The position numbers and the translations under genes are program-made. This document shows positions 1 through 60,432 of a stretch of DNA of 60,432 bases, piece by piece. The notes beneath the pieces are model-generated. The model did no database searches and was not told the origin of the DNA. It was given only the letters and a program-made list of their open reading frames with translations. This stretch comes from Blattabacteriaceae bacterium (lineage in GTDB: Bacteria > Bacteroidota > Bacteroidia > Flavobacteriales > Blattabacteriaceae), in NCBI GenBank assembly GCA_036390115.1, contig DASWCM010000006.1, positions 1 to 60,432 on the forward strand. Direction: 5' to 3'. Positions within the stretch are counted from its first letter, which is position 1; each line of letters starts with the position of its first letter.

Positions 1-141
1 TCTTTCTTAAGTTCTACTTGAAAAGGATTCGGATAACGGTGATATACCTCACCTATCGGATTTTCGTTAGCATCTAGAAAAATATGAGAAGATCCATAAA
101 ATACTTTCCTAGCAGAGTAATATGGCCTGAGCTCCTTAATG
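1..141 (-). repeat. Left copy of a 141-bp inverted terminal repeat carrying the 5' part of hisC
   Basis: Positions 1-141 are the exact reverse complement of 60292-60432; base 142 no longer matches 60291. Read on the minus strand the repeat encodes HisC from codon 6 onward (LRPYYSARKVFYG..., DANENP). The five N-terminal codons of hisC are not in this copy, and the upstream minus-strand sequence has an in-frame TAA just ahead, so this copy has no evident start. It lies head-to-head with ilvC, 27 bp before it. The repeat may continue beyond the window. It could be a real chromosomal inverted repeat or the shared k-mer at the ends of an assembly-graph contig. Confidence 0.9.
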
Positions 142-168
142 CCTTAAAAAGGATCAGAGATCATAATT

Positions 169-1215
169 ATGATAAAAATGAAAATAAAATTTGGCTCTAT
201 AGAAGAGAATATCATAACTAGAAAAGAATTTTCCTTGACTAAAGCCAAAGAAATATTGAAAAATGAAACCATATCTATTTTAGGATATGGGGTACAAGGC
301 CCAGGACAAGCACTTAATTTAAGAGATAATGGTCTATCTGTTATTATTGGGCAACGATGTAACTCCGTTTCTTGGGAAAAAGCCATACAAGATGGATGGG
401 TAGATGGAGAAACCTTATTTACTTTAGAAGAAGCAGCAGAAAAAGGGACTATATTAATGTTTTTATTGTCAGATGCTGGCCAAATTTCTACATGGCCAAA
501 AATTAAAAAATATTTAAAAAAAGGCAAATCCCTATATTTCTCTCATGGATTTGGTTTAACCTTTCAAGATCAAACTAACATTCTCCCCCCAAAAGATATT
601 GATATTTTCATGGTAGCTCCAAAGGGATCTGGAACTAGTGTAAGAAATCTTTTTCTTGATGGAAAAGGAATCAATGCTAGTTATGCTATTTATCAAGATT
701 ATAGTGGAAGAGCTTTAGAGAAAACTTTAGCAATAGGGATTTCCATAGGTTCTGGATACTTATTTGAGACAAGTTTTAAGAAGGAAGTGTATTCAGATTT
801 AACAGGGGAAAGAGGTACTTTAATGGGAGCCATTCAAGGAATTTTTGCTGCACAATATCAAGTACTGCGTGAAAATGGACATTCTCCTTCAGAAGCATTT
901 AATGAAACGGTGGAAGAGTTTACACAGAGTCTCGTTCCATTAATTGGAGAGAATGGAATGGATGGGATGTATGCAAATTGCTCTACAACTGCACAAAGAG
1001 GAGCTCTAGATTGGTGGAAAAAATTTAGAGATGTAACTTTGCCAATTTTTAAAGAGTTATACCAATCAGTTATAAATGGAAACGAAGCACAAAGAGTTAT
1101 AAAAGCCAATAGTATTCCTAATTATAGGAATCTTTTAAAGAAAGAATTAAAAGAACTAAGTGAAAGCGAATTATGGAAAACTGGATCTTTCTTATTACGG
1201 CTTAGACCCTATTAA
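169..1215 (+). CDS. ilvC: Ketol-acid reductoisomerase
   Basis: IlvC converts acetolactate or acetohydroxybutyrate with NADPH and Mg2+ to the dihydroxy acids of valine/isoleucine synthesis. The N-terminal Rossmann motif GYGVQGPGQ is near residues 40-48. The catalytic domain carries [12 protein letters not shown] and the [13 protein letters not shown] block, and the protein ends in LRLRP like Bacteroidetes homologues of about 347 residues. A second Met at position 178 (MKIKFG) fits the family start equally well. The gene stands alone in its direction: upstream is the inverted hisC fragment, and downstream its stop codon overlaps the rpoC stop by 4 bp. No ilvD, ilvB or ilvN is in the window. Confidence 0.96.
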
Positions 1216-4200
1216 GGGTAAATACCAGTTCCAGTAGGTGGTTTATTTCCCACAATAACATTCTCCTTTAGCCCCTTCAAATGATCAGTTTTGCAACGTA
1301 CCGCTGCTTCACATAAAACTTTTGTTGTTTCTTGAAAAGAAGCAGCAGAAATAAACGATTTCTTTTGTAAAGAAGCTCGGGTAACTCCTTGCAATATTGG
1401 TTTTGCCAATGCAAGCATTGCCCTTCTAGTTTTAAGAACCTTTTTCTTTTGTAGTATTAAATACTTATTTTCTTCTTGCAATTCATAATAGTAAATCAAC
1501 TGACCAACTTTAAATAATTCTGAATCTCCTGAATCTACAACAATTTTCATTTTTAAAATTTTTTCATTTTCTTCAATTAAATCATCCTTATATTCTATAC
1601 TTCCCTCGATAAATTTTGTATCCCCTGAATTTATAATTTCTACTTTCCGCATCATTTGTCGTACAATGATTTCAAAATGTTTGTCATTAATTTGAACCCC
1701 TTGTAATCGATATACCTCTTTAATTTCTTGTACTAAATATTTTTGAACGGCTCTAGATCCCAAAATCTTTAGAATATCATTTACAGAAATATCTCCATCT
1801 GATAAAGGATCTCCAGCTTTTACAGAGTCATTATTCTGAACCAAAATTTGTTTGGATAGTTTAATGATATATTTTTTTACTACTCCAGTATTAGATAAAA
1901 TCCTAATTTCTCTATATCCTTTATTGATTTCCCCAACCCTTACCAAGCCATCTATCTCAGAGATTACAGCTGAATTAGAAGGATTTCTAGCCTCAAACAT
2001 TTCTGATAAACGAGGGAATCCTCCTGTTATATCACTTAATTTAGAGGAAGTACTGGGAACTTTAACTAATATTTTACCTTGTTTAATTTTATCTCCATTG
2101 TTTACCTGTAGATGAGCACCTCTAGGTAAGTTATAAACTTTTAATTCTTCTCCTTTATCGCCTACAATTTTCAAAGATGGAATGATGTTTTTTTGGCTGA
2201 ATTCTGAAAATTCAGCAATTACTTTTTCTTTAAACCCAGTCTGTTCATCACATTCTACATTATAGGTCAATCCAGGTTCTATGCAATCATAAAATACCGT
2301 TCCAGATATTTCCGAAATAATAACTTCGTTATATGGATCCCAACTGCATATTTTTGTTCCTTTCTTGATTTGGTCTCCATGATTAACATATAAATTAGAT
2401 CCGTATGGAATATTATTGGACATAATCACTTCTCCATTTTTATCAATAATCCTTAACTCAGAGGAACGAGATATTACGACTAATTTTTTAGCCCCCGATT
2501 CCTTTTTATATTCTACAGTTTGAATATCTAAAAATTCCACAACACCTGCACCTCTTGCATAAATTTTAGAGGCTTCAGAAATATTTAAGACCGAACCTCC
2601 AACATGAAAGGTTCGCAATGTTAGTTGCGTTCCAGGTTCTCCAATAGACTGAGCGGCAATAACCCCAACTGATTCACCAACTTTTACAATTTCTCCATTA
2701 GAAAGATCGCACCCATAACATTTAGCGCATATTCCTTCTTTAGAATCACAAGTTAAAGGGGATCTTACATTAAGAGAGTCAATTCCAGATTTTTCTATTT
2801 TTAGAGCAGATTCTTCGCTAATAATTTCTCCAGAATAAACTAATAAAATATTCCTTTTAGGATCATAAACATCATTTAGTGAAATTCTACCTAAAATTCT
2901 AGAAGACAACGGTTCAATAATTTCCTCGTTTTTTTTTAAAGCGTAAATTTTTATACCCATTAGAGTATGGCAATCTTTTTCTTTAATTAGAACATCTTGA
3001 GCTACATCTACTAATTTACGGGTGATATATCCAGCTTCTGCTGTTTTTAAAGCGGTATCAGCTAATCCTTTTCTAGCTCCATGTGTTGAGATAAAGTATT
3101 CCCAAATTGACAAACCTCCTAAAAAATTTGATATAATGGGATTTTCTATAATTTCTCTATTTTTAGATCCACTTTTTTGAGGTTTAGTCATTAAACCTCG
3201 CATACCGAAAATTTGTCTAATCTGTTCAGTAGATCCTCTAGCCCCAGAATCAAGCATCATATAAACGTTATTAAATCCATGTTGATCCTCTTTCATTTTT
3301 TTTCTTACCCTCTCGGTCAGAATTGAGTTAGCATTACTCCAAACATCTATCACCTTATGATAACGTTCATTGTTTGAAATAAATCCCATGTTATAATTTT
3401 TTTTTATTTCATCTACTTTAGATAAGGCTTTTTTCATTATTTTCTCTTTATCTTCTGGAATAATGACATCTCCTAAACTAAAAGATAATCCTCCCTTAAA
3501 AGAATGATAAAAACCAAGTTCTTTAATTTCATCTAAAAATTTAGATGTGGTAGAAACATCAGTTCTCTTTAGAATTTTTCCTATTATATCTCGTAAAGAT
3601 TTCTTTGTCAACAATTCATTAACGAATCCTACGTTATTGGGAATGATTTTATTAAATAATACTCTTCCCGTAGTAGTTTCTACAAAATCTTTACAAACCT
3701 TAACTCTGATAGAAGCATGTAAATCGATTATTTTATTATCATAAGCAATTTGAACTTCTTCAGGTGAAGAAAATATCCAACCATTTCCTTTCAGTTTTCG
3801 TACAGACGGAGCTATTTTAGTCATAAAATAGAGACCCAAAATCATATCTTGAGAAGGAACCGTAATTGGGTCTCCATTCGATGGATTCAAAATATTCTGA
3901 GAAGATAGCATAATTAATTGAGCTTCTAATATAGCTCCAGGGGATAATGGTAAATGTACTGCCATTTGATCTCCATCAAAATCAGCATTAAAAGCTGCAC
4001 AAACTAAAGGATGCAGTAATATTGCCCTTCCTTCTAAAAGAAGGGGCTGGAACGCCTGAATCCCTAATCTGTGCAAAGTAGGAGCCCTATTAAGCAAAAC
4101 AGGATGTCCTTTTATGACATTTTCTAAAATTTCCCATATAAATGGTAATCTTTGATCTATAACTTTTTTTGCTGATTTTACTGTTTTAACGATTCCTCTT

Positions 4201-5387
4201 TCTATAATTTTACTAATTAGGAAAGGTTTATAAAGTTCTGCTGCAATTTCTTTGGGAAGTCCACATTCATGCAACTTAAGTTTAGGCCCAACGACAATAA
4301 CAGAACGAGCAGAATAATCTACACGCTTTCCTAAAAGATTTTGTCTAAATCTTCCTTGTTTTCCTTTCAAAGAATCCGAAATAGATTTAAAAGGTCTATT
4401 TGCTTCAGATTTCATAGAATAAACTTTCTTAGAATTATCGAAAAGTGCATCTGCAGCCTCCTGTAACATTCTTTTTTCGTTTCTAATAATCACTTCTGGA
4501 GCCTCCATTTCTATAAGACGTTTTAACCTATTGTTTCTAATTATTAAACGTCTATAAAGGTCAATTAAATCAGATGTTGCATAACGTCCACCTTCTAAAG
4601 GAAGAATAGGCCGTAAATCAGGTGGAATAACTACCACTTTTTCAATAACCATCCAAGATGGATCTGATCCTTTATTTTTTCCTTCAATAAAAGCTTCCAT
4701 AAGCTGCAAGCGTTTTAAGATTTCTTTACGACTACTTTCAGGTTTCTGATATATTTTACTACGCAGTTTTTGGTATATAGAGTCAATATCTAAACGAATT
4801 AGCAGATCTTTTAAAGATTCAGCTCCCATTTTAGCAATAAACTTTTCAGTATTGCCATCTTCTAAATATTTATTTTCTAGTGGTAAATTTTCTAAAATAG
4901 ATAAATATTCTTCTTCAGTTAGAAGATCTAAATATTTTACAGGGGTGCCATCAAGTCTTTTCGCAATTCCAGGATTTATGACCAAATAACGTTCATAATA
5001 TATGATCATATCTACCTTTTTTGAGGGCAGCCCAAGTAAATTTCCAATTTTGTTGGGCGAAGATCTGAAAAACCATATATGAACAACTGGAACAACTAAA
5101 TTAATGTGTCCAATTCGTTCCCTACGAACCTTATTTTCAGTAACTTCTACTCCACATCTCTCACAGGTAATTCCTTTAAATCTAATCCTTTTATACCTCC
5201 CGCAATAACATTCATAATTATTAATAGGCCCGAAAATTTTTTCGCAGAACAACCCTCCAATTTCAGGTTTATGAGTGCGATAATTAATAGTTTCAGGTTT
5301 AAGAACTTCACCATTGGATTCTTGTAAAATAGATTCTGTAGATGCGAGCCCAATAGTAATACTTCTGAATTTTTTATTTATTTTCAT
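1212..5387 (-). CDS. rpoC: RNA polymerase beta' subunit
   Basis: Catalytic subunit of RNA polymerase, 1391 residues from the chosen start. The N-terminal zinc-binding cysteines are present (CYCG followed by CERCG). The Mg-binding NADFDGD motif, the [20 protein letters not shown] bridge/trigger region and the second cysteine cluster ([14 protein letters not shown]) are intact. The start [13 protein letters not shown] overlaps the rpoB end by 14 bp; an upstream Met six codons earlier would overlap more. It is the last gene of the minus-strand tuf-to-rpoC block and converges on ilvC with a 4-bp stop-codon overlap, leaving no room for a terminator between them. Confidence 0.98.
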
Positions 5388-8300
5388 CTTCGTCAAAAGA
5401 AACATTAAAACCTAATCCTTTAAGCTCATTACATACTACTTTAAAAGATTCAGGAATACCTGGGTCTGGAATTTCTTCACCTTTAACAATAGATTCATAA
5501 GTCTTTGAACGACCAGGAATATCATCCGATTTAACTGTAAGCATTTCGTGTAAAATATTACTAGCTCCAAAAGCTTCAAGAGCCCAAACTTCCATTTCAC
5601 CAAATCTCTGTCCTCCTAATTGAGCTTTTCCACCCAAAGGTTGCTGGGTAATAAGGGAATAAGGTCCAATTGACCTTGCGTGCATTTTATCATCCACCAT
5701 ATGACCAAGTTTAAGCATGTAAATAACCCCAACAGTTATAGTTTGGTCAAATCTTTCTCCAGTTTCTCCATCAAAAAGATGAACTTTTCCCAAACGTGGA
5801 ATTCCTGCTTGATCTGTACATTTATTAATTTTCTCCAGGTTAGCTCCTTCGAAAATAGGAGAAGAAAACTTTATTCCTAATTTATCTCCTGCCCATCCTA
5901 AAATAGTTTCATATATTTGCCCTATATTCATTCTAGATGGAACTCCTAACGGGTTTAAAACCATGTCAACCTTACTGCCATCTTCTAAGAAAGGCATATC
6001 TTCATCTCGAACAATATAAGCAACCACCCCTTTGTTCCCATGCCTTCCTGACATTTTATCCCCTACTTTCAATTTTCTCTTTTTAGCAATAGAAATTTTA
6101 GCAACTTCTCTAATTCCAGAAGGTAATTCATCCCCTAAAATAATAGAAATTTTTTCCTTTTTAAAATTTTTGTGCAAATCTATCATTTTTATTCTGTAAT
6201 TATGCAAAATTTTTTCTATTAGTGAATTTTTCTTTTCATCAAATGTCCAATTTTCCTTTATGGACGAATATTCCTGTATACTATTTAATAGATCTTGGGA
6301 AAAGTTTTTTCCAAATGGAAAGATTTCTTTTCCTCTTTCAAATAACTCGGAAACTCCTTGAGAAATTTCATTATTCACTAAAACTAAAAGTTTTTGAATG
6401 AGTTTATCTCTCAATTTAGAGAAATAATTTTTATATTTTATTTCAATATTTTTTACTTCTTTTTTCTCCCAATCAATAGATTTATTATTTGGATTTTTAC
6501 TATAAAAAAGTTTGGTATCAATTACCACTCCATCTAGAGTTTGGTCTGCTCTTAAAGAAGTATCTTTAACAGATACGGACTTTTCTCCGAAAATTATTCT
6601 AAGAAGTTTTCTTTCTGGGGAAGAAGAATAATCAGATCCTATTTTAGGGGTTATCTTTCCAACCAGAATATAACCTGGTTTTACTTCAGCGCCAATTCGT
6701 ATAATTCCATTTTCATCTAGATTTTTTATCATATATTCGTGTACATTAGGCAGGTAACTGGTGAATTCTTCCATTCCAGATCTAGTATCTCTTAATTCTA
6801 AGGAATATTCCTCAATATGAATTGACGTAAACCAATCTTCCCTAACTACCTTTTCAGAAATTACGATAGCATCTTCAAAATTATATCCTTTAAAAGGCAT
6901 GAAAGCCACTTTTAAATTCCGACCTAAAGCTAATTCTTTCTTATCAGTGGAATATCCACTACAAAGTATTTCTCCTTTTTTTACTTTCATTCCACTCTTA
7001 ACTAAAGGTTTTATCGTTATACAAGTATTTTGATTAGTTTTTCTAAATTTAATGAGGTTATATATTTTTACTTCTGGATCTGGATCAAAAAGTACGAATT
7101 TTTCTTCTTCACTTTGTTCATAACGAATGTGAATTTGATTTGCGTCAACATATTCAATAATTCCATCTTTTTCAGCCCTAATAAACACACGAGAATCTTT
7201 GACCACATCTTTTTCTATTCCAGTTCCAACAATAGGGGCTTTAGGTTTTAACAAAGGAACGGCTTGTCTCATCATATTAGATCCCATTAAAGCTCTATTA
7301 GCATCATTGTGTTCAATAAATGGAATAAGTGAAGCTGATATTGAAGCAATTTGATTTGAAGCAATATCCATGTAATTTACCTCTTCTGGTTTTACTTTAA
7401 TAAAATCCCCATTTTTTCTAGAAAAAACTATATCAGAAGTAATACAACCATAAGAATTTATCGGAGTCTTTACTTGAGCAATTACTTTTCCGTATTCTTC
7501 TTCAGCTTCCAAGGAAGCTGGTTTTTCCAAAAAATTTACTTTTCCATCTACAACCCTCCAATATAGAGTTTCTATAAATCCCATGTCATTGACTTTAGCG
7601 AAAGTAGAAAGGGAGGATATTAGCCCTATATTTGGTCCTTCAGGACTCTCTATTGGGCATAAACGTGCATACTGAGAGTAGTTAACGTCCCTGACTTCAA
7701 ACCCAGCTCGTTCTCTAGATAATCCTCCAGGGCCTAGAGAGGATAATCTTCTTTTATGAGTCATCTCAGATAGAATATTAGTTTGATCCATTAACTGAGA
7801 AAGTGGATTGGTTCCAAAAAAAGCGTTAATTTTCGACGAAAAAATTTTAGGATTGATTAGCTCTGTGGGAGTAAACCCCTCCTTATCTAGAAGATTCATT
7901 TTTTCTCTAATTCCTATTGTGCTTATAGGAAGCACAATCCTAAATAAATGATCAAGTTGTTCCCCTGTAGTTCTTACTCTCCGATTAGAAAGATGATCTA
8001 CATCATCTATTTCTCTTTTAGAGTTAAATAAATCATTTAAATAATGGATTATGGCAATAATATCCTCTTTTGTAAGAATATGGCAATTTCGATCAATATT
8101 TACCTTTAAACGTCTATTTAGCCTATCTCTTCCAACAGCTCCTAAAGAATATCTTGAAAAGAAAAGCTTTTCTATAACACTAAGAGCAGTTTCTTCATCC
8201 GTAGGTTCAGAGTTCTTTAACTGCTTATATAAGTATTTCAAAGCTTCTTTTTTAGAAGAAGTCTGATCTCTTTGAAGAGTATTATAAATTATAGAATAAT

Positions 8301-9210
8301 CCTTTTTATCTACTCTATATAGAATAACGCTACTAATCCCCATTTCTAGAATTTTATCAATATGTTCTTGTTCTATTAGAGTATTTCTCTCCAAAATTAT
8401 TTCATTGCGCTCTACATAAAATAACTCTCCAGTATCTTCGGAAACAAAAGACTCATACCAGGTTTTCAATAGACGAGAAGCAAGAATTCTATTAAGAATT
8501 TTATGAATATTCGAATTGGTTATTTGGAAATTTTCAGCTAAATGAAATAACTCCAATATGTCTTTATCTTTTTCATATCCAAATGAACGTAAAAGTGTTG
8601 TAATAGGGAGTTTTTTCTTTCTATCAATATAAGCATATAGAACGTTATTAATGTCAGTAGAAAATTCTATCCATAATCCCTTTAATGGAATAACCCTTGC
8701 AGTATATAACTGTTTTCCATTTGAATGATAAGATTTTCCAAAAAAAATTCCTGGAGAACGATGTAGTTGTGAAACAATAATTCTTTCAGATCCGTTAAAA
8801 ATAAAAGATCCAGTTGGTGTCATGTAGGGAAAGGTTCCTACATAAACTTCCTGACAAATTGTTTCGAAATATTTTTCAATATCCGTACGGTATAATTTTA
8901 GCTTAGCTTTTAATGATACACTGTATGTAATCCCTCTTTCAATACACTCTTTTATAGAAAATAGAGGAGGATCTATAGAATAATCTAAAAATTCCAAAAC
9001 GTAATTATTTTTTCTATCCGAAATAGGAAAAATTTCCGTAAATACTTTATACAAAACTTCATTTTTCCTATTTAAGGGGGTAGGATTTAATTGGAACAAT
9101 TTTTGGTATGATTCCAGCTTAATCCTAAGAAAGTCTGGATATTCTACGTTTTTTTTTACTGAAGAGAAACTACTCCTTTCCATATTATTTTTTCTAAAAA
9201 TGTTTTTCAT
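5374..9210 (-). CDS. rpoB: RNA polymerase beta subunit
   Basis: Second-largest RNA polymerase subunit, 1278 residues. Recognisable landmarks include [20 protein letters not shown] and [20 protein letters not shown] (fork loop and rifampicin region), [24 protein letters not shown], and the C-terminal MDDK-type segment beginning [19 protein letters not shown]. Length is close to that of other flavobacterial RpoB. It starts 2 bp after the rplL stop and overlaps rpoC by 14 bp. No truncation is seen. Confidence 0.98.
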
Positions 9211-9212
9211 AA

Positions 9213-9590
9213 TTATAGGAATAATACTTCAGCTCCAGCTTCTTCAAGCTTCTTTTTTATTTTTTCAGCTTCTTCTTTGCCTACGTCATTTTTGACAACT
9301 CCATTTGGAGCAGATTCCACTAAATCCTTAGATTCTGTTAGGGTTTTTCCAGTAATTTCTTTAACTAATTTTATCAATTTTAGCTTGGAAACCCCAATTG
9401 ATTTAATTACTATATCGAAAACAGATTTTTCCACCACTTTTTGGTCAACTTTTTTTTCTGAGGAAGTTCCTGGAAAAACGTAGTTTGCAGGTTCAATCCC
9501 ATATTTTTTTTTTAAAAAATTGATCAATTCATTTACCTCTTTTACGGTTAAATTTACTAATTTTTCTGCTAATTTATCTATTTCTTCCAT
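9213..9590 (-). CDS. rplL: 50S ribosomal protein L7/L12
   Basis: Stalk protein that recruits translation factors, 125 residues. It has the N-terminal dimerisation helix (EKLVNLTVKEVNELINFL), a short hinge that is poor in alanine compared with free-living relatives, and the globular C-terminal domain with VKEITGKTLTESKDLVES and KKKLEEAGAEVLFL. It sits 3 bp after rplJ, its binding partner on the 50S subunit, and 2 bp before rpoB. Confidence 0.96.
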   Translation of the reverse strand: MEEIDKLAEKLVNLTVKEVNELINFLKKKYGIEPANYVFPGTSSEKKVDQKVVEKSVFDIVIKSIGVSKLKLIKLVKEITGKTLTESKDLVESAPNGVVKNDVGKEEAEKIKKKLEEAGAEVLFL

Positions 9591-9593
9591 TAT

Positions 9594-10097
9594 TTAATTT
9601 TTTAAACTAAATGTGCTATCTAGAAAATGAAGAATACGAGATACTCCAGATTGTAGGATAGAAAGTAAGCTTTTTAAAGGGGTTTGTAAAAAATGAAGGG
9701 CTTCTTTGAGTAATTCCTCCCTGGATTTAATGTTAGCCAATACTTCAAAATTTTCATCTCCAATAAAAAAGGATTCCTCCACATACGCCCCTTTTAAAAA
9801 AAGTTTGGTACGAAAATTTTTCATTATTCTTATTGTTTTATTCCCAGGTTCAGCCGTAATCAAAGCTGTTCCTCCCTTAAGTAGATTATAAAACGGATGA
9901 AAATTTTTTTTCATCGCTTTTTTTAGTAAGGTATTTTTTACGAACTGTATCTTTCCTTGAGCCTCAAGTAAGCTTTTTCTTAAATGAAAAACTTCTTTAG
10001 CATTTAATCCAGAAATATCTACCAGATAAATAGATTTTTTTTCAGAAAAAATCGTTTCCAACGATTCTATTAACTCTTTTTTTTTCTTTCTTGTCAT
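9594..10097 (-). CDS. rplJ: 50S ribosomal protein L10
   Basis: L10 anchors L7/L12 dimers to the ribosome. The 167-residue product has the N-terminal rRNA-binding half (YLVDISGLNAKEVFHLRKSL, VKNTLLKKAMKK) and a divergent C-terminal half ending in a helix for L12 binding. The context (rplK-rplA-rplJ-rplL) supports the call. It overlaps the rplA stop by one base. Confidence 0.93.
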   Translation of the reverse strand: MTRKKKKELIESLETIFSEKKSIYLVDISGLNAKEVFHLRKSLLEAQGKIQFVKNTLLKKAMKKNFHPFYNLLKGGTALITAEPGNKTIRIMKNFRTKLFLKGAYVEESFFIGDENFEVLANIKSREELLKEALHFLQTPLKSLLSILQSGVSRILHFLDSTFSLKN

Positions 10098-10765
10098 TAT
10101 ATCTTTTTTGGATCTATCGATATTCCTGGCCCCATCGTATTTGATAAATAAATACTCTTTATGGGTTTCAAACTATTTAAAGTGTGAATTAATGCTTGCG
10201 CATTCTCTTGAATTTCTTTAGGAGAAAAAGAAACTTTTCCAATGCTTGCATTAACTATTCCATATCTATCTGATAGGAAATCTATTTTTCCAGATTTTAT
10301 TTCTCTAATAGCCTTTCCAGGATAAAGTGTCACAGTTCCTGACTTAGTATTTGGCATTAACCCCCTAGGTCCAAGAATTCGCCCCAATATTCCTAACTTG
10401 GGCATAAGGGATGGAACTGTGACAATTATATCGAAATCTACCCATCCTTCTCTAATTTTAGAGAGGTATTCTTCTAAACCTACATAATCAGCTCCAGATT
10501 CTTTAGCTTCCTTGTTTTTTTCTGGAGGAACCAAGGCTAATATAACTATTCTCTTTCCTTTGCCATTGGGTAAAAAAACAACTCCACTAATCATATGATT
10601 AGTTTTTTTTGTATCAAAAACTAAACGAACGGATAGATCGACTGAAGCATTAAATCTCACAAAAGACGTTTTTTTAACTAATTTAGATGCTTCTTCAAGA
10701 TTATATTGCTTATAAAAATCTATCTTTTTACGGATTTCCTTTTGCTTTTTAGATATCTTTTTCAC
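10097..10765 (-). CDS. rplA: 50S ribosomal protein L1
   Basis: L1 stalk protein, 222 residues. Visible family blocks are VDLSVRLVFDTKKTNHMISG, GADYVGLEEYL, and GRILGPRGLMPNTKSGTV, the 23S rRNA-binding signature. The C-terminal TMGPGISIDPKKI is typical. It lies between rplK (3 bp away) and rplJ (1-bp overlap). In other bacteria L1 represses this operon by binding its mRNA; I did not identify such a site here. Confidence 0.97.
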   Translation of the reverse strand: MKKISKKQKEIRKKIDFYKQYNLEEASKLVKKTSFVRFNASVDLSVRLVFDTKKTNHMISGVVFLPNGKGKRIVILALVPPEKNKEAKESGADYVGLEEYLSKIREGWVDFDIIVTVPSLMPKLGILGRILGPRGLMPNTKSGTVTLYPGKAIREIKSGKIDFLSDRYGIVNASIGKVSFSPKEIQENAQALIHTLNSLKPIKSIYLSNTMGPGISIDPKKI

Positions 10766-10768
10766 GTT

Positions 10769-11197
10769 TTAGTTTATATCAATCCCCATGGATCTAGCTG
10801 TACCTTTTATCATAGACATAGCTGATTTAAGTGTAAAACAATTTAAATCAGACATTTTTATTTCTGCAATTTTTTTTACTTTATTCCAGTCAATTTCCCC
10901 TATTTTAAACCTATTAGGCTCTTTAGAGCCTTTCTTAAGTTTTACTGCTTCTTTTAGAAGCAGTGATACTGGAGGTTTTTTTATTACAAAATCAAAAGAT
11001 TTATCATCATAAATAAAAATTACGACAGGACATATTTGTCCTTTTCTCTCTTTAGTACGACAATTGAATTGTTTACAAAATTCCATTATATTCACTCCAG
11101 AACTTCCCAAAATAGGCCCAACTGGAGGAGAAGGATTCGCTGATCCTCCAATTATTTTTTCTATCCTAAGCCTTTTTATTACTTTTTTAAAAGTCAT
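10769..11197 (-). CDS. rplK: 50S ribosomal protein L11
   Basis: L11 binds the GTPase-associated region of 23S rRNA. The 142-residue product has the proline-rich N-terminal signature [20 protein letters not shown] and the C-terminal [16 protein letters not shown]. It follows secE after only 5 bp, where nusG would normally lie. The coding sequence contains two adjacent strong hairpins (10916-10931 and 10944-10964). Confidence 0.96.
10916..10964. other. Two adjacent perfect hairpins inside rplK
   Basis: The first has 7-bp arms AGGCTCT/AGAGCCT with a 2-nt loop (10916-10931). The second has 8-bp arms ACTGCTTC/GAAGCAGT with a 5-nt loop (10944-10964). They are 12 bp apart and inside coding sequence. 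A structural or regulatory role in the mRNA is only a possibility. Confidence 0.4.
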
Positions 11198-11202
11198 TTT
11201 TG

Positions 11203-11385
11203 TTAAAAAAGTTTTTGGAGAATCCAGATAAATATTTCATCTATAAAATGTAAGATAAAAGAGAAAAAAATTGTATAAATAGATATTTTTAAAACAAAAT
11301 AATATAATTTATTCCATTTTGGCAAAGTTACATTTTCGATGAATTCTTCATATATTCCTAATATGAAGTTTTTTATTTTTCTCAT
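11203..11385 (-). CDS. secE: Preprotein translocase subunit SecE
   Basis: SecE clamps SecY in the inner-membrane translocon. The chosen start ([15 protein letters not shown]) gives 60 residues with a short amphipathic N-terminus, the conserved VTLPKW segment and one hydrophobic membrane span. Upstream in-frame Met codons would run into tRNA-Trp and are rejected. Position between tRNA-Trp and rplK is the standard place for secE. The usual next gene nusG is absent. Confidence 0.92.
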
Positions 11386-11402
11386 AAAAGATGGAATAAA
11401 TG

Positions 11403-11475
11403 CACGGGTGGCAAGATTCGAACTTACGTTTTCCAGTTTTGGAGACTGGAGCTTTACCAACTAAGCTACACCCGT
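11403..11475 (-). tRNA. tRNA-Trp (anticodon CCA)
   Basis: A minus-strand cloverleaf with 7-bp acceptor ACGGGTG/CACCCGT, anticodon loop CTCCAAA and T-loop TTCGAAT; the discriminator is G. CA follows directly in the genome. It lies between tuf and secE, the usual order in many bacteria. Confidence 0.95.
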
Positions 11476-11481
11476 TATTAA

Positions 11482-12669
11482 CTATTTCAAAATTTTTGTT
11501 ACCTGTCCAGCTCCCACAGTACGGCCACCTTCCCGTATAGCAAATCTAAGTCCTTCATTTAGTGCAACAGTATGGTGTAATCTTACCTCAATTGAGAGAT
11601 TATCCCCAGGCAGAACCATTTCTACTCCTTTGGGTAGAGTTACTTCTCCAGTAACATCCGTTGTTCTAAAATAAAATTGAGGTCTATAATTGTTATGAAA
11701 TGGAGTATGACGCCCACCTTCTTCTTTGGTAAGAATATAAACTTCTGCGATGAATAGGCAATGAGGTGTTATAGATCCAGGTGCTGTTAAAACCATTCCA
11801 CGACAAACTTGTTCTTTATTTACTCCACGTAATAGGAGCCCTACATTATCTCCAGCTTGAGCATTTTCTAGAATTTTTCTATGCATTTCTATTCCTGTAA
11901 CTGTAGTAGATAATTTTTCTGCATTCAAACCAATAATCTCTACGGAATCCCCTATTTTACAGATGCCGTTTTCCACTCTTCCAGTACATACTGTGCCCCT
12001 TCCTGTTATAGTAAATACATCTTCTACAGGCAACAAGAAAGGTTTATCTATGTTTCTAACTGGTTCAGGCATGTAATCATCAACTGACTGAACAAGTTCC
12101 CAAATTTTTTCTTTCCATTTAGGATCTCCATTAAGAGCGCCTAAAGCAGATCCTTTAATTATTGGTACATTATCTCCATCATAATCATATCTGGATAACA
12201 ATTCTCGTATTTCCATTTCTACCAATTCCAGAATTTCTGGATCATTTACCATGTCTGTTTTATTGATAAAAGGAATAATTGCAGGAACTCCAACTTGACG
12301 AGCAAGCAATATATGCTCTCTTGTTTGAGGCATTGGGCCATCAGTAGCTGATACTACAAGTATTGCTCCATCCATTTGAGCTGCACCTGTCACCATATTC
12401 TTTATATAATCTGCATGACCTGGGCAATCTACATGAGTATAATGACGTTTTTTTGTTTCGAATTCTATATGAGTCGTATTTATCGTAATTCCTCTAGCTT
12501 TTTCTTCTGGAGCGTTATCAATTTCTTCAAAACTCTTTGCTTGCGCTAATCCTTCTTCAGCTAAAACCACAGTAATAGCAGTTGCCGTTGTGGATTTTCC
12601 ATGATCTACATGTCCTATGCCCCCTGTAGTAAAATTTGGCTTATTTCGTTTAAAAATTTCCTTTGCCAT
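11482..12669 (-). CDS. tuf: Elongation factor Tu
   Basis: EF-Tu carries aminoacyl-tRNA to the ribosome. The 395-residue product has all three domains: GTPase with [20 protein letters not shown] (G3 region), NKTD (G4) and GSALGAL (G5), then domains 2 and 3 ending in [15 protein letters not shown]. The stretch around the P-loop is unusual: the nearly invariant [20 protein letters not shown] is here [20 protein letters not shown], with Ser at position 26 in place of the Mg-binding Thr. The rest is well conserved, so it is probably the working EF-Tu. It is preceded by four tRNA genes in the order also found at tufB of E. coli. Confidence 0.97.
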
Positions 12670-12685
12670 AATAGAATCTTTATTA

Positions 12686-12758
12686 AGCCAATGACGGGAA
12701 TTGAACCCGTGCCCGCTTTCTTACCAAGAAAGCGCTCTACCATCTGAGCTACATCGGC
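12686..12758 (-). tRNA. tRNA-Thr (anticodon GGT)
   Basis: Acceptor GCCGATG/CATTGGC with one G-U pair, anticodon stem CTTTC/GAAAG and loop TTGGTAA. It is the last of four tRNAs ahead of tuf. Confidence 0.95.
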
Positions 12759-12765
12759 TATACAG

Positions 12766-12838
12766 AGCGGGAGACGGGAATTGAACCCGCAACTTTCAAC
12801 TTGGAAGGTTGACGCTCTACCATCTGAGCTACTCCCGC
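12766..12838 (-). tRNA. tRNA-Gly (anticodon TCC)
   Basis: Acceptor GCGGGAG/CTCCCGC, anticodon loop CTTCCAA, T-loop TTCAATT. A well-paired cloverleaf between tRNA-Tyr and tRNA-Thr(GGT). Confidence 0.95.
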
Positions 12839-12839
12839 A

Positions 12840-12921
12840 TAGGGAGAGCAGGATTCGAACCTGCGAAGATGTTGTCAATAGATTTACAGTCTACCCTCGT
12901 TAGCCACTTGAGTACCTCCCC
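12840..12921 (-). tRNA. tRNA-Tyr (anticodon GTA)
   Basis: An 82-nt class II tRNA with a long variable arm. The anticodon stem is TAGAC/ATCTA-like around the loop containing GTA, and the acceptor GGGGAGG/TCTCCCT has two G-U pairs. The discriminator is A. Confidence 0.94.
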
Positions 12922-12926
12922 AAATG

Positions 12927-12999
12927 AGCCGATGGAAGGTATCGAACCCTCGACACCGAGATTACAAATCACGTGCTTTACCAACTAAGCTACATCGGC
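12927..12999 (-). tRNA. tRNA-Thr (anticodon TGT)
   Basis: Acceptor GCCGATG/CATCGGC and loop TTTGTAA give anticodon TGT. The anticodon stem CGTGA/TCTCG contains a T-T mismatch at the third pair, a sign of tRNA erosion. It is the first tRNA of the cluster. Confidence 0.92.
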
Positions 13000-13138
13000 T
13001 ATCATCTTTTTACTAGCAATTTTGGATAAAAACATGTAGGGTATAAAAAAATAAATAATTTTTGATTCTATAATAATATAATTTTATATTTTTAATAAAT
13101 ATATAATAATTTTTTAAATTATTGAATATTTAATAAAT

Positions 13139-13211
13139 GGCGTGGTAGCTCAGATGGTAGAGCGTCAGATTCATAACCTGGAGGTCGGTGGTTCGATACC
13201 ACCTCACGCTA
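13139..13211 (+). tRNA. tRNA-Met (anticodon CAT; subtype uncertain)
   Basis: The acceptor GGCGTGG/TCACGCT closes with G-U at both ends; anticodon loop TTCATAA; T-stem GGTGG/CCACC. The anticodon stem TCAGA/CCTGG has an A-C mismatch next to the loop. The D-stem has C11-G24, unlike bacterial initiators, while the variable region (GGAGGTCG) resembles them. Initiator, elongator and lysidine-modified Ile forms cannot be separated with confidence. The 139 bp before it (13000-13138) are very A+T-rich and must hold promoters for this gene and the divergent tRNA-tuf block. Confidence 0.88.
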
Positions 13212-13214
13212 CTA

Positions 13215-13515
13215 TTAAAAGCTCCTTAAATTTAAACGATTAGCCCAGAAAAATAAGAAGGAAAAAATGCTAGAAAGCTAACAAAATGCTGACTCTTCTA
13301 GTATAAAGGTACTAAATATAATCAGAAATATCAATTTCAAAAATCAAAATTATTCTTTAAAAATAGAAGATTTATGTTTTTCATATTGAAGTAATTTAAA
13401 CGCCTAAGCTACAAATTTCTGATATAAAAAGATCAAGTATTGATATTACTGAACCAAATAGAGCAGGTTTTTTAACTTATGCTCGTTATTCTTATTTACC
13501 TAAATCCTTTTGATT
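13215..13515 (+). pseudogene. dnaN: Remnant of DNA polymerase III beta subunit (sliding clamp), C-terminal part
   Basis: No open frame spans this region, but pieces in different frames match the end of flavobacterial DnaN in order. These are YKFLI (cf. FNSRFLTEML), then SIDITEPNRAGFLT (cf. LEMSLPNRAGILT), then after a one-base shift LMLVILIYLNPF (cf. TMLVMPVMLNN). Upstream pieces such as KIEDLCFSY are weaker. Frameshifts and stops separate them. I infer a dead dnaN fragment; only about the last quarter of the gene is recognisable. An intact copy elsewhere cannot be excluded. Confidence 0.7.
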
Positions 13516-13527
13516 AATTAATCATTT

Positions 13528-15537
13528 ATGATGAAAATATCTTATAAATGGCTAAAAAATTATCTAAAAAGTAGTTTAGATATTCAAAAAATATCAGAAG
13601 TTTTAACTTCCATTGGATTATATGTGGAAAGAATCGAAGAAAATGAAAATATAGAAATTGAATTTACCCCTAATTGCTTTTACGCAATGAGCCATTACGG
13701 AATAGCTAGAGATCTTTATATTGCTTTAACATTTAGAGGATTTAAAGTTAAATTAATAAAACCTCCAATAATTGATTGGAAAATGGATAAAAAATATGAT
13801 TTCAGCGTTTTCTTGGAAGAAGAAAGAAAATGTTTCCGATATTCTGGTATGGTATTTACCGAAATAAAAGTAACTTCCTCTCCAAAATGGATGCAGAATT
13901 ATTTGAAATCTATTGGATCAATTCCTATTAACAATATTATTGATATTACAAATTTTGTAATGCATGAAATAGGACAACCACTACAAGCCTTTGATGCAGA
14001 CCGAATAAAAAGTAGAAAGATTAGGATTAAAAACCCCAAAAAAAAGGTCTTATTCGAAACGTTTGATGGATCTATAAAAAAATTGGATCCAGATGACTTA
14101 GTCATTTTTGATAGACAAACTCCTATATGTATTGCTGGAATACTTGAAAGTGCCCATTATTCTGTGGGACCTAGAAGTCAAAATATCTTTATTGAGAGTG
14201 CTTATTTTGATCCAATAAGTATTCGTAAAAGTACTAAAAAACACGGATTAAATACTGAATATTCTTTTCGCTTTGAACGAGGAGTAGATCCAGAGAATAC
14301 TGTTTACGCTCTTTTAAGAGCTGCTTTAATGATACAGGAATTTGGAAAAGGAAAAATTTCGTCAGAAATTATTGATATAAATCCGTATATTGTCCCTAAC
14401 TTTGAAGTTATTTTTCGACCTAAAAAAATAAATTCTATTATTGGGGGTAAACTTTCTGAAAAAGAAACAAAAAAAATTTTAAAACTTCTAGAAATACAAA
14501 TTCTTTCAGAATGTGGAAATTTATGGAATCTTTCAATTCCACCTTATCGTTTACATCTTCGATCTGAAGAAGATCTTATAGAAGAAATCCTTCGTATTTA
14601 TGGATATAATCGTATTCCAAATTCTGAAAAAAAAAATTTTTCAATATCAATAAAAGATCTTTCAAAAGATATTGAAGGGAATGTTTCTAAATTATTAATT
14701 TCACATGGTTTTTACGAAAGTATAAACCTGTCTTTTACAAAAAATGAAACTTCAAAGTACATGGAAAAGAAAGGAGTGATAAAAATTGCGAACCCTTTGA
14801 ATAAAGATATTTCTATAATGCGCTTATCTCTATTATTTGGTCTTATTGAAAATCTTGCCAATAACTTTGGCAGAAAAAATATGAACTTAAAATTTTTTGA
14901 ATGGGGGAAAATTTATAAAAAAGAAAAAAATAAATATTTAGAAGAACCAAGACTTGGGCTTCTTTTTGCTGGAAGAAATATTGATTATTCTTTTTCTCTA
15001 ATGAAAGGAATTGTCGAACAAATACTTAAGATGGGGGGGCTGTATAAGAACTTAACCCAGATGATTATTTCAGATCATTTATTTTTTGATAAAAGTATTT
15101 TAATAAAAAAAAAAGAACTTCCTATAGTAGAAATCGGTAAAGTCAATAAGCACTTAGTGAAAAAAGTACATTTAAAAGTTTTTTATTCAGAATTTTTTTG
15201 GAAAAATTTTATGCTACTTCTGAAGAAAAGAAGAGTTTTCTTCAAAAAACCTACAAAATATCCATTAGCAAAAAGAGATTTGTCTTTCTTTATAGACCAT
15301 AGAATTTCTTTTGAAGAAGTTATTCAAGTTGTTAGATCAGAGGAAAAAAACCTTATTAAGAAAATAGAGGTTTTTGATGTTTATAAAGGAGAACAAGTAC
15401 CAAAAGGTAAAAAATCTTATGCTTTAAGATTTTACATGGGAGATGAAAGGAAAACTTTGACAAACAGTCTAATTAATGATACAATGGAAAAATTCCAAGA
15501 TAAATTTCTAAAAAAATTAGGCGCAGAATTTAGATAA
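13528..15537 (+). CDS. pheT: Phenylalanyl-tRNA synthetase beta subunit lacking the EMAP tRNA-binding domain
   Basis: Beta subunit of the alpha2-beta2 PheRS. The start reads MMKISYKWLKNYL; the second Met (13531) matches the family start. After about 40 residues (VERIEENENIEIEFTPN) the protein goes straight to the B1 continuation that normally follows the OB-fold/EMAP tRNA-binding domain, so roughly 110 residues are missing. The B3/B4 editing region (IIDITNFVMHEIGQPLQAFD), B5 (SFRFERGVDPE) and C-terminal anticodon-binding FDX-ACB domain (YPLAKRDLSFFI onward) remain. Length is 669 residues against about 800 in free-living relatives. pheS is not in the window. A 165-bp spacer (15538-15702) with no recognisable gene separates it from the convergent secDF. 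Confidence 0.95.
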   Translation: MMKISYKWLKNYLKSSLDIQKISEVLTSIGLYVERIEENENIEIEFTPNCFYAMSHYGIARDLYIALTFRGFKVKLIKPPIIDWKMDKKYDFSVFLEEERKCFRYSGMVFTEIKVTSSPKWMQNYLKSIGSIPINNIIDITNFVMHEIGQPLQAFDADRIKSRKIRIKNPKKKVLFETFDGSIKKLDPDDLVIFDRQTPICIAGILESAHYSVGPRSQNIFIESAYFDPISIRKSTKKHGLNTEYSFRFERGVDPENTVYALLRAALMIQEFGKGKISSEIIDINPYIVPNFEVIFRPKKINSIIGGKLSEKETKKILKLLEIQILSECGNLWNLSIPPYRLHLRSEEDLIEEILRIYGYNRIPNSEKKNFSISIKDLSKDIEGNVSKLLISHGFYESINLSFTKNETSKYMEKKGVIKIANPLNKDISIMRLSLLFGLIENLANNFGRKNMNLKFFEWGKIYKKEKNKYLEEPRLGLLFAGRNIDYSFSLMKGIVEQILKMGGLYKNLTQMIISDHLFFDKSILIKKKELPIVEIGKVNKHLVKKVHLKVFYSEFFWKNFMLLLKKRRVFFKKPTKYPLAKRDLSFFIDHRISFEEVIQVVRSEEKNLIKKIEVFDVYKGEQVPKGKKSYALRFYMGDERKTLTNSLINDTMEKFQDKFLKKLGAEFR

Positions 15538-15702
15538 AATACTATTATCTATTCTTTGTATATCTCTTCTTTGATTTATTGAATAGCTTTTTGAAGATAT
15601 GTCCCTCACAGCCCAAGGCTTAGAGCAATTTATGGTATTTTTTTTGTACAAAGATTAAAACAGCAAAAAATATAATAATGAAAGTATACTCACATTTTAT
15701 TA

Positions 15703-18339
15703 TTATTTACATAACTCATATATTAGTGTGGGAGATATAAATATTGAAGAATACGGAGCAACGACAAGACCCAAAAAAATAGCAAACATAAAGTTTCGTA
15801 TTGGCTTTACTCCAAATAGGAAAATAATAAATAGAACAAAGATTCTCATTAAGGAGGTTTTAATGGTTCTACTTAAAGTTCTGCAAATTGCTTGATTGAC
15901 TATATCATGAAAAGATCTATTTTTCAACATGGACTCTCTTATAATCCTATTATATACAATTACTTTATCATTTATTGAATAAATAATGATAGTGAACATT
16001 GCGGCAATAAAAGATTGATCCATCTCTAAAGAGAAAGGTAAAAATCTATAAAAAATTGAAAAAAATCCTAAAACTACAATAGAATCGTGAAAAAGAGAAA
16101 TAACTGCAGCTAGACTGAATTCCCATCTTTCAAATAGTATGAATAGGTACGAAAAAATTCCAAGTAAAGAAAATAAAACGAACAAAAAAGCTTTTTTACT
16201 AAGATACTTTGCGATACAAACTTTTATAGTATATAAAATACCAAAAGATTTTTTAGTGTTTTTAAAGTTTTCGAAACTAAAATCTATTGGTAAATACGGC
16301 CTAAATACGGTATAAAGTTTTTTCGAAATTTCTTCCTCAACTTTAGGGCCCTCTTTATATTTTGTCGTTATTTTTAATTTATTTTTTCTTCCAATATAGA
16401 AAATTTCTGGAATAGAATAAAACCCATTTTCAGATTCAGAAAAAAAACTCGATAATTTATCAGAAATTTTTTCCAAATTTACTGATTGATTAAGCCGAAC
16501 GATATAAGTTCTTCCACCATCCACTCCTAAATTTAATCCTCGAATAGCTAAAGAGTAAAAACTGATCCCTAGTAAAATTAGGGAAAATAGGTAAGCGAAA
16601 ATTCGATTAGAGAGAAAATTCCATTGAATCTTTTCTATAAAATATTCAGTTCTTAGACTAGAAAAATAAATATATTTATTTATAGTAAAGTGATTTTCGA
16701 TAAACCATATATAAATACATAGAGAGGAAAATATAGAAGTAAAACTTCCAATAATCGACGTTGTCGCAAATACTTTTATAGGCCCTTTTACCAAAAAGAA
16801 TAAAATAATTCCAGTAAAAAGTGTGGTAATTTGTCTATCTATGATAGTTCTAAGGTTAGAACTATTATTTATTCCTTTTTTAATATACTCCTTTATGCTT
16901 TCGTAAAGGAAAATATTTTCATCCACATATTTTGCTATGGTTAGCATTATCCCTGTTAAACCAGGCAATGTGAGAACCCCTCCAATAGAAATTAGAATAC
17001 CGAAAATAAATAGTATATTAAAAATTAATGCAAGATTTGCATAGAATCCTGCAGTTCTGTAAAAACAGATCATACAGAAGAAAACGAATACTAAAGCTAG
17101 TAAAGAAGCGTTTAAAAAACTTTTAATCGCTCTATTACCTAGAGACGGGCCTATCATTTCTGATATAATAATTTGCATTTTTGTAGGTAACCTACCTGAA
17201 TTTAAAACATTCACTAGATCATTAGCCATTTGTATATTGAAATTTCCAGAAATTTGTGAATGTCCATTCGAAATAACGTAGTTAACCTTTGGAGCCGCAT
17301 AAACTAAATCATCTAAAACTAGAGCGATGTTCTTTCCTAGAGCTTTTCTAGTTAAGTTTTTCCAGAGAAAAGTACCTTTTTTATTCATCGTAATCTTTAG
17401 TATTATTTCATTAAATAATCCTAAAGATATATTTGCCTTAGTTATTACCTCACCTTCTACTGGAGAAGTACCGTCAAATTCTGTTTTAATTGCGTATAAT
17501 CCAATAAAATTTCCTTTTCTTGATTTTAAACCATTAGCAGACCACAAAAATTTAACATGCTTTAAATCTGGAGGTAAAAAAAATCTAGCCTTAGAACTGT
17601 TTAAAATTTTACTTACAATAATCGTATCTTTTATGTCAACCAAACCTATTAAGTTTTCATCTATATGAGAACTTTTTATATGATATCCTAATAGAGAAGA
17701 GTTTTTTTTTAAAATATAGTCTAAACTTCGAATATATGGGGTAACCCGTTTATTACGGAAAACTTCAAAAAATTGGAGTTTGGCTGGGATCTGCAATAAT
17801 TTTTTTATACGTTCTACATCCCTTACAAAAGGAAACTCTACCAAAATACATACTGAGTTTTCTATGCGTTGAATTTTAGCCTGAATACCAAACCTATCCA
17901 TTCTATATTGAAGAACCTTTGACGCAACGTCTATATACTCATCTACTTTTTTTCTTATTACCTTTTCAACTTCTTTGTCTGTACTATCAGAATTAATTTC
18001 ATTAAGCAATTTACCGAAAATTTCTGAGAGACAGGATTTTTTAAGCTTTTTTTTTAAATACTGAAAAAACAAAGAAAGATACCCCAATGATGGGACTTTT
18101 TTATCGGCTTCTTTAAGAGAAGCTAAGAAAATGTTATTTTGATAATTCTCAGAAAGATTAGGATAAAGATTCACCAAAAGATCTCGTTCAGAGATTCGCA
18201 AAATAATATTAATTCCTCCTTTTAGATCCAACCCTAGGTTTAAATACCTTCTATCCTGTTTGTAAGTTAAACTTACGTAATACAAAGAAATTAACAAAAG
18301 AGTAATAGATACAAATGCCACAAACCCTTTTACTCGCAT
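15703..18339 (-). CDS. secDF: Protein translocase SecDF fusion
   Basis: An 878-residue fusion of SecD and SecF, which uses the proton-motive force to pull Sec substrates across the inner membrane. The N-terminal membrane span is followed by LGLDLKGGINI, the SecD P1 signature. The SecD membrane block follows (LTLPGLTGIMLTIAKYVDEN), and then the SecF half begins with LGVDGGRTYIV and has SINDKVIVYNRIRE-like motifs (YSINDKVIVYNRIIRES). About twelve hydrophobic spans are visible. The fused form is typical of Bacteroidetes; this one is shorter than the usual ~1000 residues. It is third in an aspC-surA-like-secDF unit. Confidence 0.95.
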   Translation of the reverse strand: MRVKGFVAFVSITLLLISLYYVSLTYKQDRRYLNLGLDLKGGINIILRISERDLLVNLYPNLSENYQNNIFLASLKEADKKVPSLGYLSLFFQYLKKKLKKSCLSEIFGKLLNEINSDSTDKEVEKVIRKKVDEYIDVASKVLQYRMDRFGIQAKIQRIENSVCILVEFPFVRDVERIKKLLQIPAKLQFFEVFRNKRVTPYIRSLDYILKKNSSLLGYHIKSSHIDENLIGLVDIKDTIIVSKILNSSKARFFLPPDLKHVKFLWSANGLKSRKGNFIGLYAIKTEFDGTSPVEGEVITKANISLGLFNEIILKITMNKKGTFLWKNLTRKALGKNIALVLDDLVYAAPKVNYVISNGHSQISGNFNIQMANDLVNVLNSGRLPTKMQIIISEMIGPSLGNRAIKSFLNASLLALVFVFFCMICFYRTAGFYANLALIFNILFIFGILISIGGVLTLPGLTGIMLTIAKYVDENIFLYESIKEYIKKGINNSSNLRTIIDRQITTLFTGIILFFLVKGPIKVFATTSIIGSFTSIFSSLCIYIWFIENHFTINKYIYFSSLRTEYFIEKIQWNFLSNRIFAYLFSLILLGISFYSLAIRGLNLGVDGGRTYIVRLNQSVNLEKISDKLSSFFSESENGFYSIPEIFYIGRKNKLKITTKYKEGPKVEEEISKKLYTVFRPYLPIDFSFENFKNTKKSFGILYTIKVCIAKYLSKKAFLFVLFSLLGIFSYLFILFERWEFSLAAVISLFHDSIVVLGFFSIFYRFLPFSLEMDQSFIAAMFTIIIYSINDKVIVYNRIIRESMLKNRSFHDIVNQAICRTLSRTIKTSLMRIFVLFIIFLFGVKPIRNFMFAIFLGLVVAPYSSIFISPTLIYELCK

Positions 18340-18351
18340 ATAACTATCTTT

Positions 18352-19644
18352 TTATAGCCTGAAAGGCTTTTCCTGGAAACATTCTTGAAAGTTCTCACCT
18401 ATTCCAATAAAAATATCAGGAATATGAAAATTAACCCATTTTGTAAGTTCTTTTGTAGATTTTTCCATACTAACCAAGTTTTTTAAAAAATGATATTCAT
18501 TTTCAATAGTAGGTTTATGTGCTGGAATCCTTCTTAAAACTTTCAAAAGAAAATAAGCTTTTTTTCCTTTGATTTCATCTTCAAAAGTGGATGAAATACC
18601 TCCATTTTTTACATGAATCAATGCTGAATAGGAATTTTTCGATAATTTATTTTTATCCAGAGATAATTTAAAGTCATCTTCTATGGAATATTTCTCTATA
18701 GCTTCTTCAAAGCTTATTTTCTTTTTATAAAGAAACTCTCTAATTGAGTCAGCGAATTTTTTTGTTTTATCCATTTCTTCTTTTGTAGAATTTTTTTTAA
18801 TCAAAATATTACGGTAATCAATCCTATTTTTTCTTAGTTTTTCCAATTTAACAATTTGAAACCCAAATTCAGATTCAAAAGGTTCGGATATTTCCCCTTC
18901 TTTTAAAGAAGAGAGCACTCGATATAGTGTTGAGCTCATATTACTCGTATTCATATTTTTTATCAATCCCCCCTTAAAAGCTGTAGAATTATCTTGGGAA
19001 TAAGCAATTGCTTCTACTTCAAAAGTAGAACCTTTTTCTATGTATTTTTTTATTTTTTCAAGCTTATTCATAATTTCTTTCCTATGTGAACTTTTTAACT
19101 TCGGATAAAAAACTATTCGATAAAAATCAAATTTTTCTGGAAAAATAGGGAGTTTTTCTTTATGTTTTTTGCAAAATTCTTGTACTTCTAATGGACCTAC
19201 ATTAACATTAGAATAAATTTTTTCTTGAAAAAACTGTTTTATTAGTTCGTTATTTCTTACATTCTCAGTATACTCTTCACAGAGTGCTTTAAAAGAATTT
19301 TTATCATATTTCTTTAAAAGATTTTTCATTCCCCCTACTTGAATAACAAGCTCTTTTAAAATTTTTTTAACTCGTAAACGTATTTGATCAACAGAAATTC
19401 TTTTAGAAAGATTTTTATCTTTTTTTGCATTATATAATAAAACATTACTTTTGATCAGTTCTTTTAAAACTTCACATGAAGTTAATTTTTTCTCCGTATT
19501 GAGTATATTTTCTCTAACATCAGATTCTGAAATAATTTGATCCCCAATAATGGCAGCAACCCCGTCAATTTTTTGTTTTTGTTGAGCATTTAATGCATGA
19601 AAAACTATAAAAAATACTAGAAAAAATAAAGTTTTGTTTTTCAT
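18352..19644 (-). CDS. surA: Periplasmic peptidyl-prolyl isomerase, SurA/PpiC-like
   Basis: From Met at 19644 the 430-residue product begins with a signal peptide: KNK, a hydrophobic stretch LFFLVFFIVFHALNA, and cleavage before QQKQ. A SurA-type N-terminal region (VAAIIGDQIISESDV) follows, then one clear parvulin domain (KGGLIKNM, LKEGEISEPFESEFGFQIVKL) and a second, degenerate one around residues 265-385. It likely chaperones outer-membrane proteins delivered by Sec/SecDF, its downstream neighbour (12 bp). A longer form starting at 19662 would overlap aspC by 14 bp. The symbol is by similarity of architecture. Confidence 0.85.
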   Translation of the reverse strand: MKNKTLFFLVFFIVFHALNAQQKQKIDGVAAIIGDQIISESDVRENILNTEKKLTSCEVLKELIKSNVLLYNAKKDKNLSKRISVDQIRLRVKKILKELVIQVGGMKNLLKKYDKNSFKALCEEYTENVRNNELIKQFFQEKIYSNVNVGPLEVQEFCKKHKEKLPIFPEKFDFYRIVFYPKLKSSHRKEIMNKLEKIKKYIEKGSTFEVEAIAYSQDNSTAFKGGLIKNMNTSNMSSTLYRVLSSLKEGEISEPFESEFGFQIVKLEKLRKNRIDYRNILIKKNSTKEEMDKTKKFADSIREFLYKKKISFEEAIEKYSIEDDFKLSLDKNKLSKNSYSALIHVKNGGISSTFEDEIKGKKAYFLLKVLRRIPAHKPTIENEYHFLKNLVSMEKSTKELTKWVNFHIPDIFIGIGENFQECFQEKPFRL

Positions 19645-19648
19645 TTTT

Positions 19649-20839
19649 TTAATTTTTTCCATAAAAAAGATTTTTCATTCTTCTAAATGCATCCAGCAGC
19701 TTGCTTTCTGACATCGCATAAGAAATGCGCAAATGCTTTTCTTTTCCAAAAGAGGATCCTCCAATCGTCAAAACTTTAATTTTTTCTAGTAAAATCAGAG
19801 CTAAATCATCAGAATTTTTTATTAAAGTTCTAGAAATATTTCTGTGTAGAAGATTCGAAACATCAGGAAAAACATAAAAAGTTCCTTTTGGAATATTGGA
19901 CTGAAATCCAGTAATTTTATCTATAAATTCCAAGACTAAATTTCTGCGTTTTTTTAATGATACAATCATAGATATAGATTTTATACGAGCTGCTAAAGCT
20001 GCAATAGCAGCTCTCTGCGAAAGAGAATTAGCTCCTGAAGTCATTTGCCCTTGAACTTTTTCGCAAGCTTGGGCTATCCATTCAGGGGCTCCAATATATC
20101 CTATCCTCCAGCCAGTCATCGAGAAGGCTTTAGAAATCCCATTACTTGTAATAGTTTGGTCGTAAACCTCTGGAATAGAGGCAATACTTGCATGGGATTT
20201 ATAACAAATGTGTTCATAAATCTCGTCTGAGACTATCATTATATTTTTATGTTTGCTTAATATCTTAGCTAAAGCTTTTAATTCGCTTTTAGAATAAACA
20301 CCTCCAGATGGATTAGATGGAGAACTAAAAATAAAAGCTCTTGTTTTAGAGTTTATAGATTTTTCTAATTGTATGGCTGTAACTTTGAAATTTTTTTTTC
20401 TATCTGTATGAATTATTACAGGTTTCGCCTCGCAAAGTTTTATCATTTCGTAATAACTTACCCAATACGGAGCTGGAATTATTACTTCGTCTTCTGGATT
20501 AAGAATTGAGAGAAAAATATTTATAATTGACTGTTTTACCCCTGTTGATACGACAATTTGAGAAGGGTTATAATTTAATTCGTTATCCCGTTTAAATTTT
20601 TTGCATATGGTTTCACGTAAATCGTAATATCCTGATATTGGAGAATATTTATGATATCCATCATCTATAGCTTTTTTAGCTGCGTGAAGAACAAATCCTG
20701 GTGGATTAAAGTCAGGTTCTCCTATGCCTAGATTTATAATGTTTTTGTATCCTTTGTTTATAAGATTTCTAGCTATGTTGGCCATATAAAGAGTTTTTGA
20801 AAAACTCATATTTTTTAAACGATAGGAAATATTTTTCAT
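19649..20839 (-). CDS. aspC: Aspartate aminotransferase (class I, PLP-dependent)
   Basis: The 396-residue fold-type I aminotransferase has the internal aldimine lysine at K237 in SNGISKAFSMTGWRIGY, the NPSGG loop and DEIYEH. Closest in pattern to bacterial Asp/prephenate aminotransferases (AAT Ibeta), so it may serve aspartate, aromatic or other transaminations in this reduced genome. It is first in the minus-strand unit with surA-like and secDF, and its start codon is only 12 bp from that of the divergent rsmG. Confidence 0.92.
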   Translation of the reverse strand: MKNISYRLKNMSFSKTLYMANIARNLINKGYKNIINLGIGEPDFNPPGFVLHAAKKAIDDGYHKYSPISGYYDLRETICKKFKRDNELNYNPSQIVVSTGVKQSIINIFLSILNPEDEVIIPAPYWVSYYEMIKLCEAKPVIIHTDRKKNFKVTAIQLEKSINSKTRAFIFSSPSNPSGGVYSKSELKALAKILSKHKNIMIVSDEIYEHICYKSHASIASIPEVYDQTITSNGISKAFSMTGWRIGYIGAPEWIAQACEKVQGQMTSGANSLSQRAAIAALAARIKSISMIVSLKKRRNLVLEFIDKITGFQSNIPKGTFYVFPDVSNLLHRNISRTLIKNSDDLALILLEKIKVLTIGGSSFGKEKHLRISYAMSESKLLDAFRRMKNLFYGKN

Positions 20840-20851
20840 ATTGAATATACA

Positions 20852-21481
20852 ATGAAATTAATTCAGAAATATTTTCCAAAACTTAATTCAAGGCAACTTG
20901 AACAGTTTTCTAAAATGAAAGAGATATACTCTTACTGGAATAAGAAAATTAATTTAATTTCAAGAAAATCCTTCGATTATTTTTATCAAAATCATGTTTT
21001 GCATTCACTAGGAATAGCTAAAATTGTTTCTATTATGCCTGGTTCTAATATTATGGATGTTGGAACGGGAGGTGGTTTTCCAGGAGTGCCTCTAGCTATT
21101 TTATTTCCAGATAGCAATTTTCTTATGGTAGATTACAGAGAGAAGAAAATAAAAGCGACAAAAAGCATATCTAAAGAGTTATTTATAAATAATATTCGGA
21201 CTCTTTGTATAAGAGCTGAAAAAACAAAAGGAAAATTTGACTTTATTTTAAATAGAGCTGGAACAAAAATTCCTCGTTTATATGCTTGGGTTAAAGGAAA
21301 ATTTATCAATAAATCCAAGCATGCCATACCTAATGGCATTTTTTATCTAAAAGGAGGGCATTTATCTGAAGAACTTAGCCTATTCCCTAAGGCAATAGAA
21401 TTTCCTTTAATGAACTACTTTAAAAGAGCTTTTTTTTATGGAAAAAAGGTCGTATATTTACCGTGCGCAAAAAATTTTTAA
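20852..21481 (+). CDS. rsmG: 16S rRNA (guanine527-N7)-methyltransferase
   Basis: RsmG/GidB transfers a methyl group from SAM to G527 of 16S rRNA. The 209-residue product has ISRKSFDYFYQNHVLHSL, the SAM motif IMDVGTGGGFPGVPLAI, and LNRAGTKIPRLYAW, all typical. It starts a plus-strand unit with gyrB (10 bp) and truB. Confidence 0.94.
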   Translation: MKLIQKYFPKLNSRQLEQFSKMKEIYSYWNKKINLISRKSFDYFYQNHVLHSLGIAKIVSIMPGSNIMDVGTGGGFPGVPLAILFPDSNFLMVDYREKKIKATKSISKELFINNIRTLCIRAEKTKGKFDFILNRAGTKIPRLYAWVKGKFINKSKHAIPNGIFYLKGGHLSEELSLFPKAIEFPLMNYFKRAFFYGKKVVYLPCAKNF

Positions 21482-21491
21482 TAATCCTAAT

Positions 21492-23396
21492 ATGAATACA
21501 TATACAGCGGATAACATTCTCTACCTAGATGGCATTGAGCATATTCGTACTAGACCTTCAATGTACATAGGGGATACTGGACTAAAAGGATTTCATCATC
21601 TAGTTTACGAAGTTGTGGATAATTCTATGGACGAGGCTTTAACAGGTTTTTGTAACGAAATTAATGTTATTATCAATTCAGATAAATCTATCACTGTAAT
21701 TGATAATGGAAGAGGAATTCCAGTAGATTTCCACAAAAAAGAAGGGTGCTCTGCGTTAGAGGTTGTAATGACTAAGATTGGAGCTGGGGGAAAATTTGAC
21801 AAAAGGTCTTATAAAATTTCTGGAGGACTTCACGGTATAGGAATTTCTTGTGTTAATGCTCTATCCAGTATACTTTTTGGAAAAGTTTTTCGAGAGGGGA
21901 AAGTTTTTTTCCAAGAATATTCAAGAGGTAAGGCTGTTAGCAAGGTAGAACAGATAAGTCAAAGCAATAAACCTAAAAAAAGTGGTACTGAAATAACTTT
22001 TCAGGCAGATGAAAACATTTTTAAAAATGTTTCATACAGTTATGAAACTATTGCCATACGATTGCGTGAGTTATCTTTCTTAGAGCGAGGAATTTCCATA
22101 AATCTTATTGACGAAAGAAAAATTTCTGAATGTGGAATTCCTAGAATGGAAAAATTTTTTTCTGAAGGAGGATTGAAAGATTTTATTTTCTTTTTAGACA
22201 AGAAAAAAATTCCCATCATCCCAGATGTCATATATTTTTCTGGTAAAAAAGAAAAGGTATCTGTTGAAGTAGCTATGCGATATAACCACTCTTTCGATGA
22301 AAACATCCATTCTTACGTTAATAACATTAAGACCAATGAAGGGGGAACACATTTAACTGGATTTAGACGAGCACTTACTAGAACTTTTAAAAAATATAGT
22401 TTCTTGAATAGAGTGGAATTTACTGGGGAGGACTTTAGAGAGGGGATTACTGCTATTGTTTCAGTAAAAATTTCCCATCCTCAATTTGAAGGGCAAACGA
22501 AAACTAAACTTGGAAACCCTGAAGTAACTGGTGTAGTAGAAAAAATCGTAGGAAATTCCCTAAGGAAATTTATTGAGGAAAATCCTAGATTTTCTAGAAA
22601 AATTCTGGAAAAAGTACTTTTAGCGTCTAAAGCTAGACTAGCAGCTAAAAAGGCTAGAGAAAAAAAAAATAATTCAATAACTAACAATTCTATTAGTTTT
22701 CCGCTAAAATTAGCGGATTGTTCTTTAAATAATCCAGAAAAATGTGAAATTTATCTGGTTGAAGGTGACTCTGCTGGAGGGACAGCAAAACAAGGAAGAG
22801 ATAGAAATTTTCAAGCAATTTTGCCCCTAAAAGGCAAAATATTAAATGTGGAGAAGTCTCTACAATACAGGGTATTTGAGAATGAAGAAATACGAAATAT
22901 TTTTTACGCCCTAGGCGTAGGAATAAAAACAGATAATAAAGAACTGAATTTAGAAAGACTGCGTTATCATAAAATTATAATTATGACTGATGCAGATACA
23001 GACGGTAGTCACATTTCTACACTGATTTTAACATTTTTTTTTCGATATATGAGAGCTTTGATTGAGAAAGGTTACATTTATATAGCAACTCCCCCTCTAT
23101 ACATGATAAAAACAGGAAATAGAAAAGTCTTTGCTTGGAGTGATAGAGAGAGAGAAAAACTCATATACGAAGGAAAAAAGGGGATAATCGTTCAACGATA
23201 TAAAGGATTGGGAGAAATGACAGCAAAGCAATTATGGGATACTACTATGAATCCAGAAAATAGAACCTTACGTAAAGTAAATATAGAAAACTTGGTAGAC
23301 ACAGATCGTATTTTTTCTTTGTTAATGGGAGATAATGTTCCATCAAGAAAAAAATTTATAGAAATGAACGCACTTAATGCAACAATTGACACCTAA
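21492..23396 (+). CDS. gyrB: DNA gyrase subunit B
   Basis: ATPase subunit of gyrase, 634 residues from the start MNTYTADNILYLDG, which clears the rsmG stop. It has the GHKL motifs VVDNSMDEA, DNGRGIPVD and GGLHGIGISCVNALS. The TOPRIM motifs are EGDSAGG and DADTDGSHI. The C-terminal RYKGLGEM motif is present, which separates GyrB/ParE from other TOPRIM proteins. Flavobacterial GyrB proteins have the same end. No gyrA is in the window. A short palindrome (22700-22717) lies in the linker before TOPRIM. Its stop shares one base with the truB start. Confidence 0.96.
   Translation: MNTYTADNILYLDGIEHIRTRPSMYIGDTGLKGFHHLVYEVVDNSMDEALTGFCNEINVIINSDKSITVIDNGRGIPVDFHKKEGCSALEVVMTKIGAGGKFDKRSYKISGGLHGIGISCVNALSSILFGKVFREGKVFFQEYSRGKAVSKVEQISQSNKPKKSGTEITFQADENIFKNVSYSYETIAIRLRELSFLERGISINLIDERKISECGIPRMEKFFSEGGLKDFIFFLDKKKIPIIPDVIYFSGKKEKVSVEVAMRYNHSFDENIHSYVNNIKTNEGGTHLTGFRRALTRTFKKYSFLNRVEFTGEDFREGITAIVSVKISHPQFEGQTKTKLGNPEVTGVVEKIVGNSLRKFIEENPRFSRKILEKVLLASKARLAAKKAREKKNNSITNNSISFPLKLADCSLNNPEKCEIYLVEGDSAGGTAKQGRDRNFQAILPLKGKILNVEKSLQYRVFENEEIRNIFYALGVGIKTDNKELNLERLRYHKIIIMTDADTDGSHISTLILTFFFRYMRALIEKGYIYIATPPLYMIKTGNRKVFAWSDREREKLIYEGKKGIIVQRYKGLGEMTAKQLWDTTMNPENRTLRKVNIENLVDTDRIFSLLMGDNVPSRKKFIEMNALNATIDT
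22700..22717. other. Palindrome in gyrB linker
   Basis: Arms TCCGCTAA/TTAGCGGA with a 2-nt spacer, in the variable linker between the ATPase half and the TOPRIM domain. Function unknown. Confidence 0.3.
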
Positions 23397-24100
23397 TGTC
23401 TTTGATTTTTTTAATTGATAAACCCTTAGGGTGGACATCTTTTTATGTTGTAAACATTATTAGATGGAAGATTAAACATTTTTTTAAAATAGAAAAAGTA
23501 AAAGTTGGCCATGCTGGAACACTTGATCCACAAGCTGTCGGTATTCTTATTATATGCATTGGTGTAGCTACTAAAAAAATAAATCTCTATCAAGAGAAAG
23601 AAAAAATATATACTGGAATGATGAAATTGGGAGTAACAACTCCTTCTCTAGATACAGAGACTTCTGAAGATGAAATTTTAGAGACTAATGAAATTTTAAA
23701 GCACGTTACTTCAGAAAATATTAAAAAAAAACAAAAAAAATTTATAGGGGACATCTATCAAATCCCCCCTATATTTTCTGCTCTAAAAAAAAATGGAGAA
23801 AAGCTATATAAGCTAGCTAGAAAAGTAAAATTTGTAAAAATCCATAACAGGAAAGTAAAAATCCATAATTTTGAAATTACCGATATAAATTTACCTTTTC
23901 TTAACTTCAGAATAAGTTGTGGAAAAGGGGTGTATATACGAAAATTAGCTAAAGACTTTGGAAGCTTACTTAAGAGTAAAAGTTATCTTTGTTCCTTAAG
24001 AAGGAAAAGAATCGGTGAATTATCAGTATATGATGCCTATATACTAGAAGAGTATTATCAGAATAAAAATTTACCTTTTCTCTTTAATCCATATTTTTAA
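23396..24100 (+). CDS. truB: tRNA pseudouridine-55 synthase
   Basis: Makes pseudouridine 55 in the T-loop of tRNAs. The 234-residue product has IDKPLGWTSF and HAGTLDPQAVGIL with the catalytic Asp at residue 44, plus QIPPIFSALKKNGEKLYKLAR and SCGKGVYIRKLAKD. The C-terminal PUA-like tail is short. It is coupled to gyrB by a one-base stop/start overlap, and its 3' end overlaps the convergent rpsP by 17 bp. Confidence 0.95.
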   Translation: MSLIFLIDKPLGWTSFYVVNIIRWKIKHFFKIEKVKVGHAGTLDPQAVGILIICIGVATKKINLYQEKEKIYTGMMKLGVTTPSLDTETSEDEILETNEILKHVTSENIKKKQKKFIGDIYQIPPIFSALKKNGEKLYKLARKVKFVKIHNRKVKIHNFEITDINLPFLNFRISCGKGVYIRKLAKDFGSLLKSKSYLCSLRRKRIGELSVYDAYILEEYYQNKNLPFLFNPYF

Positions 24101-24419
24101 GCCACTCTTTGTATCTACGTTCTGCCTCATTTTCAGAAAATAAACCTTTCTTTACCCACATTAATAAGTGTTTTCTTAACATAACTCCTTTATTGGAAAG
24201 AATAGAACGAGCTGCCTTCGTTGGTTTAGCTCCTTTTTGTAGCCAAGAAAGAGTAGCATCTGTATCCAAGGTGATAGAAGGAGGATCAGAATGTGGATTG
24301 TATATCCCTAATTTTTTAATAAATCTCCCATTTCTAGGAGAACGAGAATCAGAAACGACAACAGTATAGAAAGCTCTTCCCTTTCTTCCTCGTCTTTGAA
24401 AACGAATTTTTACAGACAT
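24084..24419 (-). CDS. rpsP: 30S ribosomal protein S16
   Basis: A 111-residue S16 with the N-terminal signature VKIRFQRRGRKGRAFYTVVV, then RSPRNGRFIKKLGIYNP and WLQKGAKPTKAARSIL. A lysine/glutamate-rich tail follows. It is a single minus-strand gene converging on truB with a 17-bp overlap; rimM is not next to it. The 106 bp between its start and tRNA-Gln are A+T-rich with no recognised motif. Confidence 0.96.
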   Translation of the reverse strand: MSVKIRFQRRGRKGRAFYTVVVSDSRSPRNGRFIKKLGIYNPHSDPPSITLDTDATLSWLQKGAKPTKAARSILSNKGVMLRKHLLMWVKKGLFSENEAERRYKEWLKNMD

Positions 24420-24525
24420 AAACGATTTTATATTTTAGATAAACAAATTAATAAAAAAAAATTAAAAAAAAAAATTTTTTAAAATTACCGATCATTTTTA
24501 TATTAGATTCATTATTATCTAGATT

Positions 24526-24596
24526 AGACACGTGGTGTAAGGGTAGCACAGCAGACTTTGGTTTTGTTAGTTGGGGTTCAAATCCCTACGTGTCTG
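24526..24596 (+). tRNA. tRNA-Gln (anticodon TTG)
   Basis: Acceptor AGACACG/CGTGTCT, anticodon loop CTTTGGT, D-region TGGTGTAA typical of tRNA-Gln, discriminator G. It is directly upstream of iscS. Confidence 0.94.
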
Positions 24597-24614
24597 CTTT
24601 GATACTTAATATCA

Positions 24615-25769
24615 ATGAGTAAAATCTATCTAGATAACGCGGCAAGTACTCCAATAAGGCAAGAGGTAATCAAAATTATGAATGAGGTTTTAAAAACCTA
24701 TATAGGGAATCCTTCTTCTTCGCATCATTTAGGACGAAGAAATAAGGCTCTTATAGAAAGATCAAGAATATCTATTGCTCGTTCAATCCATGCACTTCCT
24801 TCAGAAATTATTTTCACTTCTGGAGGAACAGAAGCTAATAATCTCGTTTTACGCTCGGCAATAAGAGATTTAAAAGTAAAACGTATTTTAAGTTCGCCAA
24901 TTGAACATAAATCAGTTTTAGAAACTGTTTTAGATATAGCTCGATGTTCAAAAATTGTTATAGAATTAATAAAATTAGAAGAAAAAGGATCAATTGACAG
25001 AGAAGATCTAGAGAGAAAATTAAAAAATAATTCTAGAACTACAATAGTTAGCTTAATGCATGCTAACAATGAAATTGGTAATCTATCAGATATAGAAGAA
25101 ATAGGATTTATTTGCAAAAAATATGGATCTTATTTTCATTCCGACATAGTCCAAACAGTTGGACATTACCCTATGAATATAAAAAATATACCCTTAGATT
25201 TTGCAACAGCAAGCGCTCACAAATTTTACGGGCCTTTGGGAATTGGGTTTGTTTTTATTCGTAAAGGCCTCTTGGTTAATCCATTCTTAACGGGGGGGGC
25301 GCAAGAAAAGAATCTACGAGCTGGTACAGAAAACATTTGCGGTATTGTAGGCATGGCTAAGGCGCTTGAATTAGCTTATTCCTCTCTAAATGAAGAAAAA
25401 GGAAAGATAGAAACATTAAAAAAATATTGCATTTCAGAACTTAAAAGAGTAATCCCTGAAATAAAATTCAATGGGTTATCAGATTTTTTGGATAAAAGCT
25501 TATATACAATATTGAACATATCAATTCCAGTTAAAAATAATATTCTAAGTTTTTTTTTTGACCTAAAAGGTATTGCACTTTCGCAAGGAAGTGCCTGTGC
25601 AGCTACTACTAGCTCACATGTTATTGAAGCGGTTTCAGGTAAAGATTCCTCGAGTTATCTTAGAATATCATTTGGAATCTTTAATAAGATGAAAGATATT
25701 GATGCTCTTATAGCAGCTTTGATAGAAATAAAAAAAAATATAGGGAAAACTTTTTGGGTAAAAATTTGA
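24615..25769 (+). CDS. iscS: Cysteine desulfurase
   Basis: A PLP enzyme that takes sulfur from cysteine for Fe-S clusters and tRNA thiolation, 384 residues. Motifs: GGTEANN, HANNEIG, the PLP lysine K203 in ASAHKFYGP, and the catalytic cysteine C328 in SQGSACAA with the short IscS-type loop. No iscU, sufE or sufBCD is nearby, so its sulfur acceptor must be encoded elsewhere or it may serve mainly tRNA modification. It could also be called NifS-like. Confidence 0.93.
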   Translation: MSKIYLDNAASTPIRQEVIKIMNEVLKTYIGNPSSSHHLGRRNKALIERSRISIARSIHALPSEIIFTSGGTEANNLVLRSAIRDLKVKRILSSPIEHKSVLETVLDIARCSKIVIELIKLEEKGSIDREDLERKLKNNSRTTIVSLMHANNEIGNLSDIEEIGFICKKYGSYFHSDIVQTVGHYPMNIKNIPLDFATASAHKFYGPLGIGFVFIRKGLLVNPFLTGGAQEKNLRAGTENICGIVGMAKALELAYSSLNEEKGKIETLKKYCISELKRVIPEIKFNGLSDFLDKSLYTILNISIPVKNNILSFFFDLKGIALSQGSACAATTSSHVIEAVSGKDSSSYLRISFGIFNKMKDIDALIAALIEIKKNIGKTFWVKI

Positions 25770-25793
25770 GGTTAAGAGACTTATAAAAAAAAA

Positions 25794-26144
25794 ATGTATA
25801 GAATGTTTAGCTTCTATGAAACTATTATAATAGTTACTCCTGTATTATCAGAAAAACAAGTAAAAGATCTCGTAAAAGAGTACGAAGAACTGATTCTAAA
25901 GAGTGGAGGGAGAATTATTCATCAAGAACATTGGGGAATGAAAAAACTTGCTTATCCTATAAGCAAAAAAAAGATGGCTAATTACCATTTATATGAGTAT
26001 TCTATAAATACAAAAGAGATAACCAATATCCACCTTAGACTTAGACGTGAGAACCGAATTCTCAGGTTCCTAATTGTTAAAATGAATAAAGATGCTAGAA
26101 ACTATGCAGAAATACGAAGAAATAAAAAACAATATAAAAATTAA
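25794..26144 (+). CDS. rpsF: 30S ribosomal protein S6
   Basis: S6 with [36 protein letters not shown], and [16 protein letters not shown], the family core. A start at the internal Met (25803, MFSFYET) is equally plausible because the family begins just before YET. First of the rpsF-rpsR-rplI-glyS string. Confidence 0.94.
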
Positions 26145-26149
26145 ACTGT

Positions 26150-26440
26150 ATGTTAGAAAAAAACAATCAAAAGACTGAAGAAAGTGAGATAAAATTTCTC
26201 ACTCCCTTAAATTTGGAGGTAAAAACTAAAAAAAAATACTGCTTTTTCAAAAAGTTTGGGATTAAATATATAGACTATAAAGATCCAAATTTTTTGATAA
26301 AATTTCTAAATGCACAAGGAAAAATATTGCCTAGAAGGATTACAGGGACTTCGAAGAAAAATCAACGAAAACTCAGCATCTCCATAAAAAGAGCCAGATA
26401 TCTTGGTTTTCTTCCATTCATAACGGATGATCTTCGTTGA
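26150..26440 (+). CDS. rpsR: 30S ribosomal protein S18
   Basis: The 96-residue product has [20 protein letters not shown] and the S18 signature [19 protein letters not shown] followed by [11 protein letters not shown]. It has a longer charged N-terminus than most S18 proteins. It lies 5 bp after rpsF, with which S18 binds 16S rRNA. Confidence 0.96.
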
Positions 26441-26458
26441 TCATAAAAAACTTTGCTT

Positions 26459-26887
26459 ATGAAAATTATTCTTAAAAAGGACGTAAAAACCCTTGGATTT
26501 AAAAATGATTTGTTATTAAACGTAAAGCCAGGATTCGCTAGAAATTACCTACTTCCTAATGGAGTAGCTTTGATAGCTACTCCTGGAATTATTAAAGAGC
26601 ATAGAGAAATTTTAAAACAAAGGTCTAAAAAAGAAGAATTTTTACTAAAAAAAGCAAAGGAAATAGCATATAAAATTAAACGTATATATGTTAGCTTGCT
26701 AGTTAAAAAGGCTCTAGAAAATAGAGATTTAGCAAAATTTTTTAAAAAAATAGGTTTTCCTATAGAAGAGGAATTTGTTAAAATCATGGGGAAGATAAAA
26801 ACTGCAGGAAAATATAAAGCCATTGTAAGATTCCATCGTAAAGTGGAAGTTAAAATATCATTTAACGTTTATGAAAAAAATCAATAA
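26459..26887 (+). CDS. rplI: 50S ribosomal protein L9
   Basis: From the ATG at 26459 ([19 protein letters not shown]) the 142-residue product has the N-terminal L9 domain with [17 protein letters not shown]. The long connecting helix and a shortened C-terminal domain follow. A TTG codon two codons upstream is rejected as start. The 3' end overlaps glyS by 17 bp. Confidence 0.94.
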
Positions 26888-28397
26888 CGATCATTTAAAA
26901 AATGTTATTGCTCATGCAAAATCTTATGGATTTGTGTTTCCATCAAGCGAAATTTATGATGGAATGAATGCAGTATATGATTATGGTCCATATGGTATAG
27001 GATTAAAGAATAACATAAAGGAATTCTGGTGGAAGTCGATGGTTCAATTGCGTGAAAATATTGTGGGAATTGATTCAGCCATTCTTATGAATCCACATAT
27101 ATGGAAGTCATCTGGACATGTGGATGCATTTAACGATTTGATGGTTTACAATAAAGATAGTAAACGACGATATCGCGTGGATGTTTTGATAGAAAACTAT
27201 ATAGAAAAAATACAAAATAAAATAAAGAAAGAATTATATAAAGCTAAAAAATGTTCAGGATTATTTTTTAATGAAAAAAAATTTCTAACCACAGATCCTA
27301 AAGTAAAATATTATAGAGATCAGGAAAAAAAAATTATTATGCGAATGGCTAGGTCCTTCGAGAAGAATGACTTGAAGGATCTTCAAGTCTTGATTGAAGA
27401 ACTAAATATAAGGGATCCGGAAACAGGTTCTAGAAATTGGGAGGAGATTCGTAAGTTTAATTTGATGTTTAAAATTGGAGGAACTAAAGAAGGAATTTAC
27501 TTAAGGCCAGAAACTGCGCAAGGTATTTTTGTTAATTTTTCTCAGGTACAAAAAAGCGCAAGAATGAAACTCCCTTTTGGTATCGCTCAAATTGGTAAAT
27601 CCTTTCGAAATGAAATCATTGCAAGAACATTTATTTTTAGAATGCGTGAATTTGAACAGATGGAAATGCAGTTTTTCGTATCTCCAGGGGAGGAAATTAA
27701 ATGGTATGAATATTGGAAAAACACTAGAATGAAATGGCATCTAACTTTAGGATTCGGAAAAGATAAATATCGTTTTTTGGATCATAAAAAACTAGCGCAT
27801 TATGCGAATACTGCTAGTGATATCGAATTTAGTTTCCCGTTTGGATTTAGAGAACTCGAGGGAATTCATTCCAGAACGGATTTTGATTTGAAAAACCACG
27901 AAAAACATTCTAGAAAAAATTTAAAATATTTTGATAACATTAAAAATCAAAATTATCTACCTTCTGTAATAGAAACTTCTCTAGGCCTAGATAGGATGTT
28001 CTTATCTGTTTTTTCTTCTTCTCTTAAAGAAGAGAATACTAAAAATAGTAAACGTCTTTTCCTTAAACTACACCCGAGCCTAGCTCCAGTAAAAGCAGCT
28101 GTTTTACCTTTAGTGAAAAAAGATGGCCTTGCTGAAATGGCTAAAAAAATTTTCCATACACTTAAAACTGATCACCAAATAACTTACGATGAAAATGAAT
28201 CTATAGGAAAACGGTACCGTCGCCAAGATTCTATCGGTACTCCGATTTGTATCACAATTGATTATGAGAGTTTTCAAGATGAAAGTATCACCGTAAGATT
28301 TAGAGATGATATGAAACAAAAGAGACTTTTTATTAAAGAACTAACCGATTTTTTGAATATAGAAACTGGAATAACAAGTTTATTGAAAAATCTCTAA
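26871..28397 (+). CDS. glyS: Glycyl-tRNA synthetase (dimeric, class II)
   Basis: A 508-residue single-chain GlyRS of the alpha2 type used by Bacteroidetes, eukaryotes and archaea, not the alpha2-beta2 type. It has [27 protein letters not shown], the motif 2 region [12 protein letters not shown] and FRNEI, motif 3 SLGLDRMFL, and the C-terminal anticodon-binding domain ([15 protein letters not shown]). It overlaps rplI by 17 bp and ends 2 bp before the minus-strand CAT tRNA. Confidence 0.96.
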
Positions 28398-28399
28398 AG

Positions 28400-28473
28400 T
28401 GGTCCCAGCTAGATTCGAACCAGCGACCTCCTGATTATGAGTCAGATGCTCTAACCGTCTGAGCTATGGGACC
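28400..28473 (-). tRNA. tRNA with CAT anticodon (Met elongator or lysidine-type Ile)
   Basis: Perfect acceptor GGTCCCA/TGGGACC, loop CTCATAA in stem TCTGA/TCAGG, T-loop TTCGAAT, discriminator A. C11-G24 in the D-stem argues against an initiator. Its 5' end directly abuts RNase P RNA. Confidence 0.9.
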
Positions 28474-28770
28474 TATAAGACTATAAGCTGGATTCTGTCA
28501 TCGAGCTTTATCATTTCTCTTTGATAAGAATTACTTCTTACCTACCAGCTGCTTACCCCTTGACAAAAACAGCTAGGCTACCTACAATGCCAGTATACTG
28601 GCATTACACCACGCAGAGTTTACCTGATTTCACTACAGCCTAACTGTATTTTCTTTCTGTTGCACTAGTCCTCGCTTTTAGCGTTCGGTAATTATCCGAT
28701 GCTTCGGCACTCTGGTGCCCAGACTTTCCTCATTTAACTTTATGCGATAAAGCGTCCTTATTTTCTTATA
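28474..28770 (-). ncRNA. rnpB: RNase P RNA
   Basis: The catalytic RNA that matures tRNA 5' ends. On the minus strand it shows the conserved GAGGAAAGTCTGGGC block near the 5' end, an ACAGAA element, GGTAAACTC, and near the 3' end GACAGAATCCAGCTTA. Possible P1 arms are TATAAGA (28764-28770, read on the minus strand) and its complement at 28474-28480, which set the suggested limits. About 297 nt, somewhat short. It lies next to a tRNA gene, which would be one of its substrates. The 87 bp to valS hold nothing else recognised. Confidence 0.93.
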
Positions 28771-28857
28771 ATATAATAAATAATAGTATGTTCTCTATTT
28801 GATTAAATGCTAAGCTTTTTTATTAGGTTTTTTAATGGCATGTTACTAACATTTTAA

Positions 28858-31413
28858 ATGAAAATTACTGCAAAGTACAATTCAAAGTATGTGGAAGAAA
28901 AGCATTATAAGGAATGGATACAATCAGGTTTTTTTAATTCAAAACCTGATAAAAGAAAGCCTTATACATTGGTTATTCCTCCTCCAAATGTTACAGGAAG
29001 ACTTCACATGGGGCATATGCTAAACAATACCATACAAGATGTCTTAGCCAGAAGAGCGCGATTGCGTAACTACAATGTTTGTTGGGTTCCAGGAACTGAT
29101 CATGCAGCTATTGCTACAGAGAATAAAGTGGTAAATCAACTAAAAAAAGAAGGTATTTCTAAAGAATATTTAGGAAGAAAAGCTTTTCTAGCTAGAGTTT
29201 GGAATTGGACAAATAAACATCGAAATATCATTTTCGACCAATTAAAAAGACTAGGATGCTCCTGTGATTGGAGAAGAAGTAGATTTACACTAGATTCAAG
29301 GTTTTCTGAATCAGTTACTAAGGCTTTCATAGCTCTTTATAAAAAAGGATTAATATATAGAGCATATAGAATGATACATTGGGACCCTGAAGTAAAAACT
29401 ACTCTCTCAGATGAAGAAATCTTTTATGAAGAACGTTTTGGTAAACTTTATTACCTCAAATATTTTATTGAAAATACAGAAGAATTTATTCTAGTGGCTA
29501 CTACACGTCCAGAATCCATTACTGGAGATTCTGCTATTTGCGTTAATCCTAACGATCAACGTTATTTTCATTTTAAAAATCGTAGAGCGATTATTCCCAT
29601 CTTAGGAAGATTAATCCCTATTATTGAAGATGAATATGTAAAAATGAGTTTTGGTACGGGATGTTTGAAGGTAACTCCATCTCAGAATTTTACTGATAAA
29701 GCATTAGCTGAAAAACATGATTTAGAATTTATAAAAGGGGGTAAATACAAACGAAGGGCAATCATAAAAGATCTAGAGAAAATGGGAGCTCTAGTAAGAA
29801 TGGAAAAACATTCTCATAAAATAGGAATTTCAGAACGTAGTAGTTCTATTATTGAACCTAGACTGTCTATGCAATGGTTTCTTCAAGTAAAACCATTAGC
29901 GAAAAATGCTTTGAAAGCTGTGAAAAAAGGAGAAATTAAATTTTTTCCAGAAGAATTAAAAAATGTATACAGATATTGGATGGAAAACTTAAAAGATTGG
30001 AATATTTCTAGGCAACTCTGGTGGGGCCACAGAATTCCAGTTTACTATTATGATAATGCTTTTGTTGTAGCAAGGAATACTGAAGCAGCTAGTATAAAAA
30101 CTAACAACCTTAAACAGGATACTGATGTTCTAGATACTTGGTTTTCTTCTTGGCTTTGGTCAATATCTATTTTTGATAGGACAGACATTTTATATTATTA
30201 TCCAACACAAGATTTGGTTACCGCTCCAGATATTTTATTTTTTTGGGTAGCCAGAATGATTATGGCTGGGTATTCTTTTTTAGGAGAAAAGCCTTTTAAT
30301 AAGGTTTATTTTACAGGAATTGTTAGAGACAATCAACGTAAAAAAATGTCTAAATCACTAGGAAACTCCCCAGAGTCTGTTGATTTAATAAATCAATATG
30401 GGGCAGATGGAGTTCGTGCAGGATTACTATTAAGTACTAAAGCAGGGGATGATTTGCGTTTCAGCGAAATTCTCTGTATACAAGGTCGTAATTTTTCGAA
30501 CAAGATATGGAATGCATTTAGATTAATTAAACAATGGGAGGAATCTTTAGTGGATAATCATATATATTCGTCTTCCATACTAGCTGTTGACTGGTTTAGT
30601 CATCGATTCTATCAAGCTCTTGAAGAGATAGAGAAATCTTTTGAAGATAATAAGATTTCTGAAGCATTAATGAGTTTATACAAACTGATTAGAGAGGACT
30701 TTTGTTCTTATTTTCTAGAACTCGTAAAACCAGATAAAGGTAAAAATATTGGGCTGGAAGTGTTTTCAAAAACCGTTGAATTTTTTGAAAATTTGCTGAA
30801 GCTTTTACATCCCTTTATGCCTTTTATCACAGAGGAAATTTGGCAAAATCTCAAGATTAGATCAGCTGAAGCTAAGGAATATTTAATGGTTTATGATTGG
30901 CCGAAAAAAAAAAATTATCAAACAAAGATATTAGAAGATTTCGAAAATTATGCTAAAATTATCAAGAAAATTAGATTTTTGAGAAAATATAATAAAATAT
31001 CTCAAAAAGAGCAATTAGATCTGTTTATTTTAACTAAAAAACCAAGGAGGAATCTATCCATTATTAAAAAATTAGGAGTAATCTCTAAAATAGAATACGT
31101 TAATAAGAAACCTATCTATGAAACTATTTCGTTCTTTTTGGTATCTGATGAATACCATCTAAAAAAAATCTTTAAACGGAAAATAGATTTTTCATCTGAA
31201 AAAGATAAATTAGAAAAAGACCTTCATCATTATAGAAACTTATTAGAAAGAAGTAGAAAAAATATTTCTAACAAAAAATTTATTCTTTTTGCTCCAAAAG
31301 AAATTATAGAAAGAGAAAAAAAAAAAGAATTTGACATTCTTGAAAAAATTCGTTGGATAGAGAATCATCTTCATATGATTAAAAGCAATTTAGTTCAAAA
31401 AAACAAAAATTAA
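28858..31413 (+). CDS. valS: Valyl-tRNA synthetase
   Basis: A class I synthetase of 851 residues. PPPNVTGRLHMGHMLN carries the HIGH-type motif (H50-H53), and RKKMSKSLGNSPESVDLI carries KMSKS near residue 497. The CP1 editing domain has TTRPESITGDSAICVNP. The anticodon-binding domain ends in HPFMPFITEEIWQ, and a C-terminal coiled coil rich in Lys/Glu follows. Its last 35 bp overlap the convergent ndk. Confidence 0.96.
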   Translation: MKITAKYNSKYVEEKHYKEWIQSGFFNSKPDKRKPYTLVIPPPNVTGRLHMGHMLNNTIQDVLARRARLRNYNVCWVPGTDHAAIATENKVVNQLKKEGISKEYLGRKAFLARVWNWTNKHRNIIFDQLKRLGCSCDWRRSRFTLDSRFSESVTKAFIALYKKGLIYRAYRMIHWDPEVKTTLSDEEIFYEERFGKLYYLKYFIENTEEFILVATTRPESITGDSAICVNPNDQRYFHFKNRRAIIPILGRLIPIIEDEYVKMSFGTGCLKVTPSQNFTDKALAEKHDLEFIKGGKYKRRAIIKDLEKMGALVRMEKHSHKIGISERSSSIIEPRLSMQWFLQVKPLAKNALKAVKKGEIKFFPEELKNVYRYWMENLKDWNISRQLWWGHRIPVYYYDNAFVVARNTEAASIKTNNLKQDTDVLDTWFSSWLWSISIFDRTDILYYYPTQDLVTAPDILFFWVARMIMAGYSFLGEKPFNKVYFTGIVRDNQRKKMSKSLGNSPESVDLINQYGADGVRAGLLLSTKAGDDLRFSEILCIQGRNFSNKIWNAFRLIKQWEESLVDNHIYSSSILAVDWFSHRFYQALEEIEKSFEDNKISEALMSLYKLIREDFCSYFLELVKPDKGKNIGLEVFSKTVEFFENLLKLLHPFMPFITEEIWQNLKIRSAEAKEYLMVYDWPKKKNYQTKILEDFENYAKIIKKIRFLRKYNKISQKEQLDLFILTKKPRRNLSIIKKLGVISKIEYVNKKPIYETISFFLVSDEYHLKKIFKRKIDFSSEKDKLEKDLHHYRNLLERSRKNISNKKFILFAPKEIIEREKKKEFDILEKIRWIENHLHMIKSNLVQKNKN

Positions 31414-31792
31414 TTTCCCTAAAAGCGCTTACATCGCTATCAGATCCATGAATAGCATTACGCTTTAAAGATTTAGCATAAGATTTTCGAATGGTTCCTT
31501 CTTTTGCTTTTTTGAAATTTGTATCTCCAATAAGCAATCTAAAATCTGAAACCGCTTTGTTTTTTTCCAAAACAGCTGCAATTATTGGATGGTTACTCAT
31601 AAACTCAACCAATGAGTCAAAAAAAGACTTATATTTATGAACAGAATAAAATTCTTGGGCATCTTTTTTGGAAAACATCATCATTTTTAGAGCACGAATC
31701 TTAAATCCAGAATATCTTATTTGATCTAAAATAAGATATTCATAGCAGTTTTTAACAGCATCAGGTTTAATTATAGCAAGCGTAAATTTCAT
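31379..31792 (-). CDS. ndk: Nucleoside diphosphate kinase
   Basis: Equalises NTP/NDP pools through a phosphohistidine. The start MKFTLAIIKPDAVKN gives 137 residues; a Met four codons upstream (31804) is possible. The active-site histidine is H115 in RNAIHGSDS. The 3' end overlaps valS by 35 bp on the opposite strand, and the start lies 17 bp from that of the divergent rsmH. Confidence 0.95.
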   Translation of the reverse strand: MKFTLAIIKPDAVKNCYEYLILDQIRYSGFKIRALKMMMFSKKDAQEFYSVHKYKSFFDSLVEFMSNHPIIAAVLEKNKAVSDFRLLIGDTNFKKAKEGTIRKSYAKSLKRNAIHGSDSDVSAFREINFCFFELNCF

Positions 31793-31809
31793 AAATACTT
31801 TCATTGAAA

Positions 31810-32709
31810 ATGAAAAAAAAAATATATCACAAACCTGTACTAATAAATTCAAGCACAGAAAATTTGGTTTTTAATCCGAATGGAACATATATTGATGTTA
31901 CATTTGGGGGAGGGGGACATTCTAGGGCAATTTTGGAAAAATTAACCAAAAAGGGTAGGCTATTAGCCTTTGATCAAGATGAAGAAGCTATAAAAAAAAA
32001 CCCAATTAAAGACAAAAGATTAAAAATTTTTAATAAAAATTTTAGATTTATAAAAGATGTTTTGAACCTTAAAAAAATAAATAACGTATCAGGTGTTATA
32101 ATTGATTTAGGAGTTTCTTGGCACCAAATTGACTCCGCCTATCGTGGTTTTTCTACTCGTTTTAATTATCCTCTTGATATGAGAATGAACTTGCGTTCTA
32201 AATATTCAGCTAAAGAAATACTGAAATATTATTCAGAGAAAAAATTAAGTGAAGTTTTCTATAAATATGGAGAATTTAAAAACAGCAAGTTTATTGCTAA
32301 AAGAATAGTAAAAAAACGTGCAAAAAAAAACATAGAAACTTCATTTGATTTAATGGAGTTATTTAAAGAAATTAAAAAGCAAAAATTTTTTGCTCGACTT
32401 TTCCAAGCACTTAGAATAGAAGTAAACGATGAAATCAACGCTTTAAAAGAACTATTGACTCAATCTAGTTCTTTTTTGAGTAAAGAAGGAAGGATCTCTG
32501 TAATTTCCTATCACTCACTTGAAGACCGTTTGGTTAAACGTTTTTTCAAAACAGGATCGTTTGAAGGTTTTTTAGAAAAAGATTTTTTCGGAAAAAAAAA
32601 TATTCATTTAGAATCTATTTATTCCAAAGCTATTACTCCAAATAATGAGGAAATAACAAGGAATAAACGCGCAAGAAGTGCTCGATTGAGAATAGCCAAA
32701 AAACTATAG
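31810..32709 (+). CDS. rsmH: 16S rRNA (cytosine1402-N4)-methyltransferase
   Basis: Also called mraW; 299 residues from ATG at 31810. Motifs: YHKPVL, the SAM loop YIDVTFGGGGHSRAIL, IDLGVSWHQID, RGFSTRFNYPLDMRM, ALRIEVNDEI, ISYHSLEDRLVKRFF and the C-terminal NKRARSARLR. In free-living relatives it heads the division/cell-wall cluster. Here none of mraY, murE or ftsI follows; the next 1.4 kb is the sdh wreck. Confidence 0.95.
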   Translation: MKKKIYHKPVLINSSTENLVFNPNGTYIDVTFGGGGHSRAILEKLTKKGRLLAFDQDEEAIKKNPIKDKRLKIFNKNFRFIKDVLNLKKINNVSGVIIDLGVSWHQIDSAYRGFSTRFNYPLDMRMNLRSKYSAKEILKYYSEKKLSEVFYKYGEFKNSKFIAKRIVKKRAKKNIETSFDLMELFKEIKKQKFFARLFQALRIEVNDEINALKELLTQSSSFLSKEGRISVISYHSLEDRLVKRFFKTGSFEGFLEKDFFGKKNIHLESIYSKAITPNNEEITRNKRARSARLRIAKKL

Positions 32710-32714
32710 CAATT

Positions 32715-33195
32715 CCTTAATCTTCTGCAAAGAAAGCATTTACTCTATTCATTACTAGCGAACATTTGTTCCGTCATATTACACGACGTTTATCCTTTAC
32801 AGATGGGATACTTTGGCATAAACAAAAAGCATCGCAGATGACAAGTTACTACGCAAGCTCCACAACAAGGCAAGAACGAAAGCCTTATACTCTTCTAAAT
32901 AAGAATAGAATTTTCATCAATAGTTTTCCCACTTACGTAAATAAATAGTCATAATTCTATCAAAAGCAGAACGTACAAGATCTTTAATAACTGTAAAAGA
33001 CTTGGTTGTAATTGACAAGTCTGAGCCATGTGCTTGTCCATTTCTATAAAGAGCCGCATATTCCTTCCGTTCATTTAGATAATCGAGCATTTATAAAAAT
33101 GAACTTTCAGAGTAAATTTTCTATACAGAATAGGTTTAAAATCTCCCAGATTATTCTGGACCATTTTGCCTCAAATTTTGAGAATAAAGCTTAAA
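32715..33195 (-). pseudogene. sdhB: Degraded succinate dehydrogenase iron-sulfur subunit
   Basis: No open frame survives, yet pieces in order on the minus strand match SdhB: ESSFL.MLDYLNE, REGICGSL (from a second frame), NGQAHGSDLSITT, FTVIKDLV.RSAFDRIM, and CCGACVVTC followed by AMLFVYAKVS-like residues. These are the plant-type and bacterial-type Fe-S regions of the subunit. Stops and shifts break it throughout. Limits are approximate. It follows the sdhA and sdhC remnants in normal sdhCAB order. Confidence 0.8.
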
Positions 33196-33199
33196 TATT

Positions 33200-33690
33200 T
33201 TTTCATAGAAAAGTATTATTTATATGAACGAGTGTAAGAGTTTATTTATAAGCCCAGGCTGAAACATTAGCATAATTAGCATCATCTCTTACCTTAAATG
33301 GCACTTACGGGCCTATATATGCTTTTTCTTCATCTCTACACCTAACTTTATCTCCACACCTTTTTCATTACGAGACATACCACACATTACTAAAGCTTTG
33401 TGAAAATAATCTACAGTACTTTTCTCTACCGTATAGCAGCCTCAGATTTATTAAATTCAGGATTATTTACTGACCTGTGCTAATAAGCTAAATAATCAGC
33501 AATAGTATATTAGCTTCTCCAATTTAACAACCCTCATACCAAGTATAACGTGGATAAATTTTCATTGGATTATTGGAAGTTGGTAATCTTTTCAGAAATC
33601 TTAAAGAGATTTACGTATTTATCTTCTATAACCTTACCACCTAAAAGAGTACAAGCTCTACATATAATGGCTGATGAAAAAACGCCTTAC
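33200..33690 (-). pseudogene. sdhA: Degraded succinate dehydrogenase flavoprotein, C-terminal part only
   Basis: The pieces LGGKVIEDKYVNLFKISEKI, PMKIYP..TWYEG, IGEANILL, ADYLAY, NNPEFNKSEAAIR, TVDYFHKALV-CGMSRNE and VRDDANYANVSAWAYK match the second half of Bacteroidetes SdhA in order. They lie in three alternating frames. The FAD-binding first half is gone, implying a large internal deletion as well as point decay. Limits are approximate. Confidence 0.8.
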
Positions 33691-33729
33691 AGCCTATAGG
33701 CTAGATTTCTTGGAATGGAACAAGATTTA

Positions 33730-34095
33730 CAAAATATAAAATGTAGTATAAACTGGATTCTTAAATAAACTTATGACCAATTGATAGTTGTTTATTTTTC
33801 CATATTTATCGTTTTTCAAAGGAATAGTAAAAATGTAGGATTAAAAAAATAAGAATTACCTGGTACTAGCATTATCCCATTTTGTATAATTTACCCTCTT
33901 TTTTTTTAAAAAAAGAAGAAAATGTGGAGAATAAAAAAAATGCTAACAGAGAGAAACAAAAGCCATAAAAAGCCCTATTCTATACGAAAAATAGTGAACA
34001 TATAAATGCACAACCAAAAAAAATCATTAAAAAAAAACAGTAAATGCCATCAAAATTCTTCCACCAATAGAAGAAATTTGTATAAACTCATAATT
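33730..34095 (-). pseudogene. sdhC: Degraded succinate dehydrogenase cytochrome b subunit
   Basis: The minus strand reads SSIGGRILMAFTVFF, FFLVVHLYVHYF, then much later YQLVISLFKNPVYTTFYIL, corresponding to the first and fourth-to-fifth membrane segments of the Bacteroidetes SdhC family. Stops and shifts lie between, and the middle is mostly lost. It is at the 5' end of the sdhCAB remnant. The identification rests partly on its neighbours. Confidence 0.65.
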
Positions 34096-34117
34096 ATGGA
34101 GAAATTTAAAAAAAAAA

Positions 34118-35647
34118 TTAAACACGAGCATTACATGCTCTATAAAAACACTCTACTCTACTAAGCGTTTCTCTCTTTCCTATCATTTCCATTAGAAAAA
34201 AAATGCCAACTCCCCGCAAACTTCCAACTAAGGCAAGTCTCAATTTTTTTTGAAAAAAAACAGAACTTATGTTATGTTGTTTTGAAAAATCCTTTATTTT
34301 TATCTTTAAAGAAGATTCTTTAAAATCTTCTACAGATTCCAAGAGTTTTTTTAAATCTTTTACGATAAAGCAGTATCTGCTTGATCTAATTTTTTGTAGA
34401 TAACATTTATCATAGCTTTTAGGGCATATGAAAAAATACGATGATTGTTCCCAAATTTCATTAATAAAACAAACTCTTTTTCTTACAGATTCTAGAACCT
34501 TTCGTATATAATTTTCATCATATAAAATATGATGTTTTTCAATATTTTTTCGAAAAAGAGCACTTATTTCGTAAAGTGTTTTTTTTTTCAAATATTGGTG
34601 ATTGAACCATCTAGCTTTTTCTAGACTGAGATAGACACTGGATTTTCCAACTTTTTCCAGAGAAAATTTTCTGACTAAGTCATTCATTAGAAAAAATTCT
34701 TCCACTCCTCCTGGATTCCATCCTAAAAAAGCAAGCATATTGATAATAGCTTCTGGGAAGTAACCATATTCTCTATATCCACGTAGAACTATACCAGTTT
34801 CAGGGTCTCTCCATTGAATAGGAAATATAGGGAATTTTCCTTTATCACGTTTACTTAGCTTTCCTTTTCCTCTTGGATTTAAAATCAATGGTAAATGAAC
34901 AAATTTTGGAATTTCCCATCCAAATGATCTATATAAAAGACAATGAAATCCCATTGAAGGTAACCATTCTTCTCCCCTAATAACATGGGATATATGCATT
35001 AAATGATCATCAATAACATTAGCCAAATGATAACTAGGCATTCCATCGGATTTAAGAAGAATTTTATCATCTAGGGTAGATGTGTTTATATGAATCTTTC
35101 CTCGTACTTCATCATATATTTCCAAACATTCGTTTTTGTAAGGGGTTTTAAAACGTATTACGTAAGGCTTTTCTAATCTACGATGCACTTCCTTGTATGA
35201 AAGCGAAAGGGAATTTTCCATTTTTTCTCTAATTATAGAATTGTAAAGAAATTTTTCTCCATTCTTTTGAAATTTATTTCTAATCTTCTCAAGAGTTTCA
35301 TTTGAATCAAAAGCATAGTAAGCAAAACCTTTTTTTAGAAGTTGGCTTGCTTGATAAATATAAATATATTTCCTCTCTGATTGTCTATACGGACCATGGC
35401 TTACTCTAAAAAATGGACATTCATCAGGTCTTATTCCACACCATTCAAGAACCTGAGATATGTATGATTCAGATTCTGGAACGAATCTTTCTGTATCTGT
35501 ATCCTCTATTCGCAAAACGAAACTTCCTTGGTTTTTTATAGCAAACAGGTAGTTATACAGAGCCGTACGAAGCCCCCCTAAGTGTAAAGGTCCAGTAGGA
35601 CTTGGGGCGAATCGTACTCTTACTTTTTTCAGTAATTTTTTCCTCAT
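34118..35647 (-). CDS. gltX: Glutamyl-tRNA synthetase
   Basis: A class I synthetase of 509 residues. RVRFAPSPTGPLHLGGLRTAL carries the HIGH-type motif (H22-G25), IEDTD follows, and GKGKLSKRDKG carries KMSKS. The C-terminal anticodon-binding domain is lysine-rich and divergent but complete. gatCAB and glnS are not in the window, so whether it also charges tRNA-Gln is unknown. Confidence 0.96.
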   Translation of the reverse strand: MRKKLLKKVRVRFAPSPTGPLHLGGLRTALYNYLFAIKNQGSFVLRIEDTDTERFVPESESYISQVLEWCGIRPDECPFFRVSHGPYRQSERKYIYIYQASQLLKKGFAYYAFDSNETLEKIRNKFQKNGEKFLYNSIIREKMENSLSLSYKEVHRRLEKPYVIRFKTPYKNECLEIYDEVRGKIHINTSTLDDKILLKSDGMPSYHLANVIDDHLMHISHVIRGEEWLPSMGFHCLLYRSFGWEIPKFVHLPLILNPRGKGKLSKRDKGKFPIFPIQWRDPETGIVLRGYREYGYFPEAIINMLAFLGWNPGGVEEFFLMNDLVRKFSLEKVGKSSVYLSLEKARWFNHQYLKKKTLYEISALFRKNIEKHHILYDENYIRKVLESVRKRVCFINEIWEQSSYFFICPKSYDKCYLQKIRSSRYCFIVKDLKKLLESVEDFKESSLKIKIKDFSKQHNISSVFFQKKLRLALVGSLRGVGIFFLMEMIGKRETLSRVECFYRACNARV

Positions 35648-35691
35648 ACTAATTTGATTAATGATTTATCTTTTATTATATTTTATTTAAT

Positions 35692-35777
35692 GCCTGTGTG
35701 GTGAAATTGGTAGACACGCTAGATTCAAAATCTTGTAGCCTTTATGGGCTATACGGGTTCGAATCCCGTCATAGGTA
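35692..35777 (+). tRNA. tRNA-Leu (anticodon CAA)
   Basis: An 86-nt class II tRNA with acceptor GCCTGTG/CATAGGT (two G-U pairs) and D-loop GGTGAAATTGGTAGACACGC. Anticodon loop TTCAAAA, variable arm, T-stem ACGGG/CCCGT. The anticodon stem CTAGA/TCTTG has a T-T mismatch at the second pair. Confidence 0.94.
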
Positions 35778-35800
35778 CACTGTAACTTTGTAACTTTAAT

Positions 35801-35874
35801 CGATCTGGACGGGTTTCGAACCCGTGACCTCGCATGTGACAAACGCGTATTCTAACCAACTGAACTACCAGACC
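35801..35874 (-). tRNA. tRNA-Asp (anticodon GTC)
   Basis: Acceptor GGTCTGG/CCAGATC, anticodon stem CGCGT/ATGCG with loop TTGTCAC, discriminator G. It lies just upstream of trxA on the same strand. Confidence 0.93.
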
Positions 35875-35880
35875 TAATCT

Positions 35881-36204
35881 TTAAAAAAAATCTTCTTCAA
35901 AAACATTTTCTAATTTAGATTCCAGAATACTTTTTTTTGCGTATCCTATATGTCTATATATTTCTTTTCCACTTTTAAAAAAAACTAGAGTAGGGATACT
36001 TCGTATATTGAATTCTTTAGCAATTTCAGGATGTTTCTCCACATTAACTTTTACAATAAAAGCTTTTCCTTTATATTTTTCTGCTAATTCGTCTATCTCT
36101 GCCGAGATAGCTAAGCAAGGACCACACCAAGGTGCCCAAAAATCTACTAGAACAGGAGTTTTAGATTGGAAAAAAACTTTTTTTAAATTTATTTCTTTTG
36201 CCAT
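35881..36204 (-). CDS. trxA: Thioredoxin
   Basis: A 107-residue disulfide reductase with the active site FWAPWCGPC (C27, C30), the cis-proline loop IRSIPTLVFFKSG and GYAKKSILESKL. It is the last gene of the arginine operon, starting inside the argB end (44-bp overlap). Its presence suggests that a thioredoxin reductase exists elsewhere, for ribonucleotide reductase or sulfur metabolism. Confidence 0.95.
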   Translation of the reverse strand: MAKEINLKKVFFQSKTPVLVDFWAPWCGPCLAISAEIDELAEKYKGKAFIVKVNVEKHPEIAKEFNIRSIPTLVFFKSGKEIYRHIGYAKKSILESKLENVFEEDFF

Positions 36205-36988
36205 ATTTTTCTTTTTTTAATGTTAAAATTGTTCCATATTTTTTTTTCTCTATAAAAAGACCTATTTTTACGAGAGTAACTCCAGCTTTTAAAGCTAAAA
36301 AAGCACTTTCTAATTTAGTAATCATGCCATCTGCAATTACTTTCTTTTTTTTCAATTCTTGGTAGGTCTTTTCATCCATTTTATGAATAAATGAATTATC
36401 ATTTTTTAGATCAAGTAAAACACCTTTTTTTTCAAATACAAAGTGTAAACTAACCTTATGATGCGAAATTAGAGATTCTGCCACATTTGCAGCAATATTA
36501 TCTGCGTTGGTATTTAGCAAACCACCATTTCCATCATGGGTAATTGAACACATAACAGGAATAAATCCCTTTTCAAGAAGAAAATTTAGAAAAGGAAGGT
36601 TTAAACTTTTTTTACTTAAATTTCCTACATTCCCATACCCATAATTTCTTTCCCTTAAAGAAGGTCTAAAAGCTTTAATAAAATTTCCATCTGCTCCAGA
36701 AAATCCTAACGCAAGACAACCTAAAGATTGTAGAAAACACACTATTTTTTTATTAATAAGTCCAGCATATATCATAGTGACAACGTCAAGTGTTATATCA
36801 TCCGTAATTCGTCTTCCATTAAAGAAATAAGAATAAACGCCTAATATTTCAGAAACTTTTCCACAAATTTTTCCACCTCCATGAATTAATATTTTACCTC
36901 CATCAAGCTTATGAAAAGCTGTTAAAGAATCCTTTAACAGATCTACATTATCGATAATATTTCCTCCTATTTTTATTAAATGAATCAC
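36161..36988 (-). CDS. argB: Acetylglutamate (or succinylglutamate) kinase
   Basis: Phosphorylates N-acylglutamate, the second step of arginine synthesis. The 275-residue amino-acid kinase has KIGGNII, ILIHGGGK, GFSGADGNFIKA, NTNADNIAANVAESL and ADGMITKLESAFLALKAGV. The C-terminus extends beyond the usual end by a basic tail (about 18 residues) that overlaps trxA by 44 bp, and the start overlaps argF' by 41 bp. The acyl group used depends on the carbamoyltransferase next door. Confidence 0.94.
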   Translation of the reverse strand: MIHLIKIGGNIIDNVDLLKDSLTAFHKLDGGKILIHGGGKICGKVSEILGVYSYFFNGRRITDDITLDVVTMIYAGLINKKIVCFLQSLGCLALGFSGADGNFIKAFRPSLRERNYGYGNVGNLSKKSLNLPFLNFLLEKGFIPVMCSITHDGNGGLLNTNADNIAANVAESLISHHKVSLHFVFEKKGVLLDLKNDNSFIHKMDEKTYQELKKKKVIADGMITKLESAFLALKAGVTLVKIGLFIEKKKYGTILTLKKEKYGKRNKFKKSFFPI

Positions 36989-37943
36989 TTAATATTTTTT
37001 TGAGAATTTCAATGAAAACTGTTTGTGTAGAAAAAATTCTGTTTTCAGCTTGTTGAAAAACAAGAGAATTTTTTCCGTCTAGTACAGAATCTTCCACCAC
37101 TATTCCTCTTCGGACGGGAAGACAATGCATAAACTTCCCGTTATTAGTTAAACTCATTTTTTCTTTTGTAATTCTCCAATTAGTATCTTGAGAAAGTATT
37201 TTTCCGTATGATAAATAACTGCTCCAATTTTTAGCATAAATAAAATCAGCCCCTTCAAAAGCTTCCTTTTGATCATAAGTTATTTTTGCCATTTTACTAA
37301 AACGTTTATCTAGTTCATACTCTTTTGGATGAGTAATAACTAAATCAACTTTCGAAAGTTCGGATACCCATTGCAGAAAAGAATTAGGGACTGAATGAGG
37401 TAAAACTCTTACATGTGGAGCCCAACTTAATACAACCTTAATCCTTTTTTTTTTAGTCGGACGGAATTCTTCAATGGTAATTACATCAGCTAAGGATTGC
37501 AGAGGATGCAAAGTTGCACTCTCTAGACTAACTACAGGTACTCTAGAATAATTTTTTATTTTTTTTAAAAAAAGTTCTTTGGAATCATAAGATCTATCTA
37601 AAAATTTTGGAAAAGTTCGTACTCCTAAAATATCACAATAAAGACTCATTACGTAGATAGCTTCTTTAATGTGTTCTTGACTTTTTTCCATAACAGTTCC
37701 ATCATTCATTTCTATTTTCCAAGAATCATTCTCTGTATTTAAGATCCAAATATTGACTCCTAAATTAAAAGCAGCCTTTTGACTACTTAAACGAGTACGT
37801 AAGCTTGGATTAAAAAAAACTAAACCTATAGTTTTTTTTTCTCCTATTTTTTGGAAATAATAAGGATTTTTTTTTAAATACTTAACCTTTTCAATGAGGA
37901 TCCGTAAATCCTCTACATCTTCTATACTTAGAAATTGGTTCAT
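36948..37943 (-). CDS. argF': N-acylornithine carbamoyltransferase (acetyl- or succinylornithine type)
   Basis: The 331-residue product resembles the Bacteroidetes N-succinyl/N-acetylornithine transcarbamylases more than ordinary OTCase. It has NPSLRTRLSSQKAA (carbamoyl-phosphate site), ESATLHPLQSLADVITIEE, VPNSFLQW, DFIYAKNWSSY and HCLPVRRGI. The residue known to set the acyl preference (Glu in acetylornithine, Pro in succinylornithine enzymes) appears here as Gln 89 in KSQEH, so specificity is open. It overlaps carB by 53 bp and argB by 41 bp. The deacylase (argE-like) needed afterwards is not in the window. Confidence 0.88.
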   Translation of the reverse strand: MNQFLSIEDVEDLRILIEKVKYLKKNPYYFQKIGEKKTIGLVFFNPSLRTRLSSQKAAFNLGVNIWILNTENDSWKIEMNDGTVMEKSQEHIKEAIYVMSLYCDILGVRTFPKFLDRSYDSKELFLKKIKNYSRVPVVSLESATLHPLQSLADVITIEEFRPTKKKRIKVVLSWAPHVRVLPHSVPNSFLQWVSELSKVDLVITHPKEYELDKRFSKMAKITYDQKEAFEGADFIYAKNWSSYLSYGKILSQDTNWRITKEKMSLTNNGKFMHCLPVRRGIVVEDSVLDGKNSLVFQQAENRIFSTQTVFIEILKKILSDSFNKNRRKYYR

Positions 37944-40900
37944 TGTAAGTATCTAAAGATACTGGATAAAGATCATCTATCGATAGTTTGCAAAAAGCAT
38001 TTATAAAAGTTTTTGCTAAACAGCAATCAGTTATTAAAGGAATGTTTAAGTCTATTGCAGCCCTACGAATGACATAATCATCATCTAAATTTATTAATTT
38101 TTTAGAAATGTTAATAACAACGTCCAATTTTTCTACTTTCATAATATATTTCGACCCATGTATAAAAATGGATTTTATCCCTTGTTTATACAATAAATTC
38201 CAATACTTCCATGTAGCAAATAGAGCATAGATTTTTAATGCTTCAATTTCGAAAAATAAGGCATTAATGAAAATGTTTTTTTCATTAATTCGGTATCCAG
38301 CCGAAAACATCGCTTTCATTAAAGCTTCTTCTAAGCTTATACCAATACTTGCCACTTCTCCAGTTGAAGTCATCTCAACTCCGAGAATGGGATCAGATCC
38401 ATGTAGGCGAGAAAAAGAAAATTGAGAAGCTTTCACCCCCAAAAAACTCATATTTAAATTTTTATTTTTCCAAAAAAGTTTTTTACCAAAAATAGCCTTT
38501 GTAGCTAAATCGATCATGTTAATATTCGAAACTTTTGAAACTAAAGGGAAGCTTCTCGATGCCCTTAAATTACACTCTATTACTTGAATATGATTATTTT
38601 CAAGTAAAAATTGGATATTAAAAGGACCAGAAATATTAAAATGTTTAGCAATTTTTTGAGATAGTCTTTCTATTTTTTTTCTAGAAAAGAACCCAATATT
38701 TTTTGGTGGATAAATTAAAGTAGCGTCACCTGAATGGATTCCAGCAAATTCCACATGTTCAGAAATTGCATAAAAAAAAATTTTACCAAAAGCAGCAACT
38801 GCGTCAAATTCAATTTCTTTAGCATTTTCAATAAATTTGCTTAAAACTATAGTATGTTCTGTAGCTATTTTTCCATATTTTTTAATATAAAAATTAAAAT
38901 AATCATAATTGTAAACTACTTGCATTGATGCACCTGAAAGAACATAAGAAGGACGTAGTAGAACTGGAAATCCAACTTTTTTAGTAAAATCTTCAGCATA
39001 AGAAAAATCAGAGAATTCTTGCCAAAGTGGCTGACTAATTCCTAGAATATCTAAAGACTTAGAAAAAATATGTCTGTTTTCCACCTTATCAATAGAAATA
39101 GGAGAAGTGCCTAATACAGGAATACCGCTTTTATAGAGTTTTAAAGCTAAATTATTGGTAATTTGTCCTCCCATAGAGGCTATTATTCCTAAAGGTTTTT
39201 CTAGTTCTAGAATATCTAAAATACGTTCAATACTAAGCTCTTCAAAATAAAGCCTATCACATTTGTCAAAATCAGTACTAACTGTTTCTGGATTATAGTT
39301 TATCATCAAAGATTGATATCCTATTTCTTTAATAGTTTCTAGTGTTTTAACACTACACCAATCAAATTCCACGCTGCTACCAATGCGATATACACCTGAT
39401 CCTAAAATTAGTATGGATTTTCTATTGCAGATTACATCATGTTTAGCTGCGTGATAGCTTAGATAAAGGTAATTCGTATTTGCAGGATATTCAGCAGCCA
39501 ATGTATCAACTCTGCGTATAAAAGGAATAATTGATAGAGATTTTCTATTTTTTCTTATATATTTTGATACTCTCTGGAAATCTTCTTCAACCACAAAAAA
39601 ACTTGCAATCTGTTCATCTGAAAACCCTTGCTTTTTAGATTCTATTAAAGATTTATATGGAATTTTAGACCAATTTCCATAAGAAATAAAATTATTTTTT
39701 GTTAGGAATAAACTTTCTAATCTTTTCAAGAACCAAGGGTTTATCATTGTAAGATGATGAATTTCCTCAATAGTAAATCCAGCATAAAAAGCTGATTCTA
39801 TTACTTGAATACGTTTATCTGTTGGGTTTTTCAGCATTTCCTCAATCATTTCATGGGTAGTTAAAAAAAGCTTTTTCGGGTTAATAAAACCTAGGAGGCC
39901 TAGATCAAGCATCCGAAGACCTTTTTGTAAAGCTTCTTCAAAAGATCCACCGAGAGACATTACCTCTCCAACACTTTTCATGCTGCTACTAATTTTTTGG
40001 TAAACACTATCAAATTTTTTAAGGTCCCAACGGGGTAATTTACAAACGATATAATCTAAAGCTGGTTCAAAAAAAGCTGAAGTTATTCCAGTAATAATAT
40101 TATTAAGCTTATGTAAGCCATAACCTAATGCAAGCTTAGAGGCTATAAAAGCTAATGGATAAGCAGTTGCTTTAGAGGCAAGGGCACTTGAACGAGAAAG
40201 ACGTGCATTAACTTCAATGACGCGGTAATCTACTGAATTTGGAGATAAAGCAAACTGGACATTACACTCTCCAATAATACCAAAATGACGAATAATTCGA
40301 GTAGAAATATCTCTTAGATTATAAGATTCGGAATTACTCAAAGTCTGAGAAGGTGCCACAACAACGCTTTCTCCAGTATGAACCCCAATTGGGTCAATAT
40401 TTTCCATATTACAAACAGCAATACAATTATCGAAACGATCACGAATAACTTCATATTCTATTTCTTTCCATCCTTTAAGAGATTCCTCTAGAATAATTTT
40501 ATTCGTATACGAAAAAGCTTTTACAGCTATAAATTTTAGTTCATTAATATCATACGCAAATCCACTTCCTAAGCCCCCCAAAGCATAAGAAGAACGAACT
40601 ATCATGGGAAATCCCACTTCTTCAGCTTTTTTCATAGCTTTTTCAATAGAATCCACTGCTACACTTATTGCATTTTTTATTCCAAGAGTTTGGAGCTCTT
40701 TACGAAAAAGAGCCCTGTCTTCACTTCTAACAATAGACTGAATTGGAGTTCCTAATACTTTTAGTTTATATTTTTCAATAATTCCTTTTTTATAGAGTTC
40801 GAGCCCACAACTCAAGGCCGTTTGGCCACCAAACGCCAATATTAAACCATCAGGGGTTTCTTTTTGTATAACCTGTTCTACAAAATAAGCATGTATAGGT

Positions 40901-41088
40901 AAAAGATAAACCTTATCGGCTATTCCTTCGGAAGTTTGGACTGTGGCAACATTAGGATTAATTAGGACGGTAAAAATTCCTTCCTCTCTAATGGCTTTTA
41001 ATGCTTGAGTTCCAGAGTAATCAAATTCACCAGCTTCTCCAATTTTCAATGCACCTGAACCTATTAGAAGAACTTTCTTAATTTTCAT
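37891..41088 (-). CDS. carB: Carbamoyl-phosphate synthase large subunit
   Basis: Makes carbamoyl phosphate for arginine and pyrimidines from ammonia, bicarbonate and two ATP. The 1065-residue product has two homologous halves. The first has KKVLLIGSGALKIGEAGEFDYSG, RSSYALGGLGSGFAYD and EVNARLSRSSALASKATAYPLAF. The second has ILILGSGVYRIGSSVEFDW and RPSYVLSGASMQVVYN. The C-terminal allosteric MGS-like domain is reduced and divergent. Overlaps: 11 bp with carA, 53 bp with argF'. Confidence 0.96.
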   Translation of the reverse strand: MKIKKVLLIGSGALKIGEAGEFDYSGTQALKAIREEGIFTVLINPNVATVQTSEGIADKVYLLPIHAYFVEQVIQKETPDGLILAFGGQTALSCGLELYKKGIIEKYKLKVLGTPIQSIVRSEDRALFRKELQTLGIKNAISVAVDSIEKAMKKAEEVGFPMIVRSSYALGGLGSGFAYDINELKFIAVKAFSYTNKIILEESLKGWKEIEYEVIRDRFDNCIAVCNMENIDPIGVHTGESVVVAPSQTLSNSESYNLRDISTRIIRHFGIIGECNVQFALSPNSVDYRVIEVNARLSRSSALASKATAYPLAFIASKLALGYGLHKLNNIITGITSAFFEPALDYIVCKLPRWDLKKFDSVYQKISSSMKSVGEVMSLGGSFEEALQKGLRMLDLGLLGFINPKKLFLTTHEMIEEMLKNPTDKRIQVIESAFYAGFTIEEIHHLTMINPWFLKRLESLFLTKNNFISYGNWSKIPYKSLIESKKQGFSDEQIASFFVVEEDFQRVSKYIRKNRKSLSIIPFIRRVDTLAAEYPANTNYLYLSYHAAKHDVICNRKSILILGSGVYRIGSSVEFDWCSVKTLETIKEIGYQSLMINYNPETVSTDFDKCDRLYFEELSIERILDILELEKPLGIIASMGGQITNNLALKLYKSGIPVLGTSPISIDKVENRHIFSKSLDILGISQPLWQEFSDFSYAEDFTKKVGFPVLLRPSYVLSGASMQVVYNYDYFNFYIKKYGKIATEHTIVLSKFIENAKEIEFDAVAAFGKIFFYAISEHVEFAGIHSGDATLIYPPKNIGFFSRKKIERLSQKIAKHFNISGPFNIQFLLENNHIQVIECNLRASRSFPLVSKVSNINMIDLATKAIFGKKLFWKNKNLNMSFLGVKASQFSFSRLHGSDPILGVEMTSTGEVASIGISLEEALMKAMFSAGYRINEKNIFINALFFEIEALKIYALFATWKYWNLLYKQGIKSIFIHGSKYIMKVEKLDVVINISKKLINLDDDYVIRRAAIDLNIPLITDCCLAKTFINAFCKLSIDDLYPVSLDTYNEPISKYRRCRGFTDPH

Positions 41089-42154
41089 TGGATCCTTTAA
41101 TTAGATCAATAAAATAATCAAACAAAAATTCAGTATCATTTGTACCTCCAAAAGCTTCAGGGTGAAATTGCACAGAAAAAAAAGGGGTTTTTGTATGTAT
41201 AATACCCTCGCAACTTTGATCATTTAGATTTTTGAAGAATATTTTCCATTGATCAGGAATTATTTTGGAATCAATCACATAACCATGGTTTTGTGAGGTT
41301 ATGTACGCTTTATTGGTAGCACTCAATATTACTGGTTGATTATAGCTTCTATGACCATATTTAAGTTTTCTCGTTATAGAGCCTGTGGATACACCGAGTA
41401 GTTGATTACCAAGGCAAATGCCAAAAACAGGCTTATTCCATCTTAATGCTTTTCTAAGATGTAGAATAGTTTCTTGGTACTCATTAGGATTTCCAGGTCC
41501 ATTGGAAAGAAAGATTCCGTCATAATATTTTTCCTTAGTAAAATCATAATTACAAGGTACACGAATAATTGAACAATTTCGTATAAGCAAACATCGTAGA
41601 ATGTTATTTTTTACTCCACAATCAACCAGTAATATTTTGTATCGACCATTTCCATAAATAATTTTTTCTTTAATGGATATCTTCTCATTTTCTTTGCTGG
41701 AATCGAAAAAGGTAATGTTTTTCTCAAAACAGAAGATTTTTCCAAGCATAGTCCCTCGTTTTCTAAGTATTTTTGTTAAGCATCTAGTATCCAATCCATA
41801 AAGACCTGGAACTTTATATTCTTTTAACCAATTGGATAGATTTTTAAACATTTTCCCATTAATATGGGAATAATCTGAAACAATCAAACCTGAAACATGA
41901 ACTTTATTTGATTCATAAAATCTAGAGATCAATTTTTTGGATAAGGGAGAACTAGGTACCCCATAGTTTCCTATACTAGGATAAGTAAAAAGTAAGATTT
42001 GACCAAAATAGGAAGGATCTGTTAAGCTTTCCACATATCCAGTCATAGGAGTATTAAAAACTACTTCACCATAAGAAGATATAGGAGCGCCTAAATGATA
42101 TGCTTCATATTTTTCTCCATTTTCTATATGAAGAAAAGCAATTTTTTTTTTCAT
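41078..42154 (-). CDS. carA: Carbamoyl-phosphate synthase small subunit
   Basis: The glutaminase that feeds ammonia to CarB. The 358-residue product has the CPSase N-terminal domain (FNTPMTGYVESLTDPSYFGQ) and a class I amidotransferase with nucleophile C247 in FGICLGNQLL and H331/E333 in FHPEAFGG. All catalytic residues are present. It follows argD by 1 bp and overlaps carB by 11 bp. Confidence 0.96.
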   Translation of the reverse strand: MKKKIAFLHIENGEKYEAYHLGAPISSYGEVVFNTPMTGYVESLTDPSYFGQILLFTYPSIGNYGVPSSPLSKKLISRFYESNKVHVSGLIVSDYSHINGKMFKNLSNWLKEYKVPGLYGLDTRCLTKILRKRGTMLGKIFCFEKNITFFDSSKENEKISIKEKIIYGNGRYKILLVDCGVKNNILRCLLIRNCSIIRVPCNYDFTKEKYYDGIFLSNGPGNPNEYQETILHLRKALRWNKPVFGICLGNQLLGVSTGSITRKLKYGHRSYNQPVILSATNKAYITSQNHGYVIDSKIIPDQWKIFFKNLNDQSCEGIIHTKTPFFSVQFHPEAFGGTNDTEFLFDYFIDLIKGSNEN

Positions 42155-42155
42155 T

Positions 42156-43295
42156 TTAGGATTCCAAAGAACGGACCAGTTTTTTTATAAATAATTTTAC
42201 ATTATCTTTTGTTAGATTTAGGGGAGGGAATAATCTTAAAACGTAAGGATCATAAGAAAATCCAACAAATACTTTTTCCTGATTTATCAGAACTTCTATT
42301 AATTTTTTTACAGGGAAATTAAACCGTAATCCTATCATGAATCCCCGACCTCTTATTTCCTCAATATGAGGAATATCTTGCAAGTGTTTCAATAATTCTT
42401 CTCCGATTATTTTAACGTTTTTTAAAAGGTTTTCGTTTTTAATAACTTCCAAAACAGAAATAGCAGCTACACAAGCTAAATAATTTCCTCCAAAAGTACT
42501 GCCTAACATTCCATTAAATTCTTCAAATTTTGGGTTGATAAGGACCCCACCAATCGGAAACCCATTTCCCATACCTTTAGCTAAAGATATAAGATCTGGA
42601 TTTACTCCAGATCGCTGATGTGCAAAAAAATCTCCAGTTCTGCCATATCCACTTTGGATTTCATCCAGTATGAAAACGGTTTCATAATATCTGCACATAT
42701 TTTGTATTTCACGTAAAAAAAAATCTCCAGGATCAATTATTCCAGAGATTCCTTGTATTCCTTCAGTAATAAGAGCACAAACGTTCCTTTTTCTTAATTC
42801 TTTTTCCACAGATAACAAATCTTTATAGTTTAAAAAAACTACTTCATGCTTAGAATTGAATGGGGCTAAAATTTTTGTATTGTCCGTAATAGATGTTGAG
42901 CCGCTTGTTCGACCATGAAAAGAACCCTTAAAAGCTATGATCTTTTTTTTTCTGTTATGAAACGAAGCAATTTTAAGAGCATTTTCTATAGATTCAGTAC
43001 CAGAATTGCATAAAAAAAGTTTATAATCTTCATAACCAGATACATCACAAAGTAATTCTGATAATCTTTCCTGATTAGAGATGTTAACATAATTTGAATA
43101 GAAAGTAATTTTATTTATTTGGTCCTGTAAAGCTTTTATATAATGTGAATGTAAGTGCCCAATTGAAACCACAGCATGTCCACCATAAAAATCTAAATAC
43201 CTTTGTCCATTTTCGTCAAATAAGTGGAACCCAGAACCTTTTATTAATTCTATAGGAATAGAATTATAAACGTTGAATAATCTTTGGTGGATCAT
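42156..43295 (-). CDS. argD: Acylornithine aminotransferase
   Basis: A class III PLP aminotransferase of 379 residues. It has FYGGHAVVSIGHLH, CNSGTESIENALK, SFHGRTSGS, LDEIQSGYGRTG and the PLP lysine K240 in SLAKGMGNGFPIGG. It converts N-acylglutamate semialdehyde to N-acylornithine. In reduced genomes the same enzyme can also serve lysine synthesis; nothing here tests that. It lies 3 bp after argC. Confidence 0.94.
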   Translation of the reverse strand: MIHQRLFNVYNSIPIELIKGSGFHLFDENGQRYLDFYGGHAVVSIGHLHSHYIKALQDQINKITFYSNYVNISNQERLSELLCDVSGYEDYKLFLCNSGTESIENALKIASFHNRKKKIIAFKGSFHGRTSGSTSITDNTKILAPFNSKHEVVFLNYKDLLSVEKELRKRNVCALITEGIQGISGIIDPGDFFLREIQNMCRYYETVFILDEIQSGYGRTGDFFAHQRSGVNPDLISLAKGMGNGFPIGGVLINPKFEEFNGMLGSTFGGNYLACVAAISVLEVIKNENLLKNVKIIGEELLKHLQDIPHIEEIRGRGFMIGLRFNFPVKKLIEVLINQEKVFVGFSYDPYVLRLFPPLNLTKDNVKLFIKKLVRSLES

Positions 43296-43298
43296 GTT

Positions 43299-44270
43299 CT
43301 AAAATAGTGAAGGTTTTAATTTGAGGCCACAATCCTCTTCCCATCCTTGCATGATGTTCATGTTTTGTACAGCTTGACCTGAAGAACCTTTTAAAAGGTT
43401 ATCAATTATGGATGTTATGATAATTTTTCCATTTTTCAAAGATAAATGTAAAAAACATTTATTAGTGCCTATTACCTGCTTTAAATCTAGTTCTCTTTCT
43501 GAGAGAGAAACAAATGGATGTTTTTTATAATAACTCTGATATAGATCTTTATTCTCATCTAGAGAATAAAGGGAATCGGTATAAACTGTTGAAATAATTC
43601 CTCTAGAAAAATTACCTCTATAAGGCACTAGAAAAATTTCTTTCTGAAAAGATTTTTGGTATCGATGAATTACTTCTCTAATCTCATTTAAATGATGATG
43701 GATAAAAATATTGTAAGAGGAAATGTTATTATTTCTCCAGCTAAAATGAATTTTTTCATTTAGAGCCTTTCCTGCTCCAGTAGATCCAGTAATAGCACTT
43801 ATATGAATATCACTTTTCAAACATTGAGCATAGGCTAGAGGCAAAATCGCTATCTGAATAGCTGTTGCAAAACAACCAGGATTTGCAACAGATATAGCCT
43901 TTCTAATTATAGACCTTTGTTGTTCTGGTAATCCATAGATAAATGATCGCATTCCAAATGCAGAATGTTCGATTAATCTAAAATCATTACTTAAATCTAT
44001 CACATTTGAGCGATCAGCTATATTTTTTATAGCTTCTCTGGAAGTTCCAGGATGGAGGCATAGAAAAACGACATCAACATCTTCATCTAATTTTTTAGTG
44101 AATTTAATTTCAGTTTCCCCAAGTAAATCAAAGTGAACTGAATAAAGAGGATTTTCGAACTCCCTAACACTTACTACGCTAGTGAGATCCACTCTTGGAT
44201 GAGATAAGAGTAACCTAATCAATTCTCCAGCAGTATAACCTGCTCCTCCTATAATGCCAGTTTTAATCAT
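43299..44270 (-). CDS. argC: N-acetyl-gamma-glutamyl-phosphate reductase
   Basis: The third arginine-pathway step, NADPH-dependent. The 323-residue product has the Rossmann start GIIGGAGYTAGELIRLLLSHP and the catalytic cysteine C133 in VANPGCFATA. GSTGAGKAL and HHHLNEI, a conserved histidine region, also fit. Its start overlaps the argG stop by 4 bp. Confidence 0.95.
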   Translation of the reverse strand: MIKTGIIGGAGYTAGELIRLLLSHPRVDLTSVVSVREFENPLYSVHFDLLGETEIKFTKKLDEDVDVVFLCLHPGTSREAIKNIADRSNVIDLSNDFRLIEHSAFGMRSFIYGLPEQQRSIIRKAISVANPGCFATAIQIAILPLAYAQCLKSDIHISAITGSTGAGKALNEKIHFSWRNNNISSYNIFIHHHLNEIREVIHRYQKSFQKEIFLVPYRGNFSRGIISTVYTDSLYSLDENKDLYQSYYKKHPFVSLSERELDLKQVIGTNKCFLHLSLKNGKIIITSIIDNLLKGSSGQAVQNMNIMQGWEEDCGLKLKPSLF

Positions 44271-45982
44271 TTAATGCTGTGATAAATTTTCATCTGATTT
44301 CCAAAAATTTTGGTGAACCCTTTCACATCTTTTTCAGACCATTCATAGTTCATTTCTCCATACTGTGCAACTTTAGATTGCATCATGTCAAATTCAGAAC
44401 AAATACCAACTAATTCAAATCTATATGGATGTAAAAGTACAGTTACTTTTCCGCTTACTCTTTTTTGACTATTCTGTAGAAAAGCTTCAATATTTCTCAT
44501 TACTGGATCTAGATATTGGGCTTCATGCAATAAAGTTCCATAGGAATTAGCTAATTGATCTTTCCAATATATTTGCCATTTTGTCAAAACATGCTTTTCA
44601 ATAAATTGATGAGCTTTAATAATAATTAAAGCTGCTGGAGCTTCGAAGGCTACTTTACCTTTAATACCAAGAATAGTATCTCCTACATGAAACTCTCTTC
44701 CTATAGCGAAGGAAGAAGAAATTTCTCCTAATTTAAGAATGTTTTCCACAGGATTTCCCTCCCTTTTATTAAGAGAGACAAACTCTCCTTTTTCAAATCC
44801 TAATTCTATTTTCTCCTTATTAGTTTTCCTTAAAGGAGTCGGATAAGCTTCTTCTGGAATATTTTTACTCGAATTGAGAGTTTCAGCTCCCCCTATGCTA
44901 GTTCCCCAAATACCCTTATTTATAGAATATTTGGATTTCTCTCTGGCGATTTCTAGACCTTTTTTTTGCAGATATTTTATTTCTTCTTTTCTAGAAAGTT
45001 TGTTCTCTCTTATGGGAGAAAGAATAACTTTCTCTGGACAAAGTATTTGAAAAGCTAAATCGAAGCGGATTTGATCATTCCCAGCTCCAGTACTTCCATG
45101 TGCAATAGCGTTAGCTTTTATAGAATTAGCGTATTCTGCAATTTTTATGGCTTGGAAAAATCTTTCTGAACTAACTGAAAGTGGATATGTATTATTTTTT
45201 AATACATTGCCAAATATTAGGTATTTTACACCTCTACAATAATACTCTTTGGTTGCTTCAATGTTTTGGTGATATTTAGCTCCTATTTGGAACGCTCTAT
45301 TTTCAATGTTTTTTAGTTCTTCTTTAGAAAACCCTCCAGTATTAACCATAGCAGTATGCACTTCATATCCTTCTTCAAGGAGAAATTTCAAGCAGTACGA
45401 AGTATCTAATCCCCCACTATAAGCTAAGACTACCTTATTTTCTCTCTTTTCTTCCTTATTTTTAGGATTATATAATAAGCCTGTGCATAAACACATTCTT
45501 TTTTTATTTCGCAGGAGTATGTCATAATTTGTGCAACTTTTACATCCTTTCCAAAAATTTTCATCTTGTGTAAGCTGGTTAAATGATACAGGAACAAAAC
45601 CTAATTCCGTATTTATTTTAAATACAGAGGAATTCGTGGTTATGCTAAATATTTTAGCTTTCGGAAATTTTTTTATAGAAAGTTTAAAAATTTCATATTT
45701 AATGGATTTTGCTAATCCTTTATGTCTGAATGGAGGAAATACGATTAGTCCAGAATTCGCTACAAATTGTTTTTTCTGAAAGACTTCAATATAACCGAAT
45801 CCAGCAATCTGCTTATCATAAAAAGCCATTACCGCATCCCCATTTATTATTTTAGTTTTAATATATTCAGGATCTCTTTTAGAGATTCCTGTACCTCTTA
45901 TCCTTGCAGAATCCTTTATTTGCGAACATATTAAAGAAATATATTTAGAATCATCAGGGGTGGCTATTCTTATTTCTACCAT
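44267..45982 (-). CDS. argG: GNAT acetyltransferase-argininosuccinate synthase fusion
   Basis: A single 571-residue frame. Residues 1-170 form a GNAT N-acetyltransferase: substrate region ARIRGTGISKRDPEYI, acetyl-CoA loop RHKGLA (86-91), then a cysteine group C147-x2-C150 and C164-x-C166. Residues 182-571 are argininosuccinate synthase: ATP loop AYSGGLDTSYCLKFL, HGSTGAGNDQIRFDLAF, EREHVGDT-like REFHVGDTILG and SYGTLLHEAQYLDP. In many Bacteroidetes a separate GNAT gene precedes argG and is thought to supply acylglutamate; here the two are joined by a 12-residue charged linker. I infer a bifunctional first-step/late-step arginine enzyme. An internal start at M163 cannot be excluded. Head of the arginine operon. 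Confidence 0.92.
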   Translation of the reverse strand: MVEIRIATPDDSKYISLICSQIKDSARIRGTGISKRDPEYIKTKIINGDAVMAFYDKQIAGFGYIEVFQKKQFVANSGLIVFPPFRHKGLAKSIKYEIFKLSIKKFPKAKIFSITTNSSVFKINTELGFVPVSFNQLTQDENFWKGCKSCTNYDILLRNKKRMCLCTGLLYNPKNKEEKRENKVVLAYSGGLDTSYCLKFLLEEGYEVHTAMVNTGGFSKEELKNIENRAFQIGAKYHQNIEATKEYYCRGVKYLIFGNVLKNNTYPLSVSSERFFQAIKIAEYANSIKANAIAHGSTGAGNDQIRFDLAFQILCPEKVILSPIRENKLSRKEEIKYLQKKGLEIAREKSKYSINKGIWGTSIGGAETLNSSKNIPEEAYPTPLRKTNKEKIELGFEKGEFVSLNKREGNPVENILKLGEISSSFAIGREFHVGDTILGIKGKVAFEAPAALIIIKAHQFIEKHVLTKWQIYWKDQLANSYGTLLHEAQYLDPVMRNIEAFLQNSQKRVSGKVTVLLHPYRFELVGICSEFDMMQSKVAQYGEMNYEWSEKDVKGFTKIFGNQMKIYHSIK

Positions 45983-45984
45983 AA

Positions 45985-46777
45985 ATTAGTTAATTTTAAA
46001 AAATACAAATATTCGTCTAATTTTTTTTTTATATGAATAAACTGAAACCTAAGGTTTTTTATTTTTTCGTTTGAATAAAGCCCTTTATATGGAAATTTCT
46101 GAATTTTCTACAAGAGAGAGAGTAGCTTTTTTAGATAAAGTAGGGAGTTCTTTGCTGTATGAAAAAAATCCTTCAAGGAAATATTTTCACTGTTGAGAAT
46201 ATAACGTTCAACAAAATGATTTTCCTCCATTAATTGGATACAACATTTAGCAACATCCATAGCAGATACGAAACTATTCATTCCCTTTAAACGAAGATCT
46301 TTTTTCATTTATACACAACCAAAGAAAAATGGATCTAGGATAATACTTGGTAAACAATTACCACGTTTAAGCCTTCACAAACTTCCATTTAAGAAAAAAA
46401 TTAGATTTCCCATAATAAGAATGCTCATCTTACTCAAAAGAAAAAAAAAAGAATCTTCTGTTATGAATCTAAGGTTAATGTGGAACTTATATAACAAAAT
46501 TTTTTTACCCCATTATTTAGGCAAATGTTAGACGTTCCTTCTATGTTTATTTTCTCTAAAAGTTCGATGTCTTTTTTATATTTAGAAAAAGCTATGATCT
46601 CTTATGCGTGAGACCCATTAATGCCTGAACCCATTCAACTTTTTCCAAAAATTTATTTAAAAGAAAATTATCTAAACAGGTATTTTTTTTTTCTTTAAAG
46701 CGCGATATTCCTTTTTGGAGAAGATTTAACAAAATATAACTACCTACAGAACTTTCTACTACCGTAACAAAGACCAT
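45985..46777 (-). pseudogene. Degraded NAD-dependent epimerase/dehydratase (extended SDR)
   Basis: Pieces in order on the minus strand read: MVFVT..ESSVGSYILLNLLQKG (Rossmann start with the glycine motif eroded), VEWVQA, INIEGTSNIC.NNGVKKFCYISST (SDR core), LPSIILDPFFFG, then FVSAMDVAKCCIQLMEENHF and ERYILNSENISLKDFF, and finally GLYSNEKIKNLRFQFIHIKK at the C-terminus. Stops and frame changes separate them, including loss of the YxxxK region. The original start overlapped the ruvC stop by one base, so it was once coupled to ruvC. Confidence 0.85.
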
Positions 46778-47283
46778 TATCCTTCAATTCTTCGAAGAGG
46801 ATAATTTTTATTTAGAAAATGACATATAGCGACAGAAAGCCCGTCGCTAGCATCAAAATTTTTTTGAGGAAAATTTTCCCCTTTAAAAAAAAACTTTAAC
46901 ATTTCATAAACTTGTTTTTTGGAAGCATCTCCTCTTCCAGAGAGTGCCATTTTTACTGTTCTAGGGGAATATTCAACAACTGACAAATTTCTATATAAAC
47001 CTGCAGCAATCACTACAGCCTGGGCACGTACGAGTTTCAACATAGATTGAATATTTTCTCCTAAAAATGGAGCTTCAATAGCTAACTCATTAGGATGAAA
47101 AGCATCTATTAGGGAAAGAGTTTTTTCGAAAATTTTTTTTAACCTAGAATTAGGTTTTGTTAATCTACCTAAAAAAAGTTCTTCAATAAGAAGTAATTCA
47201 ATTTTTTTATTAACTTTAATTAATCCAAATCCAATCACGTAGTGACTGGGATCAATGCCTAAAATGATCTCTTTTCTTCTCAA
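46777..47283 (-). CDS. ruvC: Holliday junction resolvase RuvC
   Basis: Endonuclease that cuts Holliday junctions with RuvAB. The 168-residue product has ILGIDPSHYVIGFGLI with the first catalytic Asp, ELAIEAPFLGENIQSMLKL with the Glu, and NFDASDGLSVAICHFL with the last two acidic residues. The usual glycine-threonine of the first strand is replaced (DPSHYV), a mild divergence. It overlaps proS by 4 bp. Confidence 0.93.
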   Translation of the reverse strand: MRRKEIILGIDPSHYVIGFGLIKVNKKIELLLIEELFLGRLTKPNSRLKKIFEKTLSLIDAFHPNELAIEAPFLGENIQSMLKLVRAQAVVIAAGLYRNLSVVEYSPRTVKMALSGRGDASKKQVYEMLKFFFKGENFPQKNFDASDGLSVAICHFLNKNYPLRRIEG

Positions 47284-48740
47284 TAAGCTCTAGCAAAAAG
47301 GACCCTTTGTTTCGAAATGTTCCCTGAATAAATACAATGCCCAGATTCTTTTGGCATTCCGATCGGAATGCAACGAATAGTTGCTCCAGTTTCTAATTTT
47401 ATTTTTCTCTCGGTTGTGTAACTTCCATCCCAATGAGCTAAAAGTAACCCTCCTTTTTCCTCTAGAATTTTTTTGAATTCTTCATAATTATTCACACATC
47501 TTATAGATCTCTCTCTCCGAGAGAAAGCTCTCTGATAGAGATCTTTTTGTATCCGTTTTAGAACATCAGGAATATATGTGTCTAAACATTCTAGAGATAA
47601 TTTTTTTTTTTGCAAAGTATCTCGGCGGAAAAGTTCAACTGTTCCTTTTTCCAAATCTTTGGGACCAATTACGACTCGTAATGGAATTCCTTTCATATCA
47701 TATTCGTTAAATTTCCATCCTGGACTATAAGAATTTCTGTCATCTATGAGGACGCTAATCTTTTGATATTTAAGTAAAGACTTTATGGAATAAACTATGC
47801 GAGAGATTTCTTTTAACTGGAAACAGTTTTTATAAACTGGGATAATAACCACCTTAATAGGAGCTAAACTAGGAGGCAAAACGAGACCTTTATCATCCGA
47901 ATGAGTCATTATTAGGGCCCCTATTAAACGAGTAGATACACCCCAAGATGTAGCCCAAGCATATTCTTTTATACCATATTTATTGATAAATTTTACATTA
48001 AAGGACCTAGAAAAATTTTGTCCTAAAAAATGGGAAGTTGCAGCTTGCAAAGCTTTATTATCTTGCATAATCGTTTCAAGACAATAAGTTTCTTCAGCTC
48101 CAGAAAAACGTTCTAAAGGGGTTTTAATTCCTTTAATTACTGGAATAGCCAGGAAATTTTCTATAAAATCTTTATAGATTTCGAGTATTTTTTGAGCTTC
48201 TCTGATAGCTTCTTCTCTAGAAGAATGAGCCGTGTGGCCTTCTTGCCAAAGAAATTCAGAAGTTCTTAAAAAGAAGCGTGGTTTCATTTCCCAACGCACA
48301 ACATTGGTCCATTGATTGAGCAAGATGGGTAAATCTCGATAGGATTTAATCCAACGTCTGTAAGTGTTCCAAATAATAGATTCTGAAGTAGGTCTCACCA
48401 CAAGTTCTTCTTCAAGCTTAGAATTCGGGTCGATAATTATTTCGCTTTTATTTTTTTTTAACCTATAATGAGTAACTATAGCACACTCTTTAGAAAAACC
48501 TTTTGCATGAGCAGCTTCCTTTAAAAAATTGGATTTAGGAATAAATAAAGGGAAATAGACATTTTCATGTCCTGTGGATTTTAACCTTTTGTCAAGTTCA
48601 TCTTGAATTTTTTCCCATATGTTAAGTCCGTATGGTTTAATAATCATACATCCTCGTATACCAGAATTTTCTGCTAAACCAGATGCAGAAACCAGGTCAT
48701 TATACCACTTAGAATAATTTTCAGAACGGGGGGTAATCAT
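47280..48740 (-). CDS. proS: Prolyl-tRNA synthetase (archaeal/eukaryal-type)
   Basis: A class II synthetase of 486 residues from ATG at 48740 (MITPRSENYSKWYND). It has YGLNIWEKIQDELD, HENVYFPLFIP, motif 2 RPTSESIIWNTYRRW and FLWQEGHTAH, GVSTRLIGALIMTHSD (motif 3 region) and an anticodon-binding domain. No bacterial-type editing insert is present. A GTG ten codons upstream would reach towards cysS and is rejected. Only 44 bp separate its start from that of the divergent cysS. Confidence 0.95.
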   Translation of the reverse strand: MITPRSENYSKWYNDLVSASGLAENSGIRGCMIIKPYGLNIWEKIQDELDKRLKSTGHENVYFPLFIPKSNFLKEAAHAKGFSKECAIVTHYRLKKNKSEIIIDPNSKLEEELVVRPTSESIIWNTYRRWIKSYRDLPILLNQWTNVVRWEMKPRFFLRTSEFLWQEGHTAHSSREEAIREAQKILEIYKDFIENFLAIPVIKGIKTPLERFSGAEETYCLETIMQDNKALQAATSHFLGQNFSRSFNVKFINKYGIKEYAWATSWGVSTRLIGALIMTHSDDKGLVLPPSLAPIKVVIIPVYKNCFQLKEISRIVYSIKSLLKYQKISVLIDDRNSYSPGWKFNEYDMKGIPLRVVIGPKDLEKGTVELFRRDTLQKKKLSLECLDTYIPDVLKRIQKDLYQRAFSRRERSIRCVNNYEEFKKILEEKGGLLLAHWDGSYTTERKIKLETGATIRCIPIGMPKESGHCIYSGNISKQRVLFARAY

Positions 48741-48784
48741 AAAAGTCAATAAATTTGGCTGAGCCACCACAAAATTTTAAAATT

Positions 48785-50230
48785 ATGGAAAAAATTCAAA
48801 AGAATCATTTAAAAATCTACAATTCGCTTAGTGGAAAGAAGGAATCATTTAAACCAAAAAATTATGATTACGTCAAAATGTATGTTTGTGGTCCAACTGT
48901 TTACGGTTATATCCATTTAGGAAATTGTAGAACATTTATTTTCTTTGATCTTGTATTCAGATATCTTAAACATTTGGGATATAAAGTACGTTATGTACGT
49001 AACATAACTGATGTAGGACATCTGGAAAATGACTCAGATTATGGAGAAGACAAAATTGCTAAAAAGTCTAAGATGGAAAAACTTGAAATAATGGAAATTA
49101 TTCAAAAATATAGTATGGATTTTTATCAAAATTTAAGTTTTTTTAATGTGCTGCCTCCTAGCATAGAACCCTATGCTAGGAGTCATATCATGGAACAAAT
49201 TGAATGGATAAAAAAGCTTCTGGAAAAAGAACTGGCATATGAAGTAAACGGTTCAGTTTATTTCGAAATAAAGGCTTATGAAAGATGGTATCACTATGGA
49301 GTTTTAAGTAAGAGAAAAAAAGAAATTACTAAAAGTCGTTTGTCTTTAAGAAAACAAGAAGAAAAGTTCAATACTGAAGATTTTGCGCTGTGGAAAAAAG
49401 CCAACTCAAAATATAGTATGAGTTGGCCTTCCCCTTGGGGGTTGGGATTCCCAGGATGGCATACAGAATGTGCTGTAATGAGTACAAAATATTTAGGAGA
49501 AAGTTTTGATATCCATGGGGGAGGAATGGATTTAAAGTTCCCGCATCATGAATGCGAAATAGCTCAAATACAAGGACTTTATGGTAAGTCTCCAGTAAAA
49601 TATTGGATGCACACCAACTTGCTAACTATCAAAGGACAAAAAATGAGCAAGAAAACTGGGAATATATTCCTTCCTAAAACTCTCTTTAAAAGAATTCATC
49701 CTAGTATTATTCGTTTTTTTCTTCTAAAAACTCATTACCGAACCCAATTAGATTTTTCTTATGATACCCTTTTTTCTGCAGAAAGGTCTTATTATAGACT
49801 GAGAGACTCATTTAAAGTTTTGAAAAACTTGCCAAGTGGCAAAAAATCTACTTTTGATGTTCACTCTTGGAGTGAAAAATGTTATAAAGCAATAGATGAT
49901 GATTTTAATAGTCCAATGCTAATTATGCTTCTTTTTGAAGCAGTTAGTAACATAGAGAAAAAACCAGAACTCGTAGAAGAGGACTTAATTCTCTTAAAAA
50001 AAACAATGAATGACTTTTTTTTTAAAGTTCTAGGTTTAGAACTGATAGATGAAAATCATCCTATAATTTACGATTATTCCAAAAATTTAATTGAACTAAT
50101 CATTCAAGTTAGAAATAGGGCAAGATTTGAAAAAAAATGGGATTTATCAGATTATATACGTTTTGAGATGTCTCGTTTGGGAATTCGTTTGAAAGATGGG
50201 AAAGAAAGCACACAAGTTGAAATTGTGTAG
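48785..50230 (+). CDS. cysS: Cysteinyl-tRNA synthetase
   Basis: A class I synthetase of 481 residues from ATG at 48785. It has the zinc/HIGH region MYVCGPTVYGYIHLGNCRT and RNITDVGH, a second zinc region WHTECAVMS, GGMDLKFPHHECEIAQ, and KMSKKTGN as the KMSKS motif. A TTG ten codons upstream is not used. The coding sequence holds a strong 12-bp hairpin (49155-49182). It ends 9 bp before the convergent dnaE stop. Confidence 0.96.
   Translation: MEKIQKNHLKIYNSLSGKKESFKPKNYDYVKMYVCGPTVYGYIHLGNCRTFIFFDLVFRYLKHLGYKVRYVRNITDVGHLENDSDYGEDKIAKKSKMEKLEIMEIIQKYSMDFYQNLSFFNVLPPSIEPYARSHIMEQIEWIKKLLEKELAYEVNGSVYFEIKAYERWYHYGVLSKRKKEITKSRLSLRKQEEKFNTEDFALWKKANSKYSMSWPSPWGLGFPGWHTECAVMSTKYLGESFDIHGGGMDLKFPHHECEIAQIQGLYGKSPVKYWMHTNLLTIKGQKMSKKTGNIFLPKTLFKRIHPSIIRFFLLKTHYRTQLDFSYDTLFSAERSYYRLRDSFKVLKNLPSGKKSTFDVHSWSEKCYKAIDDDFNSPMLIMLLFEAVSNIEKKPELVEEDLILLKKTMNDFFFKVLGLELIDENHPIIYDYSKNLIELIIQVRNRARFEKKWDLSDYIRFEMSRLGIRLKDGKESTQVEIV
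49155..49182. other. 12-bp perfect hairpin inside cysS
   Basis: Arms CTCCTAGCATAG and CTATGCTAGGAG enclose a 4-nt loop AACC. It lies inside the synthetase domain coding for PPSIEPYARSH. Whether it acts as an RNA structure or is chance is unknown. Confidence 0.5.
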
Positions 50231-50239
50231 AGAAGAAGA

Positions 50240-53200
50240 CTATTCAATAAATGGAGTAATTCCCAGGTCATATTTTAATTTTCTTAAAAAAATACTATCT
50301 ATTTTCAAACCCTTCTTAGAAATGAACATTAATTTTATTTTTTTACTATTAATTTTTATGGAAAATTTTTTATTTCCGTTTTTTATTATAGTTTTTAACT
50401 GCGTTATCATACCTTCATTAAGTTTATCCACATTTATTAGAATCATTAAACTATTTGTCATATTTTCTAATACAGACTGCAAAAGCTGTATATGAAGGAT
50501 TCTAAAATAAATTTCCCCATTTTGTTTTTGTATTGGAATAGTCTTAAGGTGAATAAGAGCATTTTTCTTAATAAGAGGTATATATTTTAAATATTCTTCT
50601 CCAAAAAGACGGAACTCTCTGCATCCTTTATGATCTTCTAAAGAAAATAGACCATATCTATTACCAGTTTTATTAGATATTTTCTTTTCGCAATTTTGAA
50701 TAATTCCACAGACATTAAGTAATTTACCAATTAAATTATTTTTATTCTGATTTCTCTCACACAAAGAGACATAATTTTTTATTTCATACTCTATTGGATT
50801 AGAAGTAATATAAATACCTAAAACTTCTTTTTCTTTGGTTAATTTTATTATTTTAGGCCAAGGTTTGCAATATGGCAAAATTGGCTCTGAATTTTTTTTA
50901 AGAGAATTCTTCCTATTTTTTATCCCAAATATGATAATTTTTTCTAGTGTTTTTTCTTCATGAAAATATTGTGCACAGTTAATATTTTCAAAACAATCAA
51001 AAGCTCCTGCTAAAATAAAATTTTCCAAAACTTTTTTACTTAAATATATTCGCTTAACAAAATCGAATATTGAAGTATATACACCGTTTTTTTTTCTTTC
51101 CTGGACTATTTCCGATAGGACTGATCTTCCTATACCTTTAATAGCTCCCATGCCAAAACGAATTTCTCCATGTTTGGTAACTGTAAAAGCATAATCACTT
51201 TCATTGATATCAGGTCTTAAAACGGGGATTCCCAACCTTCTACATTCTTCCATAAAAAGAGTTATTTCTTTTAGGTTGTTCAAATTATTACTCAATACAG
51301 AAGCCATGTATTCTTCTGGAAAATGTGCTTTTAAATAAGCTGTCTCGAAAGCAATATAAGCGTAACAAGTGGAATGAGATTTATTGAAGGCATAATAGGA
51401 GAAGTATTCCCAATCTTTCCAAATTTTCTCTAAAATTTTTTGAGGATAACCTTTTCTTTTTGCTCCCTCAATAAATCGTTCTTTCATTTTGTCCAGTATG
51501 TTTTTTTGTTTTTTCCCTATAGCTTTTCGTAAAAGGTCTGCTTGACCTTTGCTAAACTCGGCAAGTTTCTCAGCTAGAAGCATAACTTGTTCTTGATAAA
51601 TAGTAATACCGTAAGTATTACTTAAGAATTCTTCCATTGCAAGAAGATCATAAGTTATCGGCTCCAATCCGTGTTTTCTTGCTATAAAATTTGGAATATA
51701 TTGCATAGGACCTGGGCGATATAATGCATTCATGGCAATCAGGTCATCAAATGTATCAGGCTTAAGTTTTCTAAGATACTTTCGCATTCCGATAGATTCG
51801 TATTGGAAAACTGCTACAGTTTCCCCTTTTTTAAAAAGTTTGTAAGTTTCTATATCATCTAAAGGAAAATAATCTAATTCAGGATTATTTTTTTTTATTA
51901 GGTTCAAAGCATCTTTAATAATAGTTAAAGTTTTTAATCCAAGAAAGTCCATTTTAAGAAGTCCTACACTTTCTACAACTTCGTTATCAAATTGAGTAAC
52001 TAGCAAGTCAGAATCCTTAGATACTGGGATAAGTTCTCTTATATCTGAAGGTGCAATAATAATACCACAAGCATGTATTCCTGTATTTCGGATAGATCCT
52101 TCAATAATCTTAGCTTGACGAAGTGTTAAAGCTTCTAATCCAGAATTTTCGTAGATTTTTCTAATCTTTATGACATTTTTTATTTCACTCTTAAAGAGGT
52201 TTAGAGAATAAATATTTTCTGATTCTGAAAATAGCCTTTTTAAGGAAATATTTGGGATCATTTTGGTTATTCTATCTACATCAGATAAAGGCAACCCTAG
52301 AACTCGTGCAGTATCTCGTATCGATAATTTTGATGCCATAGTACCATACGTCATAATATGAGCCACTTGAGCAGTACCATATTTTTCTACAACCCATTTG
52401 ATAATTTTATCTCGGCCTCTATCATCAAAATCTATATCAATATCTGGCATCGAAACCCTATCTGGATTCAAAAAACGCTCGAAAAGTAAACCGTATTTAA
52501 TTGGATCTATATCCGTAATCCCTATACAGTAAGCAACTACGGATCCAGCAACAGATCCTCTTCCAGGACCTACAGAAACGCCCATTTTTCTAGCTTGAGA
52601 TGTAAAATCCTGTACTATAAGAAAATAACCTGGATAACCAGTTTTTTTGATAATATCTAACTCTAAGTCTATACGAGTTTTTATAGAACTAGTAATTTTA
52701 CCGTAACGGTACTTAATACTCTTATAAGCAAGGTGTTTCAAAAAAGCGTTAGGGTCTTTAAAAGATTTTGTCATTTGGAACTTAGGAAGTAAAATATTCT
52801 GCAAAATATCATAGTCCTCTACCTTTTCAACAAGCTCCTCTAAATAATTGAAAGATTCAGGAACATCTGAAAAAATATTTTCTATTTGTTTTGATGTTTT
52901 TAAAAAGAATTCCTTATTTGTGAATCCAAATCTAAACCCTTTACCCTTTCCTATAGGTGTAGACAATTTTTCTCCTTTGCGTACGCAAAGTAAAATATCT
53001 TGCGCATCAGAATCTTTTTTTTCAATATAAAAAATATTATTTTGCGCAAGATATTTTACTTTATATTTTTTTGCTAATTTAAGTAAAATTTTATTAACGT
53101 AATCTTCTTCTTCAGAACCATGTCTAAGTAATTCTACATAAAAATCTGACCCGAAACATTCGTGCCACCATGAAAAAACTTTTTCTGCCTCTATAGAACC

Positions 53201-54334
53201 TCTATTCAAGATTGTAGATGGAATTTCAGAATTTATATCTCCACTAAGAGCTATAAGTTCTTCTTTGTAAATTTTAATAATGCTTTTGCTAACCTTGGGG
53301 ATTCCAAAGGAATACCCATCTGTAAATCCATAAGAACTGATCTTTGATAAGTTCTGAAATCCTCTTTTATTTTTAGCTAAAAGTACTTGAGGATAATATT
53401 TTTCTGAATTTTTTATTTCTATAAAAACTTCACACCCAACAACTCCTTTAATGTTTCTCTTCCCATACTTTTTAGATTTTTCATTATACTTATTTATTTC
53501 AGTATTAGCTAATCGAATAGATTCCATAAAATAAGCAACACCCATCATATTTCCATAATCTGTAATTCCTACAGCTGGCATATTTTGTTCAACTGCTCTG
53601 TTAACTAAGGATCTTACATCTATAGTAGAACACAGAATCGAAAAACAAGTATGATTATGCAAGTGAGAAAAATTCTTTGCGTATAGAAGTTCATTAGATG
53701 TTTCAGATTCTATTTTTATTTCCCTTTTAAAAAAGATAGGGAAGAAGGAAGAATCAATAAATTCTTTTTGCTTTTTTTTAAATTTTTCAAGCAATTTAAT
53801 ACCAAATACTACGAAAGATAGAACTCCTATGCGGATTAGTTCAAAAAAACATTTTGAGGTAGCCGTTACATCATGAATAGCGTTATGGGTTAAAGAAAGT
53901 TCCTTTCTGAAAAGTTTTTGATAAAGTTCTTTAAGAGTAGGCCATTTATTCCTTCTCAAACTAGGAATAGCCTTTTTAGTATCAATGAGGATTTTCTTAA
54001 AAATGGAAGTTTTAATATTTTTTCTAAAAAATTCACTATAAACAACATTTATATCAAATTCTATATTGTGCCCAATAATAAATTTACTCTTTTCTAGAGT
54101 TTGCTCTAAACAATTTAAAACAAAAAAAAGATCTTCCCCCTCTGACTTAGCTTTTTCAGTCGTTATCCCATGTATTTTTGTAGAATTAAAAGGAATGTCA
54201 AAACCTGAAGGTTTAACAAAAAAATTCTTAAACTCAACTAGTCCTCCAAAAGGATTATAACATTGCCAAGCAATTTGTACTATACGAGTATTTTTAGGTA
54301 AACCTGTAGTTTCAGTATCTAAAATAACATACAT
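50240..54334 (-). CDS. dnaE: DNA polymerase III alpha subunit with N-terminal DnaQ-type exonuclease
   Basis: Replicative polymerase, 1364 residues. Residues 1-170 form a 3'-5' exonuclease: VILDTETTGLP (ExoI), IGHNIEFDINVV (ExoII), HNAIHDVTATSKCF (ExoIII). Next come the PHP domain (FSHLHNHTCFSI, VGITDYGNMMG), the polymerase core (SVGPGRGSVAGSVVAYCIGITDIDP, PDIDIDFDD, MNALYRPGPM, YAFNKSHSTCYAYIAF), helix-hairpin-helix and an OB fold (CGIIQNCEKK). The exonuclease-DnaE arrangement is known in Bacteroidetes, so proofreading is kept. The upstream Met at 54358 lies in tRNA-Val and is rejected. An inverted repeat is at 52975-53062. Confidence 0.96.
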   Translation of the reverse strand: MYVILDTETTGLPKNTRIVQIAWQCYNPFGGLVEFKNFFVKPSGFDIPFNSTKIHGITTEKAKSEGEDLFFVLNCLEQTLEKSKFIIGHNIEFDINVVYSEFFRKNIKTSIFKKILIDTKKAIPSLRRNKWPTLKELYQKLFRKELSLTHNAIHDVTATSKCFFELIRIGVLSFVVFGIKLLEKFKKKQKEFIDSSFFPIFFKREIKIESETSNELLYAKNFSHLHNHTCFSILCSTIDVRSLVNRAVEQNMPAVGITDYGNMMGVAYFMESIRLANTEINKYNEKSKKYGKRNIKGVVGCEVFIEIKNSEKYYPQVLLAKNKRGFQNLSKISSYGFTDGYSFGIPKVSKSIIKIYKEELIALSGDINSEIPSTILNRGSIEAEKVFSWWHECFGSDFYVELLRHGSEEEDYVNKILLKLAKKYKVKYLAQNNIFYIEKKDSDAQDILLCVRKGEKLSTPIGKGKGFRFGFTNKEFFLKTSKQIENIFSDVPESFNYLEELVEKVEDYDILQNILLPKFQMTKSFKDPNAFLKHLAYKSIKYRYGKITSSIKTRIDLELDIIKKTGYPGYFLIVQDFTSQARKMGVSVGPGRGSVAGSVVAYCIGITDIDPIKYGLLFERFLNPDRVSMPDIDIDFDDRGRDKIIKWVVEKYGTAQVAHIMTYGTMASKLSIRDTARVLGLPLSDVDRITKMIPNISLKRLFSESENIYSLNLFKSEIKNVIKIRKIYENSGLEALTLRQAKIIEGSIRNTGIHACGIIIAPSDIRELIPVSKDSDLLVTQFDNEVVESVGLLKMDFLGLKTLTIIKDALNLIKKNNPELDYFPLDDIETYKLFKKGETVAVFQYESIGMRKYLRKLKPDTFDDLIAMNALYRPGPMQYIPNFIARKHGLEPITYDLLAMEEFLSNTYGITIYQEQVMLLAEKLAEFSKGQADLLRKAIGKKQKNILDKMKERFIEGAKRKGYPQKILEKIWKDWEYFSYYAFNKSHSTCYAYIAFETAYLKAHFPEEYMASVLSNNLNNLKEITLFMEECRRLGIPVLRPDINESDYAFTVTKHGEIRFGMGAIKGIGRSVLSEIVQERKKNGVYTSIFDFVKRIYLSKKVLENFILAGAFDCFENINCAQYFHEEKTLEKIIIFGIKNRKNSLKKNSEPILPYCKPWPKIIKLTKEKEVLGIYITSNPIEYEIKNYVSLCERNQNKNNLIGKLLNVCGIIQNCEKKISNKTGNRYGLFSLEDHKGCREFRLFGEEYLKYIPLIKKNALIHLKTIPIQKQNGEIYFRILHIQLLQSVLENMTNSLMILINVDKLNEGMITQLKTIIKNGNKKFSIKINSKKIKLMFISKKGLKIDSIFLRKLKYDLGITPFIE
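52975..53062. other. 20-bp inverted repeat plus overlapping 16-bp palindrome inside dnaE
   Basis: The arms 52987-53006 (AAAGTAAAATATCTTGCGCA) and 53043-53062 are exact reverse complements with a 36-nt spacer. Overlapping the left arm, 52975-52990 (CTTTGCGTACGCAAAG) is itself a perfect palindrome. They encode the PHP-domain segment between KYLAQN and AQDILLCVRKG of DnaE. Confidence 0.6.
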
Positions 54335-54351
54335 AAGAAAAAACAGTGAAG

Positions 54352-54425
54352 TGGACATTATCGGATTCGAACCGATGCCCCTACTCTGTCAAAGTAAGAC
54401 TCTAAACCATCTGAGCTAAATGTCC
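54352..54425 (-). tRNA. tRNA-Val (anticodon GAC)
   Basis: Perfect acceptor GGACATT/AATGTCC, anticodon stem TTACT/AGTAG with loop TTGACAG, T-loop TTCGAAT, discriminator A. It lies 17 bp upstream of dnaE. Confidence 0.92.
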
Positions 54426-54441
54426 CATCTTTTAATCACTT

Positions 54442-55005
54442 TTATAAGCTTTGATAAAACGAGCAACCACCTACCATTTTTGTGTACAATACTATTAGTA
54501 TAGGCTTTCCTTTGCTTTTTTTAGCTATTTCCCATGAGTTAATAACGCATGAAATGTCATGTGCTTGAAGTTCTTCGATGACCTCCCACCCAAAAAATTT
54601 TTCTTTTACTGTTCTATCATTTATTCCATTGCGATAAGCAATATCGATTACTGCTGCCTCCCAAATTTTCCCTTCATTTAACCCATGTAAGCTGTATTGA
54701 TTTAGTTTTTTAGCTAATGACGCACCTACAGAGCCTTGTCCTCGAATTGCACAAGATGCCTTTAATTTTCTATTCAGTTCTCTTATAGAGAAAAATCCTA
54801 TCAATGCGCTATAATATACTGGGTAAATATGAAGGAATACTCCTTTCATACAAAAAATATTTGGATTCTGTCTAAGAACTTGCCAATACATAGCAATAAA
54901 GTATTCCACACATACTAAAGCCCATACAGTATGTCCTGAATTAGAACGTAAGATATCTCTTCTTATTTGTGTACTAACTCTATTAAGTTGTTTAATTTCT
55001 GACAT
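54442..55005 (-). pseudogene. Eroded transketolase N-terminal subunit, still an open frame
   Basis: From MSEIKQLNRVSTQIRRDILR (start 55005) 187 codons stay open and align in order with Bacteroidetes transketolase N-terminal subunits: SGHTVWALVCVEYFIAMYWQ, YSALIGFFS, GSVGASLAKKLNQ, SLHGLNEGKIWEAAV, FFGWEVIEE, KGKPILIVLYTKM. Key pieces are gone: the conserved HPGG after NSG, the GDGEL...N thiamine-diphosphate/Mg motif, and the end of the domain. At about 280 residues the normal protein is much longer. I infer a non-functional remnant with multiple in-frame deletions. No C-terminal subunit follows. Confidence 0.85.
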
Positions 55006-55021
55006 TAATTTAAGAAAAATT

Positions 55022-55465
55022 ATGAAGAAAATAAAAAATACATTGAAAATCTGTATAAATAATAGAAAAGCTTCTTTTGAATATGAATTCATTGAAGAAT
55101 ATATTGCTGGTATCCAATTATTAGGAACTGAAATAAAATCCATTAGACAAAATAAAGCAAGTCTTTCCGAAAGCTTTTGTAAAATTAAAAATGGGGAATT
55201 GTATGCTATTAATATATACATTTCAGAGTATAGAGCTGATGTAAATCATCTACCTAATAGAGATAGAAAACTTCTTTTGAAGAAAAAGGAATTAATAAAA
55301 ATTAGTAAAAAATCAGAAAAGTCTGGACTAACAATTATTCCGAATAAATTATTTATCAATCAAAAAGGATATGCTAAACTTCAAATATTCCTGGCAAAAG
55401 GTAGAAAAATATATGATAAACGGGAAGTTATCAAGAAAAGAGAAAATGAACGTCACTCGTTCTAG
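55022..55465 (+). CDS. smpB: SsrA-binding protein SmpB
   Basis: Partner of tmRNA in ribosome rescue. The 147-residue product has ICINNRKASFEYEFIEEYIAG, LLGTEIKSIRQNKASLSESF, HLPNRDRKLLLKKKEL, GLTIIPNKLFINQKGYAKL and the C-terminal LAKGRKIYDKREVIKKRE, all standard. tmRNA (ssrA) is not in the window. The gene starts 16 bp from the divergent transketolase remnant. Confidence 0.95.
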   Translation: MKKIKNTLKICINNRKASFEYEFIEEYIAGIQLLGTEIKSIRQNKASLSESFCKIKNGELYAINIYISEYRADVNHLPNRDRKLLLKKKELIKISKKSEKSGLTIIPNKLFINQKGYAKLQIFLAKGRKIYDKREVIKKRENERHSF

Positions 55466-55474
55466 ATTTTGTCA

Positions 55475-56054
55475 TTATAAGAAATGTTAATACTTAACTC
55501 ATATAAAAGAAGAATAGGGAAAGCATGTTTTCTATATGTACGCAAAAAATTTTTATTAATTAATCCAATTTTAGAAAAAAAATAGACAAAAATTGGTAGA
55601 AGTACCATCTAAAGTGTAGATTGTATAATGGTATTAACATCATAGGATAAATCAAAAACGTTTTTTAAAATAGGACTTCCTTTGAATACATAGGCAAATT
55701 GAATGGTCATTGGAGAGAGAACGAAATATCCAAAAAGTATGCCAAACAATAAGAGTAAAGAAGTTGTTCTAAAAATTTTTAGAACAAAACTTTTTTCTTT
55801 CTACCTGGTTCAATAAACCTCCATACTCCTTTAAATTGACCAAAAAGCCATCTGTTTTGAAGATGCAAATCCTCAGGCAATATAAATTTTTTTTCAATAT
55901 CCTAAAAAAACGATAAGTAACAAACTTAGATTTAGCTGGTGCCAAAATAATCTTATCGAAGAAGAGTTCTTTATTTAACAGTCATGCCTAATAGACAGCG
56001 AATAATACGCTTTCTAAGAACTTCGATATGAGACATAAAAGACATTAAGGACAT
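55475..56054 (-). pseudogene. tatC: Degraded Sec-independent translocase subunit TatC
   Basis: The minus strand from 56054 reads MSFMSHIEVLRKRIIRCLLG (cf. SFLEHLEELRWRLIRS), then in other frames KELFFDKIILAPAKSKFVTYR, GVWRFIEPG (cf. ELWRFIKPAL), FGILFGYFVLSPMTIQFAYV and SYDVNTIIQ, ending in VYFFSKIGLINKNFLRTYRKHAF-like residues. These follow TatC order, including the first cytoplasmic segment and membrane spans 1-4. Stops and shifts break every piece. A perfect 24-bp palindrome (55764-55787) lies inside. The remnant fills the gap between smpB and greA. Confidence 0.85.
55764..55787. other. 24-bp perfect palindrome followed by T-rich sequence
   Basis: TTGTTCTAAAAA is followed directly by its reverse complement, then AACTTTTTTC. 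On the plus strand this resembles a weak intrinsic terminator about 300 bp after smpB. It may equally be chance in decaying tatC sequence. Confidence 0.35.
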
Positions 56055-56076
56055 TTTTTAAAAATTACGTAGATCC

Positions 56077-56532
56077 TTAACAAAAAATCTCTAGGATTTC
56101 ATACTCGTCCTCCATTAGGTGAGCTATATCCCCAACTTTCTTACCCAATAGGCCTGAATAAATGGGAGAATTTACCGAAATTATCCCAATTTTAAGATTA
56201 GACTCCTCTTCTGGAACTAAGGTGTAAATAACCTTACACCCATAATTAAGCTTTTTTATTTTTATCCTAGATAGGATAGAAACCTTGGATTCATCCATTT
56301 TATAAACGTCTATAATCTTTGCTTTAGCAAGGCTTTTTTTTAGTGAAGCAATACGTGCTTCTAAAAATTCTTGATCTTCTTTAGCTGCATCATATTCAGC
56401 GTTTTCTGAAATATCTCCTTTATCCCTAGCTTCAGTTATTTTTATGGAAATATTTCCACGCTCTATATTCTCTAATTTTTCAATTTCTTCTTTAAGTTTT
56501 TTAACTCCTTCCTTAGTTACATATTTTTTCAT
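56077..56532 (-). CDS. greA: Transcription elongation factor GreA
   Basis: Rescues backtracked RNA polymerase. The 151-residue product has the coiled-coil N-terminus (YVTKEGVKKLKEEIEKLE) with the acidic tip D40/E43 in KGDISENAEYDAAKEDQEFL, and a C-terminal FKBP-like domain ending SPIYSGLLGKKVGDI. Slightly short at the C-terminus. It overlaps the rpsT end by 20 bp. Confidence 0.95.
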   Translation of the reverse strand: MKKYVTKEGVKKLKEEIEKLENIERGNISIKITEARDKGDISENAEYDAAKEDQEFLEARIASLKKSLAKAKIIDVYKMDESKVSILSRIKIKKLNYGCKVIYTLVPEEESNLKIGIISVNSPIYSGLLGKKVGDIAHLMEDEYEILEIFC

Positions 56533-56770
56533 TATTTTTTGACACTATGTAAAATAATTGTTTTTTCATCCTTCCAGCCTTCTTCTTATGAAGAACTTTT
56601 CTTTTAGATAGTTTATCTATCATAGAAATTGTTTTTCGAAAACAATAATCCAAGTTATTCCTATTTTCCTCTTTTTTAAGTTTTTTTATTGCTGTTCGTA
56701 TAGATTTAAAATAATATCTGTTTCGAACACGAATTTTTTTATTTTTTAAAACTGAAGAATTATTTGCCAT
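56513..56770 (-). CDS. rpsT: 30S ribosomal protein S20
   Basis: The 85-residue basic protein begins MANNSSVLKNKKIRVRNRYY and has FKSIRTAIKKLKK, then SMIDKLSKRKVLHKKKAGRM, the S20 pattern. Its 3' end overlaps greA by 20 bp, and tRNA-Glu lies 18 bp upstream. Confidence 0.92.
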   Translation of the reverse strand: MANNSSVLKNKKIRVRNRYYFKSIRTAIKKLKKEENRNNLDYCFRKTISMIDKLSKRKVLHKKKAGRMKKQLFYIVSKNNEKICN

Positions 56771-56788
56771 TACAAAAATGTATTAAAG

Positions 56789-56860
56789 CAGCCCATAGGG
56801 GAATCGAACCCCTCTTTTCAGAATGAAAATCTGATGTCCTAACCAATAGACGAATGGGCC
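56789..56860 (-). tRNA. tRNA-Glu (anticodon TTC)
   Basis: Acceptor GGCCCAT/ATGGGCT, anticodon stem TCAGA/TCTGA with loop TTTTCAT, T-stem AGGGG/CCCCT, discriminator G. It lies between aroA and rpsT on the same strand. Confidence 0.94.
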
Positions 56861-56865
56861 AAGAT

Positions 56866-58101
56866 TTAATTACCAAACCCAAAATAACGCAAATCATTCC
56901 AAAAATGGGTATATGATTTTTCAACTACTTCAGGTTTTCCTATATTAATAGACTCTCTAAGAGAGAAAGGAGCAAACGACATAGCTATTCTATGATCCTC
57001 GTAAGTTTTTATTAAAAAAAGATTTTCTTTCTTGAATTCAAAACCAAGAATTTGGAAGGAATTTTCGGTAAAAATAGATAGGACGCCTAGCTTAAATAGC
57101 TCCTTTTGCAAGGCTTTAAGCCTATTAGTTTCTTTAATTTTTAGTGTTTCAAGGCCTATTAAAACACATTTTCTGCGTAAAATAGCACAAGTAACTGCAA
57201 TAGTTTGAGCAATATCAGGCATAGAATTTAGGTTTAGTTCTAAAAAAGTATGGAGAAAGTTATTTATTTTACTACTTAATATCATTTTGCCATTCGTGAA
57301 AATGGTATTTATTCCGAAATATTTTTTATATATTTTTGCAACAAAACTATCTCCTTGATAGCTTTTTTCTTCATAGGAACTCATTCTAATTTTGCCTTGT
57401 TTATAAATAGCAGACAAAGCATAGTAATAGGATGCAGAACTCCAATCAGACTCTACAGAAAAAACTTTCCGATTCAGTTTTTTAGTGGTATTTATACAAA
57501 TAAAGTTTTTCATCCAATAGATTTTTATCCCAGTTTTCTTCAAAAGATTCAAAGTCATTTGAACATAAGGGTATGAAGTTATCTTTTCCAGAGAAAATAA
57601 AAGTTTTAATCCCTTTTCCAGGCGCGAACCTATTAACATAAGTGCGCTTATATATTGGCTGCTAATTTTAGGATCTATTTGGACAGACCATCCAGATATT
57701 TTTTTCCCACATATTTTAAGTGGAGGGAATCCCTCTTTTTCTAAAAAAAAAATCCGAGACCCCAAGGTTCTTAAAGAATTCACCAAAACTGAAATAGGTC
57801 TTTGTTTCATTCTATTGGAACCAGTTAAAATAATTTCACTCCCATCTTTAATAGAAAAATAAGATGTCAAAAAACGCATAGACGTTCCAGCATGTTCTAT
57901 GTTAATTAAGGATTTTGAGTTTTTTAAAGCTCTTATTAAGATAAGAGTATCAGAAGCGTGGGAAAGATTATCAATTTTTATTTTATCTGTATAAATAGCT
58001 TGAAGAAGGAGTAACCTATTAGATTCACTTTTAGATCCTGTTATAACTATATAACCATATATGTTTGGATCCTTTTTACAAATTTTTAAAATAAAACACA
58101 T
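56866..58101 (-). CDS. aroA: 3-phosphoshikimate 1-carboxyvinyltransferase (EPSP synthase)
   Basis: Sixth shikimate-pathway step, joining shikimate-3-phosphate and PEP. The 411-residue product has the substrate loop GSKSESNRLLLLQA, NIEHAGTSMRFLTSYFS (cf. NAGTAMR), GSNRMKQRPISVLVNSL, SSQYISALMLI, ESDWSSASYYYAL, NSMPDIAQTIAVTCA and KIKETNRLKALQKEL, plus YEDHRIAMSFAPFSL. All key residues are present. Its start codon directly abuts that of hisG. Confidence 0.95.
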   Translation of the reverse strand: MCFILKICKKDPNIYGYIVITGSKSESNRLLLLQAIYTDKIKIDNLSHASDTLILIRALKNSKSLINIEHAGTSMRFLTSYFSIKDGSEIILTGSNRMKQRPISVLVNSLRTLGSRIFFLEKEGFPPLKICGKKISGWSVQIDPKISSQYISALMLIGSRLEKGLKLLFSLEKITSYPYVQMTLNLLKKTGIKIYWMKNFICINTTKKLNRKVFSVESDWSSASYYYALSAIYKQGKIRMSSYEEKSYQGDSFVAKIYKKYFGINTIFTNGKMILSSKINNFLHTFLELNLNSMPDIAQTIAVTCAILRRKCVLIGLETLKIKETNRLKALQKELFKLGVLSIFTENSFQILGFEFKKENLFLIKTYEDHRIAMSFAPFSLRESINIGKPEVVEKSYTHFWNDLRYFGFGN

Positions 58102-58962
58102 ATGAATAAACTAAAAGTAGCCATTCAAAAATCAGGAAGGCTTTATGATGATTCTCTTAAACTTCTTAAAGAATGTGGGATAAATATACAATTCAGAAAG
58201 AATCAATTAAAAGCTTTTGCGTTAAATTTTCCTTTGGAAATTTTTTTTATAAGGGATGATGATATTCCACAATATCTAGAGGATAGTATAGCAGATCTTG
58301 GAATAGTGGGCTATAATATTTTTTCGGAAAAAAGGAAAAGAATACAAGTTAAAGAAAGACTAGGTTTTGGCAAATGTCGCTTGTCTCTAGCTATTCCTAG
58401 ACAACTAAATTATAGAGGAATCAAAGACCTAAACGGAAAGAGAATTACCACAAGTTATCCTATTCTTGTTCAAGAATTTCTGACAAAGCATCGTCTGAAT
58501 GCAGAAATTCAAGAAATAAGCGGTTCAGTAGAACTAACTCCTAGTATTGGGTTATCCTATGGCATTTGTGATTTAGTAAGCAGTGGATCTACACTATTCA
58601 TGAATGGACTAAAAGAAGTGGAGACTCTCTTGCAATCAGAGGCTATATTAGCTTCCTCTATGCTGCTAGAGGAAGATCCAATAGGAAAAAAACTAATGAA
58701 AGAACTTCTTTTTCGAATAAGAGCTGTAATAAATGCTAAAAATAATAAATACATATTATTGAATGCTCCTATAAATAAATTAGATAAAATAATGTTGTAC
58801 TTACCTAAAAATCTAACTCTATCTCCATTTTTATTAAATTATCAATTTTGTGTAATACATACAGTAATTAGCGAAAAGGACTTTTGGAGAGTGGCTGAAA
58901 ATTTAAAAATTTTTGGTGTTTTTAATATTCTCGTTATGCCGATCGAAAAAATTATTTATTAA
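58102..58962 (+). CDS. hisG: ATP phosphoribosyltransferase, long form
   Basis: First step of histidine synthesis. The 286-residue product has VAIQKSGRLYDDSLKLLKECG, DLGIVGYNIFSE, GKRITTSYPILVQEFL, ISGSVELTPSIGLSYGICDLV and SSGSTL. The C-terminal third (HTVISEKDFWRVAENLKIFG) is the regulatory domain of the long form, so HisZ is not needed and histidine feedback may be retained. It is first in hisG-hisD-hisC. No base separates its ATG from the aroA start on the other strand. Confidence 0.96.
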   Translation: MNKLKVAIQKSGRLYDDSLKLLKECGINIQFRKNQLKAFALNFPLEIFFIRDDDIPQYLEDSIADLGIVGYNIFSEKRKRIQVKERLGFGKCRLSLAIPRQLNYRGIKDLNGKRITTSYPILVQEFLTKHRLNAEIQEISGSVELTPSIGLSYGICDLVSSGSTLFMNGLKEVETLLQSEAILASSMLLEEDPIGKKLMKELLFRIRAVINAKNNKYILLNAPINKLDKIMLYLPKNLTLSPFLLNYQFCVIHTVISEKDFWRVAENLKIFGVFNILVMPIEKIIY

Positions 58963-58995
58963 GAAATTTTAGAATAGAGAAGAATTAATAAAATT

Positions 58996-60285
58996 ATGGA
59001 AATAAAAACCTATCCTAATCCCACTTTTAAAATAAGGCCCACAAAAAATTCTCGTAGTATTTTACTCTCAAAAGTACGAGCGATTCTACAAAATGTAAAA
59101 ATAAATGGGGATTATGCTCTAAAATTTTATGCAAAAAAATTTGATAGATGTTCATCCTGGAATGATATCCAGGTTCTAGAAGAAGAGATAGAAAGTTCTA
59201 TAAAATTAGTATCAAAGTCTTTTAAAAAATCCATAGAACAAGCTTATAAAAATATAGAATTTTTTAACATTAATCAAATATACCATAAATTTATAAGGTT
59301 AAAATCAATTTCAGGAGTACTTTGTTGGCATAAAACCTTTCCTATAGAAAAGGTAGGACTTTATATCCCTGGAGGATCTGCTCCTTTATTTTCAACTGTT
59401 CTAATGTTAGGAATTCCTGCTAGATTAGCTCAATGTAAAAATATTATTTTATGCACCCCCTCAAATTATAGGGGAAATATTCATAATAATATTCTTTACG
59501 CTTCAAGAAGAGTAGGAATAAGAAAAATCTATAAAACAGGAGGAGCACAAGCTATTTCCGCAATGACCTATGGAACTGAAAGCATTCCTTCAGTTGATAA
59601 AATATTTGGACCTGGGAATATATTTGTTACCATTGCTAAACAAATTCTTTCCCAAGAATGTATGGTATCCATAGATATGCCAGCTGGACCAACAGAAGTT
59701 GGTATAATAGCTGATGAAATTTCTAGTATAAAATATATAACAGATGATATGATTTCTCAAGCTGAACATGGCACAGACAGCCAGATCGTGTTAATCTCAC
59801 CCAAGAAATATTGGGGAGAAAGCGTAAAGAAAGAACTAAACAGAAAAATATATAATCTACCAAAGAGGTTTCTTGTTAAAGAATCCTTTAAAAAAAGTTG
59901 CATTATTCTTGTTCCTTCTTTAGAAGAAGGGATTGATATAGCCAATCAATATTCGCCAGAACATTTAATCCTAAACTTTTTGGAATCAGATAGATTTTCT
60001 GAAAAAATTATAAATGCAGGTTCTGTTTTTTTAGGAGCCTATTCTCCAGAAAGCGTTGGGGATTATGCTTCAGGTCCAAATCATGTTTTGCCCACAAAAG
60101 GGTATGCAAGAACTTTTGGGGGTTTATCAATGGATAGTTTCCTAAAAAAAATAAGTTTCCAAAAACTTTCTAAAGAAGGGTTGGAGAAAATTTCAGAAAC
60201 CGTGAAAACTATGTCAGTTTCTGAAATACTTAATGCCCATGCTTTTTCTGTTCAATCTAGAATAATAAATAAAAATAATGATTAG
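58996..60285 (+). CDS. hisD: Histidinol dehydrogenase
   Basis: Last two steps of histidine synthesis, zinc- and NAD-dependent. The 429-residue product has VGLYIPGGSAPLFSTVLMLG, KTGGAQAISAMTYGTESIPS, DKIFGPGNIFVTIAK, DMPAGPTEVGIIAD, SQAEHGTDSQ, YSPEHL and GDYASGPNHVLPT, which include the zinc- and substrate-binding histidines. It starts 33 bp after hisG and overlaps hisC by 8 bp. Confidence 0.96.
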   Translation: MEIKTYPNPTFKIRPTKNSRSILLSKVRAILQNVKINGDYALKFYAKKFDRCSSWNDIQVLEEEIESSIKLVSKSFKKSIEQAYKNIEFFNINQIYHKFIRLKSISGVLCWHKTFPIEKVGLYIPGGSAPLFSTVLMLGIPARLAQCKNIILCTPSNYRGNIHNNILYASRRVGIRKIYKTGGAQAISAMTYGTESIPSVDKIFGPGNIFVTIAKQILSQECMVSIDMPAGPTEVGIIADEISSIKYITDDMISQAEHGTDSQIVLISPKKYWGESVKKELNRKIYNLPKRFLVKESFKKSCIILVPSLEEGIDIANQYSPEHLILNFLESDRFSEKIINAGSVFLGAYSPESVGDYASGPNHVLPTKGYARTFGGLSMDSFLKKISFQKLSKEGLEKISETVKTMSVSEILNAHAFSVQSRIINKNND

Positions 60286-60432
60286 AAAAAACATTAAGGA
60301 GCTCAGGCCATATTACTCTGCTAGGAAAGTATTTTATGGATCTTCTCATATTTTTCTAGATGCTAACGAAAATCCGATAGGTGAGGTATATCACCGTTAT
60401 CCGAATCCTTTTCAAGTAGAACTTAAGAAAGA
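60278..60432 (+). CDS. hisC: Histidinol-phosphate aminotransferase, N-terminal part cut by the window end
   Basis: ATG at 60278 lies within the hisD end (8-bp overlap) and opens a frame that runs off the window. The first 51 codons read MIRKNIKELRPYYSARKV, then IFLDANENPIG and YHRYPNPFQVELKK, the substrate-binding N-terminus of HisC. The family product is about 350 residues, so most is outside. From base 60292 on, the sequence is repeated inverted at 1-141. Confidence 0.9.
   Translation, partial: MIRKNIKELRPYYSARKVFYGSSHIFLDANENPIGEVYHRYPNPFQVELKK
60292..60432 (+). repeat. Right copy of the 141-bp inverted terminal repeat
   Basis: The exact reverse complement of 1-141, running from codon 5-6 of hisC to the end of the window. 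This copy is in the normal operon context behind hisD with an intact start codon, so it is the ancestral location; the left copy beside ilvC is the one out of place. Confidence 0.9.

Follow-up and report, generated by a model that had tools for sequence, protein, structure and literature searches.

A predicted glutamate N-acyltransferase is fused to argininosuccinate synthase in the arginine operon of the Blattabacteriaceae

The stand-alone GNAT acyltransferases of the ArgA2 (BT3761) type in Bacteroidota are predicted N-succinylglutamate synthases. B. thetaiotaomicron requires BT3761 to grow in the absence of amino acids, and arginine rescues the mutants (PMC9026213; PMC7311316). Fusions that include an acylglutamate synthase have been described in other bacteria: Moritella argH(A) carries a short domain of this activity on a late arginine enzyme, and Xanthomonas has a bifunctional N-acetylglutamate synthase-kinase (PMC1865377).

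The window, by which we mean the whole stretch of 60,432 nucleotides that was analysed, belongs to a draft genome of 334,739 bases in 8 contigs that is 96.85% complete. Reading of its sequence revealed a GNAT acyltransferase and ArgG within one gene (Table 1), which runs from ATG to TGA without an internal stop. A preliminary description of this DNA had claimed a single unbroken frame of 571 codons with an acetyl-CoA loop, an ATP loop and two pairs of cysteines; the frame and the positions of all these elements were confirmed. In a Pfam search the ArgG domain pair was complete (PF00764 at residues 183-343 and PF20979 at 352-567), and the best Foldseek match of this part was PDB 7k5z (E 9.5e-26). 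The TIGR00032 score of 263.6 bits lay just short of the curated NCBIfam cut-off of 268.2. At E 1e-3 the GNAT part of the window protein was missed by Pfam, its best hit, PF13673 at 0.0012, lying below the cut-off; PF00583 was matched by all 27 aligned members of the acyltransferase family (E<=0.1, best 1.5e-9). AlphaFold predicted a GNAT fold for this domain with a pLDDT of 91, and its top Foldseek match was the N-acetylglutamate synthase of N. gonorrhoeae (E 1.9e-9), with other ArgA proteins close behind. The full-length model contained two domains (pTM 0.61) separated by a low-confidence stretch at residues 177-179.

Table 1. Coordinates of the fused gene, its parts and the neighbouring arginine genes in the window
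Feature	Position	Strand	Remarks
Fused gene, GNAT acyltransferase (ArgA2 type) + argininosuccinate synthase (ArgG)	44267..45982	-	571 aa
GNAT domain, predicted N-acyl(succinyl)glutamate synthase	45473..45982	-	residues 1-170
Acyl-CoA loop RHKGLA	45710..45727	-	residues 86-91; R86 and G89 invariant in family
Cys cluster C147xxC150 ... C164xC166	45485..45544	-	invariant in stand-alone GNATs too
Linker YNPKNKEEKR, charged, ~10 residues	45443..45472	-	residues 171-180
ArgG domain	44270..45442	-	residues 181-571; ATP loop SGGLDTS (189-195) at 45398-45418
argC, N-acylglutamyl-phosphate reductase	43299..44270	-	4-base overlap with fusion gene
argD, N-acylornithine aminotransferase	42156..43295	-
carA	41078..42154	-
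carB	37891..41088	-
argF', SOTCase-like transcarbamylase	36948..37943	-	48% identity to B. fragilis N-succinylornithine transcarbamylase
argB, N-acylglutamate kinase	36161..36988	-	argE not downstream here

The GNAT domain shared 49% identity with a Bacteroides finegoldii GNAT whose locus order (argR-GNAT-argG-argC-argD) is the BT3761 arrangement, and 56% with a GNAT from Calditrichia. Neither another PF00583 GNAT nor ArgJ was found in this genome. Orthologous sequence and fold, a site in the arginine operon beside argG and the lack of any other recognisable glutamate N-acyltransferase place the domain, on these comparisons, among the orthologs of Bacteroidota ArgA2 (BT3761 type). C147, C150, C164 and C166 did not vary among the 27 aligned GNATs, of which 24 are stand-alone, indicating that they are part of the acyltransferase family and not a product of fusion. 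The preliminary description had the positions of these cysteines right, and its assignment of them to the junction is corrected; a metal site created there is ruled out. A metal-binding or structural role for the four residues is possible.

Of the GTDB family to which this genome belongs we surveyed 68 members; 56 carry the gene, always as a fusion, and the other 12 gave no match at E 1e-10. In 54 cases a match free of stops covered the whole protein, and for G040 and G062, whose linkers are long, direct reading confirmed the fusion. Among the carriers are Karelsulcia muelleri SMEUTCHI (L056), Blattabacterium cuenoti ALLACbim (L057), a genome that was taken as Walczuchella (G002; PMC3971599) and a family member with a genome of 1.3 Mb (G003). 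Reversal of the fusion by splitting was observed in none of the 56. The fusion is therefore not an event in this one genome, as had been proposed, but is common to all family members with the gene and of one origin there; this architecture is a diagnostic marker of the family.

Among free-living relatives the GNAT gene and argG adjoin as two separate genes, as the preliminary description had noted as frequent in Bacteroidetes, and the same adjacent order is found over much of the phylum. Surveys of 398 genomes of the order, 395 of the class and 396 of the phylum detected the fusion outside the family only in f37, the class and phylum searches in practice retaining only matches that spanned both domains, so that fusions with long linkers were possibly missed. 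In f37, a family of another class, three genomes of 2.4-3.7 Mb (G548, G418 and G579) carry it with a very short linker (L158, L159 and L160). About 20 Flavobacteriales genomes with high 'open frame' counts proved not to be fused, a stop being present between the genes in each. The same applies to G556 and G602, where one match spanned the query and a stop was present, and to G902, for which the table showed a stop.

In a tree built from both domains the fused genes of the family formed one clade (SH-aLRT 100), its sister being three genomes with separate genes (SH-aLRT 98), and f37 was placed elsewhere. A single origin for the fusions of the family and of f37 was disfavoured (p-AU 0.021, obtained with a quick tree and a simple model). 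The fusion arose once in the family, and a second, independent fusion occurred in f37. In a genome of the sister lineage (G070) argG starts at an ATG within the last part of the GNAT gene, read in a different frame. Because of this overlap a frameshift is as likely a route as loss of a stop codon, and one small indel could have joined the two genes. The preliminary description had suggested stop loss during genome reduction. The fusion itself stands, stop loss is no likelier than a frameshift, and extreme reduction is not required, since the gene is fused in the 1.3-Mb family member and independently in the larger f37 genomes.

The operon order in the window, fusion-argC-argD-carA-carB-argF'-argB, is the same in Blattabacterium, Karelsulcia and G003, where argE follows; argH is a separate gene on contig C3 (C3:179188-180324). 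At 35881-36988 of the window argE is missing though argB, argC, argD and argF' are intact. No M20 deacylase (ArgE/DapE; PF01546) was found in this genome or in G001, G002 and G005, while the others have one, and a search of this genome with Blattabacterium ArgE found no argE remnant. Without an ArgE-type deacylase the acylated intermediate would need a deacylase of another family, or one supplied by the host or a partner. There is no known catalyst here for the step between the reactions of the two domains, and this is counted against the explanation given below. A promoter scan upstream returned no more hits than expected by chance. The ~790 bases between the fusion gene and ruvC (45983-46776) hold no recognisable gene; short ORFs at 46108-46308 and 46592-46777 resemble, by eye, broken pieces of an NAD-dependent epimerase, for which Pfam gave nothing convincing. 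Elsewhere in the window, at 54442-55221 on the reverse strand, lies a 259-aa ORF whose match to Transketolase_N is confined to residues 202-249 (E 2e-4); its middle resembles the start of a transketolase by eye, and it may be an eroded transketolase gene. In G002 argD and carB gave only partial matches beside an intact fusion gene (L195), in agreement with the pseudogenes in amino acid pathways that the Walczuchella authors report.

The explanation that we favour, at a probability of about 0.78, is a bifunctional arginine enzyme in one chain, with an acyl group that is likely succinyl, derived from an old single fusion that was kept since both domains work. The gene at the head of the operon would be translated as one chain of ~65 kDa. 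Its N-terminal GNAT domain would acylate glutamate, most likely with succinyl-CoA, to give the first intermediate, which ArgB, ArgC, ArgD and ArgF' would take on to N-acyl-citrulline; once this had been deacylated, the C-terminal ArgG domain would join citrulline and aspartate, and ArgH would then release arginine. No direct substrate channel is expected because the two steps are not neighbours. The joining most likely took place in the family ancestor, where a minor mutation would have linked operon genes that were neighbours or overlapped; both domains presumably went on working, loss of the ArgG start codon making reversal hard.

An assembly or sequencing artefact, or read-through of a decaying pseudogene, could be suspected in a draft of 8 contigs. 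This is refuted by conservation of the frame: 55 relatives, several with single-contig genomes, share it, and a congener that is 94% identical (G001) has the same unbroken frame. No stop interrupts the frame in any of the 56 family members with the gene. Both domains are also under purifying selection, with dN/dS far below 1 (0.19 for GNAT and 0.19 for ArgG between the window and the congener; 0.09-0.21 and 0.05-0.38, respectively, in other pairs). The chance of an artefact is negligible, and the union of a first-step with a late-step arginine enzyme, as originally described, is real. The fused frame could in turn yield two proteins, by internal initiation or by proteolysis in a linker that is short, charged and modelled with low confidence. 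Stand-alone ArgG begins with M-K-K-V-V-L-A-Y-S-G-G in many relatives, and the ancestral methionine has been replaced throughout the family (ENKVVLAYSGG in the window, GDKIVLAYSGG in others). Between C166 and SGGLDTS no in-frame ATG, GTG or TTG was found in the window, the congener, Karelsulcia, Walczuchella, G003 and many Blattabacterium. With the ancestral start codon gone and none in the window linker, ArgG should be made only within the long chain. The linkers of a few Blattabacterium (L007, L008, L018, L024 and L042) do contain an in-frame ATG, which favours separate products there; several TTG codons listed for the linker region fall within the first ArgG strand. Proteolytic cleavage or initiation at a rare codon may occur, though two proteins seem improbable overall. 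The main text of a Karelsulcia holobiont proteome paper, consulted for evidence at the protein level, makes no mention of ArgG.

If one chain is made, its N-terminal domain might still produce N-acetylglutamate from acetyl-CoA, the classical ArgA activity, as the preliminary description had assumed. The closest structure is indeed an N-acetylglutamate synthase, and Cabys_1732 of Caldithrix, a family relative, is reported, from unpublished data, to make N-acetylglutamate (PMC5317091); the identity to the Calditrichia GNAT given above points the same way. Against this, ArgF' of the operon is closer to the succinyl enzyme of B. fragilis than to the acetyl enzyme of Xanthomonas (1e-97 vs 1e-55). 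The acetyl enzyme (AOTCase) has Glu92, Asn185 and Lys302, and the succinyl enzyme has A/S/P/V/Q, P and V/I/E at these places (PMC4581275), a rule that is correlative. ArgF' shows Q, P182 and V282, all of the SOTCase type, the Q standing beside a one-residue gap and depending on the alignment, and it retains the succinyl-holding H176, R178 and R278. Moreover, ArgB of B. fragilis is an N-succinylglutamate kinase (PMC7311316). The SOTCase residues of ArgF' favour N-succinylglutamate as the predicted product, making it clearly the likelier of the two, and an acetyl product appears rather unlikely. A gain of function from the fusion itself is less likely again. Such a gain might lie in a 1:1 ratio of the activities, in ArgG oligomers carrying the acyltransferase or in control by arginine or citrulline across domains, and it would suit the independent fusion of the same two domains in the same order on two occasions (AU p 0.021) and the absence of re-splitting. 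Adjacency in this order over much of the phylum means, however, that a chance fusion always gives the same architecture; reversal was difficult once the ArgG start codon had been lost; linker length and sequence vary widely, which argues against a tight interface; and the pTM of the full-length model is modest. Slightly more doubtful still is a family-wide N-succinylglutamate synthase-argininosuccinate synthase of insect symbionts, evolved on two occasions in Bacteroidota, in which entry into arginine synthesis is physically coupled to its late flux, for instance through control of the acyltransferase by the occupancy of ArgG. Most likely the fusion of the two operon genes is old and near-neutral, and became locked in when the start codon of ArgG was lost.

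The fusion offers an answer to the 'missing' argA of insect-symbiont reconstructions, the predicted first enzyme being joined to ArgG. In Walczuchella argA was listed as the sole missing arginine gene on the basis of a PICRUSt2 prediction (PMC11064573), and another paper counts arginine as a 'common gap' of Blattabacterium and other Flavobacteriales, leaving the gene unspecified in the text (PMC9603385). For Karelsulcia, a 2025 paper left one gene unassigned between argG and argA (PMC12016543), an ambiguity that would be explained by a gene that is both. The fusion changes which arginine steps the host or a partner symbiont must supply, and the sharper puzzle that remains is the absent deacylase of this genome and three relatives.

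No description of a GNAT-ArgG fusion was found in the open-access literature searched. Compared with known systems, the N-terminal domain resembles the stand-alone ArgA2/BT3761-type GNATs in orthologous sequence (~49-57%), in its site directly before argG and in the CxxC...CxC cysteines; unlike in the fusion, the GNAT gene there has its own stop and ArgG its own start codon. The C-terminal part is a full two-domain ArgG with ATP loop, like PDB 7k5z, 6xnq and 1kh1, from which the window protein differs by a 170-residue N-terminal acyltransferase. The Xanthomonas synthase-kinase is likewise a bifunctional arginine fusion that includes the first step, but it joins consecutive steps 1 and 2 and belongs to another acyltransferase family (DUF619). 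Moritella argH(A) has ArgH as partner, a COG1246-type ArgA and the acetyl route, in an unrelated lineage, whereas in the window the partner is ArgG, the acyltransferase is N-terminal and ArgH is encoded separately. The ArgA part of argH(A) is at the opposite end of the chain. argH(A) is a functional precedent in that an acylglutamate-synthase domain is likewise carried by an enzyme acting late in arginine synthesis, and the fusion, apparently undescribed as such, is a known kind of gene with a new partner.
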